From: Agrococcus sp.
GTDB lineage: Bacteria > Actinomycetota > Actinomycetes > Actinomycetales > Microbacteriaceae
NCBI GenBank assembly: GCA_031178105.1
Contig: JAPSJX010000004.1
Coordinates: 1-54,278, forward strand
Direction: 5' to 3'
DNA: 54,278 nucleotides
This document shows positions 1 through 54,278 of the stretch, piece by piece (the stretch's first letter is position 1; each line of letters starts with the position of its first letter). The notes under the pieces were generated by a model that saw only the letters and a program-made list of their open reading frames with translations, was not told the origin of the DNA and did no database searches. The translations under genes were made by a program, and so were the position numbers.

Positions 1-1
1 C

Positions 2-589
2 TCGCTCTCCGGCGCCGCGATCGCCGTGCTCGTGGGCCTCGTCGTGGGCACCGCGATCGGCGTGCTCGCCGGCTCGCTCGGCGGGCTGCTCGAGGAGGCG
101 CTCATGCGGATCGTCGACGTGCTGCTCGCGATCCCCGGCCTGCTGCTCGCCCTCAGCGTCATCGTGCTGCTCGGCTTCGGCGTCGCGAACGCGGCGATCG
201 CCGTCGGCGTCACCTCCATCGCCGTCTTCGCGCGGCTCGCCCGCTCGCAGGTCGTGCGCGTGCGCCGCAGCGACTACGTCGAGGCGGCGTTCGGCTCGGG
301 CGGCACGTTCCTCGGCGTGCTCGGCCGCCACGTGCTGCCGAACTCGCTCGGCGCGGTGCTCGCCCTCGCGGCGCTGCAGTTCGGCAGCGCCATCCTGCAG
401 ATCTCGACGCTCGGCTTCCTCGGCTACGGCGCACCGCCGCCCATCCCGGAGTGGGGCCTGCTGATCGCCGAGAGCCGCGACTACGTCGCAACCGCGTGGT
501 GGCTCACCACACTGCCCGGCGTCGTCGTCGCCGGGGTCGTCCTCTCGGCGAACCGCGTCGCCGCAGCCATCAGGGAGAGCAGCGCATGA
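2..589 (+). CDS. Peptide-type ABC transporter permease (DppC/OppC-like), 5' end outside window
   Basis: Inner permease of a dipeptide/oligopeptide/nickel-type ABC importer. The reading frame is open from base 2, so the N-terminus lies upstream of the window and only the last 195 residues are seen. The fragment is strongly hydrophobic with several membrane segments and carries the EAA-type loop (VEAAFGSGGTFLGVLGRHVLPN region, about 250-350) that docks onto the ATPase. Its stop codon overlaps the start of the ATPase gene (ATGA), so the two are translationally coupled. By family knowledge the second permease and substrate-binding protein should lie just upstream. The substrate cannot be told from the sequence. 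Confidence 0.9.
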   Translation, partial: SLSGAAIAVLVGLVVGTAIGVLAGSLGGLLEEALMRIVDVLLAIPGLLLALSVIVLLGFGVANAAIAVGVTSIAVFARLARSQVVRVRRSDYVEAAFGSGGTFLGVLGRHVLPNSLGAVLALAALQFGSAILQISTLGFLGYGAPPPIPEWGLLIAESRDYVATAWWLTTLPGVVVAGVVLSANRVAAAIRESSA

Positions 590-2241
590 CCCGTCCACTC
601 CTCCGCATCCACGACCTCGCCGTCTCGTACCGCACGCGGCACGGCCGCCGGACCGCCGTCGACGGCGTCAGCCTCGAGCTGGACCGCGGCGAGGTGCTCG
701 CGCTCGTGGGCGAGTCCGGCTCCGGCAAGACCACCATCGGCCAGTCGGTCATCGGACTGCTTCCGCCCGGCGGGCGCGTCGATCGCGGCGCGGTCGAGCT
801 CCAGCTCGCCGGCGGCCCCGTCGACCTGACGAGGCTGCCCCAGGGGGCGCTGCAGGAGCTGCGCGGGCGCCGCATCGCGCTCGTCCCGCAGGACCCCGGC
901 ACCTCGCTGAACCCGGTGCGCACGATCGGCGCCTCCGTCGCCGCTCCGCTGCGCATCCACCGCTGGGGCACGCCCGACCGCATCCGCCGCCGCGTGGTCG
1001 AGCTGCTCGACCGGGTCGGTCTCGACGACCCCGAGCGGCGTGCCGGCCAGTACCCGCACGAGCTCTCGGGCGGCATGCGGCAGCGCGCGCTCATCGCCGC
1101 CGCGATCGCCCTCGAGCCCGAGCTGATCATCGCCGACGAGCCCACGAGCGCCCTCGACGTGACCGTGCAGCGGCGCATCCTCGACCTGCTCGACGATCTG
1201 CGCCGCGAGCTCGGCTCGAGCGTGCTGCTCATCACCCACGACCTGGCCGTTGCCGCCGAGCGCGCCGACCGCATCGCCGTGCTGCGCGCCGGCGGGGTCG
1301 AGGAGGCCGGTGCGACGCGGGAGGTGCTGCGGGCGCCGGCGAGCGCCTACACGGCCGAGCTGCTCGCCGACGCGCCCGCGCTCGACGACGAGTCGCCGCG
1401 GCCGCCGCGCCTGCCCGGCGAGCCGTTCCTCGTCGTCGACCGGCTCGTCCACGAGTACGGACGCGGCAGCGGCGCGTTCCGCGCCGTCGACGACGTGTCG
1501 TTCGCGGTGGAGCGCGGCACGACGCACGCGCTCGTGGGCGAGTCCGGCTCGGGCAAGACGACCATCGGCCGCGCGGTCGCGGGATTCCACGGGCCTCGCA
1601 GCGGCGGCATCCGCATCGGCGCGCACGACGTCCCCGCCGAGCGCCGCGACCGCGCCCTGCGCCGCGTCGTGCAGCTCGTCTCGCAGAACCCCTATTCCTC
1701 GCTCGACCCGCGGCGCACCGTCGGTCGATCGGTCGGCGAGCCGCTGCGCAACTGGCGTCCGTCCGACGGCGGCGTCCGCGACCGAGCGGAGCTCGCCCGC
1801 CGCGTCGCGACCGCCCTCGACCGCGTCGCGCTCCCCGCCGACGTCGTCGACCGGCTGCCGGCGGAGCTGTCGGGCGGGCAGCGGCAGCGCGTCGCCATCG
1901 CTCGCGCGCTCATCATCGAGCCCGAGCTCGTCGTGCTCGACGAGGCGGTGTCGGCGCTCGACGTGACGGTGCAGTCGCAGATCCTCGAGCTGCTCGATCA
2001 GCTGCAGCGGGAGCTCGGACTCACCTACCTCTTCATCACCCACGACCTCGCGGTCGTGCGGCGCATCGCCGACACCGTCACGGTGCTGCGGCACGGCGAG
2101 GCGGTCGAGACGGGCACCGCCCACCAGGTGCTCGCGCAGCCGCAGCACGACTACACGAGGGCGCTGCTCGACGCGGTGCCCGCCCCCGACTGGCTGCGGG
2201 ACCTCCGCGACCGGCGACGACCTCAGCTGGAGGTGGCGTGA
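586..2241 (+). CDS. Fused dual ATP-binding protein of peptide-type ABC transporter (DppD-DppF fusion)
   Basis: A 551-residue cytoplasmic protein holding two complete nucleotide-binding domains in tandem, equivalent to DppD plus DppF. Each half has a Walker A GESGSGKTT, an ABC signature (LSGGMRQR in the first, LSGGQRQR in the second) and a Walker B. The first Walker B reads ADEPTSALD; the second reads LDEAVSALD, with Ala where Pro is usual. Both halves carry the oligopeptide-family C-terminal extension. An upstream in-frame start at 451 exists, but ATG 586 is chosen because it overlaps the permease stop and begins right at the ABC fold. It ends in a one-base overlap with the monooxygenase gene, so importer and enzymes appear to be one operon. 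Confidence 0.93.
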   Translation: MTRPLLRIHDLAVSYRTRHGRRTAVDGVSLELDRGEVLALVGESGSGKTTIGQSVIGLLPPGGRVDRGAVELQLAGGPVDLTRLPQGALQELRGRRIALVPQDPGTSLNPVRTIGASVAAPLRIHRWGTPDRIRRRVVELLDRVGLDDPERRAGQYPHELSGGMRQRALIAAAIALEPELIIADEPTSALDVTVQRRILDLLDDLRRELGSSVLLITHDLAVAAERADRIAVLRAGGVEEAGATREVLRAPASAYTAELLADAPALDDESPRPPRLPGEPFLVVDRLVHEYGRGSGAFRAVDDVSFAVERGTTHALVGESGSGKTTIGRAVAGFHGPRSGGIRIGAHDVPAERRDRALRRVVQLVSQNPYSSLDPRRTVGRSVGEPLRNWRPSDGGVRDRAELARRVATALDRVALPADVVDRLPAELSGGQRQRVAIARALIIEPELVVLDEAVSALDVTVQSQILELLDQLQRELGLTYLFITHDLAVVRRIADTVTVLRHGEAVETGTAHQVLAQPQHDYTRALLDAVPAPDWLRDLRDRRRPQLEVA

Positions 2242-3269
2242 TGGCGCCCTCGATCGGATTCTTCACACGCGTGCTCGACGACGCCTCGGCCGCCGAGCGC
2301 TACCGCATCGCGCTCGACCAGATCTCGCTCGCCGAGGCGCTCGGCTACCGCAGCGCCTGGGTCGCGCAGCATCACCTCGACGGCGCCGAGGGCGGCCTGC
2401 CCTCGCCGTTCGTGCTGCTCGCGGCGGCCGCTGCGCGCACCTCCCGGATCCGCCTGGGCACGGCGATCCTGACGCTCGCGCACGAGCAGGCGGCGCGAGC
2501 CGCCGAGGATGCGGCGGTGCTCGACACGATCGCCGACGGCCGGGTCGAGCTCGGACTCGGCACCGGCGGCAGCCCGCGCACGCTGAGCGCCTTCGGCGAG
2601 GACGCCGCGCACCGCCGCGCGATCTACGACGCGAAGCTCGTGCGGCTGCGCTCGCTCCTCGACGGCTCCGCCGACGTCGAGCTCTACCCGAGCGCCCCGC
2701 GCCTGGCTGACCGCATCTGGCAGGCCACGTTCTCCGCCGAGGGTGCCCGCGCGATCGGTGCGCGCGGTGACGGCCTCATGCTCTCCCGCGTGCAGCCGCC
2801 GCCCGCCGACCTGCCGGCGGGTGCCGTGCCCGCGCGCGTGTGGGACGTGCAGCGGCCGCTCGTCGACGCCTACCGCGACGCGCTGCCGGCGGGCGTCGCA
2901 CCGCGCGTGCTCGCCTCGCGCAGCGTCGTCGTCGTCGATCCGGCCGAGCGCCGGTCGGCGCGCGCGCTCGCCGAGCAGGGCATCGGTCGGCAGCTCGCGC
3001 AGCTGCACGGCGTCACGCCCGGCTCGCTGCCGATCGACGAGCTGCTCCAGCGCAGCGAGACGCACCTCGGCACCCCCGCCGAGGTCATCGACTCGCTCGG
3101 CGCCGACGCCGTCGCCGCCGGCGCCACCGAGGTGTCGGTCCAGGTCCACTCGGTCGATCCGCACCCCGACATCGCGGCGCGATCGATCGAGCTGTTCGCG
3201 CGAGAGGTCGCGCCCGCGCTCGGCTGGAAGGTCGGGCACCCGCTGCAGGAGGAGCGCCATGTCGCGTGA
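2241..3269 (+). CDS. Luciferase-like FMN-dependent monooxygenase, KPN_01858-like family
   Basis: A 342-residue LLM-class flavoenzyme: an N-terminal SIGFFTRVL strand, the AxxWVAQHH region near residue 35, and the GxGTGGSPRTLSAFG phosphate-binding segment near residue 110 are typical of the bacterial luciferase fold. The family uses reduced FMN and O2 on an unknown substrate. It directly follows a peptide-type ABC importer and precedes CMD and AhpD-like genes. This gene set matches, from memory, the TIGR04027/04029/04030 group of partner genes. ATG 2241 is used rather than GTG 2238 because it shares one base with the upstream stop codon. The last 11 bases overlap the next gene. A role in oxidising an imported, possibly sulfur- or nitrogen-containing compound is inference. 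Confidence 0.85.
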   Translation: MAPSIGFFTRVLDDASAAERYRIALDQISLAEALGYRSAWVAQHHLDGAEGGLPSPFVLLAAAAARTSRIRLGTAILTLAHEQAARAAEDAAVLDTIADGRVELGLGTGGSPRTLSAFGEDAAHRRAIYDAKLVRLRSLLDGSADVELYPSAPRLADRIWQATFSAEGARAIGARGDGLMLSRVQPPPADLPAGAVPARVWDVQRPLVDAYRDALPAGVAPRVLASRSVVVVDPAERRSARALAEQGIGRQLAQLHGVTPGSLPIDELLQRSETHLGTPAEVIDSLGADAVAAGATEVSVQVHSVDPHPDIAARSIELFAREVAPALGWKVGHPLQEERHVA

Positions 3270-3891
3270 CGTCATCGACCATCTGGCCGAGATCCCCGCG
3301 GGGTCCCGGCTCGACGAGATCCGCCGGGCGAGGCCCGACGCGCGCGAGCACGCGCAGCAGAGCTTCCTCGCGCTGCTCGAGCCCACGCACCCCGGGCAGC
3401 TCGCGCTCGCGGACCGCTATGCGGTCGCCGCCTACGTCGCGCTGCTGCACGACGGCTCGCCGACGCCGACTCGCGCGGCCGCCTTCTACCTCGAGCTCCT
3501 CGGCGACGAGGCGGATGCCGACCTCGTGCGCGCCGTGCGGCGCGCGGCCGACGACGGGCGGGCATCCGGACCGTACGGCGACTACCGGGAGCCAGCCCTC
3601 GCCGACGAGGCACGCCCCGGGCCGGTCGCCGCGATCGATCGCGCCGCGATCCCGGCGCCGCTCGCCGCCGCCCTCGAGCACGCGCACCTGCTCGTGCTGC
3701 ACCCGCGCGACGCGAGGCCGGCCGCGCTGCGCGCGCTCGTCGACGCCGGCTGGGGCGCCGACGCGATCGTCTCGCTGAGCCAGCTGGTCGCGTTCCTGGC
3801 GTTCCAGCTGCGACTCGTGCACGGGCTGCGGACCCTCGCCGCGACGCCCGACGGCCGCACCGACCACGAGCTGCAGGAGGCCCGCGCATGA
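3259..3891 (+). CDS. CMD-domain protein (Avi_7170-like family)
   Basis: A 210-residue soluble, mainly alpha-helical protein (MSRDVIDHLAEIPAGSRL start) related to carboxymuconolactone decarboxylase/AhpD folds. It lacks the CxxC peroxidase motif; no cysteine pair is present. It starts inside the monooxygenase gene (11-base overlap) and overlaps the following AhpD-like gene by four bases, so production of the three is coupled. Assignment to the TIGR04029-type family rests on the length, the DHLAxIPxGSxLxxIRxxRPxAR start and the neighbourhood. Biochemical function is unknown; it may form a complex with the redox-active paralogue next to it. Confidence 0.75.
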   Translation: MSRDVIDHLAEIPAGSRLDEIRRARPDAREHAQQSFLALLEPTHPGQLALADRYAVAAYVALLHDGSPTPTRAAAFYLELLGDEADADLVRAVRRAADDGRASGPYGDYREPALADEARPGPVAAIDRAAIPAPLAAALEHAHLLVLHPRDARPAALRALVDAGWGADAIVSLSQLVAFLAFQLRLVHGLRTLAATPDGRTDHELQEARA

Positions 3892-4502
3892 CCGGCACGC
3901 ACGACCGCACCGAGATCCTCGAGCACCCCGCGCTGCACCGGCCCGAGGCGTTCACGCAGCGCGGGCTCGGCTGGGCGCCATGGGCGCCGCCGGTCGCGGA
4001 GCACGAGCTGACCGAGGCGCAGCGCCACGCGCTCGTGGAGGCGTCCCGCTCGTCGAGCCCCTACTTCCGGCTGCTCGCGCGCGACCCCGAGGCGCTGCGC
4101 GCGCGCACGCTCACCGACCTCGACATCTTCGGCAACGAGGCCGGCGGGCTGCCGCGCTGGGAGCGCGAGCTGTCGGCGGCCGCCGCGTCGCGCGTCAACG
4201 GCTGCGTGTTCTGCGCATCCGTCCACGCCCGCGCGGCGTCGCGGCTGTCGGGGCGCACCGACGACGTGCAGCTGCTGCTCGACGAGGGCGTCGGCGCGCG
4301 GATCGACGATCGCTGGGACGCGATCGTCGACGCATCCTCCGCGCTCACCGCCACGCCGGCCGCCTTCGCGCCCGAGCACGTCGAGCGGCTGCGCGCCGCG
4401 GGCATCGACGACGCCGGCATCGTCGATCAGATCGCCGGCGCCGCCTTCTTCAACTGGGCGAACCGGCTCATGCTGTCGCTGGGCGAACCGGAGGTCGGCT
4501 GA
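3888..4502 (+). CDS. Alkylhydroperoxidase (AhpD)-like protein, Avi_7169-like family
   Basis: A 204-residue AhpD-fold protein with the redox motif VNGCVFCASVHAR near residue 105: two cysteines spaced CxxC followed by a His, as in AhpD peroxidase-related enzymes. This is the redox-competent partner of the preceding cysteine-less CMD protein. ATG 3888 overlaps the upstream stop, and its own stop shares one base with the next gene. The family can reduce alkyl hydroperoxides using thiol reductants; in this context it may remove peroxide or peroxy-flavin by-products of the monooxygenase, which is inference. Confidence 0.85.
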   Translation: MTGTHDRTEILEHPALHRPEAFTQRGLGWAPWAPPVAEHELTEAQRHALVEASRSSSPYFRLLARDPEALRARTLTDLDIFGNEAGGLPRWERELSAAAASRVNGCVFCASVHARAASRLSGRTDDVQLLLDEGVGARIDDRWDAIVDASSALTATPAAFAPEHVERLRAAGIDDAGIVDQIAGAAFFNWANRLMLSLGEPEVG

Positions 4503-5161
4503 TGGGCGCGCCCGCGAACCTCGACCACGTGGTGCTCGCCGGTCCCGACCTCGCGGCGCTCATCGACGAGGTCGAGCAGCGCACCGGTGTGCGCGCGCCG
4601 CTCGGGGGCCGTCACCCGGGCGGCACCGCGAACGCGCTCATCGGGTTCACCCGCGGCGGCCGTCGCGTGCGGCAGTACCTGGAGCTCATCGGGCCGGACG
4701 CGGAGGGCGGCTGGACGGCGCGCGACGTCCGGAGGTTCGGGATCGCCGCCCTGACGGCGCCCTCCGTGGCCAGCTTCGCGATCGCGCCCGAGGACCTCGA
4801 CGCGACGGTCGAGCGCGCGAGCGCCGCCGGCGCCGGGATGGGAGCCCCCGTGCCGCTCTCCCGCCGCACTCCCGACGGCCGGGAGCTCTCGTGGCGCCTC
4901 GCGCTGCCGGACGACGAGCGACAGCCCCCGTTCCTCATCGACTGGGGCGACGCGGCGCATCCGGCGCTCGACGACATCCCCGTGCTCGAGCTGCTCGCCG
5001 TCCGACGACTGGCGACCGACGCGGCCGCCGAGACCGCCCGGCTCGCGGCGCTCGGCGTCGAGGTCGGTGACGGCCCGGACGCGCTCGAGGTCGTGGTGGC
5101 GGACGCGGACGGCGTCGAGATCGAGGTGGCGGTCGACGGGCGCGCGGTGCTGCTGCGCTGA
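4502..5161 (+). CDS. VOC/glyoxalase-like domain protein
   Basis: A 219-residue protein beginning LDHVVLAGPDLAALIDEVEQRTG, characteristic of the glyoxalase-like (VOC) superfamily, followed by a GGRHPGGTANALIGF segment and a second half repeating the beta-alpha-beta-beta-beta theme. It is the last gene of the importer/monooxygenase operon, starting in a one-base overlap. VOC proteins use a metal for isomerisation, dioxygenation or binding; the specific reaction is unknown. A perfect 15-bp hairpin follows 48 bases after the stop. Confidence 0.8.
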   Translation: MGAPANLDHVVLAGPDLAALIDEVEQRTGVRAPLGGRHPGGTANALIGFTRGGRRVRQYLELIGPDAEGGWTARDVRRFGIAALTAPSVASFAIAPEDLDATVERASAAGAGMGAPVPLSRRTPDGRELSWRLALPDDERQPPFLIDWGDAAHPALDDIPVLELLAVRRLATDAAAETARLAALGVEVGDGPDALEVVVADADGVEIEVAVDGRAVLLR

Positions 5162-5208
5162 GCAGGCACGGCTCTTCCCTCGACGACGCGTCGGTCTGTC
5201 GGCGCGGA

Positions 5209-5244
5209 TGAGCGCGGCGACGGCGAAGGCCGTCGCCGCGCTCA
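5209..5244. terminator. Bidirectional hairpin between convergent genes
   Basis: A perfect 15-bp inverted repeat (TGAGCGCGGCGACGG at 5209-5223, complement at 5230-5244) with a six-base loop CGAAGG. It lies between the convergent VOC gene and the MetE-like gene, so it probably ends transcripts from both sides. There is no strong T tract, as is common in high-GC genomes. Confidence 0.7.
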
Positions 5245-5261
5245 CCCGCGGCTGAGGATCG

Positions 5262-6491
5262 TCAGACGATCGAGACCGGGGCGCCCAGGCGCTGCTCCGC
5301 GAGCAGTGCGCCCTGCCCGAGCGACTCGAGCTTGGCGATGGCGATGGACGGGTGGATGCGCCCGCCGAGACCGCAGTCGGTCGATGCGATGACCCGCTCC
5401 GGTCCGACGATGCGCGCGAACCGCTCGATGCGGTCGGCGACGAGCTCGGGGTGCTCGACGACGTTGGTCGCGTGACCGATGACGCCGGGCGCGATGCGCT
5501 TGTCGTCGGGCAGCGCCACCTGCTCCCACACGCGCCACTCGTGCTCGTGGCGCGCGTTCGCCGCCTCGAACGAGTAGCTGCCCGCGTTCACCTCGAGGAC
5601 GAGATCGACGATGTCGGCGAGGCCGACGTCGGTCGTGTGCGGACCGTGCCACGAGCCCCAGCACAGGTGCAGGCGCACCTGCTCCTCGGGCAGGCCGCGG
5701 ATCGCGTGGTTGAGCGCCTCGACCCGGATCCGCGTGAAGTCGAGGTAGTCCTCGATCGACGGCTCGGGGTTGATCTGATCGAAGTTCTCGGCGAGCGACG
5801 GGTCGTCGATCTGCACGATGAGGCCCGCATCGACGATGGCGCGGTACTCCTCGCGCAGCACCTCGGCCCACGCCCAGATGTGCTCTTCCTCGCTGCCGTA
5901 GTGCCGGTTGGCGATGCGCGACGCCGAGCCCGGCGAGAGGGCGGTGAGGAAGCCCTGCTCGGCGCCGGAGCCGTCGAGGCCGGCCTTGAGGTTGGCGATG
6001 TCGGCGGCGATGGCGTCCTGGCCGATGTAGCGGAGCGCGCCGGTCGTCGCGGGGAACGCGGTGGCGGGCGTCGAGTCGAGCAGCGGGCGCTCCGGGTCGA
6101 GGTAGGCGTCGGCGAAGCGGACCCAGTCGCGGCGGTCCGGGAAGGACGTCAGGCGGATGTCGCCCGGCGCCGAGCGCTGCGGCGCCTCGGTGAAGATGTC
6201 CTCGCCGGTGACCTCGAGGCCCGCGACCCGCTGGAAGACGTAGCTCCACCACGCGCCGTAGTCCTGCGCGCTCGACATGGCCTTGCCGTACTCGCCGTCG
6301 CCGACGATGGTGATCCCGAGCTCGCGCTGGCGGCGCACGAGGTCGGCGACCGCCGCGGTGAGCAGCGACTCGAACTCGGGGGTGCGCTCGAGGGTGAGGC
6401 CGTCGGCTGCGAGCGTGCGCGCGGCGTTGGCCGCGAGCAGCTCGGGCGTACGGGGCAGGCTGCCGGCGTGCGAGACGTCGATGCTGGGCAT
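5262..6491 (-). CDS. Short cobalamin-independent methionine synthase (MetE C-terminal-like) protein
   Basis: A 409-residue UROD/MetE-like barrel protein matching only the catalytic C-terminal half of MetE (full MetE is about 750 residues). It starts MPSIDVSHAGSLPRTPELL, and shows zinc-ligand motifs HLCWG (middle) and STDCGLGG (near the C-terminus), so zinc thiol activation is likely retained. Related single-domain proteins include methionine synthase II and epoxyalkane:coenzyme M transferase relatives, so the methyl donor is uncertain. RBS GGAAGG lies six bases before the ATG. It is monocistronic, divergent from putP. Confidence 0.85.
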   Translation of the reverse strand: MPSIDVSHAGSLPRTPELLAANAARTLAADGLTLERTPEFESLLTAAVADLVRRQRELGITIVGDGEYGKAMSSAQDYGAWWSYVFQRVAGLEVTGEDIFTEAPQRSAPGDIRLTSFPDRRDWVRFADAYLDPERPLLDSTPATAFPATTGALRYIGQDAIAADIANLKAGLDGSGAEQGFLTALSPGSASRIANRHYGSEEEHIWAWAEVLREEYRAIVDAGLIVQIDDPSLAENFDQINPEPSIEDYLDFTRIRVEALNHAIRGLPEEQVRLHLCWGSWHGPHTTDVGLADIVDLVLEVNAGSYSFEAANARHEHEWRVWEQVALPDDKRIAPGVIGHATNVVEHPELVADRIERFARIVGPERVIASTDCGLGGRIHPSIAIAKLESLGQGALLAEQRLGAPVSIV

Positions 6492-6524
6492 GGTGACCTT
6501 CCGGTGGCGGGACGATTGGTCGCG

Positions 6525-6530
6525 ACGCTA
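6525..6530 (-). promoter_or_regulatory. -10 box for the MetE-like gene
   Basis: On the minus strand the hexamer is TAGCGT, about 34 bases upstream of the ATG, with RBS GGAAGG in between. A good -35 is not visible, so this is a tentative call. Confidence 0.35.
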
Positions 6531-6620
6531 CCGACGCGCGCGACGCTGCACCGACTCCGTCGGTCACGCTTCGTCACATCCCGTCGCGGTTGCCATGTGT
6601 CGCTGTGCCCACACCCTGCG

Positions 6621-6626
6621 TAGGCT
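6621..6626 (+). promoter_or_regulatory. -10 box for putP
   Basis: TAGGCT, a common actinobacterial -10 hexamer, 27 bases upstream of the putP start. The RBS GAGGAG (6643-6648) follows. The -35 is poorly conserved. Confidence 0.4.
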
Positions 6627-6653
6627 GGGCGCCGAACGCGCGAGGAGACGACG

Positions 6654-8213
6654 ATGTCCGACATCACCTTCCAGCTGCTGGCGATCGCGATCTACTTCGC
6701 CGCCATGATCGGCATCGGCGTCTACGCCGCGCGCAAGACGAAGAGCCACGAGGACTACATGCTCGCCGGCCGCGAGCTGAGCCCCGCCACCGCGGCGCTC
6801 TCCGCAGGTGCGTCCGACATGTCGGGGTGGCTGCTCATGGGCCTGCCCGGCGCGATCTACGCGGCGGGGCTCATCGAGGGCTGGATCGCCATCGGCCTGA
6901 CCATCGGTGCGTACCTGAACTGGAAGTTCGTCGCCCCGCGGCTGCGCGCCTACACGGAGGTCGCCAGGAACTCGATCACGATCCCGAGCTTCTTCGAGAA
7001 CCGCCTCCGTGACCGCTCGCGCGCGCTGCGCATCGTGTCGGGCCTCATCATCCTGGTCTTCTTCACGTTCTACGTCTCGTCGGGCATGGTCGCCGGCGGC
7101 GTCTTCTTCGAGTCGACGTTCGGCGCGAGCTACATCTGGGGGATGCTCCTCGTGAGCGGCGTCACGCTGCTCTACACGCTGTTCGGCGGATTCCTGGGCG
7201 CGTCGCTCACCGACGTCGTGCAGGGCCTGATGATGTTCCTCGCGCTCATCATCATCCCCGTCCTCGCGTTCTTCACCGTCGGCGGCCTGCAGGGCGTCCA
7301 GGAGGGCATCACGGCGTCGGGCGCGGAGCTGTCCGGCCTGATCCCGGCGGACGTCGACGGCATGGTCATCCTGGGGATCATCTCGTCGCTCGCGTGGGGG
7401 CTCGGCTACGTCGGCCAGCCGCACATCATCGTGCGGTTCATGGCGCTGAGGTCCGTCGCCGCGGCGAAGCCGGCACGGCGCATCGGCATCGGATGGATGG
7501 TCATCTCCCTCGTCGGCGCGGTGGTCTCCGGCTTCGTCGGCATCGCCTACATCCAGCAGTCCGGCGAGGAGCTCGCGAACCCCGAGACGGTCGTGCTCGC
7601 GATGTCGCAGGCGCTGCTGCACCCCTTCGTCGCGGGGCTCGTGCTCGCCGCCGTGCTCGCCGCCATCATGTCGACGCTCTCGAGCCAGCTGATCGTCTGC
7701 TCGTCGGCGCTCGTGGAGGACCTCTTCCAGGTCTTCGTCAAGCGGCCGCCGTCGCAGAAGGTGCTCGTCCTGCTCGGCCGAGCGTGCGTGCTCGCCGTCG
7801 CCGCCGTCGCCGCGGTGCTGGCCATCACGCCGTCCGACACGATCCTCGGCCTCGTCGGATTCGCCTGGGCCGGCTTCGGCGCCGCGTTCGGGCCGATCGT
7901 GCTGCTGAGCCTCTTCTGGCGGAGGCTGACGAACTGGGGCGCGCTCGCCGGCATGATCGTGGGCGCCGCGACCGTCTTCATCTGGGACGCGGTCGAGCAG
8001 GCCACCGACATCCCGTTCTTCACGCTCTACGAGATCGTGCCCGGCTTCGTGCTCAACCTCGTCGTCGCGGTCGTCATCAGCCTCGTCGTGCACCGCCACG
8101 ACGGGGTGGTCGACGAGGAGTTCACCCGCACCGGCCGCATTGTCGCGCTGCGACCGGACGAGCCGGGCCACGTGGCCGCCCCGGCCGCGGCCGACCGCGA
8201 CGCGCTGCGCTGA
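6654..8213 (+). CDS. putP: Sodium/proline symporter
   Basis: A 519-residue solute:sodium symporter family protein with about 13 membrane helices and the PutP hallmark sequences SAGASDMSGWLLMGLPGAIY (residues about 50-70) and LAWGLGYVGQPHIIVRFMA (about 247-265). It imports proline with Na+, for osmoprotection or as carbon/nitrogen source. The start ATG has a clear GAGGAG ribosome site. It is monocistronic, followed by a gap of about 120 bases before the NRPS-like gene. The proline specificity is by family resemblance. Confidence 0.92.
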   Translation: MSDITFQLLAIAIYFAAMIGIGVYAARKTKSHEDYMLAGRELSPATAALSAGASDMSGWLLMGLPGAIYAAGLIEGWIAIGLTIGAYLNWKFVAPRLRAYTEVARNSITIPSFFENRLRDRSRALRIVSGLIILVFFTFYVSSGMVAGGVFFESTFGASYIWGMLLVSGVTLLYTLFGGFLGASLTDVVQGLMMFLALIIIPVLAFFTVGGLQGVQEGITASGAELSGLIPADVDGMVILGIISSLAWGLGYVGQPHIIVRFMALRSVAAAKPARRIGIGWMVISLVGAVVSGFVGIAYIQQSGEELANPETVVLAMSQALLHPFVAGLVLAAVLAAIMSTLSSQLIVCSSALVEDLFQVFVKRPPSQKVLVLLGRACVLAVAAVAAVLAITPSDTILGLVGFAWAGFGAAFGPIVLLSLFWRRLTNWGALAGMIVGAATVFIWDAVEQATDIPFFTLYEIVPGFVLNLVVAVVISLVVHRHDGVVDEEFTRTGRIVALRPDEPGHVAAPAAADRDALR

Positions 8214-8282
8214 GCGGCGCGGGGCGGCCGATCCCGCCGCGCCGGACACCTGCCGTTCACCCGGTGAGCTCGGCCGCCGCGA

Positions 8283-8288
8283 TAGCCT
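8283..8288 (+). promoter_or_regulatory. -10 box for the NRPS-like gene
   Basis: TAGCCT hexamer 43 bases before the start codon. The nearest -35-like element (TTCACC at 8256) is spaced too far for confidence. Confidence 0.3.
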
Positions 8289-8331
8289 GACCGGTCGCGG
8301 CGGTCCGGTGCGCCGCGCGTACGGAGGCGAC

Positions 8332-11300
8332 ATGAGCGGCACGATCGACGGCGTCCTGGCAGGGGCGCCCCTCGCTCCCCCGCCCCGCACCCTGCTCGAC
8401 GTGCTGCGCGACAGCGTGCAGGCCAACCCCGACGGCTCCGCGATCGAGGACGCCGCGGGCGCCCTCAGCTACCGCGAGATGATGGCCGCGGTCGCGCGCA
8501 CCGCCGCGCGCCTCTCGCTCGAGGGCGTCGGGCGCGGCGACCGCGTCGGCATCCGGATGCCGTCGGGCGCGAGGGAGCTCTACATCGCGATCCTCGGCGT
8601 CATGGCCGCCGGCGCGGCCTACGTGCCCGTCGACGCCGACGACCCCGAGGAGCGCGCGGCGCTCGTCTTCGGGGAGGCCGCCGTGCGTGGCGTCATCTCC
8701 GGCGGCGGGCAGTACGCGGGAGCGGGGCCGCACGCGAAGCCCGCCGTCGCGCTCTTCGACGGCGCTCCGGCGCATCCGAGCACCGCCGGCGCGCCCATCC
8801 CGTCGCTGCCCTCGCCGGGCGACGACGCCTGGATCATCTTCACCTCCGGCTCGACGGGCACGCCGAAGGGCGTCGCCGTCAGCCACCGCTCCGCGGCCGC
8901 GTTCGTTGACGCGGAGTCGCGACTGTTCCTGCAGGACGACCCCATCGGCCCGGGCGACCGGGTGCTCGCCGGCCTGTCGGTCGCGTTCGACGCGTCGTGC
9001 GAGGAGATGTGGCTCGCATGGGCGCACGGCGCGTGCCTCGTGCCCGCGCCTCGCTCGCTCGTGCGCAGCGGCATGGACCTGGGGCCGTGGCTCACGCTCC
9101 GCGGCATCACCGTCGTCTCGACCGTGCCGACGCTCGCCGCGCTCTGGCCGGCGTCGTCGCTCGAGCACGTGCGGCTGCTGATCTTCGGCGGCGAGGCCTG
9201 CCCGCCCGAGCTCGTCGAGCGGCTCGCCACCGACGGCCGCGAGGTGTGGAACACGTACGGCCCCACCGAGGCGACCGTCGTGGCATGCGCGGCGCTGCTG
9301 TCCCCGGGCGAGCCGGTGCGGATCGGGCTGCCGCTCGACGGCTGGGACCTCGCGGTCGTCGACGATCGCGGCGAGCCGGTCGCCGAGGGCGGCGTGGGCG
9401 AGCTCATCATCGGCGGCGTCGGCCTCGCGCGCTACCTCGACCCCGCGAAGGACGCCGAGAAGTACGCCGCCCTGCCGTCCCTGGGCTGGGACCGCGCCTA
9501 CCGCTCCGGCGACCTCGTGCGCTTCGATCGCGACGGGCTGTTCTTCCAGGGTCGCGCCGACGACCAGGTGAAGGTGGGCGGCCGCCGCATCGAGCTGGGC
9601 GAGATCGAGGCGGCGCTGCAGCTGCTGCCCGGGGTGCAGGCCTCGACCGTCGTCGTGCAGCGCACGGACGCGGGCAACCAGGTGCTCGTCGGCTACCTGG
9701 GCTGCGACGTCGCGGCCTTCGACCGCCAGTCGGCGCTTGCGCGGCTCCGCGACGAGCTGCCCGCAGCGCTCGTGCCGCTCCTCGCGCCGATGCCCGAGCT
9801 GCCCACGCGCACGTCGGGCAAGGTCGACAAGGCGGCGCTCCCCTGGCCGCTGCCGGGCGCGTTCGATGCCGACGACACCGCGACCTCCGACCCCGGGCTG
9901 GCGCTGCTGGCCGCCGACTGGCAGGCGGTGCTCGGCGTGCCTGCCGACGGGGAGGGCGCCGACTTCTTCGCCCTCGGCGGCGGCTCGCTCGCGGCCGCGC
10001 AGCTCGTGACCCGCATCCGCTCCCGCTCGCCGGAGTTCACGGTCGCGGACATCTACGCCTACCCGCGACTGGGTGCGATGGCAGCCGAGCTCACAGCGCG
10101 CGCGGGCGGCGGCGCGCCGGCTCCCGTCTCGACGCACGACGTGCGGCGCACGCCGCGCAGCACCCAGTGGGTCCAGACGGCGCTCGGGGTGCCCCTCTTC
10201 ATCCTGAGCGGGATGCGGTGGCTGCTCGCCGCGCTCACCGCCTCCACGATCCTGGGCGCCCTCGACGGCTTCGACGCGCTGCCGACCGCGGAGCCCTGGC
10301 TGCTGATCCTCGGCCTCCTCGTCTTCGCGACGCCGTTCGGCCGGATGGCGATCGCGGTGGTCAGCGCCCGGCTGCTGCTGCACGGGCTGGAGGCCGGCGA
10401 CTACCCGCGCGGCGGCCGCGTGCACCTCCGGCTGTGGCTGGCGGAGCAGGTCGCGCAGCAGGTCGGTGCCGTCGGCCTCGCGGGAGCCCCGTGGGTGACG
10501 CTCTACGCCCGCGCGCTCGGCGCGCGCATCGCCGACGACGTCGACCTCCACGCCGTGCCGCCCGTCACGGGAATGCTCCGGGTCGGCCGCGGCGCCTCCA
10601 TCGAGCCGGAGGTCGACCTCAGCGGGTACTGGATCGATGGCGATGTCGTGCGCATCGGCGCCGTCCGCATCGGCGCGCGCAGCACGGTGGGTGCACGCTC
10701 GACGCTGGCCCCGGGCACGCGGATCGGCAAGGACGCGGTGATCGCGCCCGGCTCGGCCGTCTTCGGCCGGGTGCGCTCGGGCGAGCGCTGGGCGGGCTCT
10801 CCCGCGAGCCGCATCGGCGCCGCGAAGCCGTGGTGGGCGCCCGAGCGCCCGCCGAGGGATGCGCGCTGGGCGTGGGCCTACGGCCTGTCGGCGATCGCGC
10901 TCTCGATCCTGCCGCTCCTCGCGCTCGCCGCCGGCGGCGCGGTCGTGGCCGCCGGCGTGGCCGGCGCCGAGTCGCTCGGCGAGGTCGCCCTGCGGGCGGT
11001 CGCCTGGATCGCGCCCGCGACGGTCGTGGCCGGCCTCGCCCTCGCCGCGCTCGTCGTGCTGTCGGTGCGACTGCTGGCGATCGGCATGACCGAGGGCGTC
11101 TTCCCGGTGCACAGCGCCAACGGCTGGCGCGTCTGGGCGACGGAGCGGGTGCTCGACATGGCCCGTACCGCGCTCTTCCCGCTCTACGCCTCGCTCGCCA
11201 CCCCCGGGTGGCTGCGGCTGCTCGGCGCCCGGGTGGGCCGGGACGCCGAGATCTCCACCGTGCTGCTCGTGCCGACGATGACGACGATCCACTCCGGCGC

Positions 11301-12279
11301 GTTCCTCGCGGACGACACGCTCGTCGCCTCCTATGAGCTCGGCGGGGGCTGGGTGCGCATCGCCCACGCCGAGATCGGCGAGCGCGCCTTCCTCGGCAAC
11401 TCCGGCATGGCAGGAGCGGGCAACCGCATCCCGAACGACGCGCTCGTGGCCGTGCTCTCGGCCGCGCCGCGCAAGTCGAAGAAGGGCTCGTCGTGGCTCG
11501 GCTCCCCGCCGGTGGCGCTGCGCCGCACCGTGGTCGAGGCCGATCATGCGCGCACCTACGCGCCGCCCGCACGGCTGCGCGTCGCACGCGCGCTGTGGGA
11601 GCTCTGCCGGATCGTTCCCGTCATCGTCACGTGCGCGCTCGGCGTCGCCGTCATGCTCGCGCTGCTCTGGATCGCGGATGCGTGGGGCGGCCTCGCCGCG
11701 GCGCTCCTGAGCGGTGTGGTGATGCTCGCGGCGGGTGCGGTCGCCGCCGGCATCAGCACGGCCGCGAAGTGGGCGATCGTCGGCCGCATCCGCATCGGCG
11801 AGCATCCGCTCTGGTCGTCGTTCGTGTGGCGCAGCGAGGTCGCCGACACGTTCACCGAGATGGTGGCCGCGCCGTGGTTCGCGCACTCGGCCGCCGGCAC
11901 GCCCGCGCTGGTCTGGTGGCTGCGGAGCCTCGGCGCCACCATCGGCGACGGCGTCTGGGTCGAGAGCTACTGGCTGCCGGAGGCGGACCTCGTCACGCTG
12001 CGCGACGCGTCCGCCGTCAACCGCGGCTGCGTCGTGCAGACGCACCTGTTCCACGACCGCATCATGTCGATCGACGAGGTCGTGCTCGAGCACGGCGCGA
12101 CGCTCGGGCCGCACAGCGTGATCCTGCCCGCCGCGAGGATCGGCGAGCACGCGACCGTCGGCCCGGCGTCGCTCGTCATGCGCGGCGAGCTCGTGCCCGA
12201 CCGCAGCCGGTGGAGCGGCAACCCGATCGGCCCGTGGCGCGAGGTCACGTTCGCCGACTACCACGCGGTGAGCGCGTGA
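8332..12279 (+). CDS. Pls/PosA-type NRPS-like protein (A-PCP-membrane/LbH terminal domain)
   Basis: A 1315-residue single-module synthetase. Residues about 30-520 form an adenylation domain: A3 FTSGSTGTPKG, FDASCEEMWLAW with Asp220, NTYGPTEAT, YRSGDLVRFDRDG, and a PTRTSGKVDK lysine. A carrier domain follows with phosphopantetheine Ser552 in LGGGSLA. The rest repeats a pair of membrane segments plus a left-handed beta-helix (hexapeptide) domain three times: TM about 613-680 then about 723-833, TM about 847-920 then about 963-1063, TM about 1090-1146 then about 1183-1306. This is the layout of epsilon-poly-lysine synthetase and the TIGR02353 terminal domain. There is no condensation or thioesterase domain. 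ATG 8332 has a GGAGG-like ribosome site. Its stop overlaps the M1 peptidase start. Product unknown; a membrane-made isopeptide homopolymer is the leading idea. Confidence 0.9.
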   Translation: MSGTIDGVLAGAPLAPPPRTLLDVLRDSVQANPDGSAIEDAAGALSYREMMAAVARTAARLSLEGVGRGDRVGIRMPSGARELYIAILGVMAAGAAYVPVDADDPEERAALVFGEAAVRGVISGGGQYAGAGPHAKPAVALFDGAPAHPSTAGAPIPSLPSPGDDAWIIFTSGSTGTPKGVAVSHRSAAAFVDAESRLFLQDDPIGPGDRVLAGLSVAFDASCEEMWLAWAHGACLVPAPRSLVRSGMDLGPWLTLRGITVVSTVPTLAALWPASSLEHVRLLIFGGEACPPELVERLATDGREVWNTYGPTEATVVACAALLSPGEPVRIGLPLDGWDLAVVDDRGEPVAEGGVGELIIGGVGLARYLDPAKDAEKYAALPSLGWDRAYRSGDLVRFDRDGLFFQGRADDQVKVGGRRIELGEIEAALQLLPGVQASTVVVQRTDAGNQVLVGYLGCDVAAFDRQSALARLRDELPAALVPLLAPMPELPTRTSGKVDKAALPWPLPGAFDADDTATSDPGLALLAADWQAVLGVPADGEGADFFALGGGSLAAAQLVTRIRSRSPEFTVADIYAYPRLGAMAAELTARAGGGAPAPVSTHDVRRTPRSTQWVQTALGVPLFILSGMRWLLAALTASTILGALDGFDALPTAEPWLLILGLLVFATPFGRMAIAVVSARLLLHGLEAGDYPRGGRVHLRLWLAEQVAQQVGAVGLAGAPWVTLYARALGARIADDVDLHAVPPVTGMLRVGRGASIEPEVDLSGYWIDGDVVRIGAVRIGARSTVGARSTLAPGTRIGKDAVIAPGSAVFGRVRSGERWAGSPASRIGAAKPWWAPERPPRDARWAWAYGLSAIALSILPLLALAAGGAVVAAGVAGAESLGEVALRAVAWIAPATVVAGLALAALVVLSVRLLAIGMTEGVFPVHSANGWRVWATERVLDMARTALFPLYASLATPGWLRLLGARVGRDAEISTVLLVPTMTTIHSGAFLADDTLVASYELGGGWVRIAHAEIGERAFLGNSGMAGAGNRIPNDALVAVLSAAPRKSKKGSSWLGSPPVALRRTVVEADHARTYAPPARLRVARALWELCRIVPVIVTCALGVAVMLALLWIADAWGGLAAALLSGVVMLAAGAVAAGISTAAKWAIVGRIRIGEHPLWSSFVWRSEVADTFTEMVAAPWFAHSAAGTPALVWWLRSLGATIGDGVWVESYWLPEADLVTLRDASAVNRGCVVQTHLFHDRIMSIDEVVLEHGATLGPHSVILPAARIGEHATVGPASLVMRGELVPDRSRWSGNPIGPWREVTFADYHAVSA

Positions 12280-13637
12280 GCCCGTCGAGCGCCGCGACGC
12301 TGGCCGCAGATGCGTACACACCCGGCTCCGGCGACGTCGCGTGGGACGCGCTGCACTACGACCTCGCGATCGACTACCGCGTCGCGACCAACCGGCTCGA
12401 CGGCGTCGCCCGCATCTCGGGTCGCGCGACGACCGAGCTGCGCGCGATCGCGCTCGACCTCGTCGGGCTGCGCGCGAGCCGCGTGACGCTCGACGGCGCG
12501 CGGGCGCAGCACACCGCGCGCGGGCCGCGGGTCACGGTGCGGCCGTCGGCGCCGATCGCCGCGGGTGCGCGCTTCGAGCTCGAGGTGGCCTACGCCGGTT
12601 CCCCGGCCCCGCGGCGCACGAGCTGGGGCCTCGTCGGCTGGGAGGAGCTCGAGGACGGCGTCATCGTCGCGTCGCAGCCCACCGGCGCCCCGACGTGGTT
12701 CCCGTGCAACGACCGGCCGTCGGACAAGGCGACCTACCGCATCCGCATCACGACCGAGCAGTCGTACCGGGCCGTCGCGACCGGGACGCTCGTCGAGGAG
12801 TCGACCTCGTCAGGGCGCACGAGCCGCACCTTCGCGTGCCGCACGCCCGCCGCGACCTACCTCGTGACCGTGCAGATCGGCCGCTACGCGCGCCGCGCGG
12901 TCACCGACGCATCGGTGCCCGCGGCCCAGGTGCCGATCGTCGCGCTCCATCCCGCAGCGCTCGAGCGCCGGGTGGCGGCCGACCTCGGCCTGCTGCCGGC
13001 GATGCTGGCGTGCTTCGTCGAGCGGTTCGGGCCCTACCCGTTCGACGACTACACGGTGATCGTGACGGAGGACGACCTCGAGATCCCGCTCGAGGCGCAC
13101 GCGTCGGCGATCTTCGGCGCCAACCACATCGACGGCAGGGGCGGCGAGGAGCGGCTCATCGCGCACGAGCTCGCGCACCAGTGGTTCGGCAACAGCGTCG
13201 GCGTCGCCGCCTGGCAGCACATCTGGCTCAACGAGGGCCTCGCGTGCTACGCGGAGTGGCTGTGGTCGGAGGCGGCGGGCCGGGAGACGACGGATGCGCT
13301 CGCGCGCGTCCACCACCGCCGGCTCGCGGGCCTGCCGCAGGACATCGTGCTCGGCGACCCCGGCCCCGCGCTCATGTTCGACGACCGGGTCTACAAGCGC
13401 GGTGCGCTGCTCGTGCACGCGCTGCGGCTCACGCTCGGCGACGTGCGGTTCTTCGGGATGCTGCACGACTGGACCGCGCTGCACGTCTCCTCGACCGTCA
13501 CGTCGGACGACTTCCGGCGCCTGGCCGCGCAGATCGCGGAGCGGCCGCTCGACGAGCTGTTCGACGCCTGGCTCGTGGGCACCGAGCTGCCGCCGCTGCC
13601 GGAGCGACGCGGCGGGAAGCGGCGCGCCCCGCGCTGA
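12276..13637 (+). CDS. M1-family zinc aminopeptidase, short form
   Basis: A 453-residue metallopeptidase with HELAHQWFG at His297-Glu298-x-x-His301 and NEGLA with Glu320, fitting the HExxH-x18-E zinc site of family M1. The classical GAMEN substrate motif is replaced by a PLEAHASAIFG-like segment. At about half the length of PepN it ends soon after the catalytic domain, as in the short actinobacterial M1 group. No signal peptide is seen. GTG 12276 overlaps the NRPS-like stop (GTGA), giving translational coupling; that suggests it acts on the NRPS-like product or a precursor, which is inference. It is followed by a 12-bp hairpin at the stop codon. Confidence 0.9.
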   Translation: MSPSSAATLAADAYTPGSGDVAWDALHYDLAIDYRVATNRLDGVARISGRATTELRAIALDLVGLRASRVTLDGARAQHTARGPRVTVRPSAPIAAGARFELEVAYAGSPAPRRTSWGLVGWEELEDGVIVASQPTGAPTWFPCNDRPSDKATYRIRITTEQSYRAVATGTLVEESTSSGRTSRTFACRTPAATYLVTVQIGRYARRAVTDASVPAAQVPIVALHPAALERRVAADLGLLPAMLACFVERFGPYPFDDYTVIVTEDDLEIPLEAHASAIFGANHIDGRGGEERLIAHELAHQWFGNSVGVAAWQHIWLNEGLACYAEWLWSEAAGRETTDALARVHHRRLAGLPQDIVLGDPGPALMFDDRVYKRGALLVHALRLTLGDVRFFGMLHDWTALHVSSTVTSDDFRRLAAQIAERPLDELFDAWLVGTELPPLPERRGGKRRAPR

Positions 13638-13653
13638 GCTCGCGCGGGGCGCG
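13623..13653. terminator. Bidirectional hairpin between M1 peptidase and PPTase
   Basis: A perfect 12-bp stem (CGCGCCCCGCGC at 13623-13634, complement at 13642-13653) with loop TGAGCTC, which contains the M1 peptidase stop codon. It separates the convergent peptidase and PPTase genes. Confidence 0.65.
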
Positions 13654-14190
13654 TCAGCCCTCGAGCGCGAGGCTCACGACGAGCGCATCGCCCAGGTCGA
13701 CGTCGTGGACCTCGAAGCGACGCGCCGATCCGGGCACCGCGGCGATGAGCGCGGCGTGGTCGTCGCGCAGCACGACCGCGGCCGGGTCGACGCGCAGTCC
13801 GCGGCCGTCGGCCTTCAGCACCGCCTCGATCTGCGTCCAGCGCCGCAGCGCGTCTGCGCCGCTGGCGGGCAGCAGCGCCCGCAGCGCCTCCACGCGGCCC
13901 GGTAGCGCTTCGTGCGGCTCCGCGTCGACGCCGATCCGACCACCGCGCCGGGCGACCGCCACGTGCAGCTCCCCCGCGTGCGCGAGCGAGACGGCGATGT
14001 CGCGCGCCCTGGGCGGCTCCATCACCACGGGCCGTCCGTGCGGTCCGCCGCAGTCCGGGCACCGCTGCACGATCGAGACGGATGCGTCGTCGACGTCCGC
14101 GAGGTCCGCGACGAGGGCGCGCAGGAGCGCGTGACCGTCCGCCCGCGAGCCGCGCACGCGGGCCACGACCGCACCTGCGACCTGCTGCAT
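13654..14190 (-). CDS. Sfp-type 4'-phosphopantetheinyl transferase
   Basis: A 178-residue enzyme that moves phosphopantetheine from CoA to a carrier-domain serine. Family motifs: SLAHAG with His71, IGVDAEP with metal-binding Asp89 and Glu91, and WTQIEAVLKADGRG with Trp118, Glu122 and Lys126 (the WxxKEAxxK motif, with Ile for the usual Lys before Glu). It is shorter than Sfp (about 225 residues) because the N-terminal half is reduced. It faces the NRPS-like/M1 pair, whose carrier Ser552 is the obvious target in this window. It lies 44 bases downstream of a GH13 gene on the same strand and may share its transcript. Confidence 0.85.
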   Translation of the reverse strand: MQQVAGAVVARVRGSRADGHALLRALVADLADVDDASVSIVQRCPDCGGPHGRPVVMEPPRARDIAVSLAHAGELHVAVARRGGRIGVDAEPHEALPGRVEALRALLPASGADALRRWTQIEAVLKADGRGLRVDPAAVVLRDDHAALIAAVPGSARRFEVHDVDLGDALVVSLALEG

Positions 14191-14234
14191 GACGATCAGC
14201 CTGGCAGAGCGTCAGGCCAGGCCGGTCGAGCCGA

Positions 14235-15545
14235 TCAGCGCTCGAGCACCGCCCAGCCGCGCGCCGGCAGCGAGACGTGGTCGCCGTCGAGCCGGCCGCC
14301 GCCCGCCAGCACCTCGGTCGCGTCCGCGACCGGCAGCCGCACGGGCTCGTCCGTGACGTTCAGGGCGGTCACGATCGACGCGTCCGCCGTCGCCGTGCGC
14401 AGCACGATCGAGCCGTTGTCGACGACGACGACGTCGGTGTGCGCCCGCGTGAGCCACGGGTGCCGGCGACGGACGGCGATGAGGGTGCGGTGCAGGTCGA
14501 GGGCGCCGCGCGCGGCGTCGTCGAGCTCGTCGGCCGGCGTCGGGTGCTCGGGGAACTCCGGCCGGATCGCGTCGTCGCCGCCCCAGCCCTCCTCCTTCTC
14601 GGCCTGGAGGCCGAGCTCGTCGCCCGCGTAGACCGAGGGCGTGCCGGCGACCGTGCAGAGGACTGCGAGCGCGTGCGGCACGAGGCCCGGGCCGACGGCT
14701 GTGGCGATCCGGGTGACGTCGTGGTTGCCGACGAAGGTGTACGGCACGAAGGTCGCCAGCAGCGCGTTGTGGCGGCCGATGGCGTGCTCGAGCTCGAAGA
14801 GGTTGCGCTCGGCGAGGCTGTGCCAGATGCCCTGCCACAGCTCGTACTGCGTGACGGCGTCGATCGTCGACGCCTCGACGATCTCGGCGTACTCGCCGTG
14901 GATGACCTCGCCGAGGAACCAGGCGTCAGGATGCCGCTCGCGCACCGCGGGCAGCACGCGCGCCCAGAACGCGGTCGGCACGCTGTAGGCGGCGTCCAGC
15001 CGCCAGCCGTCGATCCCGCGGTCGAGCCAGTGCCGCATCACGCGCGCCACGAGCTCCGCAGCGGCCTCGCCCTCGTGGTCGAGGGCGACGAGCGCCTCGT
15101 GACCCTCGAACACCTCCGCCTCGCCCCCGGCACCGAGCCGGAAGAGCGCGACCTCATCGCTGCCGGGGTCCGCGAGCGCCGCCTGGAAGGCCGGGTGCTC
15201 GCGTCCGACGTGGTTGAAGACGCCGTCGAGCAGCACGCGGATGCCCCGATCGTGCGCGGCCGCGACGAGCCGGTCGAAGTCGGCATCGTCACCGAGCCGC
15301 GGATCGATCCGGAAGTGGTCGGTGGTGTCGTAGCCGTGCGTGCTGCTCGCGAACACGGGGCCGAGCGCGATGCCGTTGAGCCCGAGCTCGACGACGTGGT
15401 CGAGCCACGCCTCGAGCCGCGGCAGGCGGTGCACGAGCTGCTCACCCGCGGCGTCCTCCCGGTCGCGGATCTGCGCGCCCGTGAAGCCGAGCGGATAGAC
15501 GTGCCACCACATCGCCGACAGGGACCAGTGCTCGTGCTCGCGCAT
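14235..15545 (-). CDS. GH13 alpha-amylase-family glycosidase
   Basis: A 436-residue cytoplasmic alpha-amylase-family enzyme without signal peptide. Conserved regions: LLDGVFNHVG (about 105-114), GWRLDAAYSVP with nucleophile Asp184, FLGEVIHGE with acid/base Glu213, and FVGNHDVTR with Asp276. The short C-terminal beta domain ends about residue 436. It cleaves or transfers alpha-glucans or maltooligosaccharides inside the cell; the exact subfamily is not determinable by eye. It lies upstream of the PPTase gene on the same strand. The start is preceded by AGGAT at a short distance, a weak ribosome site, and could also be leaderless. Confidence 0.88.
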   Translation of the reverse strand: MREHEHWSLSAMWWHVYPLGFTGAQIRDREDAAGEQLVHRLPRLEAWLDHVVELGLNGIALGPVFASSTHGYDTTDHFRIDPRLGDDADFDRLVAAAHDRGIRVLLDGVFNHVGREHPAFQAALADPGSDEVALFRLGAGGEAEVFEGHEALVALDHEGEAAAELVARVMRHWLDRGIDGWRLDAAYSVPTAFWARVLPAVRERHPDAWFLGEVIHGEYAEIVEASTIDAVTQYELWQGIWHSLAERNLFELEHAIGRHNALLATFVPYTFVGNHDVTRIATAVGPGLVPHALAVLCTVAGTPSVYAGDELGLQAEKEEGWGGDDAIRPEFPEHPTPADELDDAARGALDLHRTLIAVRRRHPWLTRAHTDVVVVDNGSIVLRTATADASIVTALNVTDEPVRLPVADATEVLAGGGRLDGDHVSLPARGWAVLER

Positions 15546-15618
15546 CCGACCATCCTGCCCGGTCGGCGAGGCGCGACGCTGGACGGAGCCCGCGAGGGTC
15601 GGGTCCGGGACAGGCCGC

Positions 15619-16659
15619 TCAGCGCAGGCGCGGATCCACCATCGTGATGCCCGCCGCGGTGCCGCGGTCGAAGGCGGGCAGCAGCGTCACGAGCTCCTCG
15701 AGCCCGACCGTGCGCTCGATGAGCCGCTGCGGCGCGAGGTCACCGCGCTCGATGAGCGCGAGCATGCCCGGATAGGCGCGGGCCGCCATCCCGTGGCTGC
15801 CGAGCACGTCGAGCTCCCACCCGATCACGCGCGACATCGGCACCCGCGGGTGGCCGTCGACCGGCGGCAGCAGGCCGATCTGCACGTGCCGACCGCGCCT
15901 GCGGAGGCTCAGCAGGGCATCCGCGCACGTCTGCTCGCTGCCGACGGCGTCGACCGAGACATGGCTCCCGCCGGCGGTGATGCCGGCGATCGCGGCCGGC
16001 ACATCGGTGCGGTCGGCGAGCACGGCGTGCTCGGCGCCGAGCCGCAGCGCGAGCTCGAGCGCCGCCGGATTGCGGTCGACGGCGATCGGTCTCGCCCCGA
16101 GCGCTCGGGCGATCATGACGGCGCTGAGCCCGACACCGCCGGCGCCGACGACGGTCACCCACTCCCCCTCCTCGACGCGTGCCCGGCTGACGAGCGCGCG
16201 GTACGCGGTCGCGAAGCGGCAGCCGAGGCTCGCGGCGGTGGCGAAGTCGACACCGTCGGGGATCGCCACGAGGTTCGCGTCGGCGGCGTGCAGCGCGACC
16301 CGCTCGGCGAACGAGCCCCAGTGGGTGAAGCCGGGCTGCTCCTGCTGCGGGCACACCTGCGCCTCCCCCGCGACGCACCACTCGCACCGGCCGCAGCCGC
16401 ACACGAACGGCACGGTCACGCGGTCGCCGACCCGCCAGCGGTGCACGTCGGCGCCGACCTCCGCGACGACGCCCGCGAGCTCGTGGCCCGGCACGTGCGG
16501 GAAGGCGATCTCGTCGTGGCCCGCCCACGCGTGCCAGTCGCTGCGGCACAGCCCGGTCGCCATCACGTCGACCACCACCCCGCCGGGCGGCGGCGCGGGT
16601 GCTGGGACGTCACGGACCACGGGCGTGCTGCGGATGGCGTCGAGGACGAGGGCGCGCAT
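15619..16659 (-). CDS. Zinc-dependent alcohol dehydrogenase
   Basis: A 346-residue MDR-superfamily dehydrogenase. Catalytic zinc ligands are Cys38 (TGLCRSDWH) and His59-Glu60 (PGHE). The structural zinc site is Cys89, Cys92, Cys95 and Cys103 in VCGCGRCEWCVAGEAQVC. A Rossmann motif GAGGVGLSAV binds NAD(P). ATG 16659 is preferred over an upstream in-frame start at 16737: it begins at the conserved first strand MRALVLDAI and is preceded by an AGGATCGAGG ribosome site. It is divergent from the large GH13 gene. The substrate is unknown; primary or polyol alcohols are possible. Confidence 0.9.
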   Translation of the reverse strand: MRALVLDAIRSTPVVRDVPAPAPPPGGVVVDVMATGLCRSDWHAWAGHDEIAFPHVPGHELAGVVAEVGADVHRWRVGDRVTVPFVCGCGRCEWCVAGEAQVCPQQEQPGFTHWGSFAERVALHAADANLVAIPDGVDFATAASLGCRFATAYRALVSRARVEEGEWVTVVGAGGVGLSAVMIARALGARPIAVDRNPAALELALRLGAEHAVLADRTDVPAAIAGITAGGSHVSVDAVGSEQTCADALLSLRRRGRHVQIGLLPPVDGHPRVPMSRVIGWELDVLGSHGMAARAYPGMLALIERGDLAPQRLIERTVGLEELVTLLPAFDRGTAAGITMVDPRLR

Positions 16660-16726
16660 GCCTCGATCCTGGCAGGCCCGGAGCCCCGAGCGACCCGGCG
16701 CTCGAGTGCCGTTCGATCTCTCGTGA

Positions 16727-16732
16727 TAGGAC
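16727..16732 (+). promoter_or_regulatory. Extended -10 box, leaderless start of GH13 gene
   Basis: TGATAGGAC contains a TGn extension and -10 TAGGAC, ending seven bases before GTG 16740. This spacing puts the transcript start at or next to the start codon, suggesting a leaderless mRNA. Confidence 0.45.
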
Positions 16733-16739
16733 TGCACTC

Positions 16740-18962
16740 GTGGATGAGCCCGACGAGCACGGCACAGAGATCACCTACGACGAGCAGCGGTATCCCGCTC
16801 GTCCCCGACGGCTGCGCCCGCGCGACCAGTTCCGCGGTGGCAGCGTGCGGCGGTTCAGCACCGACCCGCGCACGGCGAACGGGTCGAACCCGTCGTACGT
16901 CGAGTGGCTCGTGCGGCAGTCGATGCTCAAGGACTCGGACGTCCTGAGCCGCCAGCTGTCGGGCCAGCCCTCGATGTGGCGCAACCCGTACGCCCGGCCG
17001 GACGCGCGTCGCGCGATCGGTACGAGCGACGTCTGGTTCACGGCGTATCCGATCTCGCTCATCACCCGTCCCGGCCAGTCGTTCCTCGAGGCGCTCGGCG
17101 AGGACGCGCTCTGGGCCGCCTTCGAGCACGTCGGCATCAACGGACTCCACACCGGCCCGGTCAAGCGCGCCGGCGGCATCACCGATTGGCGCGAGACGCC
17201 GAGCGTCGACGGTCACTTCGACCGCATCAGCACGCAGATCGACCCGGCGTTCGGCAACGAGGACGCGTTCCGCCGCCTCTCCGACGTCGCCGACTCGCAC
17301 AACGGCAGCATCATCGACGACATCGTGCCCGGCCACACGGGCAAGGGCGCCGACTTCAGGCTCGCCGAGATGGCGTTCAAGGACTACCCGGGCATCTACC
17401 ACATGGTCGAGATCCCGCCGGAGGACTGGCACCTGCTGCCCGACGTGCCGGAGGGCCGCGACGCGGTGAACCTCGACGCGGCATGCGAGCGCGAGCTCGC
17501 CCAGCGCGGCTACATCATCGGCGAGCTGCAGCGCGTCATCTTCTACACCCCGGGCGTCAAGGAGACGAACTGGAGCGCGACCGCGCCGGTGCTCGGGGTG
17601 GACGGCGCCGAGCGCCGCTGGGTGTACCTGCACTACTTCAAGCAGGGCCAGCCGTCGATCAACTGGCTCGACCCGACCTTCGCGGGCATGCGCCTCGTCA
17701 TCGGCGACGCGCTGCACTCGCTCGGCGACCTGGGCACGAGCGCGCTGCGCCTCGACGCGAACGGATTCCTCGGCGTCGAGAAGAGCGCGGAGGGACTGCC
17801 GGCGTGGTCGGAGGGGCATCCGCTGTCGCAAGCGGCCAACCACATCATCTCGGGCATGGTGCGCAAGGTCGGGGGCTTCACGTTCCAGGAGCTCAACCTG
17901 ACCATCGAGGACATCCGCGACACCGGTGCGGTCGGCGCGGACCTGTCCTACGACTTCGTCAGCCGCCCCGGCTACCACCACGCGCTCGCGACCGGGCAGA
18001 CCGAGTTCCTGCGCCTCACGCTCACGACCTCGCTCGCGCTCGGGGTCGAGCCGGTCGGCCTCGTCCACGGGCTGCAGAACCACGACGAGCTCACCTACGA
18101 GCTCGTGCACTGGGCCACCCGCCACCGCGACGACACGTACGTCTTCCGCCACGAGGACATCACCGGCGGCGCGCTCGCCGAGCTGATCCGCGCCGAGCTG
18201 ACGGAGTCGCTCACCGGCAGCGCCGACTACAACCGCGTGTTCACGCAGAACGGCATCGCCTGCACGACGACGTCGCTCATCGCGGCGACGCAGGGCTTCG
18301 AGACGCTCGACGAGATCACCGACGAGGCGATCCCGGCGATCCGTGACGCCCACCTGCTGCTCGCGAAGTACAACGCGTGGCAGCCGGGCGTCTTCGCGCT
18401 GTCGGGCTGGGACCTCACGGGGATGCTCACGCTCCCGGCCGAGCAGGTGCAGGACCTGATCGCGACCGGCGACACGCGCTGGATCGAGCGCGGCGCGCAC
18501 GACCTGCTGGACGCCGCCCCCGACGCGACGGCATCGGCCGCGGGCATGCCGCGCGGCCGAGCCCTCTACGGCTCGCTGCCGTCGCAGATCGCGCAGCCCG
18601 GCTCGTTCCTCAACGGCCTCGCCGACGTGCTGACGATCCGCCGCGAGGGCGGCATCGCGACGGCGACGCAGCTCGACGTGCCGCACGTCGCGCATCCCGC
18701 CATGCTCGTGCTGGTGCACCGCCTCGACGAGGGCGATCCCACCGACGAGGACGCGCGCATGCAGGTGACGGTGCTCAACTTCTCGGGTGATGCGATCGAG
18801 GGCACCGTGCACTCGGAGGCGCTCCAGACCCAGTGCGACGTCATCGATGCCGCCACCGGAGCCAGCATCGGCCACGTCGACGACCTGCAGAGCTTCAGCG
18901 TGAGCCTGCCGCCCTACGGCGGACTCTTCCTGACGCTCGAGCCGCTCGCGCACGAGGGCTGA
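16740..18962 (+). CDS. Large GH13-family enzyme (possible trehalose synthase/glucosyltransferase type)
   Basis: A 740-residue GH13 protein with an extra N-terminal region of about 110 residues before the barrel. Catalytic residues by position: nucleophile Asp339 in LRLDANGFLG, acid/base Glu384 in FQELNL, and transition-state Asp449 in LQNHDELTYE. A C-terminal beta domain of about 130 residues follows. There is no signal peptide. It is not a standard TreS, GlgE or sucrose phosphorylase by motif reading; transglycosylation on maltose or trehalose is a guess. GTG 16740 directly follows a -10 box. It is followed after 21 bases by an RraA-like gene and is divergent from an alcohol dehydrogenase. 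Confidence 0.8.
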   Translation: MDEPDEHGTEITYDEQRYPARPRRLRPRDQFRGGSVRRFSTDPRTANGSNPSYVEWLVRQSMLKDSDVLSRQLSGQPSMWRNPYARPDARRAIGTSDVWFTAYPISLITRPGQSFLEALGEDALWAAFEHVGINGLHTGPVKRAGGITDWRETPSVDGHFDRISTQIDPAFGNEDAFRRLSDVADSHNGSIIDDIVPGHTGKGADFRLAEMAFKDYPGIYHMVEIPPEDWHLLPDVPEGRDAVNLDAACERELAQRGYIIGELQRVIFYTPGVKETNWSATAPVLGVDGAERRWVYLHYFKQGQPSINWLDPTFAGMRLVIGDALHSLGDLGTSALRLDANGFLGVEKSAEGLPAWSEGHPLSQAANHIISGMVRKVGGFTFQELNLTIEDIRDTGAVGADLSYDFVSRPGYHHALATGQTEFLRLTLTTSLALGVEPVGLVHGLQNHDELTYELVHWATRHRDDTYVFRHEDITGGALAELIRAELTESLTGSADYNRVFTQNGIACTTTSLIAATQGFETLDEITDEAIPAIRDAHLLLAKYNAWQPGVFALSGWDLTGMLTLPAEQVQDLIATGDTRWIERGAHDLLDAAPDATASAAGMPRGRALYGSLPSQIAQPGSFLNGLADVLTIRREGGIATATQLDVPHVAHPAMLVLVHRLDEGDPTDEDARMQVTVLNFSGDAIEGTVHSEALQTQCDVIDAATGASIGHVDDLQSFSVSLPPYGGLFLTLEPLAHEG

Positions 18963-18983
18963 CGCGCGAGCGATCGGCACGCC

Positions 18984-19685
18984 GTGACCGCCGGGATCCT
19001 CGCCGCGTTCGAGGCGCTGTCCACGCCGCACGTGGCCGACGCCTGCATGCGGCTCGGGCTGCGGGTGCGCTGCGCGCCGGGCGGCATGACCGCCGTGCAG
19101 CCGGGCGCGCACGTCGTCGGCCGAGCGCGGCCCGCGCAGCACACGGGCAGCGTCGACGTGTTCCTCGAGGCGATGGAGCACGCGCACGCCGGTGATGTGC
19201 TCGTCGTCGACGACGGCGGCCGCGTGGATCGCGCGTGCGTCGGCGACCTCGTCGCGCTCGAGGCGGCGCGCGCGGGGCTCGCAGGCATCGTCATCTGGGG
19301 ACTGCACCGCGACACGCGCGAGCTCCGCGAGATCGGCCTGCCGGTCCTGAGCCTCGGCACCTCGCCCACCGGGCCGGCGTCGGTGGAGCCGCAGCCCGCC
19401 GATGCGCTGGACCGGGCGCGCCTCGGCGAGCACGAGGCGACGCGCGACGACCTCGTGCTCATCGACGACGACGGCGCGATCCTCGTACCGCTGGCGCACG
19501 CCGCCGCTGTCGCCGAGGCGGCGGCCGCGATCCGCGACACCGAGCGGCGGCAGGCGGCAGCCATGTCGGCGGGGACGCCGCTGCGCAAGCAGCTGCGCTT
19601 CGACGAGTACCTCGTCGCGCGGCGCGAGCGCGGCATCGGCTTCCGCGAGCACCTGCGCACGCTCGGAGGCGCGATCGAGGAGTGA
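18984..19685 (+). CDS. RraA/HMG-aldolase-family protein
   Basis: A 233-residue member of the RraA (DlpA/4-hydroxy-4-methyl-2-oxoglutarate aldolase) fold. Family features are the early LSTPHVADACMRLGL segment, the glycine-rich GxVVVDDGG region, and GDLVALEAARAGLAGIVIWGLHRDTRE, which contains the RD pair used for substrate/metal binding. A C-terminal tail of about 60 charged residues extends beyond the compact fold. GTG start; it lies 21 bases after the GH13 gene and is probably cotranscribed. The family includes both RNase E inhibitors and class II pyruvate aldolases; the RD motif favours an aldolase, which is inference. Confidence 0.8.
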   Translation: MTAGILAAFEALSTPHVADACMRLGLRVRCAPGGMTAVQPGAHVVGRARPAQHTGSVDVFLEAMEHAHAGDVLVVDDGGRVDRACVGDLVALEAARAGLAGIVIWGLHRDTRELREIGLPVLSLGTSPTGPASVEPQPADALDRARLGEHEATRDDLVLIDDDGAILVPLAHAAAVAEAAAAIRDTERRQAAAMSAGTPLRKQLRFDEYLVARRERGIGFREHLRTLGGAIEE

Positions 19686-19706
19686 CCGCGGCGACGCGGA
19701 CCCGAC

Positions 19707-19979
19707 TCAGGTGTGCGAGGCCGCGACCATCACCGCGACGATGCTGAGCGCGACGGCGCCGAGCACCGTGCCGGTGATCGCCGACGCCACGCGCGGCGCC
19801 CGGCCCGTCCGGTGCCACCGCACGCCGAGCAGGCCGAGGGCGATCGCGAGCGCCGCGAGCGGCGCCGCGATCACGTCGCTCACACCCGGCAGCAGCGCGC
19901 AGATGAGCGCGGCCGCGCCAGCCGCGAGCGCGTACTGCCCGGCCCAGCCGTCGCGATGGGTCGGGGGCTCGCTGTGCAC
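19707..19979 (-). CDS. Small membrane protein, two predicted TM segments
   Basis: A 90-residue hydrophobic protein with a short polar N-terminus and three hydrophobic stretches (about 14-30, 33-47 and 63-85), likely two or three membrane helices; function not recognised. GTG 19979 was chosen over a longer upstream start because the upstream extension is Arg-rich and not protein-like. A CATGAT hexamer six bases before GTG suggests a leaderless start. It is convergent with the RraA-like gene and divergent from the DGPF/ECF42 pair. Confidence 0.55.
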   Translation of the reverse strand: MHSEPPTHRDGWAGQYALAAGAAALICALLPGVSDVIAAPLAALAIALGLLGVRWHRTGRAPRVASAITGTVLGAVALSIVAVMVAASHT

Positions 19980-20024
19980 GTCTCGATCATGCCCGAGCGG
20001 ACCGGGGAGGGATCTCCGACACGG

Positions 20025-20051
20025 TGTCGATCCAGGGCCGGCACGTTCGTC
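20025..20051 (+). promoter_or_regulatory. Candidate ECF42-dependent promoter
   Basis: TGTCGA (20025-20030), 17-base spacer, then CGTC (20048-20051). These match the -35 TGTCGA and -10 CG(A/T)C elements I recall as conserved for ECF42 sigma factors. It lies about 108 bases upstream of the DGPF/YCII gene whose downstream neighbour is an ECF42-type sigma factor. A second, housekeeping-type -10 (TACGCT, 20128-20133) lies closer to the start. Confidence 0.6.
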
Positions 20052-20158
20052 ATCCCTGCGACGGCCGGCCCGGCCGCGACGACGAAGGGTACCCATGATG
20101 ACGACCACCACCGCATCCGCCCACGCCTACGCTGTCGCCTGAGATCGAGGAGGATCCG

Positions 20159-20536
20159 ATGCGCTACACGCTGCTGCTGCACTACCCGGAGGCGACCGAG
20201 GAGACGCTCGGCGCCGAGGCCCTCGCCGAGGGCCAGCGCGCCTTCGCGAGCTACGCCGCCACCCTCCACGCCGCCGGCGTGCTGCTCTCCGGCGAGGTCC
20301 TGCAGCCCTCGATCGCGAGCACCACCGTGCGGATGCGCGACGGCGCGCTGCAGGTGCAGGACGGCCCGTTCGCCGACACCAAGGACCAGCTGGGCGGCAC
20401 GGTCGTCATCGACGTGCCCGACCTCGACGCCGCGCTCGGCTGGGCCCGCGAGGCGCCGCCCGTGCACTGGGGCGCGGTCGAGGTCCGGCCCGGCGCGGTT
20501 TACACCGTCGACGGTGCCTGGACCCCGAACGCATGA
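20159..20536 (+). CDS. DGPF-domain YCII-related protein (ECF42 partner)
   Basis: A 125-residue YciI-like protein with the signature DGPFADTKDQLGG (about residues 68-80) in a ferredoxin-like fold. Such DGPF proteins are almost always encoded next to ECF42 sigma factors and are their proposed target; their biochemical activity is unknown. A strong ribosome site GAGGAGG lies before ATG 20159. The stop overlaps the sigma factor start in an ATGA. Confidence 0.93.
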   Translation: MRYTLLLHYPEATEETLGAEALAEGQRAFASYAATLHAAGVLLSGEVLQPSIASTTVRMRDGALQVQDGPFADTKDQLGGTVVIDVPDLDAALGWAREAPPVHWGAVEVRPGAVYTVDGAWTPNA

Positions 20537-21789
20537 GCACCGAGGGGGCGCGTGCGGCTGCAGCGCACGCCGCGCGCGCCTCCTACGGTCGGCTCATCGC
20601 GCTGCTCGCCGCCTCGACCGGCGACCTCGCGCTCGCCGAGGACGCGCTCGCGGCCGCGTTCGAGGAGGCGCTGCGCCGATGGCCCGCCGCGGGCGCCCCG
20701 GCCAATCCTGAGGGCTGGTTGCTCACCGTGGCGCGCAATCGGCAGCGGGATGCGTGGCGATCGGCCGCCGTGCGCACGTCCGCCCCGCTCGACGACGCGA
20801 GCGGCGTCTCCGATCCGCTCGCGGAGCACGACCCCGATGCGATCGGCGACCTACGGCTCGAGCTGCTGTTCGTCTGCGCGCATCCGGCCATCGATCCAGC
20901 CGCACGGGCGCCGCTCATGCTGCAGGCGGTCCTGGGCTTCGACGCCGCGCAGATCGCGCGAGCGTTCGCGCTCCCGCCAGCAGCGATGGCGCAGCGGCTC
21001 GTGCGCGCCAAGCGGCGCATCAAGGATGCGCGCATCCCGTTCACCATCCCCGACCGGCGCGCGATGCCCGAGCGTATGCCCGCGGTGCTCGAGGCCATCT
21101 ACGGCTGCGCGGCGATCGCGTGGCGCGGCGACGCGGGCTCGCTCGCCGGTGAGGCGCGCTACCTCGCCGTGACGCTCGCGACGCTGCTCGACCGGGAGCC
21201 GGAGGCGTGGGGCCTGGCGTCGCTCACGACCTTCACCCTCGCCCGGCGGCGCTCGGGGGCGTTCGTGCCCCTCGACGCGCAGGATCCGGCGGAGTGGGAT
21301 GCGGCGCTCATCCGCGACGCCGAGCGGCACCTGCGCCGAGCGCGCCCCGAGCACGCACCGGGACGGTTCCAGCTGGAGGCGGCGATCCATGCCGTGCACT
21401 CCGATCGGCGGCGCACCGGGACGACCGACTGGCGCGCGCTCGAGGTGCTGTACGCCGCGCTCCTCGCCGTGGCACCGAGCCTGGGTGCGCAGGTCGCCGC
21501 CGCGGCCGTGACCGCGCGGCTGCACGGCCCCATGGCCGGGCTCGCCGCGCTGCCCGCCGACGCCGATCGCTTCCAGCCGTACTGGGCCGCGCGTGCGCAC
21601 CTGCTCGCCGAGGCGGGCCTCGATGCGACGACCGCGTTCGAGCGCGCCGCGTCGCTCGCCGATGACGAGGCGGTCGCCGCTCACCTGCGCGAGCGCGGTC
21701 GTCGGGGCGGCGAGCTGCACCCGCCGGCCGCGCGCTCCGAACACCCTCGACCGGCACCTCCGACGAAGCCGCACTGCGGCGCCTCGTGA
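20533..21789 (+). CDS. ECF42-group sigma factor with C-terminal TPR-like domain
   Basis: A 418-residue extracytoplasmic-function sigma factor. Region 2 (about 15-80: YGRLIALLA...EDALAAAFEEAL...GWLLTVARNRQRD) and region 4 (about 115-165: LMLQAVLGFDAAQIARAFALPPAAMAQRLVRAKRRI) are followed by a long helical C-terminal domain (about 180-395) typical of ECF42. No anti-sigma gene is nearby, as expected for this group, whose C-terminal domain is thought to control activity. It overlaps the DGPF gene by four bases. The last 25 residues are Pro/Arg-rich and unlike the normal helical end, so the frame may run beyond the ancestral stop. Confidence 0.92.
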   Translation: MSTEGARAAAAHAARASYGRLIALLAASTGDLALAEDALAAAFEEALRRWPAAGAPANPEGWLLTVARNRQRDAWRSAAVRTSAPLDDASGVSDPLAEHDPDAIGDLRLELLFVCAHPAIDPAARAPLMLQAVLGFDAAQIARAFALPPAAMAQRLVRAKRRIKDARIPFTIPDRRAMPERMPAVLEAIYGCAAIAWRGDAGSLAGEARYLAVTLATLLDREPEAWGLASLTTFTLARRRSGAFVPLDAQDPAEWDAALIRDAERHLRRARPEHAPGRFQLEAAIHAVHSDRRRTGTTDWRALEVLYAALLAVAPSLGAQVAAAAVTARLHGPMAGLAALPADADRFQPYWAARAHLLAEAGLDATTAFERAASLADDEAVAAHLRERGRRGGELHPPAARSEHPRPAPPTKPHCGAS

Positions 21790-21844
21790 GCGCCGCAGCA
21801 GCAGTCGCTCGGCGCGGCACTCGCATCCGTCCCCCCGACGCCGA

Positions 21845-21850
21845 TAGGCT
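21845..21850 (+). promoter_or_regulatory. -10 box upstream of small membrane protein
   Basis: TAGGCT hexamer between the sigma factor and the 67-residue membrane protein, about 118 bases before its start. The -35 is weak. The intervening leader holds a 19-codon frame (ATG 21873 to TAG 21932) that I do not call. Confidence 0.3.
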
Positions 21851-21967
21851 CGATCCACCAGCCATCGACCCGATGGCAGACAGCGCGCAAGCCTCATCGC
21901 GAGTTCGTTCCACTCCCCCTCAGCGCCGGTAGCGCCCTCGCTGTCTGGCTTCCATGGAAGGGCCCGC

Positions 21968-22171
21968 GTGGTCATCATGTCGGATCTGTCGTTCCTCTTC
22001 CCCCTGGCCCTCGCAGTCGCCCTCTTCGTCCCGGTCGTCGTCGGCATCGTCGCGATCCTCCGCGTCAGCCTCGCGAGGAGCATCGCCCGCTCCCGCCCGG
22101 TCGGCCCCCTGCCGATCGTCGTGCCGGCCGAGGATGCCACCGCTCCCCTGCGCGCCCGCGACTCCGTCTGA
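21968..22171 (+). CDS. Small single-pass membrane protein
   Basis: A 67-residue protein with one strong N-terminal membrane helix (about residues 8-34) and a polar, Arg/Ser/Pro-containing cytoplasmic tail. Function not recognised. GTG 21968 has GGAAGG (21956-21961) six bases upstream; ATG 21977 is an alternative start. It lies in a run of very small genes between the ECF42 pair and the sugar kinase. Confidence 0.5.
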   Translation: MVIMSDLSFLFPLALAVALFVPVVVGIVAILRVSLARSIARSRPVGPLPIVVPAEDATAPLRARDSV

Positions 22172-22235
22172 CCGGCCCGCACCGCCCGGCACGTGGCGGT
22201 GATGTTTCGCCTCGATGAACGTTCGGTGCACGTCG

Positions 22236-22264
22236 TTGTGCGACCTCCGGACTGCCGCCATGCT
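22236..22264 (+). promoter_or_regulatory. Promoter for leaderless mini-ORF
   Basis: -35 TTGTGC (22236-22241), 17-base spacer, -10 CATGCT (22259-22264), then six bases to ATG 22271. The spacing suggests a leaderless transcript. Confidence 0.45.
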
Positions 22265-22270
22265 GGCCGC

Positions 22271-22300
22271 ATGAGCCCCAACGACGGAGCGCGGGCGTGA
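22271..22300 (+). CDS. Nine-residue leaderless mini-ORF overlapping next gene
   Basis: ATG AGC CCC ... GCG TGA encodes MSPNDGARA. It begins six bases after a -10 box, and its TGA overlaps the GTG of the following 75-residue gene (GTGA). It could deliver terminating ribosomes to that start. No homologue is known to me. Confidence 0.3.
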   Translation: MSPNDGARA

Positions 22301-22524
22301 CCGTCCATCGTCCGAGCGCCACCTCCTCGCGCCATGGTTCGCGCGACGAGGCGGTCGACCGGCTCTACTGGGTGCTCACCGAGCTCGACGCCGAGCGCAC
22401 CGTGTCGTGGGCTGAGGTCGAGCGCCGCGCCATCGGCCACGACCCCGCGCTCGACGACGCGTGGAGCGTCGCCGAGGGGGCGGCGCTCGAGACGATCATC
22501 GGACAGGCGCGGCGCCGCGCCTGA
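22297..22524 (+). CDS. Hypothetical 75-residue protein
   Basis: A small acidic helical protein: a polar start, then SRDEAVDRLYWVLTELDAERTVSWAEVERRAIGHDPALDDAW and an Ala-rich end. Codon use is typical of the region. The GTG start overlaps the stop of a nine-codon mini-ORF and lacks its own clear ribosome site, so it may depend on coupling. Function unknown. Confidence 0.5.
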   Translation: MTVHRPSATSSRHGSRDEAVDRLYWVLTELDAERTVSWAEVERRAIGHDPALDDAWSVAEGAALETIIGQARRRA

Positions 22525-22610
22525 GGGGTCCCCGAGCTGCTCGTCTGCGACCGCGGCCCAGGAAATGCCCAGGTTCTCCTTGTACGCCGCGCGACCCGTA
22601 CCGGCGTCGT

Positions 22611-22616
22611 TACGCT
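22611..22616 (+). promoter_or_regulatory. -10 box, leaderless 61-residue gene
   Basis: TACGCT ends seven bases before ATG 22624. There is no ribosome site, so the transcript is probably leaderless. Confidence 0.45.
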
Positions 22617-22623
22617 CGGCGGA

Positions 22624-22809
22624 ATGCACGAGACCATCACCGCGCACGACCTCGCCCGAGAGCTCGGCCACACCGACGCGGGACGCGCGATCCGCGTCTT
22701 CCTGCGCAACCCGGACGACGGTCGCGGGCTCTTCGACGGGCACCGCATCTGGGCGCCCTGGCGCCTGACGCCGGAGCAGGCCGAGCGTGTCCGCGAGCGC
22801 TTCACCTGA
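22624..22809 (+). CDS. Hypothetical 61-residue protein, helix-turn-helix-like N-terminus
   Basis: A small protein starting MHETITAHDLARELGHTDAG, where TAHDLARELG followed by a turn and GRAIRVFLRN resembles a small DNA-binding helix-turn-helix; the end is charged (LTPEQAERVRERF). No family is recognised with confidence. The start follows a -10 box by seven bases. Its stop lies 26 bases before the sugar kinase start and overlaps the kinase promoter region. Confidence 0.5.
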   Translation: MHETITAHDLARELGHTDAGRAIRVFLRNPDDGRGLFDGHRIWAPWRLTPEQAERVRERFT

Positions 22810-22827
22810 TCCGCCTGCGCCTACGAT
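22801..22827 (+). promoter_or_regulatory. Promoter of FGGY kinase, leaderless start
   Basis: -10 TACGAT (22822-22827) ends seven bases before ATG 22835; TTCACC (22801-22806) is a possible -35 at 15 bases. This favours ATG 22835 over the in-frame ATG at 22826, which lies inside the -10 box. Confidence 0.4.
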
Positions 22828-22834
22828 GAGCACC

Positions 22835-24439
22835 ATGCAGAACGACCCGACGAACGCGCTCGACGCGCTCCGCGACGGCAGCACGAGCCTCGGCATCGAG
22901 CTCGGCTCGACCCGCATCAAGGCGGTGCTCGTCGACGACGACGGCACCCCGATCGCATCCGGCACCGCCGGCTGGGAGAGCGAGCTGCGCGACGGCTACT
23001 GGACCTACGAGCTCGACGCGGTGCACGAGGGGCTCGAGCGGGCGTACGCGTCGCTCGCAGCCGACTGCGAGCGCCAGTGGGGCGCGCGCCCCGAGCGCAT
23101 CGGCGCGATCGGCGTCTCGGGCATGATGCACGGCTACCTGCCGTTCGATGCCGAGGGCTCGCTGCTCGTCCCCTTCCGCACGTGGCGCAATGCGACGACC
23201 GCGCGGGCGGCCGAGATGCTCACCGGCGAGCTCGGCGTGCGGATGCCGCTGCGGTGGTCGGCGTCGCACCTGCTGCAGGCAGTGCTGGACGGCGAGGAGC
23301 ACGTCGCTCGACTCGCCTCCATCACGACGCTCGCCGGCTACGTGCACCAGCTGCTCGGCGGCGCACCGGTGCTGGGGCCTGATGACGCGTCGGGCATGTT
23401 CCCGCTCACGCCCTCCGGCACGGACTACGACGCCGAGCGGCTCGCCGCCTTCGACGCGCTCGCCGCTCGCCACGGTGCCGGGGACCTCCGCATCGCCGAG
23501 CTCCTGCCCGAGGTGCGCACGGCCGGCGACGACGCCGGCATCCTCTCCGCGGCCGGCGCTCGACTGCTCGACCCCACCGGCTCGCTGCAGGAGGGCGCCG
23601 CGCTCTGCCCGCCCGAGGGCGACGCGGGCACCGGCATGGTCGCGACGGGCGCGCTCGCGCCGGGCACCGGCAACGTGAGCGTCGGCACGAGCATCTTCGC
23701 GATGATCGTGCTCGACGCCGTGCCGGTCGGCGAGCCGCTCGAGGCCGACATCGTCGCGACGCCGGGTGGCAAGCCGACGGCGATGGTGCACTGCGACAAC
23801 GGCACCGGTGAGCTCGGCGCGTGGGCGGGCCTGTTCGGGCAGTTCGCGGCAGCGGCGGGCGTCTCGCTCGCGCCGGACGAGGTGTTCGCGGCGATGCTCG
23901 CCGGCAGCGCCGACGCGAGCGTCGAGGAGCTCGTCGCCTACGGCTTCATCTCCGGCGAGCACGCGATCCACCTGCCGCAGGGCCGTCCTGTGGTCGCGCG
24001 GCGCGCGGGCGCCGACCTGACGCTCGGCGGCTTCGCGAAGGCGCAGCTGCTCGGCGCGTTCGGCGCACTGCGCATGGGCATGCAGCAGCTGACCGACACC
24101 GGTGTGCGGCTCGACGAGCTCGTCGCGCACGGCGGCGTCTTCCGCACCGCGGGCGCCGCGCAGCCGCTGCTGGCCGCGACCCTCGATACGCCGGTGCGCG
24201 TGACGCCGAGCGCCGGCGAGGGTGGTGCGTGGGGCATGGCGCTCCTCGCCCGGTACCGGCTCGACCGCATCCGCGGCGACGAGCGTGCGCTCGAGGACTG
24301 GCTGGTCGACCGCGGCGGCGTCGATCCAGGGTCGGTGACCGAGCCGGATGCGCGGCTCGTCGAGGAGTGCACGGCGTACCACGAGCGCTGGCAGGCGGCG
24401 CTGCCGCTCGCCCGGCTCGCGCCGGACGTGCTGGGCTGA
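22835..24439 (+). CDS. FGGY-family carbohydrate kinase
   Basis: A 534-residue sugar kinase of the xylulokinase/ribulokinase/glycerol kinase fold. The N-terminal phosphate loop is LGIELGSTRIKAVLVDDDG (about 20-38), followed by GVSGMMHGYLPFD (about 92-104) and, in the second domain, GTGNVSVGTSIFA and the C-terminal HGGVFRTAGAAQPLLAA adenine-binding region. It phosphorylates a pentose or related polyol with ATP; the sugar is not determinable. The gene stands alone, convergent with the flavin reductase, with no transporter or isomerase beside it. Confidence 0.88.
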   Translation: MQNDPTNALDALRDGSTSLGIELGSTRIKAVLVDDDGTPIASGTAGWESELRDGYWTYELDAVHEGLERAYASLAADCERQWGARPERIGAIGVSGMMHGYLPFDAEGSLLVPFRTWRNATTARAAEMLTGELGVRMPLRWSASHLLQAVLDGEEHVARLASITTLAGYVHQLLGGAPVLGPDDASGMFPLTPSGTDYDAERLAAFDALAARHGAGDLRIAELLPEVRTAGDDAGILSAAGARLLDPTGSLQEGAALCPPEGDAGTGMVATGALAPGTGNVSVGTSIFAMIVLDAVPVGEPLEADIVATPGGKPTAMVHCDNGTGELGAWAGLFGQFAAAAGVSLAPDEVFAAMLAGSADASVEELVAYGFISGEHAIHLPQGRPVVARRAGADLTLGGFAKAQLLGAFGALRMGMQQLTDTGVRLDELVAHGGVFRTAGAAQPLLAATLDTPVRVTPSAGEGGAWGMALLARYRLDRIRGDERALEDWLVDRGGVDPGSVTEPDARLVEECTAYHERWQAALPLARLAPDVLG

Positions 24440-24469
24440 CGAGCGCCTGCTCGAGGAGCTCGTCCGCTC

Positions 24470-25882
24470 CTAGTGCAGCTCGCTCCCCCGCGCCGGCTCC
24501 GCGAGCACGGCGCGCGCGGCGAGGCCGACGATGGCCGTGTAGGTCGGGTACGCGAAGCGCACGTTCGCGAGCGTCGCGACGTCCGCGCCCGCCGCCATGG
24601 CCGTCGTCACCGACTGGATGACCTCGATCGCGTTCTCTCCGACCGCGTGCGCGCCGAGGATGAGCGATCGGCGCCGGTCGGCGACGAGCTTCAGGAAGCC
24701 TGTGGCGCGGTCGTCGATCACTGCGCGGTCGAGCTGCTCGTACCGCGCCGTCGCGACCACGCACTGGGCGTCGCGCGCACGGGCCTGCTCCTCGGTGAGG
24801 CCCACGCCGGCGTAGTCCGGGTCGGTGAAGCCGCCGGCGGGCAGCAGCAGGTGCGACGTGCGGCGGTTCGCGCCGACGACGGCGTTCTCCGCAGCAGCCT
24901 CCCCCTCGAACTGCGCCGCCTGCACGAGCATGTCCCTCCCGTTCGCATCGCCGACGGCGTAGATGTGCGGCACGACGCTGCGGAAGTACTGGTCGGCGGG
25001 GATCGCTGAGCGCTCCGGGGTAATCCCCGCACGCTCGAGCCCGAGGTCGTCGACGTCGGCGGGCCAGCCGGCTGCCATCACGACCGCGTCGAAGCGCTCG
25101 CTGCTGGCGTCGCCGGCCTCCGTCCAGCGCAGGTCGATCCGGCCGTCGTCCGCGCGGCTCAGCCCGTCGATCGACGCGATGCCGGCGCGGACCACCACGC
25201 CCACCCTGCGGAAGGCGGCGGTCACCTCCTCCGCGATCGCGGCATCCGACGGCATGAGGATGCGCGGCGCGATGTCGAGCAGCGTCACCGCGGCGCCGAA
25301 CGCGTTCAGCACCGTCACGAGCTGCGCGCCCGTGTTGCCGCCACCGATCACGGCGACGCGAGACGGCAGGGCGTCCAGGTGCAGGACCTCCTCCGGCATG
25401 GTCGCGAGCTCGGCACCGGGGATCGGCAGCCGCCGGGACCGGCCACCGACGCAGACGAGGATCGACGCCGCTCGCACGCGCCGGCCGCTGTCGAGCACGA
25501 GGGTGTGCGCGTCCTCGAAGCGCGCGCGCCCCTCCTCGACGAGGTCGACGCCTGCCGCGGCGAAGCGCTGCGCCTCGCGCTTCATGGCCCGCACCTCGTC
25601 GACGCGGCCGTGCACCCGCTCCACGAGCGTCGGCCAGTCGACCCCGACGCCCGAGACGTCGACGCCGTGCTCGTGGGCGGTGCGGGCGTCGCGGATGAGC
25701 CGCGCCGACTTCGCGAGCACGCGGGTGGGCACGCACCCGCTGTTCACGCAGGTGCCGCCGACGCGCTTCGCCTCGAGCACCACCACGGTCGCTCCGAGCT
25801 CTTGGGCGCGCAGGGCGGCGGCGGTGCCGGCCGGCCCGGCACCGATCACGGCGACGTCGTAGTGGTCGATCGCTTCGTCCAT
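24470..25882 (-). CDS. Pyridine nucleotide-disulfide oxidoreductase (MerA/Lpd-like) lacking the HPxxE dyad
   Basis: A 470-residue flavoprotein: FAD motif VIGAGPAG (about 12-19), redox disulfide GGTCVNSGCVP with Cys45 and Cys50, NAD(P) motif VIGGGNTG in the middle, and a C-terminal dimerisation domain. In lipoamide, glutathione and mercuric reductases the partner subunit gives a His-Pro-Thr-x-x-Glu dyad; here that position reads Tyr445-Pro446-Thr447 with no Glu after it, so the standard acid-base pair is absent. The electron acceptor is unknown. RBS AGGGAG precedes ATG 25882. An upstream in-frame extension exists but starts before the FAD motif without family similarity. Confidence 0.9.
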   Translation of the reverse strand: MDEAIDHYDVAVIGAGPAGTAAALRAQELGATVVVLEAKRVGGTCVNSGCVPTRVLAKSARLIRDARTAHEHGVDVSGVGVDWPTLVERVHGRVDEVRAMKREAQRFAAAGVDLVEEGRARFEDAHTLVLDSGRRVRAASILVCVGGRSRRLPIPGAELATMPEEVLHLDALPSRVAVIGGGNTGAQLVTVLNAFGAAVTLLDIAPRILMPSDAAIAEEVTAAFRRVGVVVRAGIASIDGLSRADDGRIDLRWTEAGDASSERFDAVVMAAGWPADVDDLGLERAGITPERSAIPADQYFRSVVPHIYAVGDANGRDMLVQAAQFEGEAAAENAVVGANRRTSHLLLPAGGFTDPDYAGVGLTEEQARARDAQCVVATARYEQLDRAVIDDRATGFLKLVADRRRSLILGAHAVGENAIEVIQSVTTAMAAGADVATLANVRFAYPTYTAIVGLAARAVLAEPARGSELH

Positions 25883-25982
25883 CGGGGCTCCCTGTCGACT
25901 CGTGCGGGCAAGCGTAGGGCACGCTCGTGTGCATCCCGGAGACGTCGAACCTGAGAACCTGATCCACAGACGGCGCCGACGC

Positions 25983-26011
25983 TTGCGCGGGCATCCGGCT
26001 GCCTGCATCCT
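25983..26011 (+). promoter_or_regulatory. Promoter of small membrane protein, leaderless
   Basis: -35 TTGCGC (25983-25988), 17-base spacer, -10 CATCCT (26006-26011), then six bases to ATG 26018. No ribosome site is present. Confidence 0.5.
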
Positions 26012-26017
26012 GACGGC

Positions 26018-26371
26018 ATGAGCGCGATCTCGCCCACGGCGGGCGGATTCCCCCGCCCCGCCAGGGCCGGCACGAAGCACGACGCCTGGCCGCTCGCGGT
26101 CGTCGCGATCGTCGTCGCCGCCGCCGCGGCCGGCGCGATGCAGACCGGGTCCTGGGTCAACGCGGTCGACGGCCCGGTCGAGCTGTTCTTCGTCGTCGGG
26201 ATGGTGCTGCTCGTGTGGGCGGCGATCGCCTGCGTCGGTGCCCTCATCGTGCTGCTGCGGCGCCGGCGGGGCGGCGGCGCGAGCGCGGCCGTGATCGGGG
26301 CCACGATCGCGATCATCGCTGCCACGCTGACCGTGCACCCCATCATCGGCTCGGGCACCGGCTCCGGCTGA
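26018..26371 (+). CDS. Small membrane protein, three predicted TM segments
   Basis: A 117-residue membrane protein with hydrophobic stretches at about 27-45, 55-82 and 92-108; an Arg-rich loop (LRRRRGGG) sits between the last two. No family recognised. It is divergent from the flavin reductase and preceded by a good leaderless promoter. Together with the 55-residue protein downstream it may serve the envelope; there is no direct evidence. Confidence 0.6.
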   Translation: MSAISPTAGGFPRPARAGTKHDAWPLAVVAIVVAAAAAGAMQTGSWVNAVDGPVELFFVVGMVLLVWAAIACVGALIVLLRRRRGGGASAAVIGATIAIIAATLTVHPIIGSGTGSG

Positions 26372-26458
26372 GGCCCGGGGTCAGCCGCGGGCGCGGTCCA
26401 CCCGGCCGGGGCGTTCGACCTGCTCGGGGCGGTCCGCGCGCCGCCCCGGTCGCCCTGC

Positions 26459-26482
26459 TACCATTGCTTCGTGCACGAAGCA
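26459..26482 (+). promoter_or_regulatory. Promoter with overlapping 18-bp palindromic operator
   Basis: -10 TACCAT (26459-26464) is immediately followed by the perfect palindrome TGCTTCGTGCACGAAGCA (26465-26482), which covers the expected start of transcription. A dimeric regulator bound there would block initiation. The MarR/OhrR-like gene at 26715-27194 is the nearest candidate regulator. Confidence 0.5.
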
Positions 26483-26529
26483 TCTTCGCGAGCAGCGCGT
26501 GGAGCGGCGCGCCGTCCGGAGGGACCGAG

Positions 26530-26697
26530 ATGACCGAGCAGCAGCAGTCCGGCGTGACGGTGCAGGCGCCCCGCGATCCGCAGAGCTTCACCCGCGGCGA
26601 CGTCATCGCCATCAAGCTCGCCATCGTGGGCGGCAGCCTGCTCGCGCTCGCTGCGACGGCTGCGTTCTTCGTGCTGGTGGTCGTCCCCGGGATGTGA
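26530..26697 (+). CDS. 55-residue single-TM membrane protein
   Basis: Starts MTEQQQSGVTVQ, a polar N-terminus of about 27 residues followed by one membrane helix (IAIKLAIVGGSLLALAATA region). A good ribosome site (GGAGGGA) precedes ATG 26530. It is controlled from the palindrome-bearing promoter about 50 bases upstream and is convergent with the MarR-type gene. Function unknown. Confidence 0.6.
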   Translation: MTEQQQSGVTVQAPRDPQSFTRGDVIAIKLAIVGGSLLALAATAAFFVLVVVPGM

Positions 26698-26714
26698 CCG
26701 CTCGGGCAGCGGGC

Positions 26715-27194
26715 TCAGTGCTCGCGGTGCGCCGGATCCTCGCGACGCGCCCCGTCGGCGGCGTCGATCAGCCGCGTCGTGAGCGCGCGCAGCTGCTGCA
26801 GCTCCTCGGGCTCGAGGCCCAGGCGCTGCACCATCGTGCCGGGCACTGCCTCGGCCCGCTCGCGGAGCCGCCGGCCCTCCTCGGTGAGGGCGATGTCGAG
26901 CGTGCGCTCGTCGTCAGCGCGCCGCGTGCGCGTGACGAGCCCCGCCGCCTCGAGCCGCTTCACGAGCGGCGAGGCGGTGGCCGGCTCCAGCCGGAGCATC
27001 TCGCTGAGCGCCCGCAGCGACAGCGGCGACGAGCCCCAGAGGGCGAGCATCACGAGGTACTGCGGGTGCGACAGGCCCAGCGGCTGCAGCACGGGGCGGT
27101 AGGCGTTGACGATGCTGCGCGAGGCCGCGGCGAGCGCGAAGCAGACCTGGCGCTCGAGGGCGAGCGCATCGTCCGCGATCTCGTCGTGCTCCAT
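26715..27194 (-). CDS. MarR-family regulator, OhrR-like (redox-sensing cysteine)
   Basis: A 159-residue winged helix protein. The segment LERQVCFALAAASR with Cys18, followed by YRPVLQPLGLSHPQYLVMLALW, closely resembles OhrR, whose N-terminal Cys is oxidised by organic hydroperoxides and releases DNA. The winged helix (RALSEMLRLEPATASPLVKRLEAAGLVTRTRRADDERT) is about 65-100. ATG 27194 is chosen over an upstream in-frame start because it has GGGGGAG upstream and a -10 box TACGCT (27226-27231). No ohr peroxidase gene lies in the window, so its regulon is open; the palindrome at 26465 is a possible target. Confidence 0.85.
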   Translation of the reverse strand: MEHDEIADDALALERQVCFALAAASRSIVNAYRPVLQPLGLSHPQYLVMLALWGSSPLSLRALSEMLRLEPATASPLVKRLEAAGLVTRTRRADDERTLDIALTEEGRRLRERAEAVPGTMVQRLGLEPEELQQLRALTTRLIDAADGARREDPAHREH

Positions 27195-27225
27195 GGCGCT
27201 CCCCCGTCCTCGCGTCCGACCGCTC

Positions 27226-27231
27226 AGCGTA
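27226..27231 (-). promoter_or_regulatory. -10 box of the MarR/OhrR-like gene
   Basis: Minus-strand TACGCT, 32 bases before the ATG, with RBS GGGGGAG between. The -35 is weak. Confidence 0.4.
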
Positions 27232-27281
27232 TCGGCCCGCGCACGCCCCGCGAGGTGGCGCGCGACCTGCTGCGGCACTGC

Positions 27282-27287
27282 CATGCT
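27282..27287 (+). promoter_or_regulatory. -10 box of truncated NYN gene
   Basis: CATGCT ends six bases before ATG 27294, the same leaderless spacing seen elsewhere in the window. It implies that the remnant kept its original promoter. Confidence 0.35.
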
Positions 27288-27293
27288 GAACGC

Positions 27294-27395
27294 ATGGCGA
27301 AGCCCCACGACCTCCTGGCGGTGCTCGTCGATGCCGACAACGTCTCGCCGGCGCGGGTCGGGGCCGTCAGCTCGTGCCGTCGGAACGGCGGCTGA
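27294..27395 (+). pseudogene. Truncated N-terminus of NYN-domain (LabA/DUF88-like) protein
   Basis: The frame encodes MAKPHDLLAVLVDADNVSP and a few more residues, then ends at TGA after 33 codons. VLVDADNVSP is the first strand and first catalytic Asp of the NYN RNase domain (PIN-like), which normally continues for 150 or more residues. The sequence loses similarity at about codon 25 and no remainder was found nearby. It is the broken start of a NYN gene at the left edge of the ferredoxin/PPK2 cassette, likely a recombination scar. Confidence 0.6.
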
Positions 27396-27403
27396 GGGGC
27401 GTC

Positions 27404-27829
27404 ATGGCGAAGCAGCGATCGAAGCGTCGGGAGCAGTCGGAGTCCCCGGAGCAGGTGACGGTCGTCGTCTGCCGAGGCGGTGACTGCGGGAGCCGGCGCA
27501 AGCATCCCGACGTCGACCACGTCGGTCAGCTCGCGGCGCTCCGAGCGGGCACAGCGGGCGCCGCGACCGTCGTCCCCAGCAAGTGCCTCGACGCGTGCGA
27601 GCACTCGAACGTCGTCGTCGTCATGCCCGGCGATGCAGGCAGCGGCGCGGGTGCGACCCCGGTGTGGATCGGCGAGGCGAACGACGAGGCCATGACGAAC
27701 GACGTCGTCGAGTGGGTCAGGGCCGGCGGTCCGGGCGTCGCACCGGATCCGACGCTCGTCGCCATCCATGAGTTCCGCCCGACTCGCCAGAGTCGCATGG
27801 AGCTCGCTCCCGGGCACGCGCTGCCCTGA
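27404..27829 (+). CDS. Thioredoxin-like [2Fe-2S] ferredoxin-domain protein
   Basis: A 141-residue protein. VVVCRGGDCGS gives Cys23 and Cys28 and VVPSKCLDACEHSNVVVVMP gives Cys61 and Cys65, the four-cysteine pattern of thioredoxin-fold [2Fe-2S] ferredoxins. A basic start (MAKQRSKRREQ) and a C-terminal WIGEANDEAMTNDVVEWV helix complete the fold. ATG 27404 has GAGGGG upstream. It is the first gene after the truncated NYN frame and may form a unit with the kinase, hydrolase and PPK2 genes, though a gap of about 200 bases separates them. The electron partner is unknown. Confidence 0.8.
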   Translation: MAKQRSKRREQSESPEQVTVVVCRGGDCGSRRKHPDVDHVGQLAALRAGTAGAATVVPSKCLDACEHSNVVVVMPGDAGSGAGATPVWIGEANDEAMTNDVVEWVRAGGPGVAPDPTLVAIHEFRPTRQSRMELAPGHALP

Positions 27830-27833
27830 CCCG

Positions 27834-27920
27834 CAGACGGGCCGTCTGGGTCGCCGTGCTCACCGGTGGCACCCGATCACACAGCCAGATGCTCCTACTG
27901 TGTATGTCTGCGACGCAGAC
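27834..27920. promoter_or_regulatory. Regulatory gap with stacked inverted repeats
   Basis: Three short inverted repeats: CAGACGG/CCGTCTG (27834-27848), ACACAG/CTGTGT (27879-27884 with 27898-27903) and the 15-base near-palindrome GTCTGCGACGCAGAC (27906-27920). A -10-like TACTGT (27896-27901) lies between the arms. The first may end the ferredoxin transcript; the others could be operators of the downstream operon. Confidence 0.35.
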
Positions 27921-28037
27921 CGCGGTCCGGATGACGTCCTCGAGGTTGGTTCGAGGCGGAGCCGGGCTCCGAGCACGTCCCATGGCAGCGGTGCACCTGC
28001 GGCCGTGGGCTCGCCACAACCACACGGAGGACCGGGC

Positions 28038-29027
28038 ATGACGACCGACACCGCTCGCAAGACCGCGGCCGTGATCTACAACCCCATCAAGGTCGACATC
28101 GATGCGCTGCGCGCCGCGGTCACCGCTGCAGCGAGCGCCGCGGGCTGGGCGGAGCCGACCTGGTACGAGACGTCCGTCGAGGATGTCGGCCAGGGCGTCA
28201 CGCGCCGAGCGCTGGACGACGGCGCGGACCTGATCATCGCCGCAGGCGGCGACGGCACCGTTCGCGCAGTCGCGGAAGCAGTCCGCGGCAGCGGCACCAG
28301 CGTCGCGCTGCTCCCGTCCGGCACCGGCAACCTCCTGGCACGGAACCTCGACCTCACGCTCGACGACATGGAGCACTCGCTGCAGGTCGCGTTCACCGGC
28401 GTCGACCGCGCCATCGATCTCGGCGTGATCGACATCGAGCGCGACGACCGCACTCGCACCCGGCACGTCTTCGTGGTCATGGCCGGGATGGGCATGGACG
28501 CGAAGATGATCGAGAACACCGACGACGACCTCAAGGCCAAGGCCGGATGGGCCGCCTACCTCAAGGCGATCGTCACGTCGCTGCGCGACCCGAACGAGCT
28601 GCGCCTGCGCTTCCGCCTCGACGAGGGCAAGACGAAGCGTGCGACGGTGCACACGGTGATCCTCGGCAACTGCGGATCCCTCCCGGCGAACGTCCTCCTG
28701 CTCCCCGACGCGGTCGTGGACGACGGCCTCTTCGACCTGATGCTCATGCGACCCGGTGGGGCGCTCGGCTGGCTCCGGGTCTGGTGGAAGGTCGCCTGGA
28801 TCAACGGGATCGTGCGCCGCAGCAAGGCCGGCAGGGCCATCGCTGGGGAACGACGCAACGACGGCGACCTGCACTACCAGACCGGCACCCGATTCACCGC
28901 CCGCCTCTCACGGCCCGAAGCGATCGAGCTCGACGGCGACGGCTTCGGGAAGGCCATCGCGTTCGACGCGTGGATCGATGCCGGCGCCCTCGCCGTCCGC
29001 GTGCCCGCGAGCACGGACTCCGAATGA
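28038..29027 (+). CDS. Diacylglycerol/lipid kinase family protein
   Basis: A 329-residue kinase of the DgkB/YegS family that phosphorylates a lipid hydroxyl with ATP at the membrane face. AAVIYNPIKVD (about 10-20) is the first strand; AAGGDGTVRAVAE holds the nucleotide loop Gly70-Gly71-Asp72-Gly73-Thr74; LLPSGTGNLLARNL (about 93-106) is the second conserved loop. The C-terminal beta-sandwich follows. A GGAGG ribosome site precedes ATG 28038. Its stop overlaps the hydrolase start (ATGA), so the two are coupled. The lipid substrate is unknown. Confidence 0.9.
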   Translation: MTTDTARKTAAVIYNPIKVDIDALRAAVTAAASAAGWAEPTWYETSVEDVGQGVTRRALDDGADLIIAAGGDGTVRAVAEAVRGSGTSVALLPSGTGNLLARNLDLTLDDMEHSLQVAFTGVDRAIDLGVIDIERDDRTRTRHVFVVMAGMGMDAKMIENTDDDLKAKAGWAAYLKAIVTSLRDPNELRLRFRLDEGKTKRATVHTVILGNCGSLPANVLLLPDAVVDDGLFDLMLMRPGGALGWLRVWWKVAWINGIVRRSKAGRAIAGERRNDGDLHYQTGTRFTARLSRPEAIELDGDGFGKAIAFDAWIDAGALAVRVPASTDSE

Positions 29028-29863
29028 CGCCCGGCACCACCACGGATCCCGCGCCGGCGTCGGCTGCGCCTGACCCGACGCGCACCGATCCGGCGGTGCG
29101 GATGCGGACGGTCGATGGACTCGCCTTCCGAACGCTCTCGAGCGCCTCGACCGATCCGAGACCGACGGTCTTCGTCCTGATCCATGGGATCGGCACGTCC
29201 CACCGCTACATGGTGAGGCTGCACGATGCGCTGGCGGCGGGCGCCGAGGTGCATTCGATCGACCTCCCCGGCTTCGGCGGCCTCCCCAAGCCGGCCGGGT
29301 CACCGGATGTGTCCCGGATCGCCGGTGCGCTGGCGACGGTGCTCGACGACCTCGGTGTGCGCGGCGCTGTGCTGATCGGCCATTCGATGGGCGCCCAGTG
29401 GGTGGTCGAGCTCGCCGTCCAGCGGCCGGACCTCGCGCAGGCTGTGGCGATCAGCAGCCCCGTCACCGACAGCGAGCACCGCAGCCTGCTGACCCAGACC
29501 CTGCTGCTCGCGCACGACTGCCTGCGCGAACCCCCCACCGTGAGCGTCACCGTCATGCCGGACTATCTCCGCTGCGGACCCGTCTGGTACTTCAAGCAGG
29601 TGCGCCACATGCTCCGCTATCCCCTCGAGCATCGGGTCGCCCAGCTCGCAGCGCCGCTGCTCGTCATCCGCGGCGGCGCTGACCGCATCGCCGGGCAGCG
29701 ATGGTGCACGCGGCTGAGCGAGCTGGCACCGTCCGGATCGATGGCGGTCATCCCCGGGCACCGGCACGTCGTGCAGTTCACGGCCGCTGCTGCCTTCGCC
29801 GCGCGCATCCGCACGTTCCTGGATCAGGTGTCCGTCACCGACGGACCCCACCTCACCGACTGA
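29024..29863 (+). CDS. Alpha/beta hydrolase
   Basis: A 279-residue alpha/beta-hydrolase fold enzyme: HGIGTSHRY oxyanion segment (about 54-62), nucleophile Ser121 in GHSMGA, an Asp in GGADRIA (about 230), and the catalytic His in PGHRHVV (about 249). It hydrolyses an ester, amide or C-C bond; a lysophospholipase-type or haloperoxidase-like role is possible. It is sandwiched between a lipid kinase and PPK2, coupled to the former by a four-base overlap. Confidence 0.88.
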   Translation: MTPGTTTDPAPASAAPDPTRTDPAVRMRTVDGLAFRTLSSASTDPRPTVFVLIHGIGTSHRYMVRLHDALAAGAEVHSIDLPGFGGLPKPAGSPDVSRIAGALATVLDDLGVRGAVLIGHSMGAQWVVELAVQRPDLAQAVAISSPVTDSEHRSLLTQTLLLAHDCLREPPTVSVTVMPDYLRCGPVWYFKQVRHMLRYPLEHRVAQLAAPLLVIRGGADRIAGQRWCTRLSELAPSGSMAVIPGHRHVVQFTAAAAFAARIRTFLDQVSVTDGPHLTD

Positions 29864-29872
29864 GAGCACACC

Positions 29873-30694
29873 ATGGCCAGCAAGAAGCACGACAAGAAGA
29901 GCAAGACCCCTCGGGTGGACAAGAAGAAGTACGAGAAGGAGCTGCGGCGCCTGCAGATCGAGCTCGTCAGCATGCAGCAGTGGGTCACAGCCGCCGACGC
30001 CCGCGTGCTCGTGCTCTTCGAGGGCCGCGACGCCGCCGGCAAGGGCGGCGCGATCAAGCGGGTGATGCAGTACCTCAACCCGCGCCATGCCCGCGTCGTC
30101 GCCCTCCCGCAGCCGACCGAGCGGGAGAAGGGTCAGTGGTACTTCCAGCGGTACATCGAACGGCTCCCCACCAAGGGCGAGATCGTGCTGATGGACCGGT
30201 CCTGGTACAACCGCGCCGGCGTCGAGAAGGTGATGGGCTACTGCACCGACGAGGAGTACGACCGCTTCCTCGCCCAGGCTCCCGTCGTGGAGCAGCTGCT
30301 CGTCGACGACGGCATCATCCTCGTGAAGTACTGGTACTCCGTCTCCGACACCGAGCAGGAGAAGCGGTTCCGGTCCCGGCTGAACGACCCCATGCGGCGG
30401 TGGAAGCTCTCGGAGACCGACCTGCTGTCGATCACGAAGTGGGAGGACTACTCCCAGGCCAAGGACGCGATGTTCGATGCCACCGATCGGGCACACGCGC
30501 CGTGGTGGTCCATCAACAGCGACGACAAGCGCGCAGCACGGCTGAACACCATCAGCCATCTGCTCAGCCAGGTCCCGTACGACCGCCTCGATCCTGACGA
30601 GGTGCACTTCCCGGACCGGCCGGCCGCGGCTGCGGCGCTCCGACCTCCGATCGATGAGCAGCGGTTCGTCCCCGACCACGCCGCGACGCTCTGA
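29873..30694 (+). CDS. ppk2: Polyphosphate kinase 2
   Basis: A 273-residue PPK2-family enzyme that uses polyphosphate to phosphorylate nucleoside mono- or diphosphates. Walker A GRDAAGKGG (Gly51 onward) and the lid/Walker B LMDRSWYNRAGVEKVMG (about 105-121) are intact. The single domain of usual length places it among the class I-like single-domain PPK2s; nucleotide preference cannot be read. It starts nine bases after the hydrolase. The basic N-terminus (MASKKHDKKSK) is common. Last gene of the kinase/hydrolase/PPK2 operon, ended by a short hairpin. Confidence 0.93.
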   Translation: MASKKHDKKSKTPRVDKKKYEKELRRLQIELVSMQQWVTAADARVLVLFEGRDAAGKGGAIKRVMQYLNPRHARVVALPQPTEREKGQWYFQRYIERLPTKGEIVLMDRSWYNRAGVEKVMGYCTDEEYDRFLAQAPVVEQLLVDDGIILVKYWYSVSDTEQEKRFRSRLNDPMRRWKLSETDLLSITKWEDYSQAKDAMFDATDRAHAPWWSINSDDKRAARLNTISHLLSQVPYDRLDPDEVHFPDRPAAAAALRPPIDEQRFVPDHAATL

Positions 30695-30700
30695 CCCACT

Positions 30701-30716
30701 CGGAGGCGGACCTCCG
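30701..30716 (+). terminator. Short hairpin after ppk2
   Basis: Stem CGGAGG (30701-30706), loop CGGA, CCTCCG (30711-30716), followed by TTCCGTCG. It is a short stem and a modest terminator candidate. Confidence 0.35.
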
Positions 30717-30745
30717 TTCCGTCGTCGAGAACGTCGCGCCCCCGA

Positions 30746-31324
30746 TCAGCGAGGCTGCTGGCGCGGCGCATCAGTCGCCCGGCGGGCTCGGCGCCAACCG
30801 ATGATGAGCTCAACGACCAGGGCCAGGTACCCGAGCACCCACGCGATCGCCGCCGCGACAGCGATGCCGTTGGAGAACTGCGCCAGCGGCGTCTCATTCT
30901 GCTCCTCGAAGGGGCCGGCGCCCGCGAGCATCGTGAGCACCGAGCGGTAGGTGTGCGTCGGGTCGTCGTCGGTGCGGACGAAGTAGCCCCCGTCCACGAA
31001 TGCAGCGGCGAAGAGGAGGACCCCGCCTGACGTCAGCCACGCCCATGTGAGCAGCCGCCCGGGCCGCGCGGAAGCGCGCAGCGCCCCGCGGCGGCGGATC
31101 ATCGACGTCGCGACGAGCACGAGCAGGGCATAGCCGAGCAGCGGGACCAACGGGTAGAAGGCGAAGATGAGCAGGGAGAGCCCGAGCGAGATCCCCTTCA
31201 CCGCGACCGCGAGGAGCGGCGCGAGGATCAGGCCCCAGCCGGCGACGAGGACGGCGAGGCGGGCGGCGCCGGGGCGCTGCGCATCCGGCGGCTCGTGGTG
31301 GTGCCTCGGTGAGGTACCCGTCAC
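30746..31324 (-). CDS. Membrane protein of unknown function
   Basis: A 192-residue protein with about five hydrophobic segments: two or three near the N-terminus (LAVLVAGWGLILAPLLAVAV onward), one in the middle, and one near the C-terminus. No domain recognised. The GTG start overlaps the preceding aldo-keto reductase stop (GTGA), so it is translationally coupled to it and is the last gene of the sugar-transport/AKR cluster. Confidence 0.65.
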   Translation of the reverse strand: MTGTSPRHHHEPPDAQRPGAARLAVLVAGWGLILAPLLAVAVKGISLGLSLLIFAFYPLVPLLGYALLVLVATSMIRRRGALRASARPGRLLTWAWLTSGGVLLFAAAFVDGGYFVRTDDDPTHTYRSVLTMLAGAGPFEEQNETPLAQFSNGIAVAAAIAWVLGYLALVVELIIGWRRARRATDAPRQQPR

Positions 31325-32304
31325 CACCGCTCCGCGACGAGCGGCGCGATCAGCTCCTCGTACACCGCCTCGACGTCCGCGCGGGCGCTCGCCGACAGCG
31401 GCGGCAGCGCAGCCGCGGCGGCGTTGCTGCGCGCCTGCTCGACGTTCCGGGCTCCCGGGATCACGGTGGAGACGCCCGGCTGATCGATGATCCACCGCAG
31501 CGCGAACTGCGCCATGGTCGCTCCCTCGGGGACGAGCGGGGCGAGCCGTCGCACCGCCTCGAGCCCGGTCTCGAAGGGCACGCCCGAGAACGTCTCGCCG
31601 ACGTCGAACGCCTCGCCCTGTCGGTTGTAGGTGCGGTGGTCGTCCTCGGCGAAGGTCGTGTGCTCGTCGTACTTGCCCGAGAGCAGCCCGCTCGCGAGCG
31701 GCACCCGCACGATGATGCCGACGCCGGCGTCGATCGCGGCGGGCAGCACCGACTCGAGCGGCGCGAGGCGGAGCATGTTGAGGATGAGCTGCACCGACGC
31801 CACGTTCGGGCGGGCGATCGCCGCGAGCGCCTCGTCGCGGGTCTCGACGCTCACGCCGTAGCTGGCGACGCGCCCCTCGTCGACGAGCACGTCGAGCGCG
31901 TCGAACACGGCGTCGCTCCCGTAGACCGCGCTCGGCGGGCAGTGCAGCTGCACGAGGTCGAGCCGCTCGACGCCGAGGTTCTCCCGTGAGCGGTCCGTCC
32001 ATGCGCGCAGGTTCTCGAGCGTGTAGTGCTCGGGGAGCTGCGGCATCCGCCGACCGGCCTTCGTCGCCACGACGACATCGCCGTCGCCGAGCTCGCGCAG
32101 GAACGTGCCGATGAGGCGCTCGCTGCGCCCATCGCCGTAGACATCGGCCGTGTCGAAGAAGCGAACACCGCTCTCGTACGCCGCGCGCAGCACGGCGAGC
32201 GCGTCCTCCTCTCGGACGTCGCCCCAGTCGGCGCCCAGCTGCCAGGTCCCCAGGCCGATCACCGAGACGTCGCGTCCGGTCCGTCCGAGCGTCCGCTGCT
32301 CCAT
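31321..32304 (-). CDS. Aldo/keto reductase
   Basis: A 327-residue NADPH-dependent AKR barrel. Catalytic tetrad regions: Asp and Tyr in FFDTADVYGDGRSE, Lys in VVVATKAGRR, and His in LDLVQLHCPP. Start ATG 32304 begins MEQRTLGRTGRDVSVIGLGTW and has GGGGG upstream; an ATG four codons earlier is less likely. Distinct from the YghZ-like enzyme upstream (about 100 bases away). Likely reduces sugar aldehydes or ketones, consistent with the adjacent sugar importer; this is inference. Confidence 0.9.
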   Translation of the reverse strand: MEQRTLGRTGRDVSVIGLGTWQLGADWGDVREEDALAVLRAAYESGVRFFDTADVYGDGRSERLIGTFLRELGDGDVVVATKAGRRMPQLPEHYTLENLRAWTDRSRENLGVERLDLVQLHCPPSAVYGSDAVFDALDVLVDEGRVASYGVSVETRDEALAAIARPNVASVQLILNMLRLAPLESVLPAAIDAGVGIIVRVPLASGLLSGKYDEHTTFAEDDHRTYNRQGEAFDVGETFSGVPFETGLEAVRRLAPLVPEGATMAQFALRWIIDQPGVSTVIPGARNVEQARSNAAAAALPPLSASARADVEAVYEELIAPLVAERW

Positions 32305-32411
32305 CGCATCCCCCATCTCGTCGACATGCTGCTGTGCTCACACTACGGGCGCGCCGCCTGCGCGTCTCCGCAGTGCCTCACCCCTCGCCGCGTTGCCCCG
32401 CCGACCGCTCG

Positions 32412-33434
32412 TCAGCGACGAGCCTCGGCGTCGTCGCGGAGCACCGCGTCGATCTCGTCCAGCTCGGTCGGCTCGAGCGGCGCCGCCGCGAGGGCCGCGA
32501 CGTTGGCCTCGAGCTGCTCCACGCTGCTGGCGCCGACGATCGCCGAGGTCACGCGCGCATCGCGCAGCACCCAGGTGAGCGCGAGCTGCGCGAGCGACTG
32601 CCCGCGACGCCGAGCGATCGCGTCGAGCGAGCGAGCCAGCGCGACCGCCGACTCCGTGACGTCGCTCGCCGAGAGGTAGCGGGATCGCGTCGCGCGTGAG
32701 CCCTCTGGCACGCCGCCGAGGTAGCGGTCGGTCAGGAGGCCCTGCGCGAGCGGCGAGAACGCGACCACGCCCATGCCGATCCGCTCGACCGTGTCGAGCA
32801 GCCCGTCCTCGACGCGGCGGTCGAGCATCGAGTAGCGGGGCTGGTGCAGCAGCAGCCGGCCGCCGGCTCGGGCCATGGCCTCCGCAGCGGTCTCGGTCTG
32901 CTCGGGCGAGTAGTTGGAGACCGCGGCGTGGCGAGCGCGACCGGACCGCACGATGTCGGCGAGGGCGCCCATCGTCTCGTCGATCGGCGTCTCCGGATCG
33001 GGCCGGTGGTGGTAGAAGACGTCGACGTGGTCGAGGCCCATGCAACGGAGGCTCTGGTCGAGCGAGGCGAAGAGGTACTTCCGCGACCCGCCATCGCCGT
33101 ACGGGCCCGACCACATGTCGTAGCCGGCCTTGCTCGAGATGATCAGCTCGTCGCGGTGCGCGCCGAGGTCGCGCGCGAGGTGGCGCCCGAACGACTCCTC
33201 GGCAGCTCCGTAGGGCGGGCCGTAGTTGTTCGCCAGGTCGAAGTGCGTGATGCCCAGGTCGAACGCCCGCGTGAGGATCGCGCGCTGGCGATCGGCGGGC
33301 GTCGTCTCGCCGAAGTTCTGCCAGAGCCCGAGCGAGAGCGCCGGCAGGCGCAGCCCGCTCGATCCAGCCTTGCGGTAGACCGCGCCGGCAGCCTCGTAGC
33401 GCTCGCTCGCCGCGACGTAGCGTTCCTCGACCAT
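32412..33434 (-). CDS. Aldo/keto reductase, YghZ-like
   Basis: A 340-residue AKR of the L-glyceraldehyde-3-phosphate reductase (YghZ/Gpr) type: LSLGLWQNFGE, FDLANNYGPPYGAAEESFG with Asp and Tyr, SSKAGYDMWSGPYGDGGSRKYL with the catalytic Lys and the long loop characteristic of this subgroup, and VDVFYHHRPD. Family members detoxify methylglyoxal or reduce glyceraldehyde phosphates. RBS AGGGAG precedes ATG 33434. It sits between the sugar ABC ATPase gene and the second AKR on the same strand, with possible own promoter (minus-strand TACGCT at 33506-33511). Confidence 0.9.
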   Translation of the reverse strand: MVEERYVAASERYEAAGAVYRKAGSSGLRLPALSLGLWQNFGETTPADRQRAILTRAFDLGITHFDLANNYGPPYGAAEESFGRHLARDLGAHRDELIISSKAGYDMWSGPYGDGGSRKYLFASLDQSLRCMGLDHVDVFYHHRPDPETPIDETMGALADIVRSGRARHAAVSNYSPEQTETAAEAMARAGGRLLLHQPRYSMLDRRVEDGLLDTVERIGMGVVAFSPLAQGLLTDRYLGGVPEGSRATRSRYLSASDVTESAVALARSLDAIARRRGQSLAQLALTWVLRDARVTSAIVGASSVEQLEANVAALAAAPLEPTELDEIDAVLRDDAEARR

Positions 33435-33618
33435 GGCTCTCTCCCTCTGTCGAGCGGACGGCCGGCCTCGGAGACGCGCCCGCCGCGATGCCGCTCGGTG
33501 TGGCCAGCGTAGGTGGACCCGGACAGCACGACGCGTGGGACCACCCACCCAGACCTGCGCTCCATCACTGGCGCTGGGCGCGAACGCGGACGCCGCTCGC
33601 CGGGTGGCGGGACCCCCT

Positions 33619-34695
33619 TCAGCGGATGCGGTGCCCCGTCGAGCGGTCGAACGCGATGACGCTCGACGCTTGCACCGCGAACGCCAGCTCGTCGCCGATC
33701 GCGGGCTGCGAGCCCTTCGGCAGTCGCGCCGTCCAGCGCACGCCGTGCCCGGTGCCGTAGACGAAGGTGTCGGAGCCCAGCTCCTCCACGAGCTCGACCG
33801 TGACGCGCACGAGCGCGGCGTCCGAGCCGGGCTGCGCGACGAGCTCGAGGTCCTCTGGGCGGATGCCATAGGTCAGCGTCACCGCCGAGTGGCAGGCAGC
33901 GGCGTGGAACGGCAGTCGCAGGTCGCCCACCCGTGCGCCCTCCGCGTCCGACCATGAGCCCTCGACGAGGTTCATCTGCGGCGAGCCGATGAAGCTCGCG
34001 ACGAACAGGGTCTCGGGCTCGTCGTAGAGCTCGCGCGGCGTACCGACCTGCTCGATGCGGCCCTGGTTCATGACGACGACGCGGTCGCCCATCGTCATCG
34101 CCTCGGTCTGGTCGTGCGTGACGTAGACGGTCGTCACGTCGAGCTTCCGCTGCAGCGCCGCGATCTGCCCGCGCGTCTGCACGCGCAGCTTCGCGTCGAG
34201 GTTGGACAGCGGCTCGTCCATGAGGAAGACCGAAGGGCGACGCACGATCGCGCGGCCCATCGCGACGCGCTGGCGCTGCCCGCCCGAGAGCTCGCGGGGC
34301 TTCCGGTCGAGCAGCTCATCGAGCTCGAGCAGCTCGGCCGCCTCGGCGACGAGCCTCTTCCGCTCGGCGACCGGCACCTTCGCGTTCTGCAGCGAGAACT
34401 CGATGTTGCCGGCCACCGTCATGTGCGGGTAGAGCGCATAGCTCTGGAACACCATGGCAACGTCTCGCTGACTGCCGTCGACCCCCGACACGTCGCGGTC
34501 GCCGAAGGCGATCCGCCCCGAGTCGGGGAACTCCAGACCGGCGAGCGCGCGCAGCGTCGTCGACTTGCCGCACCCCGAGGGGCCGACGAGCACGAGGAAC
34601 TCGCCGTGCTGGATCTCGAGGTCGATCGCGTCGATCGAGGGCCTCGAGGCGCCGGGGTAGGTGAGCGTGACGTCATGCAGCGAGACGTTGACCAT
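33619..34695 (-). CDS. UgpC/MsmK-type sugar ABC transporter ATPase
   Basis: A 358-residue ATPase for carbohydrate ABC importers: Walker A GPSGCGKST, signature LSGGQRQRVAMGRA, Walker B VFLMDEPLSNLDAKLR, and a C-terminal OB-type domain (about 235-358) that often mediates regulation. It immediately follows the substrate-binding protein gene, and energises the two permeases encoded upstream. Encoding the ATPase with its own permeases is less common in actinobacteria, which often share one MsmK. Confidence 0.93.
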   Translation of the reverse strand: MVNVSLHDVTLTYPGASRPSIDAIDLEIQHGEFLVLVGPSGCGKSTTLRALAGLEFPDSGRIAFGDRDVSGVDGSQRDVAMVFQSYALYPHMTVAGNIEFSLQNAKVPVAERKRLVAEAAELLELDELLDRKPRELSGGQRQRVAMGRAIVRRPSVFLMDEPLSNLDAKLRVQTRGQIAALQRKLDVTTVYVTHDQTEAMTMGDRVVVMNQGRIEQVGTPRELYDEPETLFVASFIGSPQMNLVEGSWSDAEGARVGDLRLPFHAAACHSAVTLTYGIRPEDLELVAQPGSDAALVRVTVELVEELGSDTFVYGTGHGVRWTARLPKGSQPAIGDELAFAVQASSVIAFDRSTGHRIR

Positions 34696-34728
34696 GGTGC
34701 TGTGGTGCCTTCTTCTCGAGGTGGTGCG

Positions 34729-36078
34729 TCAGCCCTCGAGCTGCGGCCGGAGGTCGTTCTCGTACAGGCCCTCGAGCTCGGTCTGGAGCGCGGCGAGCGC
34801 CTCCTCGACGTCGGCGTCGGTGGTGAGGATCCGCTGCAGCGCCGTCGCGAGCGCGAGGTCGCCACCGGGCAGGAACACGCGCATGTAGTCCTGCGTGCGC
34901 GTGCGGGTCTCGAGCTGGTTCACCGCGACCTCGAAGTTCGGGTTCTCGGCGTACAGCGCGCTCGCGTCGGCGTCGGAGCGGACCGGCATGTAGCCCGTCT
35001 CGCTCGAGAACGCCACGGTGTTCTCGGCGCTCGTCAGGTGATCGGCGAGCATCGCCGCGGCGAGCTGCTCCTCGGGAGTCGAGGCGGAGGAGATGGCGAT
35101 GCCGGCACCGCCGGTGGGCACGACGAGCTCCTGCTCGACGGGGCCGCCGGGGAGGAATGCGACGCCGACCTCGAAGGCAGCCGTCTCGGTGACGCCGCCG
35201 AGCGAGCCGGTCGAGCCGATGAACTGGCTCGTCGCACCGGCTGCGAAGTCATCGGCGGGTGAGCCGCTCGACACGTTCGCCCAGCCGTCCTGCACGGCGT
35301 CCTGCGCGAACTGCACGGCCTGGACCGTGCCCTCGCTCGTGACCGCGCTCGCGTCCCACTCGTCGGACCATCCGCCGCCGTAGCTCCAGACGAGGTTGTT
35401 CATCATCCAGGCCGGGTAGTCCTCGGCCGGCGGGAAGCTGAACGCGGTCTCGGTGACACCGGCGTCGATGAGCGCCTGGGAGTTCGCGCGCACCTCGTCC
35501 CATGTGGTCGGCGCCTCGGTGAGGCCGGCCTGCGCGTAGTGGTCCTCGTTGTAGTAGTAGATCGTCGTCGAGCGCGCGTACGGCACGGCGTAGTGCGCAT
35601 CCTCGTAGAGGTAGTCGTCGAAGAGCGTGGCGTTGTAGGTGGCGGTGTCGCCGCCGGCCGCCGCGAAGACGTCGTCGACCGCGAGCAGCGAGCCGTTGAC
35701 GTGGTTGGTGAACCACGTGGCGTCCGACATCACGACGAGGTCGCCGACGTCCCCCGAGGTCTGCGCGGTCTGGAAGCGCTGCGAGACCTCCTCGTAGTTC
35801 GCGCCCGCGGTGACGATCTCGACCTCGATGCCGGTCTCCTCGGTGAAGCCGTCGACGAGCTCCTGCTCGATCGCCTGCGAGCCGCCCGGGTGGTTCGTCC
35901 AGAAGCTGATCGACTCGGCGGGCTCGATCGCGGCCCAGTCGGTCGCGGCGGCAGATGCGCCGGGGCTCGACGCGCCGACGGCCGGGCCGCAGGCGGTGAG
36001 CCCGAGTGTCGCGACGCCGAGCACGGCCATCGTGGTGGTGACGCGCCTCGCGCGCGTCGAGCGGATGGTGGTCGACAT
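34729..36078 (-). CDS. Sugar ABC transporter substrate-binding lipoprotein (UgpB-like)
   Basis: A 449-residue extracellular solute-binding protein family 1 member with a signal peptide ending in lipobox LGLTAC (Cys30), so it is lipid-anchored. The mature part has the IEPAESISFWTNHPGG opening and Tyr/Trp-rich ligand regions (ARSTTIYYYNEDHY, WSYGGGWSDEW), typical of glycerol-3-phosphate or oligosaccharide binders. It is transcribed after both permease genes and before the ATPase, an order slightly different from the usual binding-protein-first arrangement. The ligand is not determinable. Confidence 0.92.
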   Translation of the reverse strand: MSTTIRSTRARRVTTTMAVLGVATLGLTACGPAVGASSPGASAAATDWAAIEPAESISFWTNHPGGSQAIEQELVDGFTEETGIEVEIVTAGANYEEVSQRFQTAQTSGDVGDLVVMSDATWFTNHVNGSLLAVDDVFAAAGGDTATYNATLFDDYLYEDAHYAVPYARSTTIYYYNEDHYAQAGLTEAPTTWDEVRANSQALIDAGVTETAFSFPPAEDYPAWMMNNLVWSYGGGWSDEWDASAVTSEGTVQAVQFAQDAVQDGWANVSSGSPADDFAAGATSQFIGSTGSLGGVTETAAFEVGVAFLPGGPVEQELVVPTGGAGIAISSASTPEEQLAAAMLADHLTSAENTVAFSSETGYMPVRSDADASALYAENPNFEVAVNQLETRTRTQDYMRVFLPGGDLALATALQRILTTDADVEEALAALQTELEGLYENDLRPQLEG

Positions 36079-36117
36079 GATGCTCCTTGGTGAGGGTGCG
36101 GTGGGTGGTCGGGTGGC

Positions 36118-36987
36118 TTACTTGACGGCGCCCTGCGTGAGGCCGCTGACGATGAAGCGCTGGAGCGCGGCGAACACGATGAGCACGGGCAGGATGACGA
36201 GCACGGCGCCGGCCATGAGGTAGCCGTAGCTGCCGGTCTGCCCCTCGATCGACTGCAGCAGGTTGAGGCCGACGGGCAGCGTCATCATGTCGACGGAGTC
36301 GGTGATGATGAGCGGCCACATGAAGTTGTTCCACTCGCCGACGATCGTGACGAGCGCGACGGTCGCGATCGTGGGCGCCGAGACGGGCGCCACGATGCGC
36401 CAGAGCCGCTTCAGGTGGCCCGCGCCGTCGAGCTTCGCCGCCTCGAGCAGGTCCTTGGGCAGCGTCTTGAACTGCTGACGCAGCAGGAAGGTGCCGAAGG
36501 CCGTGCCGAGGCCGGGCAGGATGATGCCCCACAGCGTGTTGCGGCCGCCGAGCGCCGAGATGGTCATGTAGTTGGGCAGCAGGGCCGCCTCGGGCGGCAC
36601 CATGAGCGCGACGAGGACCGCGATGAAGACGACGCTCTTGAACCGGAAGTCGACGAACACGAGCGCGTAGGCCGTCGTGATGGCGAGCACGACCTTGATG
36701 GCGGAGCCGACGATCGTGACGATGAGGCTGTTGCGCAGCACGGTGAGCAGCGGCACGGTGTCAGCGACGTGGCGGTAGTTGTCGAGCGTGGGCGCCAGCG
36801 GCCAGAGCGTGGGCTGCGTCGTGATGATCTCGGGCGCCGGCTTGAACGACGCGATGGCCATCCAGACGAGCGGCAGCACGATGATCGCCATCGCGAGGAG
36901 GATCGGCAGGTAGCCGCCGAGCAGCGTCGCGACGAGGTTGCGGCGCGAGAACGCCTGCCGCCAGTCGGAGATGTGGGTGGAGGTCAT
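36118..36987 (-). CDS. Sugar ABC transporter permease (UgpE/MalG-like)
   Basis: A 289-residue inner-membrane permease with six membrane helices; the ATPase-docking EAA loop reads LLEAAKLDGAG (about 195-205). The start overlaps the upstream permease stop by four bases. N-terminal MTSTHISDWRQAFSRRN is a typical cytoplasmic lead. Partner of the UgpA-like permease. Confidence 0.93.
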   Translation of the reverse strand: MTSTHISDWRQAFSRRNLVATLLGGYLPILLAMAIIVLPLVWMAIASFKPAPEIITTQPTLWPLAPTLDNYRHVADTVPLLTVLRNSLIVTIVGSAIKVVLAITTAYALVFVDFRFKSVVFIAVLVALMVPPEAALLPNYMTISALGGRNTLWGIILPGLGTAFGTFLLRQQFKTLPKDLLEAAKLDGAGHLKRLWRIVAPVSAPTIATVALVTIVGEWNNFMWPLIITDSVDMMTLPVGLNLLQSIEGQTGSYGYLMAGAVLVILPVLIVFAALQRFIVSGLTQGAVK

Positions 36988-37883
36988 GCGTAGTGCACCC
37001 GCTTCTCGACGAAGCGCAGCTGGAAGGCGGTGATGGCGAAGAGCACGACGAAGAGCACCACCGAGATCGCGGCCGCGTAGCCGGCGTTCTGGTAGGGCCC
37101 GAAGCCCTGGAGGAACAGCTCGAAGACGATGGTGTTCGTGCCGTTGCCCGACGGCGTCATGATCTTGAGGATGTCGAACGCCTGCATCGAGCTGAGGATG
37201 GTCGTGACGGTGAGGAAGAACACGGTGGGCGACAGCAGCGGCAGCGTGAGCTTGAAGAATCGACGCACCGCCCCCGCGCGGTCGATCCGCGCGGCCTCGA
37301 TGAGGTCGCTCGGGATCGACTGCAGGCCCGCGAGGAACACGACGGCGCAGAAGCCGAGGTTCTTCCAGATGTAGACGATCATCACCATGACGAGCGCGAG
37401 ATCGCTGTCGAGGTACCACTCCGGTGAGCGCGCGCCGAACGCGCGGAGCACGTGCCCGAGCAGCCCGAGCTGCGGGTCGAAGATGAAGTTCCACACCATG
37501 CCGACGCCGACGCCCGAGAGCACGTAGGGCGAGAAGATCGCCGTGCGGCCCGCAGTGACGCCGGGGATCCGGTGATTGAGGGCGAGCGCCACGAGCAGCC
37601 CGAGCACCATCGAGGCGACCACCGTGACGACCGTGAACGTGATCGTCACGCGCCACATCTCGACGCCCTGCGGCGACGTGAAGAGCCGCACGTAGTTGTC
37701 GAGGCCGGCGCTCGTCGCGGTCGTCGCACCCATCCGCCAGTTGAGCGTGGAGTAGTAGACGTTGCTCAGCAGCGGGAAGTAGATGAACGCAGCGATGAGC
37801 AGCAGGTTGGGCCCCGCGAAGGCGACGAAGACCAGCGCATCGCGGCGCCGCTGGCGTCGACGATGCGGGTTGGTGGTGGGCAC
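36984..37883 (-). CDS. Sugar ABC transporter permease (UgpA/MalF-like)
   Basis: A 299-residue permease with six membrane helices and EAA loop LIEAARIDRAG in the second half. GTG 37883 (VPTTNPHRRRQRRRDALVF) gives a standard Arg-rich cytoplasmic start; an in-frame TTG at 37916 is an alternative, and no strong ribosome site marks either. It is the first gene of the importer cluster. The upstream gap of 200 bases, shared with a divergent lipoprotein gene, should hold its promoter. Confidence 0.88.
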   Translation of the reverse strand: MPTTNPHRRRQRRRDALVFVAFAGPNLLLIAAFIYFPLLSNVYYSTLNWRMGATTATSAGLDNYVRLFTSPQGVEMWRVTITFTVVTVVASMVLGLLVALALNHRIPGVTAGRTAIFSPYVLSGVGVGMVWNFIFDPQLGLLGHVLRAFGARSPEWYLDSDLALVMVMIVYIWKNLGFCAVVFLAGLQSIPSDLIEAARIDRAGAVRRFFKLTLPLLSPTVFFLTVTTILSSMQAFDILKIMTPSGNGTNTIVFELFLQGFGPYQNAGYAAAISVVLFVVLFAITAFQLRFVEKRVHYA

Positions 37884-38083
37884 CCGTCGAGGCTGGCCAA
37901 GCGGATTGAACCGCAACTGTCGCGCGACCGACCTGCAGGGGTGCTCCAGGTGAACCGGAGGTTCTCTGACCTCGAGTCGGGCTGCTCACCGTGGGCAGAG
38001 CGGGTGCGGATCATCCGCGTGGATGAGGCCGATCCACCGCTCGTCCGACGCGACCGAGCGGCGCCGCGCGATGGGATGAGGGC

Positions 38084-38521
38084 ATGACACGACGCCACAC
38101 CTCGCTCGCCGCCCTGACGGCAGCCGCCCTCACCATCGCAGCGCTGACCGGCTGCGCAGGCATCACCGATCCCTTCAGCCGGGTGCACAGCGAATCGTTC
38201 GACTCCCGCGCCGACGCGGCGAGCGGCTGGGTCGGTGTGCCGATGCCGGAGTGGCTGCCCAGCGACGCCTCCGACATCCGCACCACAGCCACGGATGACG
38301 AGACGAACGCGGTCATCGCCTTCACCGGCAGCGAGCCGAGCGGCTGCACGACCGCTGCGCGCTCCTCGCTGCCGTTCGACGGGCGCTACGGCGGCTTCGA
38401 AGATGCGAGCGAGCTGCCTGACGAGGTGCTCCGGTGCGGGCCCTACGAGGTGCACGAGATGCCCGAGGGATGGCTCGCATGGTTCACCGCGACAGAGACC
38501 GGGGAGACCCCGATCTCCTGA
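38084..38521 (+). CDS. Hypothetical lipoprotein
   Basis: A 145-residue protein with a twin-Arg-containing signal sequence and lipobox ALTGC (Cys24). The mature domain contains three further cysteines (SGCTTAAR, VLRCGP region) that may bind each other; no family recognised. Divergent from the sugar importer and convergent with the quinone reductase-like gene. The start has a purine-rich GGGATGAGGG upstream. Confidence 0.75.
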   Translation: MTRRHTSLAALTAAALTIAALTGCAGITDPFSRVHSESFDSRADAASGWVGVPMPEWLPSDASDIRTTATDDETNAVIAFTGSEPSGCTTAARSSLPFDGRYGGFEDASELPDEVLRCGPYEVHEMPEGWLAWFTATETGETPIS

Positions 38522-38549
38522 TGGTCCCAGCGAGGCTGCGCGGGGCCCT

Positions 38550-39575
38550 TCAGCGCAGGTCGTCCGCGACGCGGATGAGCACCTTCCCGGTGACTCCGCC
38601 TTCAACGGCATCGTGAGCGGACGCCGTGTCCTCGAGCGAGAACCACGTCAGCGGCAGCCCTGCTTCCGCGCCCACGGGAAGAGCACCCGCCTCGAGCGCG
38701 GCAGTGATGTCCTCCGCGGCCACCGCGAGTGCCTCCGCCCCGACGGTGTAGAGCAGCAGTCCCTGCCAGCGGGCGTTCTTCGCGAAGCTGGCCACGATCG
38801 GAGCGGTGAACTCGTCGCCGTTGTTGTTCGCGTAGTACGCGATGCTGCCGTGGTTGGCGAGCACCTCGACGTCGAGCGCGGCGTTCTGAGCGGGCGCGAC
38901 TTCGACGATGTGGTCGACGCCGCTCGGAGCGACGGAGGACACCTTCGCCGAGAGCTCGCTGTCCGGGTACTGGAAGACGTGATGCGCGCCCGCTGCGCGG
39001 GCGAGGGCTGCCTTGTCGTCGTTGCTGACCGTGGCGATCACGGTCGCACCCGCCCACACCGCCAGCTGGATCGCGGCGTGGCCGACGGCTCCTGCTCCAC
39101 CCTGCACCAGCACCACACGGCCGTCGAGCGTGCCGGGTGCGAGGCGCGCCGGGCCGAACTCGTGCACGGTGAGCGCGCGGTGCGCGGTCATGGCGGGAAC
39201 GCCCAAGCTGGCCGCGACGTCGAATCCGATGCCGTCGGGCAGACGGACGACGCGACTTGCCGGCACGACCGCGAACTCTTGAGCTGTCCCCGTCGGACGC
39301 TGGTGGGCGGCGAGGAAGAGCCATACGCGGTCGCCGATCCTCAGATCCTCGACGTCCGCGCCGACAGCATCGACGACACCGGCGCCATCCTGGTTCGGGA
39401 CGATCTCTGCGAACTCGAGGGGCCGGCTGCCCGCGCGGGCCTTCCAATCGGTCGGGTTGACGCCCGACACGGCGACACGGACTCGCACCTCATCCGGGCC
39501 GGGCAGGGAGGGCTCGCGGTCGGTGAGCTCGAGGACCGATGAGGGACCGGACTGGGAGTAGATGATGGCTCGCAT
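38550..39575 (-). CDS. Quinone oxidoreductase-like MDR protein
   Basis: A 341-residue zinc-free medium-chain reductase like NADPH:quinone reductase. MRAIIYSQSGPSSVLELTDREPSLPGPDEVRVRV is a typical start, GVNPTDWKARAG replaces the zinc Cys/His site, and VLVQGGAGAVGHAAIQLAVW is the NADPH-binding segment. ATG 39575 is selected by that conserved start over an upstream in-frame ATG. It reduces quinones or enones. Convergent with the lipoprotein gene. Confidence 0.9.
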   Translation of the reverse strand: MRAIIYSQSGPSSVLELTDREPSLPGPDEVRVRVAVSGVNPTDWKARAGSRPLEFAEIVPNQDGAGVVDAVGADVEDLRIGDRVWLFLAAHQRPTGTAQEFAVVPASRVVRLPDGIGFDVAASLGVPAMTAHRALTVHEFGPARLAPGTLDGRVVLVQGGAGAVGHAAIQLAVWAGATVIATVSNDDKAALARAAGAHHVFQYPDSELSAKVSSVAPSGVDHIVEVAPAQNAALDVEVLANHGSIAYYANNNGDEFTAPIVASFAKNARWQGLLLYTVGAEALAVAAEDITAALEAGALPVGAEAGLPLTWFSLEDTASAHDAVEGGVTGKVLIRVADDLR

Positions 39576-39674
39576 GCTGGGTGCAAGTGAGGGGTGGCGG
39601 CGGATATTCCGCTGACGGCTTCGGCAGAGCACCGCGCGACCGCGGCACGACGGGCTGGCGGGCGGCCGAGCGGG

Positions 39675-40103
39675 TCAGCGCCACGTCCGCTCTGCTACGA
39701 CGGCGGGAGCAGCGGTCGCGTCGTAGACGCGCACCCAAGTCACCGCGATCGTGATCACGGCGAACCTCGGATCGAGCGCACGTGATCCTGGATGCTGCGC
39801 GTTGTAGGCGTTCCCGAACGTGACGCGATCGTCGCCCGAACAGACCGTGGCGGTCCCCTCCAGCTGGATCGAGACGCCCCCCGACAACCCGGCGACGACG
39901 GCGATGCTCGGATTGGCTCGAAGGTTCTCGACCTTTCGAGAATCGACGAGCGAGTCGAAGATCAGCGTCCCGTCCTCCAGCGCTGCCACGCCGACGAGCG
40001 CCGCTTGAGGCCGGCCGCTGCCGTCCGTGGTCGCGACCACCGCCAACCCGTGCGTCCTCACGAACGCCGCGATCGCGGCCCTATCGTCCGGGTCGACGCC
40101 CAT
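39675..40103 (-). CDS. Pyridoxamine 5'-phosphate oxidase-like (PPOX) protein
   Basis: A 142-residue split-barrel flavin-binding protein: LAVVATTDGSGRPQAALVGVAALEDGTLIFDSLVDSRKVENLRANPSIAVV is the FMN or F420 binding half. ATG 40103 was chosen over an upstream in-frame ATG because it begins at the barrel and follows a -10 box TACGGT (minus strand, 40110-40115) by six bases, suggesting a leaderless mRNA. The family includes FMN- and F420-dependent reductases; the cofactor cannot be decided. Confidence 0.82.
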   Translation of the reverse strand: MGVDPDDRAAIAAFVRTHGLAVVATTDGSGRPQAALVGVAALEDGTLIFDSLVDSRKVENLRANPSIAVVAGLSGGVSIQLEGTATVCSGDDRVTFGNAYNAQHPGSRALDPRFAVITIAVTWVRVYDATAAPAVVAERTWR

Positions 40104-40109
40104 GACGAC

Positions 40110-40115
40110 ACCGTA
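40110..40115 (-). promoter_or_regulatory. -10 box, leaderless PPOX gene
   Basis: Minus-strand TACGGT ends six bases before ATG 40103. The -35 is weak. Confidence 0.4.
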
Positions 40116-40217
40116 GTCGCTCGCAGGTGCCGCCTCATCGCCTCGACGGCGCCCGCTGAGCGCCGAGGCGTCGTGCAAGGGTTCCGTTGACTGGGACTGT
40201 CGGCTCTCCGGGAAGCC

Positions 40218-40247
40218 TTGACGGAAACCTCAGCCGACGCTTAGGTT
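40218..40247 (+). promoter_or_regulatory. Housekeeping promoter of the secreted subtilase
   Basis: -35 TTGACG (40218-40223), 18-base spacer, -10 TAGGTT (40242-40247): the best sigma-70-type promoter in the window. The leader carries RBS GAAGGA (40272-40277). Confidence 0.65.
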
Positions 40248-40283
40248 TGCGACCATCGTGCTCCCGCACCCGAAGGAATGACA

Positions 40284-43262
40284 ATGACGCTTCGACGCTC
40301 CGCCGCACTCATGGTCGTCCCGCTCGCGCTCGGCCTGCTGCCGAGCACTGCGGTGAGCCCGTTCGTCGATCCCCTGCCCGCATCCATCACCGATGGGCCG
40401 GTCGAGCCCGACGACACCGCGGCGGCCGACGCGCCTCACATGGTGCGCCTGGTCGACCCGCCGCTCGCCTCGTATCGCGGCGGGATCGCGGGCCTGCTGC
40501 CGACCAGCGCGGAGGCTCTGGGCCAGACGCGGCTCGATGTCGGGTCGCCCGCGAGCACGGCGTACCTGCTGCACCTCGAGACGGCGCAGGATTCCGTGCT
40601 CGCGCAGATGACGGCGCTGCTGGGCCGCGCCGTCCAGGCCGAGCACCGCTACGCGTACGCCTACAACGGCCTGGCGGTGCAGCTCTCCGACAGCGAGGCC
40701 GATCTGGTCGCTGGCCTCGACGCGGTGGCTGCGGTGTCCCCGCCGGTCGTGCGCACGGTGCTGTCCGACGCCGGTCCGGAGTGGATCGGCGCGCCGGCGA
40801 TCTGGGACGGCTCCGCGACGCCGAGCACCGAGGGCAGCAAGGGCGAGGGTGTCGTCGTCGGCGTCATCGACACCGGCATCAACTTCGACCACCCGTCGTT
40901 CGCGGCGACCGGCGGCGACGGCTACGCGCACGAGAACCCGCGCGGCGAGTTCGTCGGGCTCTGCGACCCGCTGACGGGCGCGCCGTTCTGCAACGACAAG
41001 CTGATCGGCGTGTGGGACTTCACCGGCAGCGGTGGCGAGGATGCTCACGGGCACGGATCGCACACGGCCTCGACCTCGGCCGGCAACGTGGTCGCCGCGA
41101 CGGTCTCGGCCCCCACGATCACGCTCGAGCGCACGGTGTCGGGTGTCGCTCCCCACGCCAACATCATCAGCTACAAGGGCTGCACGCCGGCGGGCAACTG
41201 CCTCTCCCCCAGCCTCGTCGCCGCCATCGACCAGGCGACGGCCGACGGTGTCGACGTCATCAACTACTCGATCGGCGGCGACTCGTCTGACCCGTGGACC
41301 GATGACGACTCGCTCGCCTTCCTCGGCGCCCGCGAGGCGGGAGTCTTCGTCTCGACCTCGGCCGGAAACTCCGGTCCGGGGGACGCCACTCTCGGCTCCC
41401 CCGCGGACGCGCCCTGGCTGCTGGCTGTCGGCGCAGCGACGCACGACCGCGCGTTCATCAACTCCGTCGCAGGCATGAGCGGCGGCGCGACGCCCGCGCC
41501 CGGTGACCTGGTGGGCAACAGCTTCACCAGCGCCTTCGGGCCAGCACCGATCGTGCATGCCGCGGACTTCGGTGACGGCCAGTGCCTCAACCCGTTCGTG
41601 CCGGGAACGTTCTCCGGGCAGATCGTGGTCTGCGAGCGCGGCGTCAACCCCCGCACCGAGAAGGGCCGCAACGTGCAGCTGGGCGGGGCCGGCGGCCTGG
41701 TGCTCGTGAACGCCGAGATCGACGGCGAGTCGACCGTCGCCGATCCGCACGTGCTGCCCGCGGTGCACTTGGGCTACACCGACGGCGCGACCCTGACGGC
41801 GTGGGTCCGCGACGGAGGCTCGGGTCACACCGCGAGCATCACGGGCACGATCGCCGACCAGCGCGACGGCAACGGCGACGTGCTCGCCGGATTCTCGTCG
41901 CGCGGCCAGAACCCGGCCGTGCCGGGCGTGGTGAAGCCCGACGTGGTCGCGCCGGGTGTCGACATCCTCGCGGCGTACCACACGGTCGATCCGCTCGCGG
42001 CGCCCGAGTTCGGACTCATGTCGGGCACCTCCATGTCGAGCCCGCACGCCGCGGGTGCGGCCGCACTCGTGCGCGCCGTGCACCCGGACTGGACGCCGTC
42101 GCAGGTGCAGTCGGCGCTGATGGCGACCGCGCTCGACGACGTGGTCCGGGACTCGGACGGCGTCACCGCGGCGGGGCCCTTCGGAGAGGGCGCCGGTCGC
42201 GTCGACCTGCGCGCCGCAGCGCTGGCCGGGATGACGCTCGACGCGTCGAACGAGTCGATGCGCGCCGCCGATCCTGCTGCCGGCGGCGACCCGTCGACCC
42301 TCAACCTGCCGAGCCTCGGCGAGGACGACTGCCGCGGCACATGCACCTGGCAGCGGGTCATCGGCAACCCCACGGATCGGTCCCTGACATGGCGCGCGAG
42401 CGCGAGCGGCGACGTGCCCGTGACCGTCAGCCCTCGTCGGTTCACGATCGCACCCGGCGATGAGGTGCTCGTGCGGTTCACGGCCGACGTGGCGGGCAAG
42501 ACCGTCGGCGAGTGGGCCTTCGGCGCCGTCGACTTCGTGCCGCAGGGCCGATCGACCGGCATCCCGGCCGCCCACTTCCCGGTCGCGGTGCTCCCCGCCG
42601 GAGCCGGCGGCGCGGCGATCGCCATCACGACGGACCAGGCAGCGGGAACGCAGGTCGAGACGATGACCAGCCCGGTCGCGGTGCAGGACCTGCAGGTGCA
42701 GGTGAACGGTCTGCAGCGAGGTCTCGTCGAGCAGCTCACCCTGCCGCAGGATCCGACCATGCTCGACCCCTACGACACGCCGATCGGCACGTCGACGGTG
42801 CTGGTGGACGTGCCGGAGGGAGCCGTGGCACTCGCGGCCGACATCACCGCGACATCGGCGAGCGATCTCGACCTCCTCGTCGGGCGTGATGCCAACGGGG
42901 ACGGGGTCGCGCAGCTCGACGAGGAGATCTGCAGCTCGGCGAGCGCGACGGCGCTCGAGTCGTGCATGGTGACGGAGCTGCAGGAGGGTCCGCACTGGGT
43001 GCTCGTGCAGAACTGGCTGACCGGGCAGGTCCTCGACGACGTCTCCCTGTCGGTGGCCGTGGTGCCCGGTGACGACGCCGGCAACCTGACGGCTACCGGG
43101 CCGAGGAGGGTCGCGGCGGACACGCCGTTCGACCTGTCGCTGGCCTGGGACCTGCCCGAGCTGGCGGCCGGCGACGCCTGGTTCGGGAGCGTCACGCTCG
43201 GCTCGAGCTCCCGCAGCCCCGGCGACGTCGGCAGCTTCATCGTGAGCCTGCGTCACCCCTGA
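40284..43262 (+). CDS. Secreted subtilisin-like serine protease (S8 family) with PA insert
   Basis: A 992-residue exported protease. A signal peptide (MTLRRSAALMVVPLALGLLP) is followed by an I9-like propeptide up to about residue 160. Catalytic Asp196 is in GVIDTGINFDHPSF, His258 in AHGHGSHTAS, and Ser583 in MSGTSMSSPHAAG; SAGNSGPG supplies the oxyanion Asn. A protease-associated (PA) domain is inserted between His and Ser (about 420-510, around GQCLNPFVPGTFSGQIVVCERG). A fibronectin III-like and a further C-terminal domain follow. ATG 40284 is preferred to ATG 40278 because the RBS GAAGGA abuts the earlier ATG. No cell-wall anchor is seen. Confidence 0.92.
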   Translation: MTLRRSAALMVVPLALGLLPSTAVSPFVDPLPASITDGPVEPDDTAAADAPHMVRLVDPPLASYRGGIAGLLPTSAEALGQTRLDVGSPASTAYLLHLETAQDSVLAQMTALLGRAVQAEHRYAYAYNGLAVQLSDSEADLVAGLDAVAAVSPPVVRTVLSDAGPEWIGAPAIWDGSATPSTEGSKGEGVVVGVIDTGINFDHPSFAATGGDGYAHENPRGEFVGLCDPLTGAPFCNDKLIGVWDFTGSGGEDAHGHGSHTASTSAGNVVAATVSAPTITLERTVSGVAPHANIISYKGCTPAGNCLSPSLVAAIDQATADGVDVINYSIGGDSSDPWTDDDSLAFLGAREAGVFVSTSAGNSGPGDATLGSPADAPWLLAVGAATHDRAFINSVAGMSGGATPAPGDLVGNSFTSAFGPAPIVHAADFGDGQCLNPFVPGTFSGQIVVCERGVNPRTEKGRNVQLGGAGGLVLVNAEIDGESTVADPHVLPAVHLGYTDGATLTAWVRDGGSGHTASITGTIADQRDGNGDVLAGFSSRGQNPAVPGVVKPDVVAPGVDILAAYHTVDPLAAPEFGLMSGTSMSSPHAAGAAALVRAVHPDWTPSQVQSALMATALDDVVRDSDGVTAAGPFGEGAGRVDLRAAALAGMTLDASNESMRAADPAAGGDPSTLNLPSLGEDDCRGTCTWQRVIGNPTDRSLTWRASASGDVPVTVSPRRFTIAPGDEVLVRFTADVAGKTVGEWAFGAVDFVPQGRSTGIPAAHFPVAVLPAGAGGAAIAITTDQAAGTQVETMTSPVAVQDLQVQVNGLQRGLVEQLTLPQDPTMLDPYDTPIGTSTVLVDVPEGAVALAADITATSASDLDLLVGRDANGDGVAQLDEEICSSASATALESCMVTELQEGPHWVLVQNWLTGQVLDDVSLSVAVVPGDDAGNLTATGPRRVAADTPFDLSLAWDLPELAAGDAWFGSVTLGSSSRSPGDVGSFIVSLRHP

Positions 43263-43271
43263 TCGGGCGCA

Positions 43272-43305
43272 GCCACCGCCGGTTCCTGCCGACGGCGGAG
43301 GTGGC
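43272..43305 (+). terminator. Candidate terminator after subtilase
   Basis: An imperfect inverted repeat GCCACCgCCG ... GGaGGTGGC just downstream of the subtilase stop. It is interrupted by one mismatch, so it is only a candidate. Confidence 0.3.
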
Positions 43306-43404
43306 CGCGTCGGATCGCACCGTCCGGCGTTCGAGTGGCGCTACGTGACTGCTACGAGGGCGACGATGTGCAAGCGCATCGCTGCGCTCGGACCGGCTCC
43401 GAGC

Positions 43405-44100
43405 TCAGTACGCCGGACCACCGATGACGGCGGGGAGACCACGCAGGTCGGTGAGCTCGTGGTCCGGCTGCGAGTAGTACTCGGGGTAGACGCTGCCGTC
43501 GCGATTCAGCCACGCCGTCCTGAGGCCCGCGGCCGCGGCGCCATGGATGTCCCACGGGTGCACCGCGACCAGGAGCAGCTGTCCGGCCGGCACGCCCGAG
43601 TGGCGCACCGCCACGTCGTATGAGTCCGGGACGGGCTTCCACCGGGAGACGCCCTCGACGGTCAGCAGGGCGTCCACCGTGCCGAGGAGCCCCGCGCGGT
43701 CGAGCAGTCCGCGGGCGACCTCGGCGCCACCGTTCGACAGCGTCATCGCCGTGACGTCCATCCCCGCGAGCGCGCGCAGCGACGCCGGGACGTCGTCGTG
43801 GACGTCCAGGGAGGTGAAGCCGGCCATGATCGTCGCGACGGCCTCGTCGAGCGGGTGCGAGATCTTGAAGCCGCTGAGGAGCACGCGCAACTGTCCCGCG
43901 GCGATGTCGGAGAAGGCGCGGGCCTCCCCCGCGGCGGCGAGCGCGAATCCGTCGCGGAGAACGCTCGCGAACCAGGTCTTCGCGAGCCCGGGCGGGGTCC
44001 CCACGGCCTCGAAGAGCGCTCCGAGGGGCGTCAGATCCGACAGCGTCTCGTTGACGTCGAACACGACGCCGCGGATGCCGGTCGTGCTGTCGTCGCCCAT
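43405..44100 (-). CDS. Haloacid dehalogenase type II-like hydrolase
   Basis: A 231-residue HAD enzyme. Motif I is VVFDVNETLSDLTP, with Asp nucleophile near residue 15; motif II is TLSNGG, a Lys/Trp-containing RWKPVPDSYDVA follows, and a late VHPWDIHGAAAAG segment resembles type II 2-haloacid dehalogenases. It hydrolyses haloacids or phosphates; activity is not certain. ATG 44100 was chosen at the start of the HAD fold rather than an upstream in-frame ATG. Divergent from the SDR gene. Confidence 0.85.
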   Translation of the reverse strand: MGDDSTTGIRGVVFDVNETLSDLTPLGALFEAVGTPPGLAKTWFASVLRDGFALAAAGEARAFSDIAAGQLRVLLSGFKISHPLDEAVATIMAGFTSLDVHDDVPASLRALAGMDVTAMTLSNGGAEVARGLLDRAGLLGTVDALLTVEGVSRWKPVPDSYDVAVRHSGVPAGQLLLVAVHPWDIHGAAAAGLRTAWLNRDGSVYPEYYSQPDHELTDLRGLPAVIGGPAY

Positions 44101-44194
44101 GCACCGAGTGTGGCACGCGGCGCGGCTGACGCCCATGTCGTCCCTCGACGCCCCTGCCGAAGTGGTGATCGGAGACCGCAACCCACGAGGGCGG

Positions 44195-44221
44195 TTGCCC
44201 CCGCGCGCCCGGGTCTATCCT
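44195..44221 (+). promoter_or_regulatory. Promoter for SDR mini-ORF, leaderless
   Basis: -35 TTGCCC (44195-44200), 15-base spacer, -10 TATCCT (44216-44221), then seven bases to ATG 44229. It gives a leaderless start for the mini-ORF. Confidence 0.45.
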
Positions 44222-44228
44222 CGTGGCC

Positions 44229-44279
44229 ATGGCGACCGGGCTGAGCGTTCGTCGCAGCGACCGAGAAGCGATCAAGTGA
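44229..44279 (+). CDS. 16-residue leaderless mini-ORF coupled to SDR
   Basis: Encodes MATGLSVRRSDREAIK. It begins seven bases after a -10 box; its TGA (44277-44279) shares a base with the SDR ATG (44279). The SDR has no strong ribosome site of its own, so termination-reinitiation coupling is likely. Confidence 0.4.
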   Translation: MATGLSVRRSDREAIK

Positions 44280-45103
44280 TGGAGGGCCGATTGGACATCG
44301 ACCGCAGAACCGGGATCGTCACCGGTGCAGGCACCGGCATCGGTCGAGCTCTGGCCGTGGAGCTCGGACGCCGGGAGGGAGACCTGCTGCTGGTGGGACG
44401 GCGGATCGAACCGCTCGAGGAGACCGCCGACCTGGTGCGCTCAGCCGGCGGGCGCGCAGAGGTGCTCGCTGCCGACCTCACCGACGCCGGCGCCATCGAC
44501 AGGGTCGCCGACGCCGCCCGCGCGCGGGGCCCGGTGGACCTGCTGGTGAACAACGCCGGAAACGTGCGAGCGGGACGGCTCGAGGATCTGCCCGAGCAGG
44601 ACGTGCTCGCGATGATCGCGCTCAATCTCACCGCTCCGATCCTGCTCAGCCGAGCCCTGCTGCCGTCGCTCAAGGAGTCGGCGGCGGAGCGAGGCAGCGT
44701 CCTGCTTGCCATCTCGAGCGGCATAGCCCTCACCGGCCTGCCGTTCTACACCGTGTACGCCGCCACCAAGGCCGGCATCGCCCACTTCGGCGAAGCCCTC
44801 AGGCGCGAAGTGCACGGCACCGGCGTGCACGTGGCCACCGCTTTCCCGGGCGCGACGGACACCGACATGATGACCAGCTCCACCGCCGGGGAAGACCTCG
44901 GCTTCGGCCGCCGGCCGGTTCCGGATGTCGTCACGGAGATCCTCGCCGGACTGAGCGCAGGGGAGCACGAGATCAACACCGCGGCCGCCACGAGGCGGAG
45001 GATGCAGGACCTGAACAAGACGGACCCCCTGGCCGTGGACGCCCTCCTGGCGCCGAGGCTCGAGTCCTTCGAAGCCGCCGTCCGCACCCACAGGAGCATC
45101 TGA
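44279..45103 (+). CDS. Short-chain dehydrogenase/reductase
   Basis: A 274-residue classical SDR: TGAGTGIG cofactor loop (about 15-22), NNAG (about 91-94), catalytic Ser in AISSGIA and YAATK with Tyr/Lys about 161-165, then PGATDTDM. NAD(P)-dependent oxidoreductase of unknown substrate. ATG 44279 follows the mini-ORF stop. It is followed after 44 bases by a leaderless cupin gene. Confidence 0.9.
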   Translation: MEGRLDIDRRTGIVTGAGTGIGRALAVELGRREGDLLLVGRRIEPLEETADLVRSAGGRAEVLAADLTDAGAIDRVADAARARGPVDLLVNNAGNVRAGRLEDLPEQDVLAMIALNLTAPILLSRALLPSLKESAAERGSVLLAISSGIALTGLPFYTVYAATKAGIAHFGEALRREVHGTGVHVATAFPGATDTDMMTSSTAGEDLGFGRRPVPDVVTEILAGLSAGEHEINTAAATRRRMQDLNKTDPLAVDALLAPRLESFEAAVRTHRSI

Positions 45104-45134
45104 GCGCCCGCTCCGTCGATCCACCGACCTGGCC

Positions 45135-45140
45135 TAGAGT
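45135..45140 (+). promoter_or_regulatory. -10 box, leaderless cupin gene
   Basis: TAGAGT ends seven bases before GTG 45148; there is no ribosome site. Confidence 0.45.
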
Positions 45141-45147
45141 CCCGTAC

Positions 45148-45516
45148 GTGAGTGATGACGACGTGCGAAACCTGCAGGATGCGCTGTCCCGGGTCACCGA
45201 GCATTGGCAACCGCACCGGCTGACGAGCGTCAACGACTACGACGTGAAGGTCGTGAAGCTCCGGGGAGAGTTCGTCTGGCACACGCACCCCGACACCGAC
45301 GAGCTGTTCCTGGTCATCAGCGGCGAGCTGATCATCCAACTCCGTGACCGCGACGTCGCTCTCGGAGCCGGCGACCTCTTCGTCGTCAACAAGGGCGTCG
45401 AGCACTGTCCGAGAGCGGATGCGGAGGTGCACGCACTCCTGTTCGAGCGGCAGGGGACGGTGAACACCGGAGACGCCGGCGGCGAGAGGACGGCCGAGCT
45501 GCGCGAGCTGATCTGA
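45148..45516 (+). CDS. Cupin-domain protein
   Basis: A 122-residue single cupin barrel. LRGEFVWHTHPDTDELFLVISGELIIQLRD has the two His and the Glu of cupin motif 1, and LGAGDLFVVNKGVEHCPRA is motif 2 with its His. It probably binds a divalent metal; possible roles include isomerase or dioxygenase. GTG start, leaderless. Convergent with the DUF72 gene. Confidence 0.88.
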   Translation: MSDDDVRNLQDALSRVTEHWQPHRLTSVNDYDVKVVKLRGEFVWHTHPDTDELFLVISGELIIQLRDRDVALGAGDLFVVNKGVEHCPRADAEVHALLFERQGTVNTGDAGGERTAELRELI

Positions 45517-45567
45517 GACACGCTCGGCTCGAGTTCCCAGCGTCTCGGCCCATGACCGTCCGGCGTG

Positions 45568-46290
45568 CTACGTCAGCGCCGCCCGGAGCGCCCAGGCATC
45601 ACGAACAGCGTTCCCACCACCGTCGTTGTTGAAGTACCCGTAGACGTGTCTACCCTGGCCCTCCCACTCCCTGATCCGGTCAGCCCACCAAGCGAGATCC
45701 TCTGCAGAGTACGAGCCGGCATAGAGATGCTCGTGGTCCGGTCCATGGAATCGCACATACACGGTGTCCGCCGTCGCACGCAGCACGCACGGCAGCCCCG
45801 CACCGCTCATCACGCAGTACGCGGCACCACGACGCTCGAGGAGGTCGTAGACGGCATCATCGTCCCAGGACGGATGCCGGAACTCGATCACCGGCCGCAC
45901 CCAAAGAGGGACGCGGGCCAGGAAGTAGTCGAGCCGTTCGTCATCGCGCGCCAAGCTCGGCGGCAGCTGGACGAGCAGCGGACCCCGTCTCCCGGCAAGC
46001 TCGTGCACGCCGGCCACCATGCGATCGATCCACTGCTCGGGAGCGTAGAGCTTGCGCGCATGCGTCATCCCTCGGGGGGCCTTGACCGTCAGCTCGAACC
46101 CGGGTGGAAGCCGGCGCCGCCACGACGCGAACGTCGCCGTTCGCGGCCATCGGTAGAAACTCGCATTGAGCTCCACGGTGTCGAACGCATCGACGTAACG
46201 AGCCAGACGATCCCGCGAGGGCAGGCCGGGCGGGTACAGCACGTGCTCCCAGTGGTCGTAGCTCCAGCCCGAGGTCCCGATCCTCGCCAC
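45568..46290 (-). CDS. DUF72-family (YecE-like) protein
   Basis: A 240-residue TIM-barrel-like protein. MARIGTSGWSYDHWEHVLYPPGL, FDTVELNASFYRWP, VKAPRGMTH, and the C-terminal YVRFHGPDHEHLYAGSYS and YGYFNNDGGGNAVRDA are family signatures. The molecular function of the family is unknown; a nuclease or nucleic-acid role has been suggested. GC content is visibly lower than in most neighbours. It is the last intact gene before the transposase remnant. Confidence 0.9.
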   Translation of the reverse strand: MARIGTSGWSYDHWEHVLYPPGLPSRDRLARYVDAFDTVELNASFYRWPRTATFASWRRRLPPGFELTVKAPRGMTHARKLYAPEQWIDRMVAGVHELAGRRGPLLVQLPPSLARDDERLDYFLARVPLWVRPVIEFRHPSWDDDAVYDLLERRGAAYCVMSGAGLPCVLRATADTVYVRFHGPDHEHLYAGSYSAEDLAWWADRIREWEGQGRHVYGYFNNDGGGNAVRDAWALRAALT

Positions 46291-46512
46291 CCTCAGCCCC
46301 CGATCTGGTCACAGCATGCCTGCCATGGCGGCCCTACTCCTGGACCCGCCTCCTATGCCTCGCGCAAGCTCCACACTGTCATCTGCCGGCCGGCAATCGC
46401 GCTGCGCTGTCCATCCTGCGACGTCACTGTCTCGACAGCGACCGCGGCAGGCGACGTTCGAGGCGACCGTCGAAGCCCCACCGGCCGAGCACCCCGACCA
46501 CGGCGACTAGCG
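46291..46512. other. Gene-free stretch
   Basis: No convincing gene. A frame from 46316 to 46510 has no recognisable protein features. It leads into a transposase remnant and is best read as decayed sequence. Confidence 0.5.
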
Positions 46513-46695
46513 CATCAGCACGACCGCTTCGGCAAGCTCGGCCTCAGCCGCGCTGGCCGAATGCACCACCTCGGCGTCGGCATCGACCACGCCACAACCC
46601 GGTCGTCATCCTCAACGACCGGCGCACGTCACCGAACCCCGACACCGGTGGAGTCCTCCCCACCCATACCGTCGACCCGACCACCTCTACTGGAG
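46513..46695 (+). pseudogene. IS481-type transposase C-terminal remnant, frameshifted
   Basis: One frame reads HQHDRFGKLGLSRAGRMHHLGVGIDHATTR and the next, after a frameshift near 46600, VVILNDRRTSPNPDTGGVLPTHTVDPT. Joined, they match the C-terminal tail of IS481-like transposases (GRLHHIGVGxxHAxTxVxxL...GEVLRxLTLDP). The catalytic DDE region is missing and there are no intact terminal repeats. It is a dead element next to tRNA-Ala. Confidence 0.6.
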
Positions 46696-46706
46696 CAATA
46701 GCAACA

Positions 46707-46733
46707 GAAGCCCCGGCCGATGGCCGGGGCTTC
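46707..46733. terminator. Strong bidirectional terminator downstream of tRNA-Ala
   Basis: A perfect 12-bp stem GAAGCCCCGGCC (46707-46718), loop GAT, GGCCGGGGCTTC (46722-46733). It is followed by TTCCTAT on the plus strand and by TGTTGCTATTGC on the minus strand. It probably ends the minus-strand tRNA-Ala transcript. Confidence 0.8.
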
Positions 46734-46786
46734 TTCCTATGAACGATACGCGGAACATCTAGAAACGATGTCGCGACGCTTCACAT

Positions 46787-46862
46787 TGGTGGATCTGGGG
46801 GGACTCGAACCCCCGACCCCCTGCATGCCATGCAGGTGCGCTACCAGCTGCGCCACAGACCC
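46787..46862 (-). tRNA. tRNA-Ala (anticodon GGC), CCA encoded
   Basis: A 76-base tRNA on the minus strand. Acceptor stem GGGTCTG/CAGATCC, D-arm stem GCGC/GCGC, anticodon arm CCTGC-ATGGCAT-GCAGG with anticodon GGC, and T-arm GGGGG-TTCGAGT-CCCCC. The discriminator A is followed by encoded CCA. It reads GCC alanine codons. Its 3' end faces the accessory region that ends in the IS481-type remnant. Confidence 0.97.
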
Positions 46863-46915
46863 TGATGCTGCTCTCGGAGCAACCTGAACAGCATACAACA
46901 CTCGAGCGCCGCAGG

Positions 46916-48289
46916 TCACATCGAGCGGGCCGCTGCGTGCTCGGCGTCTGCATCCGGCATCGCGGCGCTCGGCACGACGAGCGCAGCGATCGCCGTCGTG
47001 GCCGGGATCGCCAGCACGAGTCCGATCGAGCCGACCAAGGTGCGCACGATCTCCTCGACCACCTCGCCAGTGGTGAGCTGCAGGTCGAGCGGCGCGTCCG
47101 TGAGCGAGAGCACGAGCAGCAGCGGCAGCGCCGCGCCGACGTAGGCGAAGGCGATCGTGTAGACGGTCGAGGCGATGTGGTCGCGGCCGATGCGCATCGC
47201 CCGCGAGAAGAGCTCGCGCCGGGATGCACCGGGCGCTACGGCGCGCAGCTCCCACACGGCGGATGCCTGCGTGATCGTCACGTCGTTGAGCACGCCCATG
47301 CCCGCGAGCACGAGCCCGCAGATGAACACGTCCGACAGGTCGACCGTCGTCTGCGTGAACAGCAGCCGCGACTCCTCCGTGCTCGTGCCGAGGATGCGCG
47401 AGGACCCGGTCGCGACCCAGGCGAGCGTCGCCGTGAGCGCGAGGCCGAACATCGTGCCGAGCAGCGCCGTCGTCGTGCGGGTCGTGAACCCGTGCGCGAC
47501 GTAGAGCACGATGAGCATCACGATGGAGGCCGTGACGAGCGCGACCGGCAGCGCCGGCCGGCCGGACAGCAGCGCGGGCAGCGCGAACCCCCAGATGGTG
47601 GCGAACGCGCCGGCGAGGCCCGCGATCGCTGCGAGGCCGCGCCACCGCGCGACCAGCAGCACGACGACCACGAACGCCGCGGCGAGCAGCAGCAGCGGCA
47701 CGTCGCGAGCGAAGTCGACGAAGACGTACGTCGTGCCGAATCCTGCAGCCTCCGGGATGTCGAACACGCGCATCCGGTCGCCCGGGCCCACCTCGCTGAC
47801 AGCCTCCGGTGGCATGACGACCTCGACGAGCGAGCCGTCGTCGAGCCGGGCGGCGACGAGCGACGTCTCCGGATCCGCAGCACCGATCGCCTCGGCCTGC
47901 AGCACGCTCGCGCCCTCGCCGAGGTAGGCCATCCGCTCGGGCATCGCATCGGCCTGCGGCCAGAGCGCCACGAGCCCGCCGAGGGTGGCGAGCAGGATCG
48001 GCGCGAGGATCAGCCAGAGCACCATCCGCGTCCGACGGCTGACCGGCTGAGCCGTCACGCTGCCGACGCCGTGGGAATGGCCGTGCGCACTCGACCCCAG
48101 GATGCCGTGGCCGGTCGCAGCCTCGTCCCGGGTGACGACGCTGCGGGTGCGAGGCTCGCCCGCCCAGGGCTCCACCGGATCGTCGTCGTCATCGCGCCAG
48201 TTCGGGGCATCGAGCGGCCCCGGGGCGCCATGCCTGCGGCGGGGAGGACCGTGCTGCTCGTCGTCGTCGCCTGTGCGCTCTCGTCCCAC
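46916..48289 (-). CDS. YibE/F-family membrane protein
   Basis: A 457-residue membrane protein. A polar His/Asp/Glu-rich N-terminal region of about 95 residues precedes a first membrane helix, an extracellular domain of about 90 residues (MPERMAYLGEGASVLQAEAIG onward), then about seven helices with the family core LLGTMFGLALTATLAWVATG and DLSDVFICGLVLAGMGVLNDVTITQASAVWEL. YibE/F proteins are widespread but uncharacterised. GTG 48289 has GGGGGAG six bases upstream and a -10 TAGCCT (minus, 48322-48327); longer in-frame starts are less likely. N-terminal start remains uncertain. Confidence 0.85.
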   Translation of the reverse strand: MGRERTGDDDEQHGPPRRRHGAPGPLDAPNWRDDDDDPVEPWAGEPRTRSVVTRDEAATGHGILGSSAHGHSHGVGSVTAQPVSRRTRMVLWLILAPILLATLGGLVALWPQADAMPERMAYLGEGASVLQAEAIGAADPETSLVAARLDDGSLVEVVMPPEAVSEVGPGDRMRVFDIPEAAGFGTTYVFVDFARDVPLLLLAAAFVVVVLLVARWRGLAAIAGLAGAFATIWGFALPALLSGRPALPVALVTASIVMLIVLYVAHGFTTRTTTALLGTMFGLALTATLAWVATGSSRILGTSTEESRLLFTQTTVDLSDVFICGLVLAGMGVLNDVTITQASAVWELRAVAPGASRRELFSRAMRIGRDHIASTVYTIAFAYVGAALPLLLVLSLTDAPLDLQLTTGEVVEEIVRTLVGSIGLVLAIPATTAIAALVVPSAAMPDADAEHAAARSM

Positions 48290-48321
48290 GCCGTCTCCCC
48301 CGCTGTCCGCTCGGCGCGGGA

Positions 48322-48327
48322 AGGCTA
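48322..48327 (-). promoter_or_regulatory. -10 box of the YibE/F gene
   Basis: Minus-strand TAGCCT, about 33 bases before GTG 48289, with RBS GGGGGAG between. The -35 is weak. Confidence 0.4.
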
Positions 48328-48364
48328 CCAATGCGGCGCGCGGGCGCGAGCGACCGGCGCCGCG

Positions 48365-48416
48365 AGTTGGGGGTTTGCGTTCGAGTTGTGCTGAACTCGG
48401 ACGCAAACCCTCGACT
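48365..48416. terminator. Long near-perfect hairpin (23-bp stem)
   Basis: The core arms 48371-48387 and 48394-48410 pair over 17 bp with one G-T pair; six more pairs extend the stem outward to 48365 and 48416. The loop is GTGCTG. It lies just downstream of the acyl-CoA dehydrogenase stop and upstream of the YibE/F promoter. It is probably the terminator of the leucine operon, but is longer than needed and might be a repeat-family element. Confidence 0.6.
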
Positions 48417-48427
48417 GGGCGCGGTCG

Positions 48428-49651
48428 TCAGGCGCCGAACGACTTCTCGAAGCCGAGCGAGCGCGCGATGATCGCGAGCTGCACCTCGGTCGATCCCTCG
48501 CCGAGCGTGAGGATGCGGCAGTCGCGCAGGTGCCGCGCCACCACGTTCTCGTTCATGAAGCCGGCGCCGCCCCAGATCTGCGTCGCGTCGTTCGCGTTCG
48601 CGACCGCCGCCTCGGAGCCGATGAGCTTCGCGAGCGACGCCTGCTCCGTGAAGGGCAGGCCCTGGTCGATGCGACGAGCTGCGTCGTGCATCACCGCGCG
48701 TGCGGCGTGCACACGGGAGCGCATCCGCGCGATCGTGAACGCGATGTGCTGGTTGTCGCCGATGGGCCGGCCGAAGACGACGCGCGTCTTCGCGCGCTCG
48801 ATCGCCTGCTCGAGGCAGCCCTGCGCCGCGCCGACGCACAGCGCCGCGAACGCCACGCGCCCCTCGTCGAGCACCGACAGGAAGTTCGAGAACCCCTTGC
48901 CGCGCTCGCCGAGCAAGTTGCCCTCGGGCACCCGCACGTTGTCGAAGACGAGCGGATGCGTGTCGGAGGTGTTCCATCCGATCTTGTCGTAGGCGGGCAG
49001 GGCGGTGAAGCCGTCGATGGGCGTCGGCACGATGATCGTCGACAGCTCGGGCTTCTCCTGCCCGTCTCTGCCGACCTTGCGACCGGTGACGCACGTGACG
49101 GTGACGACCGACGTGATGGGCGTGCCGGAGTTGGTGATGTACTGCTTCGTGCCGTCGATGCGCCACCAGCCGTCCTCGAGCACGGCGGTCGTCTGCGTCG
49201 CACCGGCGTCGCTGCCGGCCTGCGCCTCGGTGAGGCCGAAGGCGGCGAGCGCCTCGCCGCGCGCGAGCGCCGGCAGGTAGGTGCGCTTCTGCTCCTCCGT
49301 GCCGAACCGCAGGATCGGCATGGCGCCGAGCCCGAGCCCCGCCTCGAGCGTGACGGCGATCGACTGGTCGACGCGGCCGAGCTGCTCGACGGCGACGCAC
49401 AGCGACATGTAATCCTTGCCCTGCCCGCCGTACTCGACCGGGATCGGCAGGCCGAAGAGACCCATCTCGCCCATCTGCGCGATGATCTCCATCGGCAGGC
49501 GGCGCGCGGTGTCGTACTCGTAGCTCGCGGGCGCGACGACCTCGTCGGCGAAGCGGCGGACGGTGCGTGCAAGCTCCTGGTGCTCGGCGCTCAGCATCTC
49601 GGTGCCGTCGACGTGGCTCTCGACTGCGGGGCGGGTCTCGACCGAGGTCAT
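48428..49651 (-). CDS. Acyl-CoA dehydrogenase (isovaleryl-CoA dehydrogenase type)
   Basis: A 407-residue flavoprotein that removes hydrogens alpha-beta from a short branched acyl-CoA, passing electrons to ETF. Signatures: AFGLTEAQAGSDAGATQTTA (about 135-154), the DKIGWNTSDTHPLVFDNVRVP region, and a C-terminal GEGSTEVQ. The set of neighbours (acyl-CoA carboxylase alpha and beta, MaoC, CitE) is that of fadE19 in the Mycobacterium accD1-accA1 region. ATG 49651 overlaps the CitE stop (ATGA). Last gene of the operon. Confidence 0.9.
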   Translation of the reverse strand: MTSVETRPAVESHVDGTEMLSAEHQELARTVRRFADEVVAPASYEYDTARRLPMEIIAQMGEMGLFGLPIPVEYGGQGKDYMSLCVAVEQLGRVDQSIAVTLEAGLGLGAMPILRFGTEEQKRTYLPALARGEALAAFGLTEAQAGSDAGATQTTAVLEDGWWRIDGTKQYITNSGTPITSVVTVTCVTGRKVGRDGQEKPELSTIIVPTPIDGFTALPAYDKIGWNTSDTHPLVFDNVRVPEGNLLGERGKGFSNFLSVLDEGRVAFAALCVGAAQGCLEQAIERAKTRVVFGRPIGDNQHIAFTIARMRSRVHAARAVMHDAARRIDQGLPFTEQASLAKLIGSEAAVANANDATQIWGGAGFMNENVVARHLRDCRILTLGEGSTEVQLAIIARSLGFEKSFGA

Positions 49652-50505
49652 CTCGTGCTCCCATTCGTGGCGGTGGCATGCCTCTCGACGACGCTCCTGG
49701 CGTGCCGGAGGATCGGTTCGTCGACCATGCGTCCCTCGAAGGAGAAGACGCCGGGGTTGAGCGACGCCGCCGCGAGGATGCGGCGGGCGACGTCGAGCTC
49801 GTCGTCGGTCGGCGAGAACGCGCGGCGGTAGGGCTCGACGTGGTTCGGGTGGATCGCGGCCTTCGCGCGGAAGCCGGATGCGGCGGCATCCGCCGCCTCG
49901 GCGTGCGCGCCCTCGAGGTCGGCGATGTCGGTGCGGATGGCGTCGATGGCTGTGACGCCGAAGGCGCCGGCCGCGAGCAGCATGCGGCTGCGCGCATGCG
50001 CTGCGACCTCGCGGTAGGCGCCGGAGGCATCGCGGCTCGACGTGCCGCCGAGCGAGGCGACGAGATCCTCGGCGCCCCACATCATGCCGACGACCGCGTC
50101 ATGCGCGGCGAGCGCCTCCGCGGCGAGCACGCCGCGGGCCGTCTCGCACAGCACGACGACCCGGGCGCCGGGCACTGCGACGACCACGCGGTCGACGTCG
50201 GCGGTCGATTCGGCCTTCGCGAGCATGACGGCGCGGAACGGCGAGGCGGCGACGGCGGCGAGGTCGTCGTCGAAGCCGTCGGCCGATGCGGCCTGCACGC
50301 GCACGATCGTGCGCGCCGGGTCGAGGTCGGCGGCGATGATCGCCTGACGGGCGGCCGGCTTCGCGTCGGCAGCGACCGCATCCTCGAGGTCGAGGATGAC
50401 CGCGTCGGCGCGGTCGGCGGCCTTCCGGAAGCGGTCGGGGCGGTCGCCCGGGCAGAAGAGCAGCGCTGGACCCATGCCCAGCTGCTTGCCGCCGGACCAG
50501 CTCAC
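49648..50505 (-). CDS. CitE-like CoA-ester lyase
   Basis: A 285-residue HpcH/HpaI/citrate-lyase beta barrel: ALLFCPGDRPDRFRKA, VILDLEDAVAADAK with metal-binding Glu/Asp, ETARGVLAAEALA, and a C-terminal FRAKAAIHPNHV. In M. tuberculosis the CitE-like protein of the equivalent cluster (Rv2498c) cleaves beta-hydroxyacyl-CoAs such as 3-hydroxy-3-methylglutaryl-CoA and citramalyl-CoA; the same role is likely here. GTG 50505 overlaps the MaoC stop (GTGA); ATG 50475 is an alternative. Confidence 0.88.
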   Translation of the reverse strand: MSWSGGKQLGMGPALLFCPGDRPDRFRKAADRADAVILDLEDAVAADAKPAARQAIIAADLDPARTIVRVQAASADGFDDDLAAVAASPFRAVMLAKAESTADVDRVVVAVPGARVVVLCETARGVLAAEALAAHDAVVGMMWGAEDLVASLGGTSSRDASGAYREVAAHARSRMLLAAGAFGVTAIDAIRTDIADLEGAHAEAADAAASGFRAKAAIHPNHVEPYRRAFSPTDDELDVARRILAAASLNPGVFSFEGRMVDEPILRHARSVVERHATATNGSTR

Positions 50506-51010
50506 GACTCCCCCTCGGGCTCGCCCTGCATGAGCACCTGGCGCACCGCCTTGGCGACGACGTCGCCGTGCTGATTGCGCGCGAGGTGCTCGAAAGTGGC
50601 GATCCCCTGCCCCGGCCGCGACCGCGACGTGCGCTTCTCGAGCACGCGCGTCTCGCAGTAGATCGTGTCGCCGTGCCGCACCGGCGCCGGGAACGTCACC
50701 TCGCTGAAGCCCAGGTTCGCGACGATGGTGCCCTGCGTCAGCTGCCCGACCGAGAGACCGACCATGGTCGCGAGCGTGTGCATCGAGTTGACGAGCGGCT
50801 CGCCGAACTCCGTCGTCTCGCTCCACGCGCGATCGAGGTGCAGCGGCTGGGTGTTCATCGTCAGCGTCGAGAAGAGCACGTTGTCGGTCTCGGTCATCGT
50901 GCGTCCGGGCCGGTGCTCGTAGACGACGCCCTCCTCGAGCTCGTCGAACCACAGCCCGCGCTGCGTGATGCGGCGCGCAGCGCTCGTCTCGCCCGCCGTC
51001 GTCTCGTCGG

Positions 51011-51014
<4 letters not shown>
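50502..51014 (-). CDS. MaoC-type enoyl-CoA hydratase
   Basis: A 170-residue hot-dog hydratase. DNVLFSTLTMNTQPLHLDRAWSE contains the catalytic Asp and the NxQPLH (variant of NPxH) motif; GxPLVNSMHTLATMVGL follows. Likely hydrates an (E)-branched enoyl-CoA such as 3-methylglutaconyl- or itaconyl-CoA. It starts in a four-base overlap with the carboxylase gene and ends overlapping the lyase gene. Confidence 0.88.
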
Positions 51015-53062
<2,048 letters not shown>

Positions 53063-53067
53063 CCGGA

Positions 53068-54278
53068 TCACATCCTGAAGACGCCGAAGCGCGGCTCGGG
53101 CAGCGGCACCGCGGTCACGACGTCGAGCGCCATCCCGAGGATCCGGCGGGTGTCTGCAGGGTCGATGACGCCGTCGTCCCACAGCCGGGCGGATGCGTAG
53201 TACGGGTTGCCCTGCCGCTCGTACTGCTCGCGAACGGGGCGCTCGAACTCGGCCTGCGCCTCCGCCGACCACTCCTCGCCCGCCGCCGACAGCTGCTCGC
53301 GCTTGACCGTCGAGAGAACGGACGCGGCCTGCGGCCCGCCCATCACGCTCACGCGGGCGTTCGGCCACAGCCACAGGAACCGGGGGTCGTAGGCGCGGCC
53401 GCACATCGAGTAGGTGCCGGCGCCGAACGAGCCGCCGACGACGACTGTGAGCTTCGGCACGCGCGTGGTCGCGACCGCCGTCACCATCTTGGCGCCGTGC
53501 TTGGCGATGCCGCCGCGCTCGGCCTCCGACCCCACCATGAAGCCGGTGATGTTCTGCAGGAAGACGAGCGGCACGCCGCGCTGGTCGCACAGCTCGATGA
53601 AGTGCGCGCCCTTCGCTGCCGACTCCGAGAAGAGCACGCCGTTGTTCGCGATGATGCCGACGGTGTGGCCGTGCAGCTCGGCGAAGCCGGTGACGAGCGT
53701 CTCGCCGTAGCCTGCCTTGAACTCGTGGAGCTCGGAGCGGTCGACGATGCGGGCGATGATCTCTCGCGCGTCGTAGGGCGTCTGCAGGTCGGGCGGGATC
53801 GCGTCGTAGAGCGTGGCCGCGTCGACGGCGGGGGCGCGCTCGTCGTCCTCGCCGGGATACGCCGACCATCCGAACGTGAGCTCGCGCTCCGGCAGCGAGC
53901 CAGCCGGCCGCGCCCGGTCCCCCGGCGGCAGCGCCTCCACCATGTCGCGCACGATCTCGAGCGCGTGCGCATCGTCGTCGGCGAGGTGGTCGACGACGCC
54001 GGAGACCTCGGCGTGCAGCTGCCCGCCACCGAGCGACTCGGCGTCGATCACCTCGCCGGTGGCGGCCTTCACGAGCGGCGGCCCGCCGAGGAAGATCGTC
54101 CCCTGCTCCCGCACGATGACGGTCTCGTCGCTCATCGCCGGCACGTACGCCCCGCCCGCGGTCGACGAGCCCATGACGGCGGCGAGCTGCGGGATGCCGA
54201 GCGCCGACAGCTGCGCCTGGTTGAAGAAGATGCGGCCGAAGTGCTCGCGGTCGGGGAACACCTCGTCCTGCATCGGCA
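53068..54278 (-). CDS. Acyl-CoA carboxylase carboxyltransferase (beta) subunit, partial
   Basis: The C-terminal 400-odd residues of an AccD-type carboxyltransferase; the N-terminus lies beyond the right edge. Signatures: [39 protein letters not shown] and, in the second crotonase half, [38 protein letters not shown]. These fit methylcrotonyl-CoA carboxylase beta (AccD1) better than propionyl-CoA carboxylase, by family feel rather than alignment. First visible gene of the operon, five bases before the alpha-subunit start. Confidence 0.92.

What the first reader, a model, noticed from the sequence alone, without database searches (positions are those of the whole stretch)
8332..14190. Poly-lysine-synthetase-like NRPS coupled to an M1 peptidase and a facing PPTase
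Sequence: the NRPS-like protein has A and carrier domains (Ser552) and three repeats of two membrane helices plus a hexapeptide-type domain. The M1 peptidase starts inside its stop codon, and an Sfp-type PPTase faces the pair. Known: this layout is that of epsilon-poly-L-lysine synthetase (Pls) and TIGR02353 proteins. Inference: a compact system for making an amino-acid homopolymer, where the peptidase trims or recycles it.
Basis: partly seen in the sequence, partly recalled or inferred. Interest (0 to 1): 0.7.

Follow-up and report, generated by a model that had tools for sequence, protein, structure and literature searches.

The report
Poly-lysine synthetase, peptidase and activator genes
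These three neighbouring bacterial genes most likely make, activate and break down the antimicrobial polymer epsilon-poly-lysine; the synthetase-peptidase pair is already known from other bacteria, while the missing export signal on the peptidase and the linked activating enzyme are details that I did not find described.

Summary
Window 8332-12279 (+) encodes a 1315-aa Pls/PosA-family NRPS, 12276-13637 (+) a two-domain M1 zinc peptidase whose GTG start overlaps the NRPS stop by 4 nt, and 13654-14190 (-) a divergent Sfp-type PPTase. [quoted passage not shown]

The pls-peptidase operon is published for Streptomyces and Corynebacterium, and lysine-pocket Pls homologues for Microbacterium, so the core is known. 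Two features not found in my paper searches: (1) peptidases of the S. albulus-type clade carry a twin-arginine-like signal (11 of 11), while the window's clade lacks it (0 of 129), so its peptidase is predicted cytosolic; (2) the PPTase goes with pls (same genus: 10 of 10 pls+ genomes, 1 weak match in 13 pls-). In two same-genus genomes without pls, an M1 frame beside putP has lost its zinc motif and the PPTase is absent. No product or activity has been shown here.

The parts
8332..12279 (+). pls-type NRPS (epsilon-poly-L-lysine synthetase), 1315 aa
   Evidence: TIGR02353 701 bits; best PDB match 7WEW, E 1.6e-186
8377..9861 (+). adenylation domain, residues 16-510; pocket D220 A221 E224 S263 I284 G286 T308 V316 V317 K497
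9907..10089 (+). carrier (T) domain, residues 526-586; Ser552 codon at 9985-9987
   Evidence: PF00550 39.3 bits; motif located
10171..12228 (+). C-terminal region C1-C3 with long helices (model: about residues 609-682, 844-916 and 1080-1150) and hexapeptide-type beta-helices
   Evidence: TIGR02353 profile 2-695 of 695; AlphaFold2 model; Foldseek hits to hexapeptide acetyltransferases at low coverage
12276..13637 (+). PldII-like two-domain M1 zinc peptidase, 453 aa, no export signal seen, start overlapping the pls stop (GTGA)
   Evidence: N-terminus
13164..13235 (+). zinc motif HELAH-18-E (H297, E298, H301, E320); the invariant E273 of PLEAH lies upstream
   Evidence: invariant in alignment A2, 39 sequences; present in 146 of 146 M1 genes of the pls loci (145 by the pattern, L240 read)
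13654..14190 (-). probable Sfp-type 4'-phosphopantetheinyl transferase, 178 aa, convergent with the M1 gene
   Evidence: PF01648 20.7 bits, below cut-off; motifs GVDAE and WTQIEAVLK; co-occurrence with pls

Best explanation
An epsilon-poly-L-lysine module. The PPTase attaches phosphopantetheine to Ser552 of the synthetase; the A domain activates L-lysine (D220 for the alpha-amino group, E224 for the side-chain amine, by analogy with PosA); the membrane-anchored C1-C3 domains join lysines through the epsilon-amino group into a chain of a few tens of residues. The M1 peptidase, whose start overlaps the synthetase stop, hydrolyses the polymer. Because it lacks the twin-arginine-like signal of S. 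albulus-type neighbours, it is predicted to act in the cytosol, on chains not yet released or taken back in (self-protection or lysine recovery). Shown by sequence: genes, pocket, catalytic residues, conserved order and overlap, linkage of the PPTase. Inferred: product, hydrolysis, location, and the PPTase's target.
For: A domain 66% identical to 7WEW, with the same ten pocket residues as 7WEW and 98 of 100 related loci. Full-length identity 53% to a synthetase whose A domain is 94% identical to 7WEW; C. variabile Pls, which makes epsilon-PL in S. coelicolor, is about as far from Streptomyces Pls (51%). M1 downstream in 80 of 80 named loci, 19 of 20 relative loci and 28 of 30 lysine-code loci of a phylum sample; the one read locus with a different code (DFEYNGTVTK, L044) has no M1. 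Four-base overlap as reported for S. albulus (passages). HExxH-18-E in 146 of 146 M1 genes (one duplicate pair). PPTase relative in 10 of 10 same-genus pls+ genomes against 1 of 13 pls-; two or more ACPS-superfamily genes in 20 of 21 pls+ against 4 of 38 pls- relatives. In two same-genus genomes without pls the M1 beside putP has lost the zinc motif and the PPTase is absent.
Against: No product or activity was measured. C. variabile itself made no detectable epsilon-PL, nor did its gene in C. glutamicum. M1 is missing beside L200 and L214, which have the lysine code, and beside two S. albulus-clade synthetases, L232 and L236. The PPTase scores below Pfam's cut-off and has Ile for the usual first Lys of its motif; it was found in none of 35 Mycobacteriales loci and is not convergent and close in 9 of 41 Micrococcales loci; outside the genus only 6 of 11 pls+ relatives match it at E 1e-5. 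Absence of a signal rests on a simple hydropathy and Arg-Arg rule, and the S. albulus PldII sequence itself was not at hand.
Confidence: 0.85

Rival explanations
1. The synthetase makes another cationic homopolymer (poly-ornithine, poly-diaminobutyrate, poly-beta-lysine) and the M1 peptidase is matched to that polymer.
For: Synthetases of this family with other pockets make other polymers, and pocket codes can be permissive.
Against: All ten pocket residues equal those of 7WEW; position 2 is Ala as in lysine enzymes, not Met (ornithine) or Phe (Dap/Dab); a peptidase operon is described for pls but not for the three other synthetases compared.
Confidence: 0.08
2. Not exclusive of the best explanation: the polymer is epsilon-PL but is not mainly a secreted antibiotic; it stays in or on the cell, with the M1 enzyme as a cytosolic turnover enzyme.
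For: 0 of 129 readable M1 N-termini of the window's clade have the signal, against 11 of 11 in the S. albulus-type clade, one change on the tree; six Streptomyces genomes hold both clades; C. variabile gave no detectable epsilon-PL.
Against: The C. variabile enzyme gives 26-35-mers in culture extracts of S. coelicolor; production may only be silent in the lab. Whether C. variabile falls in the window's clade was not tested.
Confidence: 0.25
3. The PPTase is an ordinary neighbour or a general-purpose PPTase, linked by chance.
For: It is about 8 and 11 kb from the M1 gene in two same-genus genomes and was found in none of 35 Mycobacteriales loci.
Against: It has no match in 12 of 13 same-genus genomes without pls and is convergent within 1.1 kb of M1 in 32 of 41 Micrococcales loci; two same-genus genomes whose synthetases lie on a distant branch carry one near M1 too.
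Confidence: 0.12

Closest known systems
pls-pldII operon of Streptomyces albulus (epsilon-poly-L-lysine synthetase and degrading enzyme II)
   Same: Domain order A-T-three C domains, identical pocket code, peptidase gene downstream with a 4-nt overlap
   Different: 53% full-length identity to an S. albulus-type synthetase and 42% for the M1 beside it (L223, an unnamed Streptomyces); no twin-arginine-like signal on the M1; a PPTase is linked here, none was found in the 20 Streptomyces regions
Corynebacterium variabile Pls and Pls homologues of coryneform bacteria, Microbacterium included (PMC8117764)
   Same: Pls with lysine pocket in operon with a peptidase; product shown by heterologous expression
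   Different: Its Results section (read whole) says nothing of a PPTase or of the peptidase's location; its sequences were not compared here
PosA, delta-poly-L-ornithine synthetase of Acinetobacter baumannii (PMC10522769)
   Same: Same family; the NCBIfam model is named for both
   Different: Pocket DMEHNGTVSK and a single-gene operon
Deinococcus radiodurans two-domain M1 zinc metallopeptidase (6A8Z, 6IFG)
   Same: Same two-domain fold, Z 46.7 over 428 residues for 6IFG
   Different: 31-32% identity

Membership tests
epsilon-poly-L-lysine synthetase (Pls) | A-T followed by the Pls/PosA terminal region (C1-C3 with membrane helices) | tested here: met
   TIGR02353 701 bits, profile 2-695 of 695; model with three helix-plus-hexapeptide repeats
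epsilon-poly-L-lysine synthetase (Pls) | Lysine pocket code DAESIGTVVK | tested here: met
   Identical to 7WEW at ten positions
epsilon-poly-L-lysine synthetase (Pls) | Makes epsilon-poly-L-lysine | not testable with these tools
   No assay; a homologue about as distant does
[quoted passage not shown]
   GTGA overlap; M1 fold; HELAH-18-E
[quoted passage not shown]
   By a simple rule, no twin-arginine or hydrophobic N-terminus, unlike 11 of 11 S. albulus-clade neighbours; so it is filed as a PldII homologue, not as PldII itself
[quoted passage not shown]
   No assay
Sfp-type PPTase | Profile match and Mg/CoA motifs (G[IV]D.E and W..KEA..K, recalled) | tested here: inconclusive
   PF01648 20.7 bits against 25; motifs present except Ile for the first Lys, a position that is Lys in 27 of 50, Val in 14 and Ile in 6 aligned relatives

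The most novel reading that the evidence does not exclude
In most of the poly-lysine loci seen here the system is not the secreted-antibiotic pathway known from S. albulus but a separate, larger branch in which the peptidase is a cytosolic partner made in step with the synthetase; the exported S. albulus-type peptidase would be the exception. In Micrococcales, whose relatives without pls mostly carry a single ACPS-superfamily gene, the module brings its own dedicated PPTase, and the parts decay together.
Probability: 0.4. Interest if true: 0.6.

Novelty: new member of a known kind. Interest (0 to 1): 0.42.

Why it matters
Why a producer makes a poly-lysine-cutting peptidase together with the synthetase is unsettled for S. 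albulus, where reports on its effect on chain length conflict (passages). The split between signal-bearing and signal-less peptidases gives a direct test: a cytosolic enzyme cannot shorten polymer already outside. The linked PPTase names a partner to co-express when mining such synthetases from Micrococcales.

Tried and rejected
Orphan M1 as a stand-alone immunity gene: considered when G006 and G013 showed an M1 match beside putP without pls, rejected because G006 reads HLLAH for HExxH and Asp for the distal Glu, and G013 is a truncated remnant.

DIWQSTADDK code rows (L177, L188, L189, L191, L195, L196, L215): rejected as an artefact; judged from the low scores and the open-frame lengths, my script had picked a generic NRPS frame near a different TIGR02353 protein. 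These 7 and L190, L192, L216 (10 of 40 fetched) were left out of the code-to-M1 count; none of the 10 had an M1.

A whole solved relative of C1-C3: among the 50 Foldseek rows shown only single acyltransferase-type chains appear, with TMq up to 0.17.

Papers: the listings (TIGR02353, no paper) showed none that I could recognise as reporting a PPTase linked to pls or the export-signal difference; they cover an open-access library only, most listed papers were not opened, and Yamanaka 2010 was not held. Genus of the genome: not determined; family f1 is taken as Microbacteriaceae because G027 of f1 gives the same protein as the named Frondihabitans record (L033 = L053). One of the 80 named records was put in a cyanobacterial order and one in no order by the name look-up, not followed up.

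Full report
WHAT IS THERE. The NRPS runs from ATG 8332 to TGA 12279 (1315 aa). It has an AMP-binding domain (221 bits), a carrier domain (39.3 bits; Ser552 in FALGGGSL) and hexapeptide repeats, and matches NCBIfam TIGR02353, 'Pls/PosA family non-ribosomal peptide synthetase', at 701 bits over positions 2-695 of 695 (cut-off 423). The M1 gene starts with GTG at 12276, sharing GTGA with the NRPS stop. The minus-strand gene 13654-14190 is a divergent PPTase: its Pfam ACPS score is 20.7 bits against a cut-off of 25.

SUBSTRATE. [quoted passage not shown] 66% identity over residues 16-510; that it is from S. albulus is recalled). The ten specificity positions (mapping to PheA recalled, then read from an alignment) are D220 A221 E224 S263 I284 G286 T308 V316 V317 K497. 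This DAESIGTVVK is identical in 7WEW and in 98 of the 100 loci aligned (L033 and L053 are one genome); of the other two, L008 has no A domain on its contig and L044 reads DFEYNGTVTK. The PosA paper (passages; section 10 read) gives Ala at position 2 for lysine enzymes, Met for ornithine, Phe for Dap/Dab, and a conserved Glu that binds the side-chain amine. Lysine is the well-supported prediction.

C-TERMINAL HALF. An AlphaFold2 model of residues 601-1315 on 46 sequences (pLDDT 82.1, pTM 0.85) shows, three times, long helices followed by a short-stranded beta-helix. Foldseek's best solved matches are hexapeptide acyltransferases, mostly serine acetyltransferases, at low coverage. This fits the C1-C3 and TM1-TM6 layout described for Pls (PMC8117764, Results read).

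PEPTIDASE. The M1 protein models as a two-domain M1 enzyme (pLDDT 91.3), closest to the D. radiodurans M1 zinc metallopeptidase (Z 46.7, 428 residues, 31% identity). H297, E298, H301, E320 and E273 are invariant in 39 aligned sequences. HExxH-18-E is present in 146 of 146 M1 genes of the pls loci (145 by the pattern, L240 with HETAH read).

NEIGHBOURHOOD. In 80 named loci (the best 80 of 585 confirmed candidates, so biased to close relatives) an M1 gene lies on the same strand downstream in 80 of 80. Among 20 loci from relatives it is there in 19, missing in L044. In a phylum sample 39 of 396 genomes had the synthetase. I fetched 40 places (39 of the 46 rows and one): 30 had the lysine code and 28 of these an M1 (not L200, L214); in the other 10 my script did not read the right protein, and none had an M1. 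Of 13 Streptomyces loci of the S. albulus-type clade, 11 had an M1 (not L232, L236, clade); all 7 loci of the other clade had one.

TWO CLADES AND THE EXPORT SIGNAL. The FastTree tree of 150 synthetases separates an S. albulus-type clade of 13 from 135 others (local support 100 on both), with L044 and L214 outside; these two have long branches, so the root is unsure. The window lies in the large clade with its own genus and other Microbacteriaceae. In the S. albulus-type clade the M1 N-terminus is of the kind MTRCSRRALIRGAALLPFAATVADG (L223, whose synthetase is 94% identical to 7WEW in the A domain), a twin-arginine-like signal, in 11 of 11 readable cases. In the other clade, window included, 0 of 129 readable cases have both the Arg pair and a hydrophobic stretch (L179 has the hydrophobicity alone); 10 of the 150 rows could not be read, four of them because no M1 was found (L200, L214, L232, L236). 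The tree needs one change of this trait. This was done with a simple rule, and all S. albulus-type cases are unnamed Streptomyces; S. albulus PldII itself was not at hand. That enzyme is reported on the outer side of the membrane (PMC9223678, passages). The window's clade is therefore predicted to keep its peptidase in the cytosol.

THE PPTASE. In the same genus, 10 of 23 genomes other than the window's have the synthetase. All 10 have a relative of the window's PPTase at E 1e-5; 1 of 13 without the synthetase has one, a 29.7-bit match in G023. Over all 59 relatives the match is in 16 of 21 with and 1 of 38 without the synthetase. Counting all ACPS-superfamily genes, 20 of 21 synthetase-bearing relatives have two or more against 4 of 38 without (Fisher 7e-11, not corrected for kinship; same genus 10 of 10 against 2 of 13). 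The exception, G034, has a match to the window's PPTase beside its M1. Among named loci it is convergent within 1.1 kb of the M1 in 32 of 41 Micrococcales, 0 of 35 Mycobacteriales and 1 of 4 others; that Mycobacteriales have a general Sfp-type enzyme, PptT, is recalled and not tested. In four same-genus genomes it is not adjacent (about 2, 2, 8 and 11 kb away), and in G020 it is on another contig. Two same-genus genomes, G009 and G021, have synthetases from a distant branch and each has a PPTase within 0.4 kb of its M1, which suggests that the linkage arose or moved more than once.

LOSS OF THE MODULE. In the window the synthetase follows a PutP-type proline symporter gene. In G006 and G013, which lack the synthetase, an M1 frame lies beside the same putP, but it reads HLLAH for HExxH and Asp for the distal Glu in G006, and is truncated without the motif in G013. 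Neither has a PPTase match. In three of the five other pls-less genomes fetched (L245-L247) putP and the amylase gene are 3-6 kb apart with other DNA between, not examined; in L248 and L249 no amylase match was found. So neither partner stays intact without the synthetase in these two cases.

WHAT IS KNOWN. pls and pldII of S. albulus overlap by 4 nt and form an operon (PMC4361855, passages). C. variabile Pls, 51% identical to Streptomyces Pls, is in operon with a peptidase gene and makes 26-35-mer epsilon-PL in S. coelicolor, though none was detected from C. variabile itself or from C. glutamicum carrying the gene; homologues with lysine pockets were listed for Microbacterium and others (PMC8117764, Results read). 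The window's synthetase is 53% identical to an S. albulus-type one. On the role of PldII, a review says inactivation had no effect on production or length (PMC8506220, passages), while a CRISPRi study reports longer chains on repression (PMC9223678, passages).

VERDICT. A new member of a known kind, with two clade-wide features that I did not recognise in the listings. Activity, product and location remain to be tested.

Noticed in passing
L243:7913-9505 (G006) and L244:3971-4849 (G013): Degraded M1 genes beside putP in same-genus genomes without pls; G006 keeps a long open frame with the zinc motif replaced, so it is either decaying or a pseudoenzyme.
   Followed up: partly
L177, L188-L192, L195, L196: Streptomyces-genus (g42) loci with a second kind of TIGR02353 protein (open frames of 816-1106 aa) and no M1; most have an ordinary NRPS frame nearby.
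   Followed up: no
L076, L088, L090, L092, L097, L206: Williamsia, Tsukamurella and one unnamed locus have about 0.3-2 kb more between the ends of pls and M1, and no M1 start near the pls stop.
   Followed up: no
L227/L228, L230/L231, L232/L233, L234/L235, L236/L237, L238/L239: Six Streptomyces genomes carry both synthetase clades with the same or nearly the same pocket code (DAESVGTVVK in L228 and L237).
   Followed up: partly
window 6654-8213 (+): Sodium/proline symporter PutP gene directly upstream; it marks the site in several same-genus genomes with and without pls.
   Followed up: partly
window 24470-30694: Pyridine nucleotide-disulphide oxidoreductase in a 622-aa frame whose domain begins only at residue 160 (extension or misplaced start), a YegS-type diacylglycerol kinase and a PPK2 polyphosphate kinase gene.
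   Followed up: no
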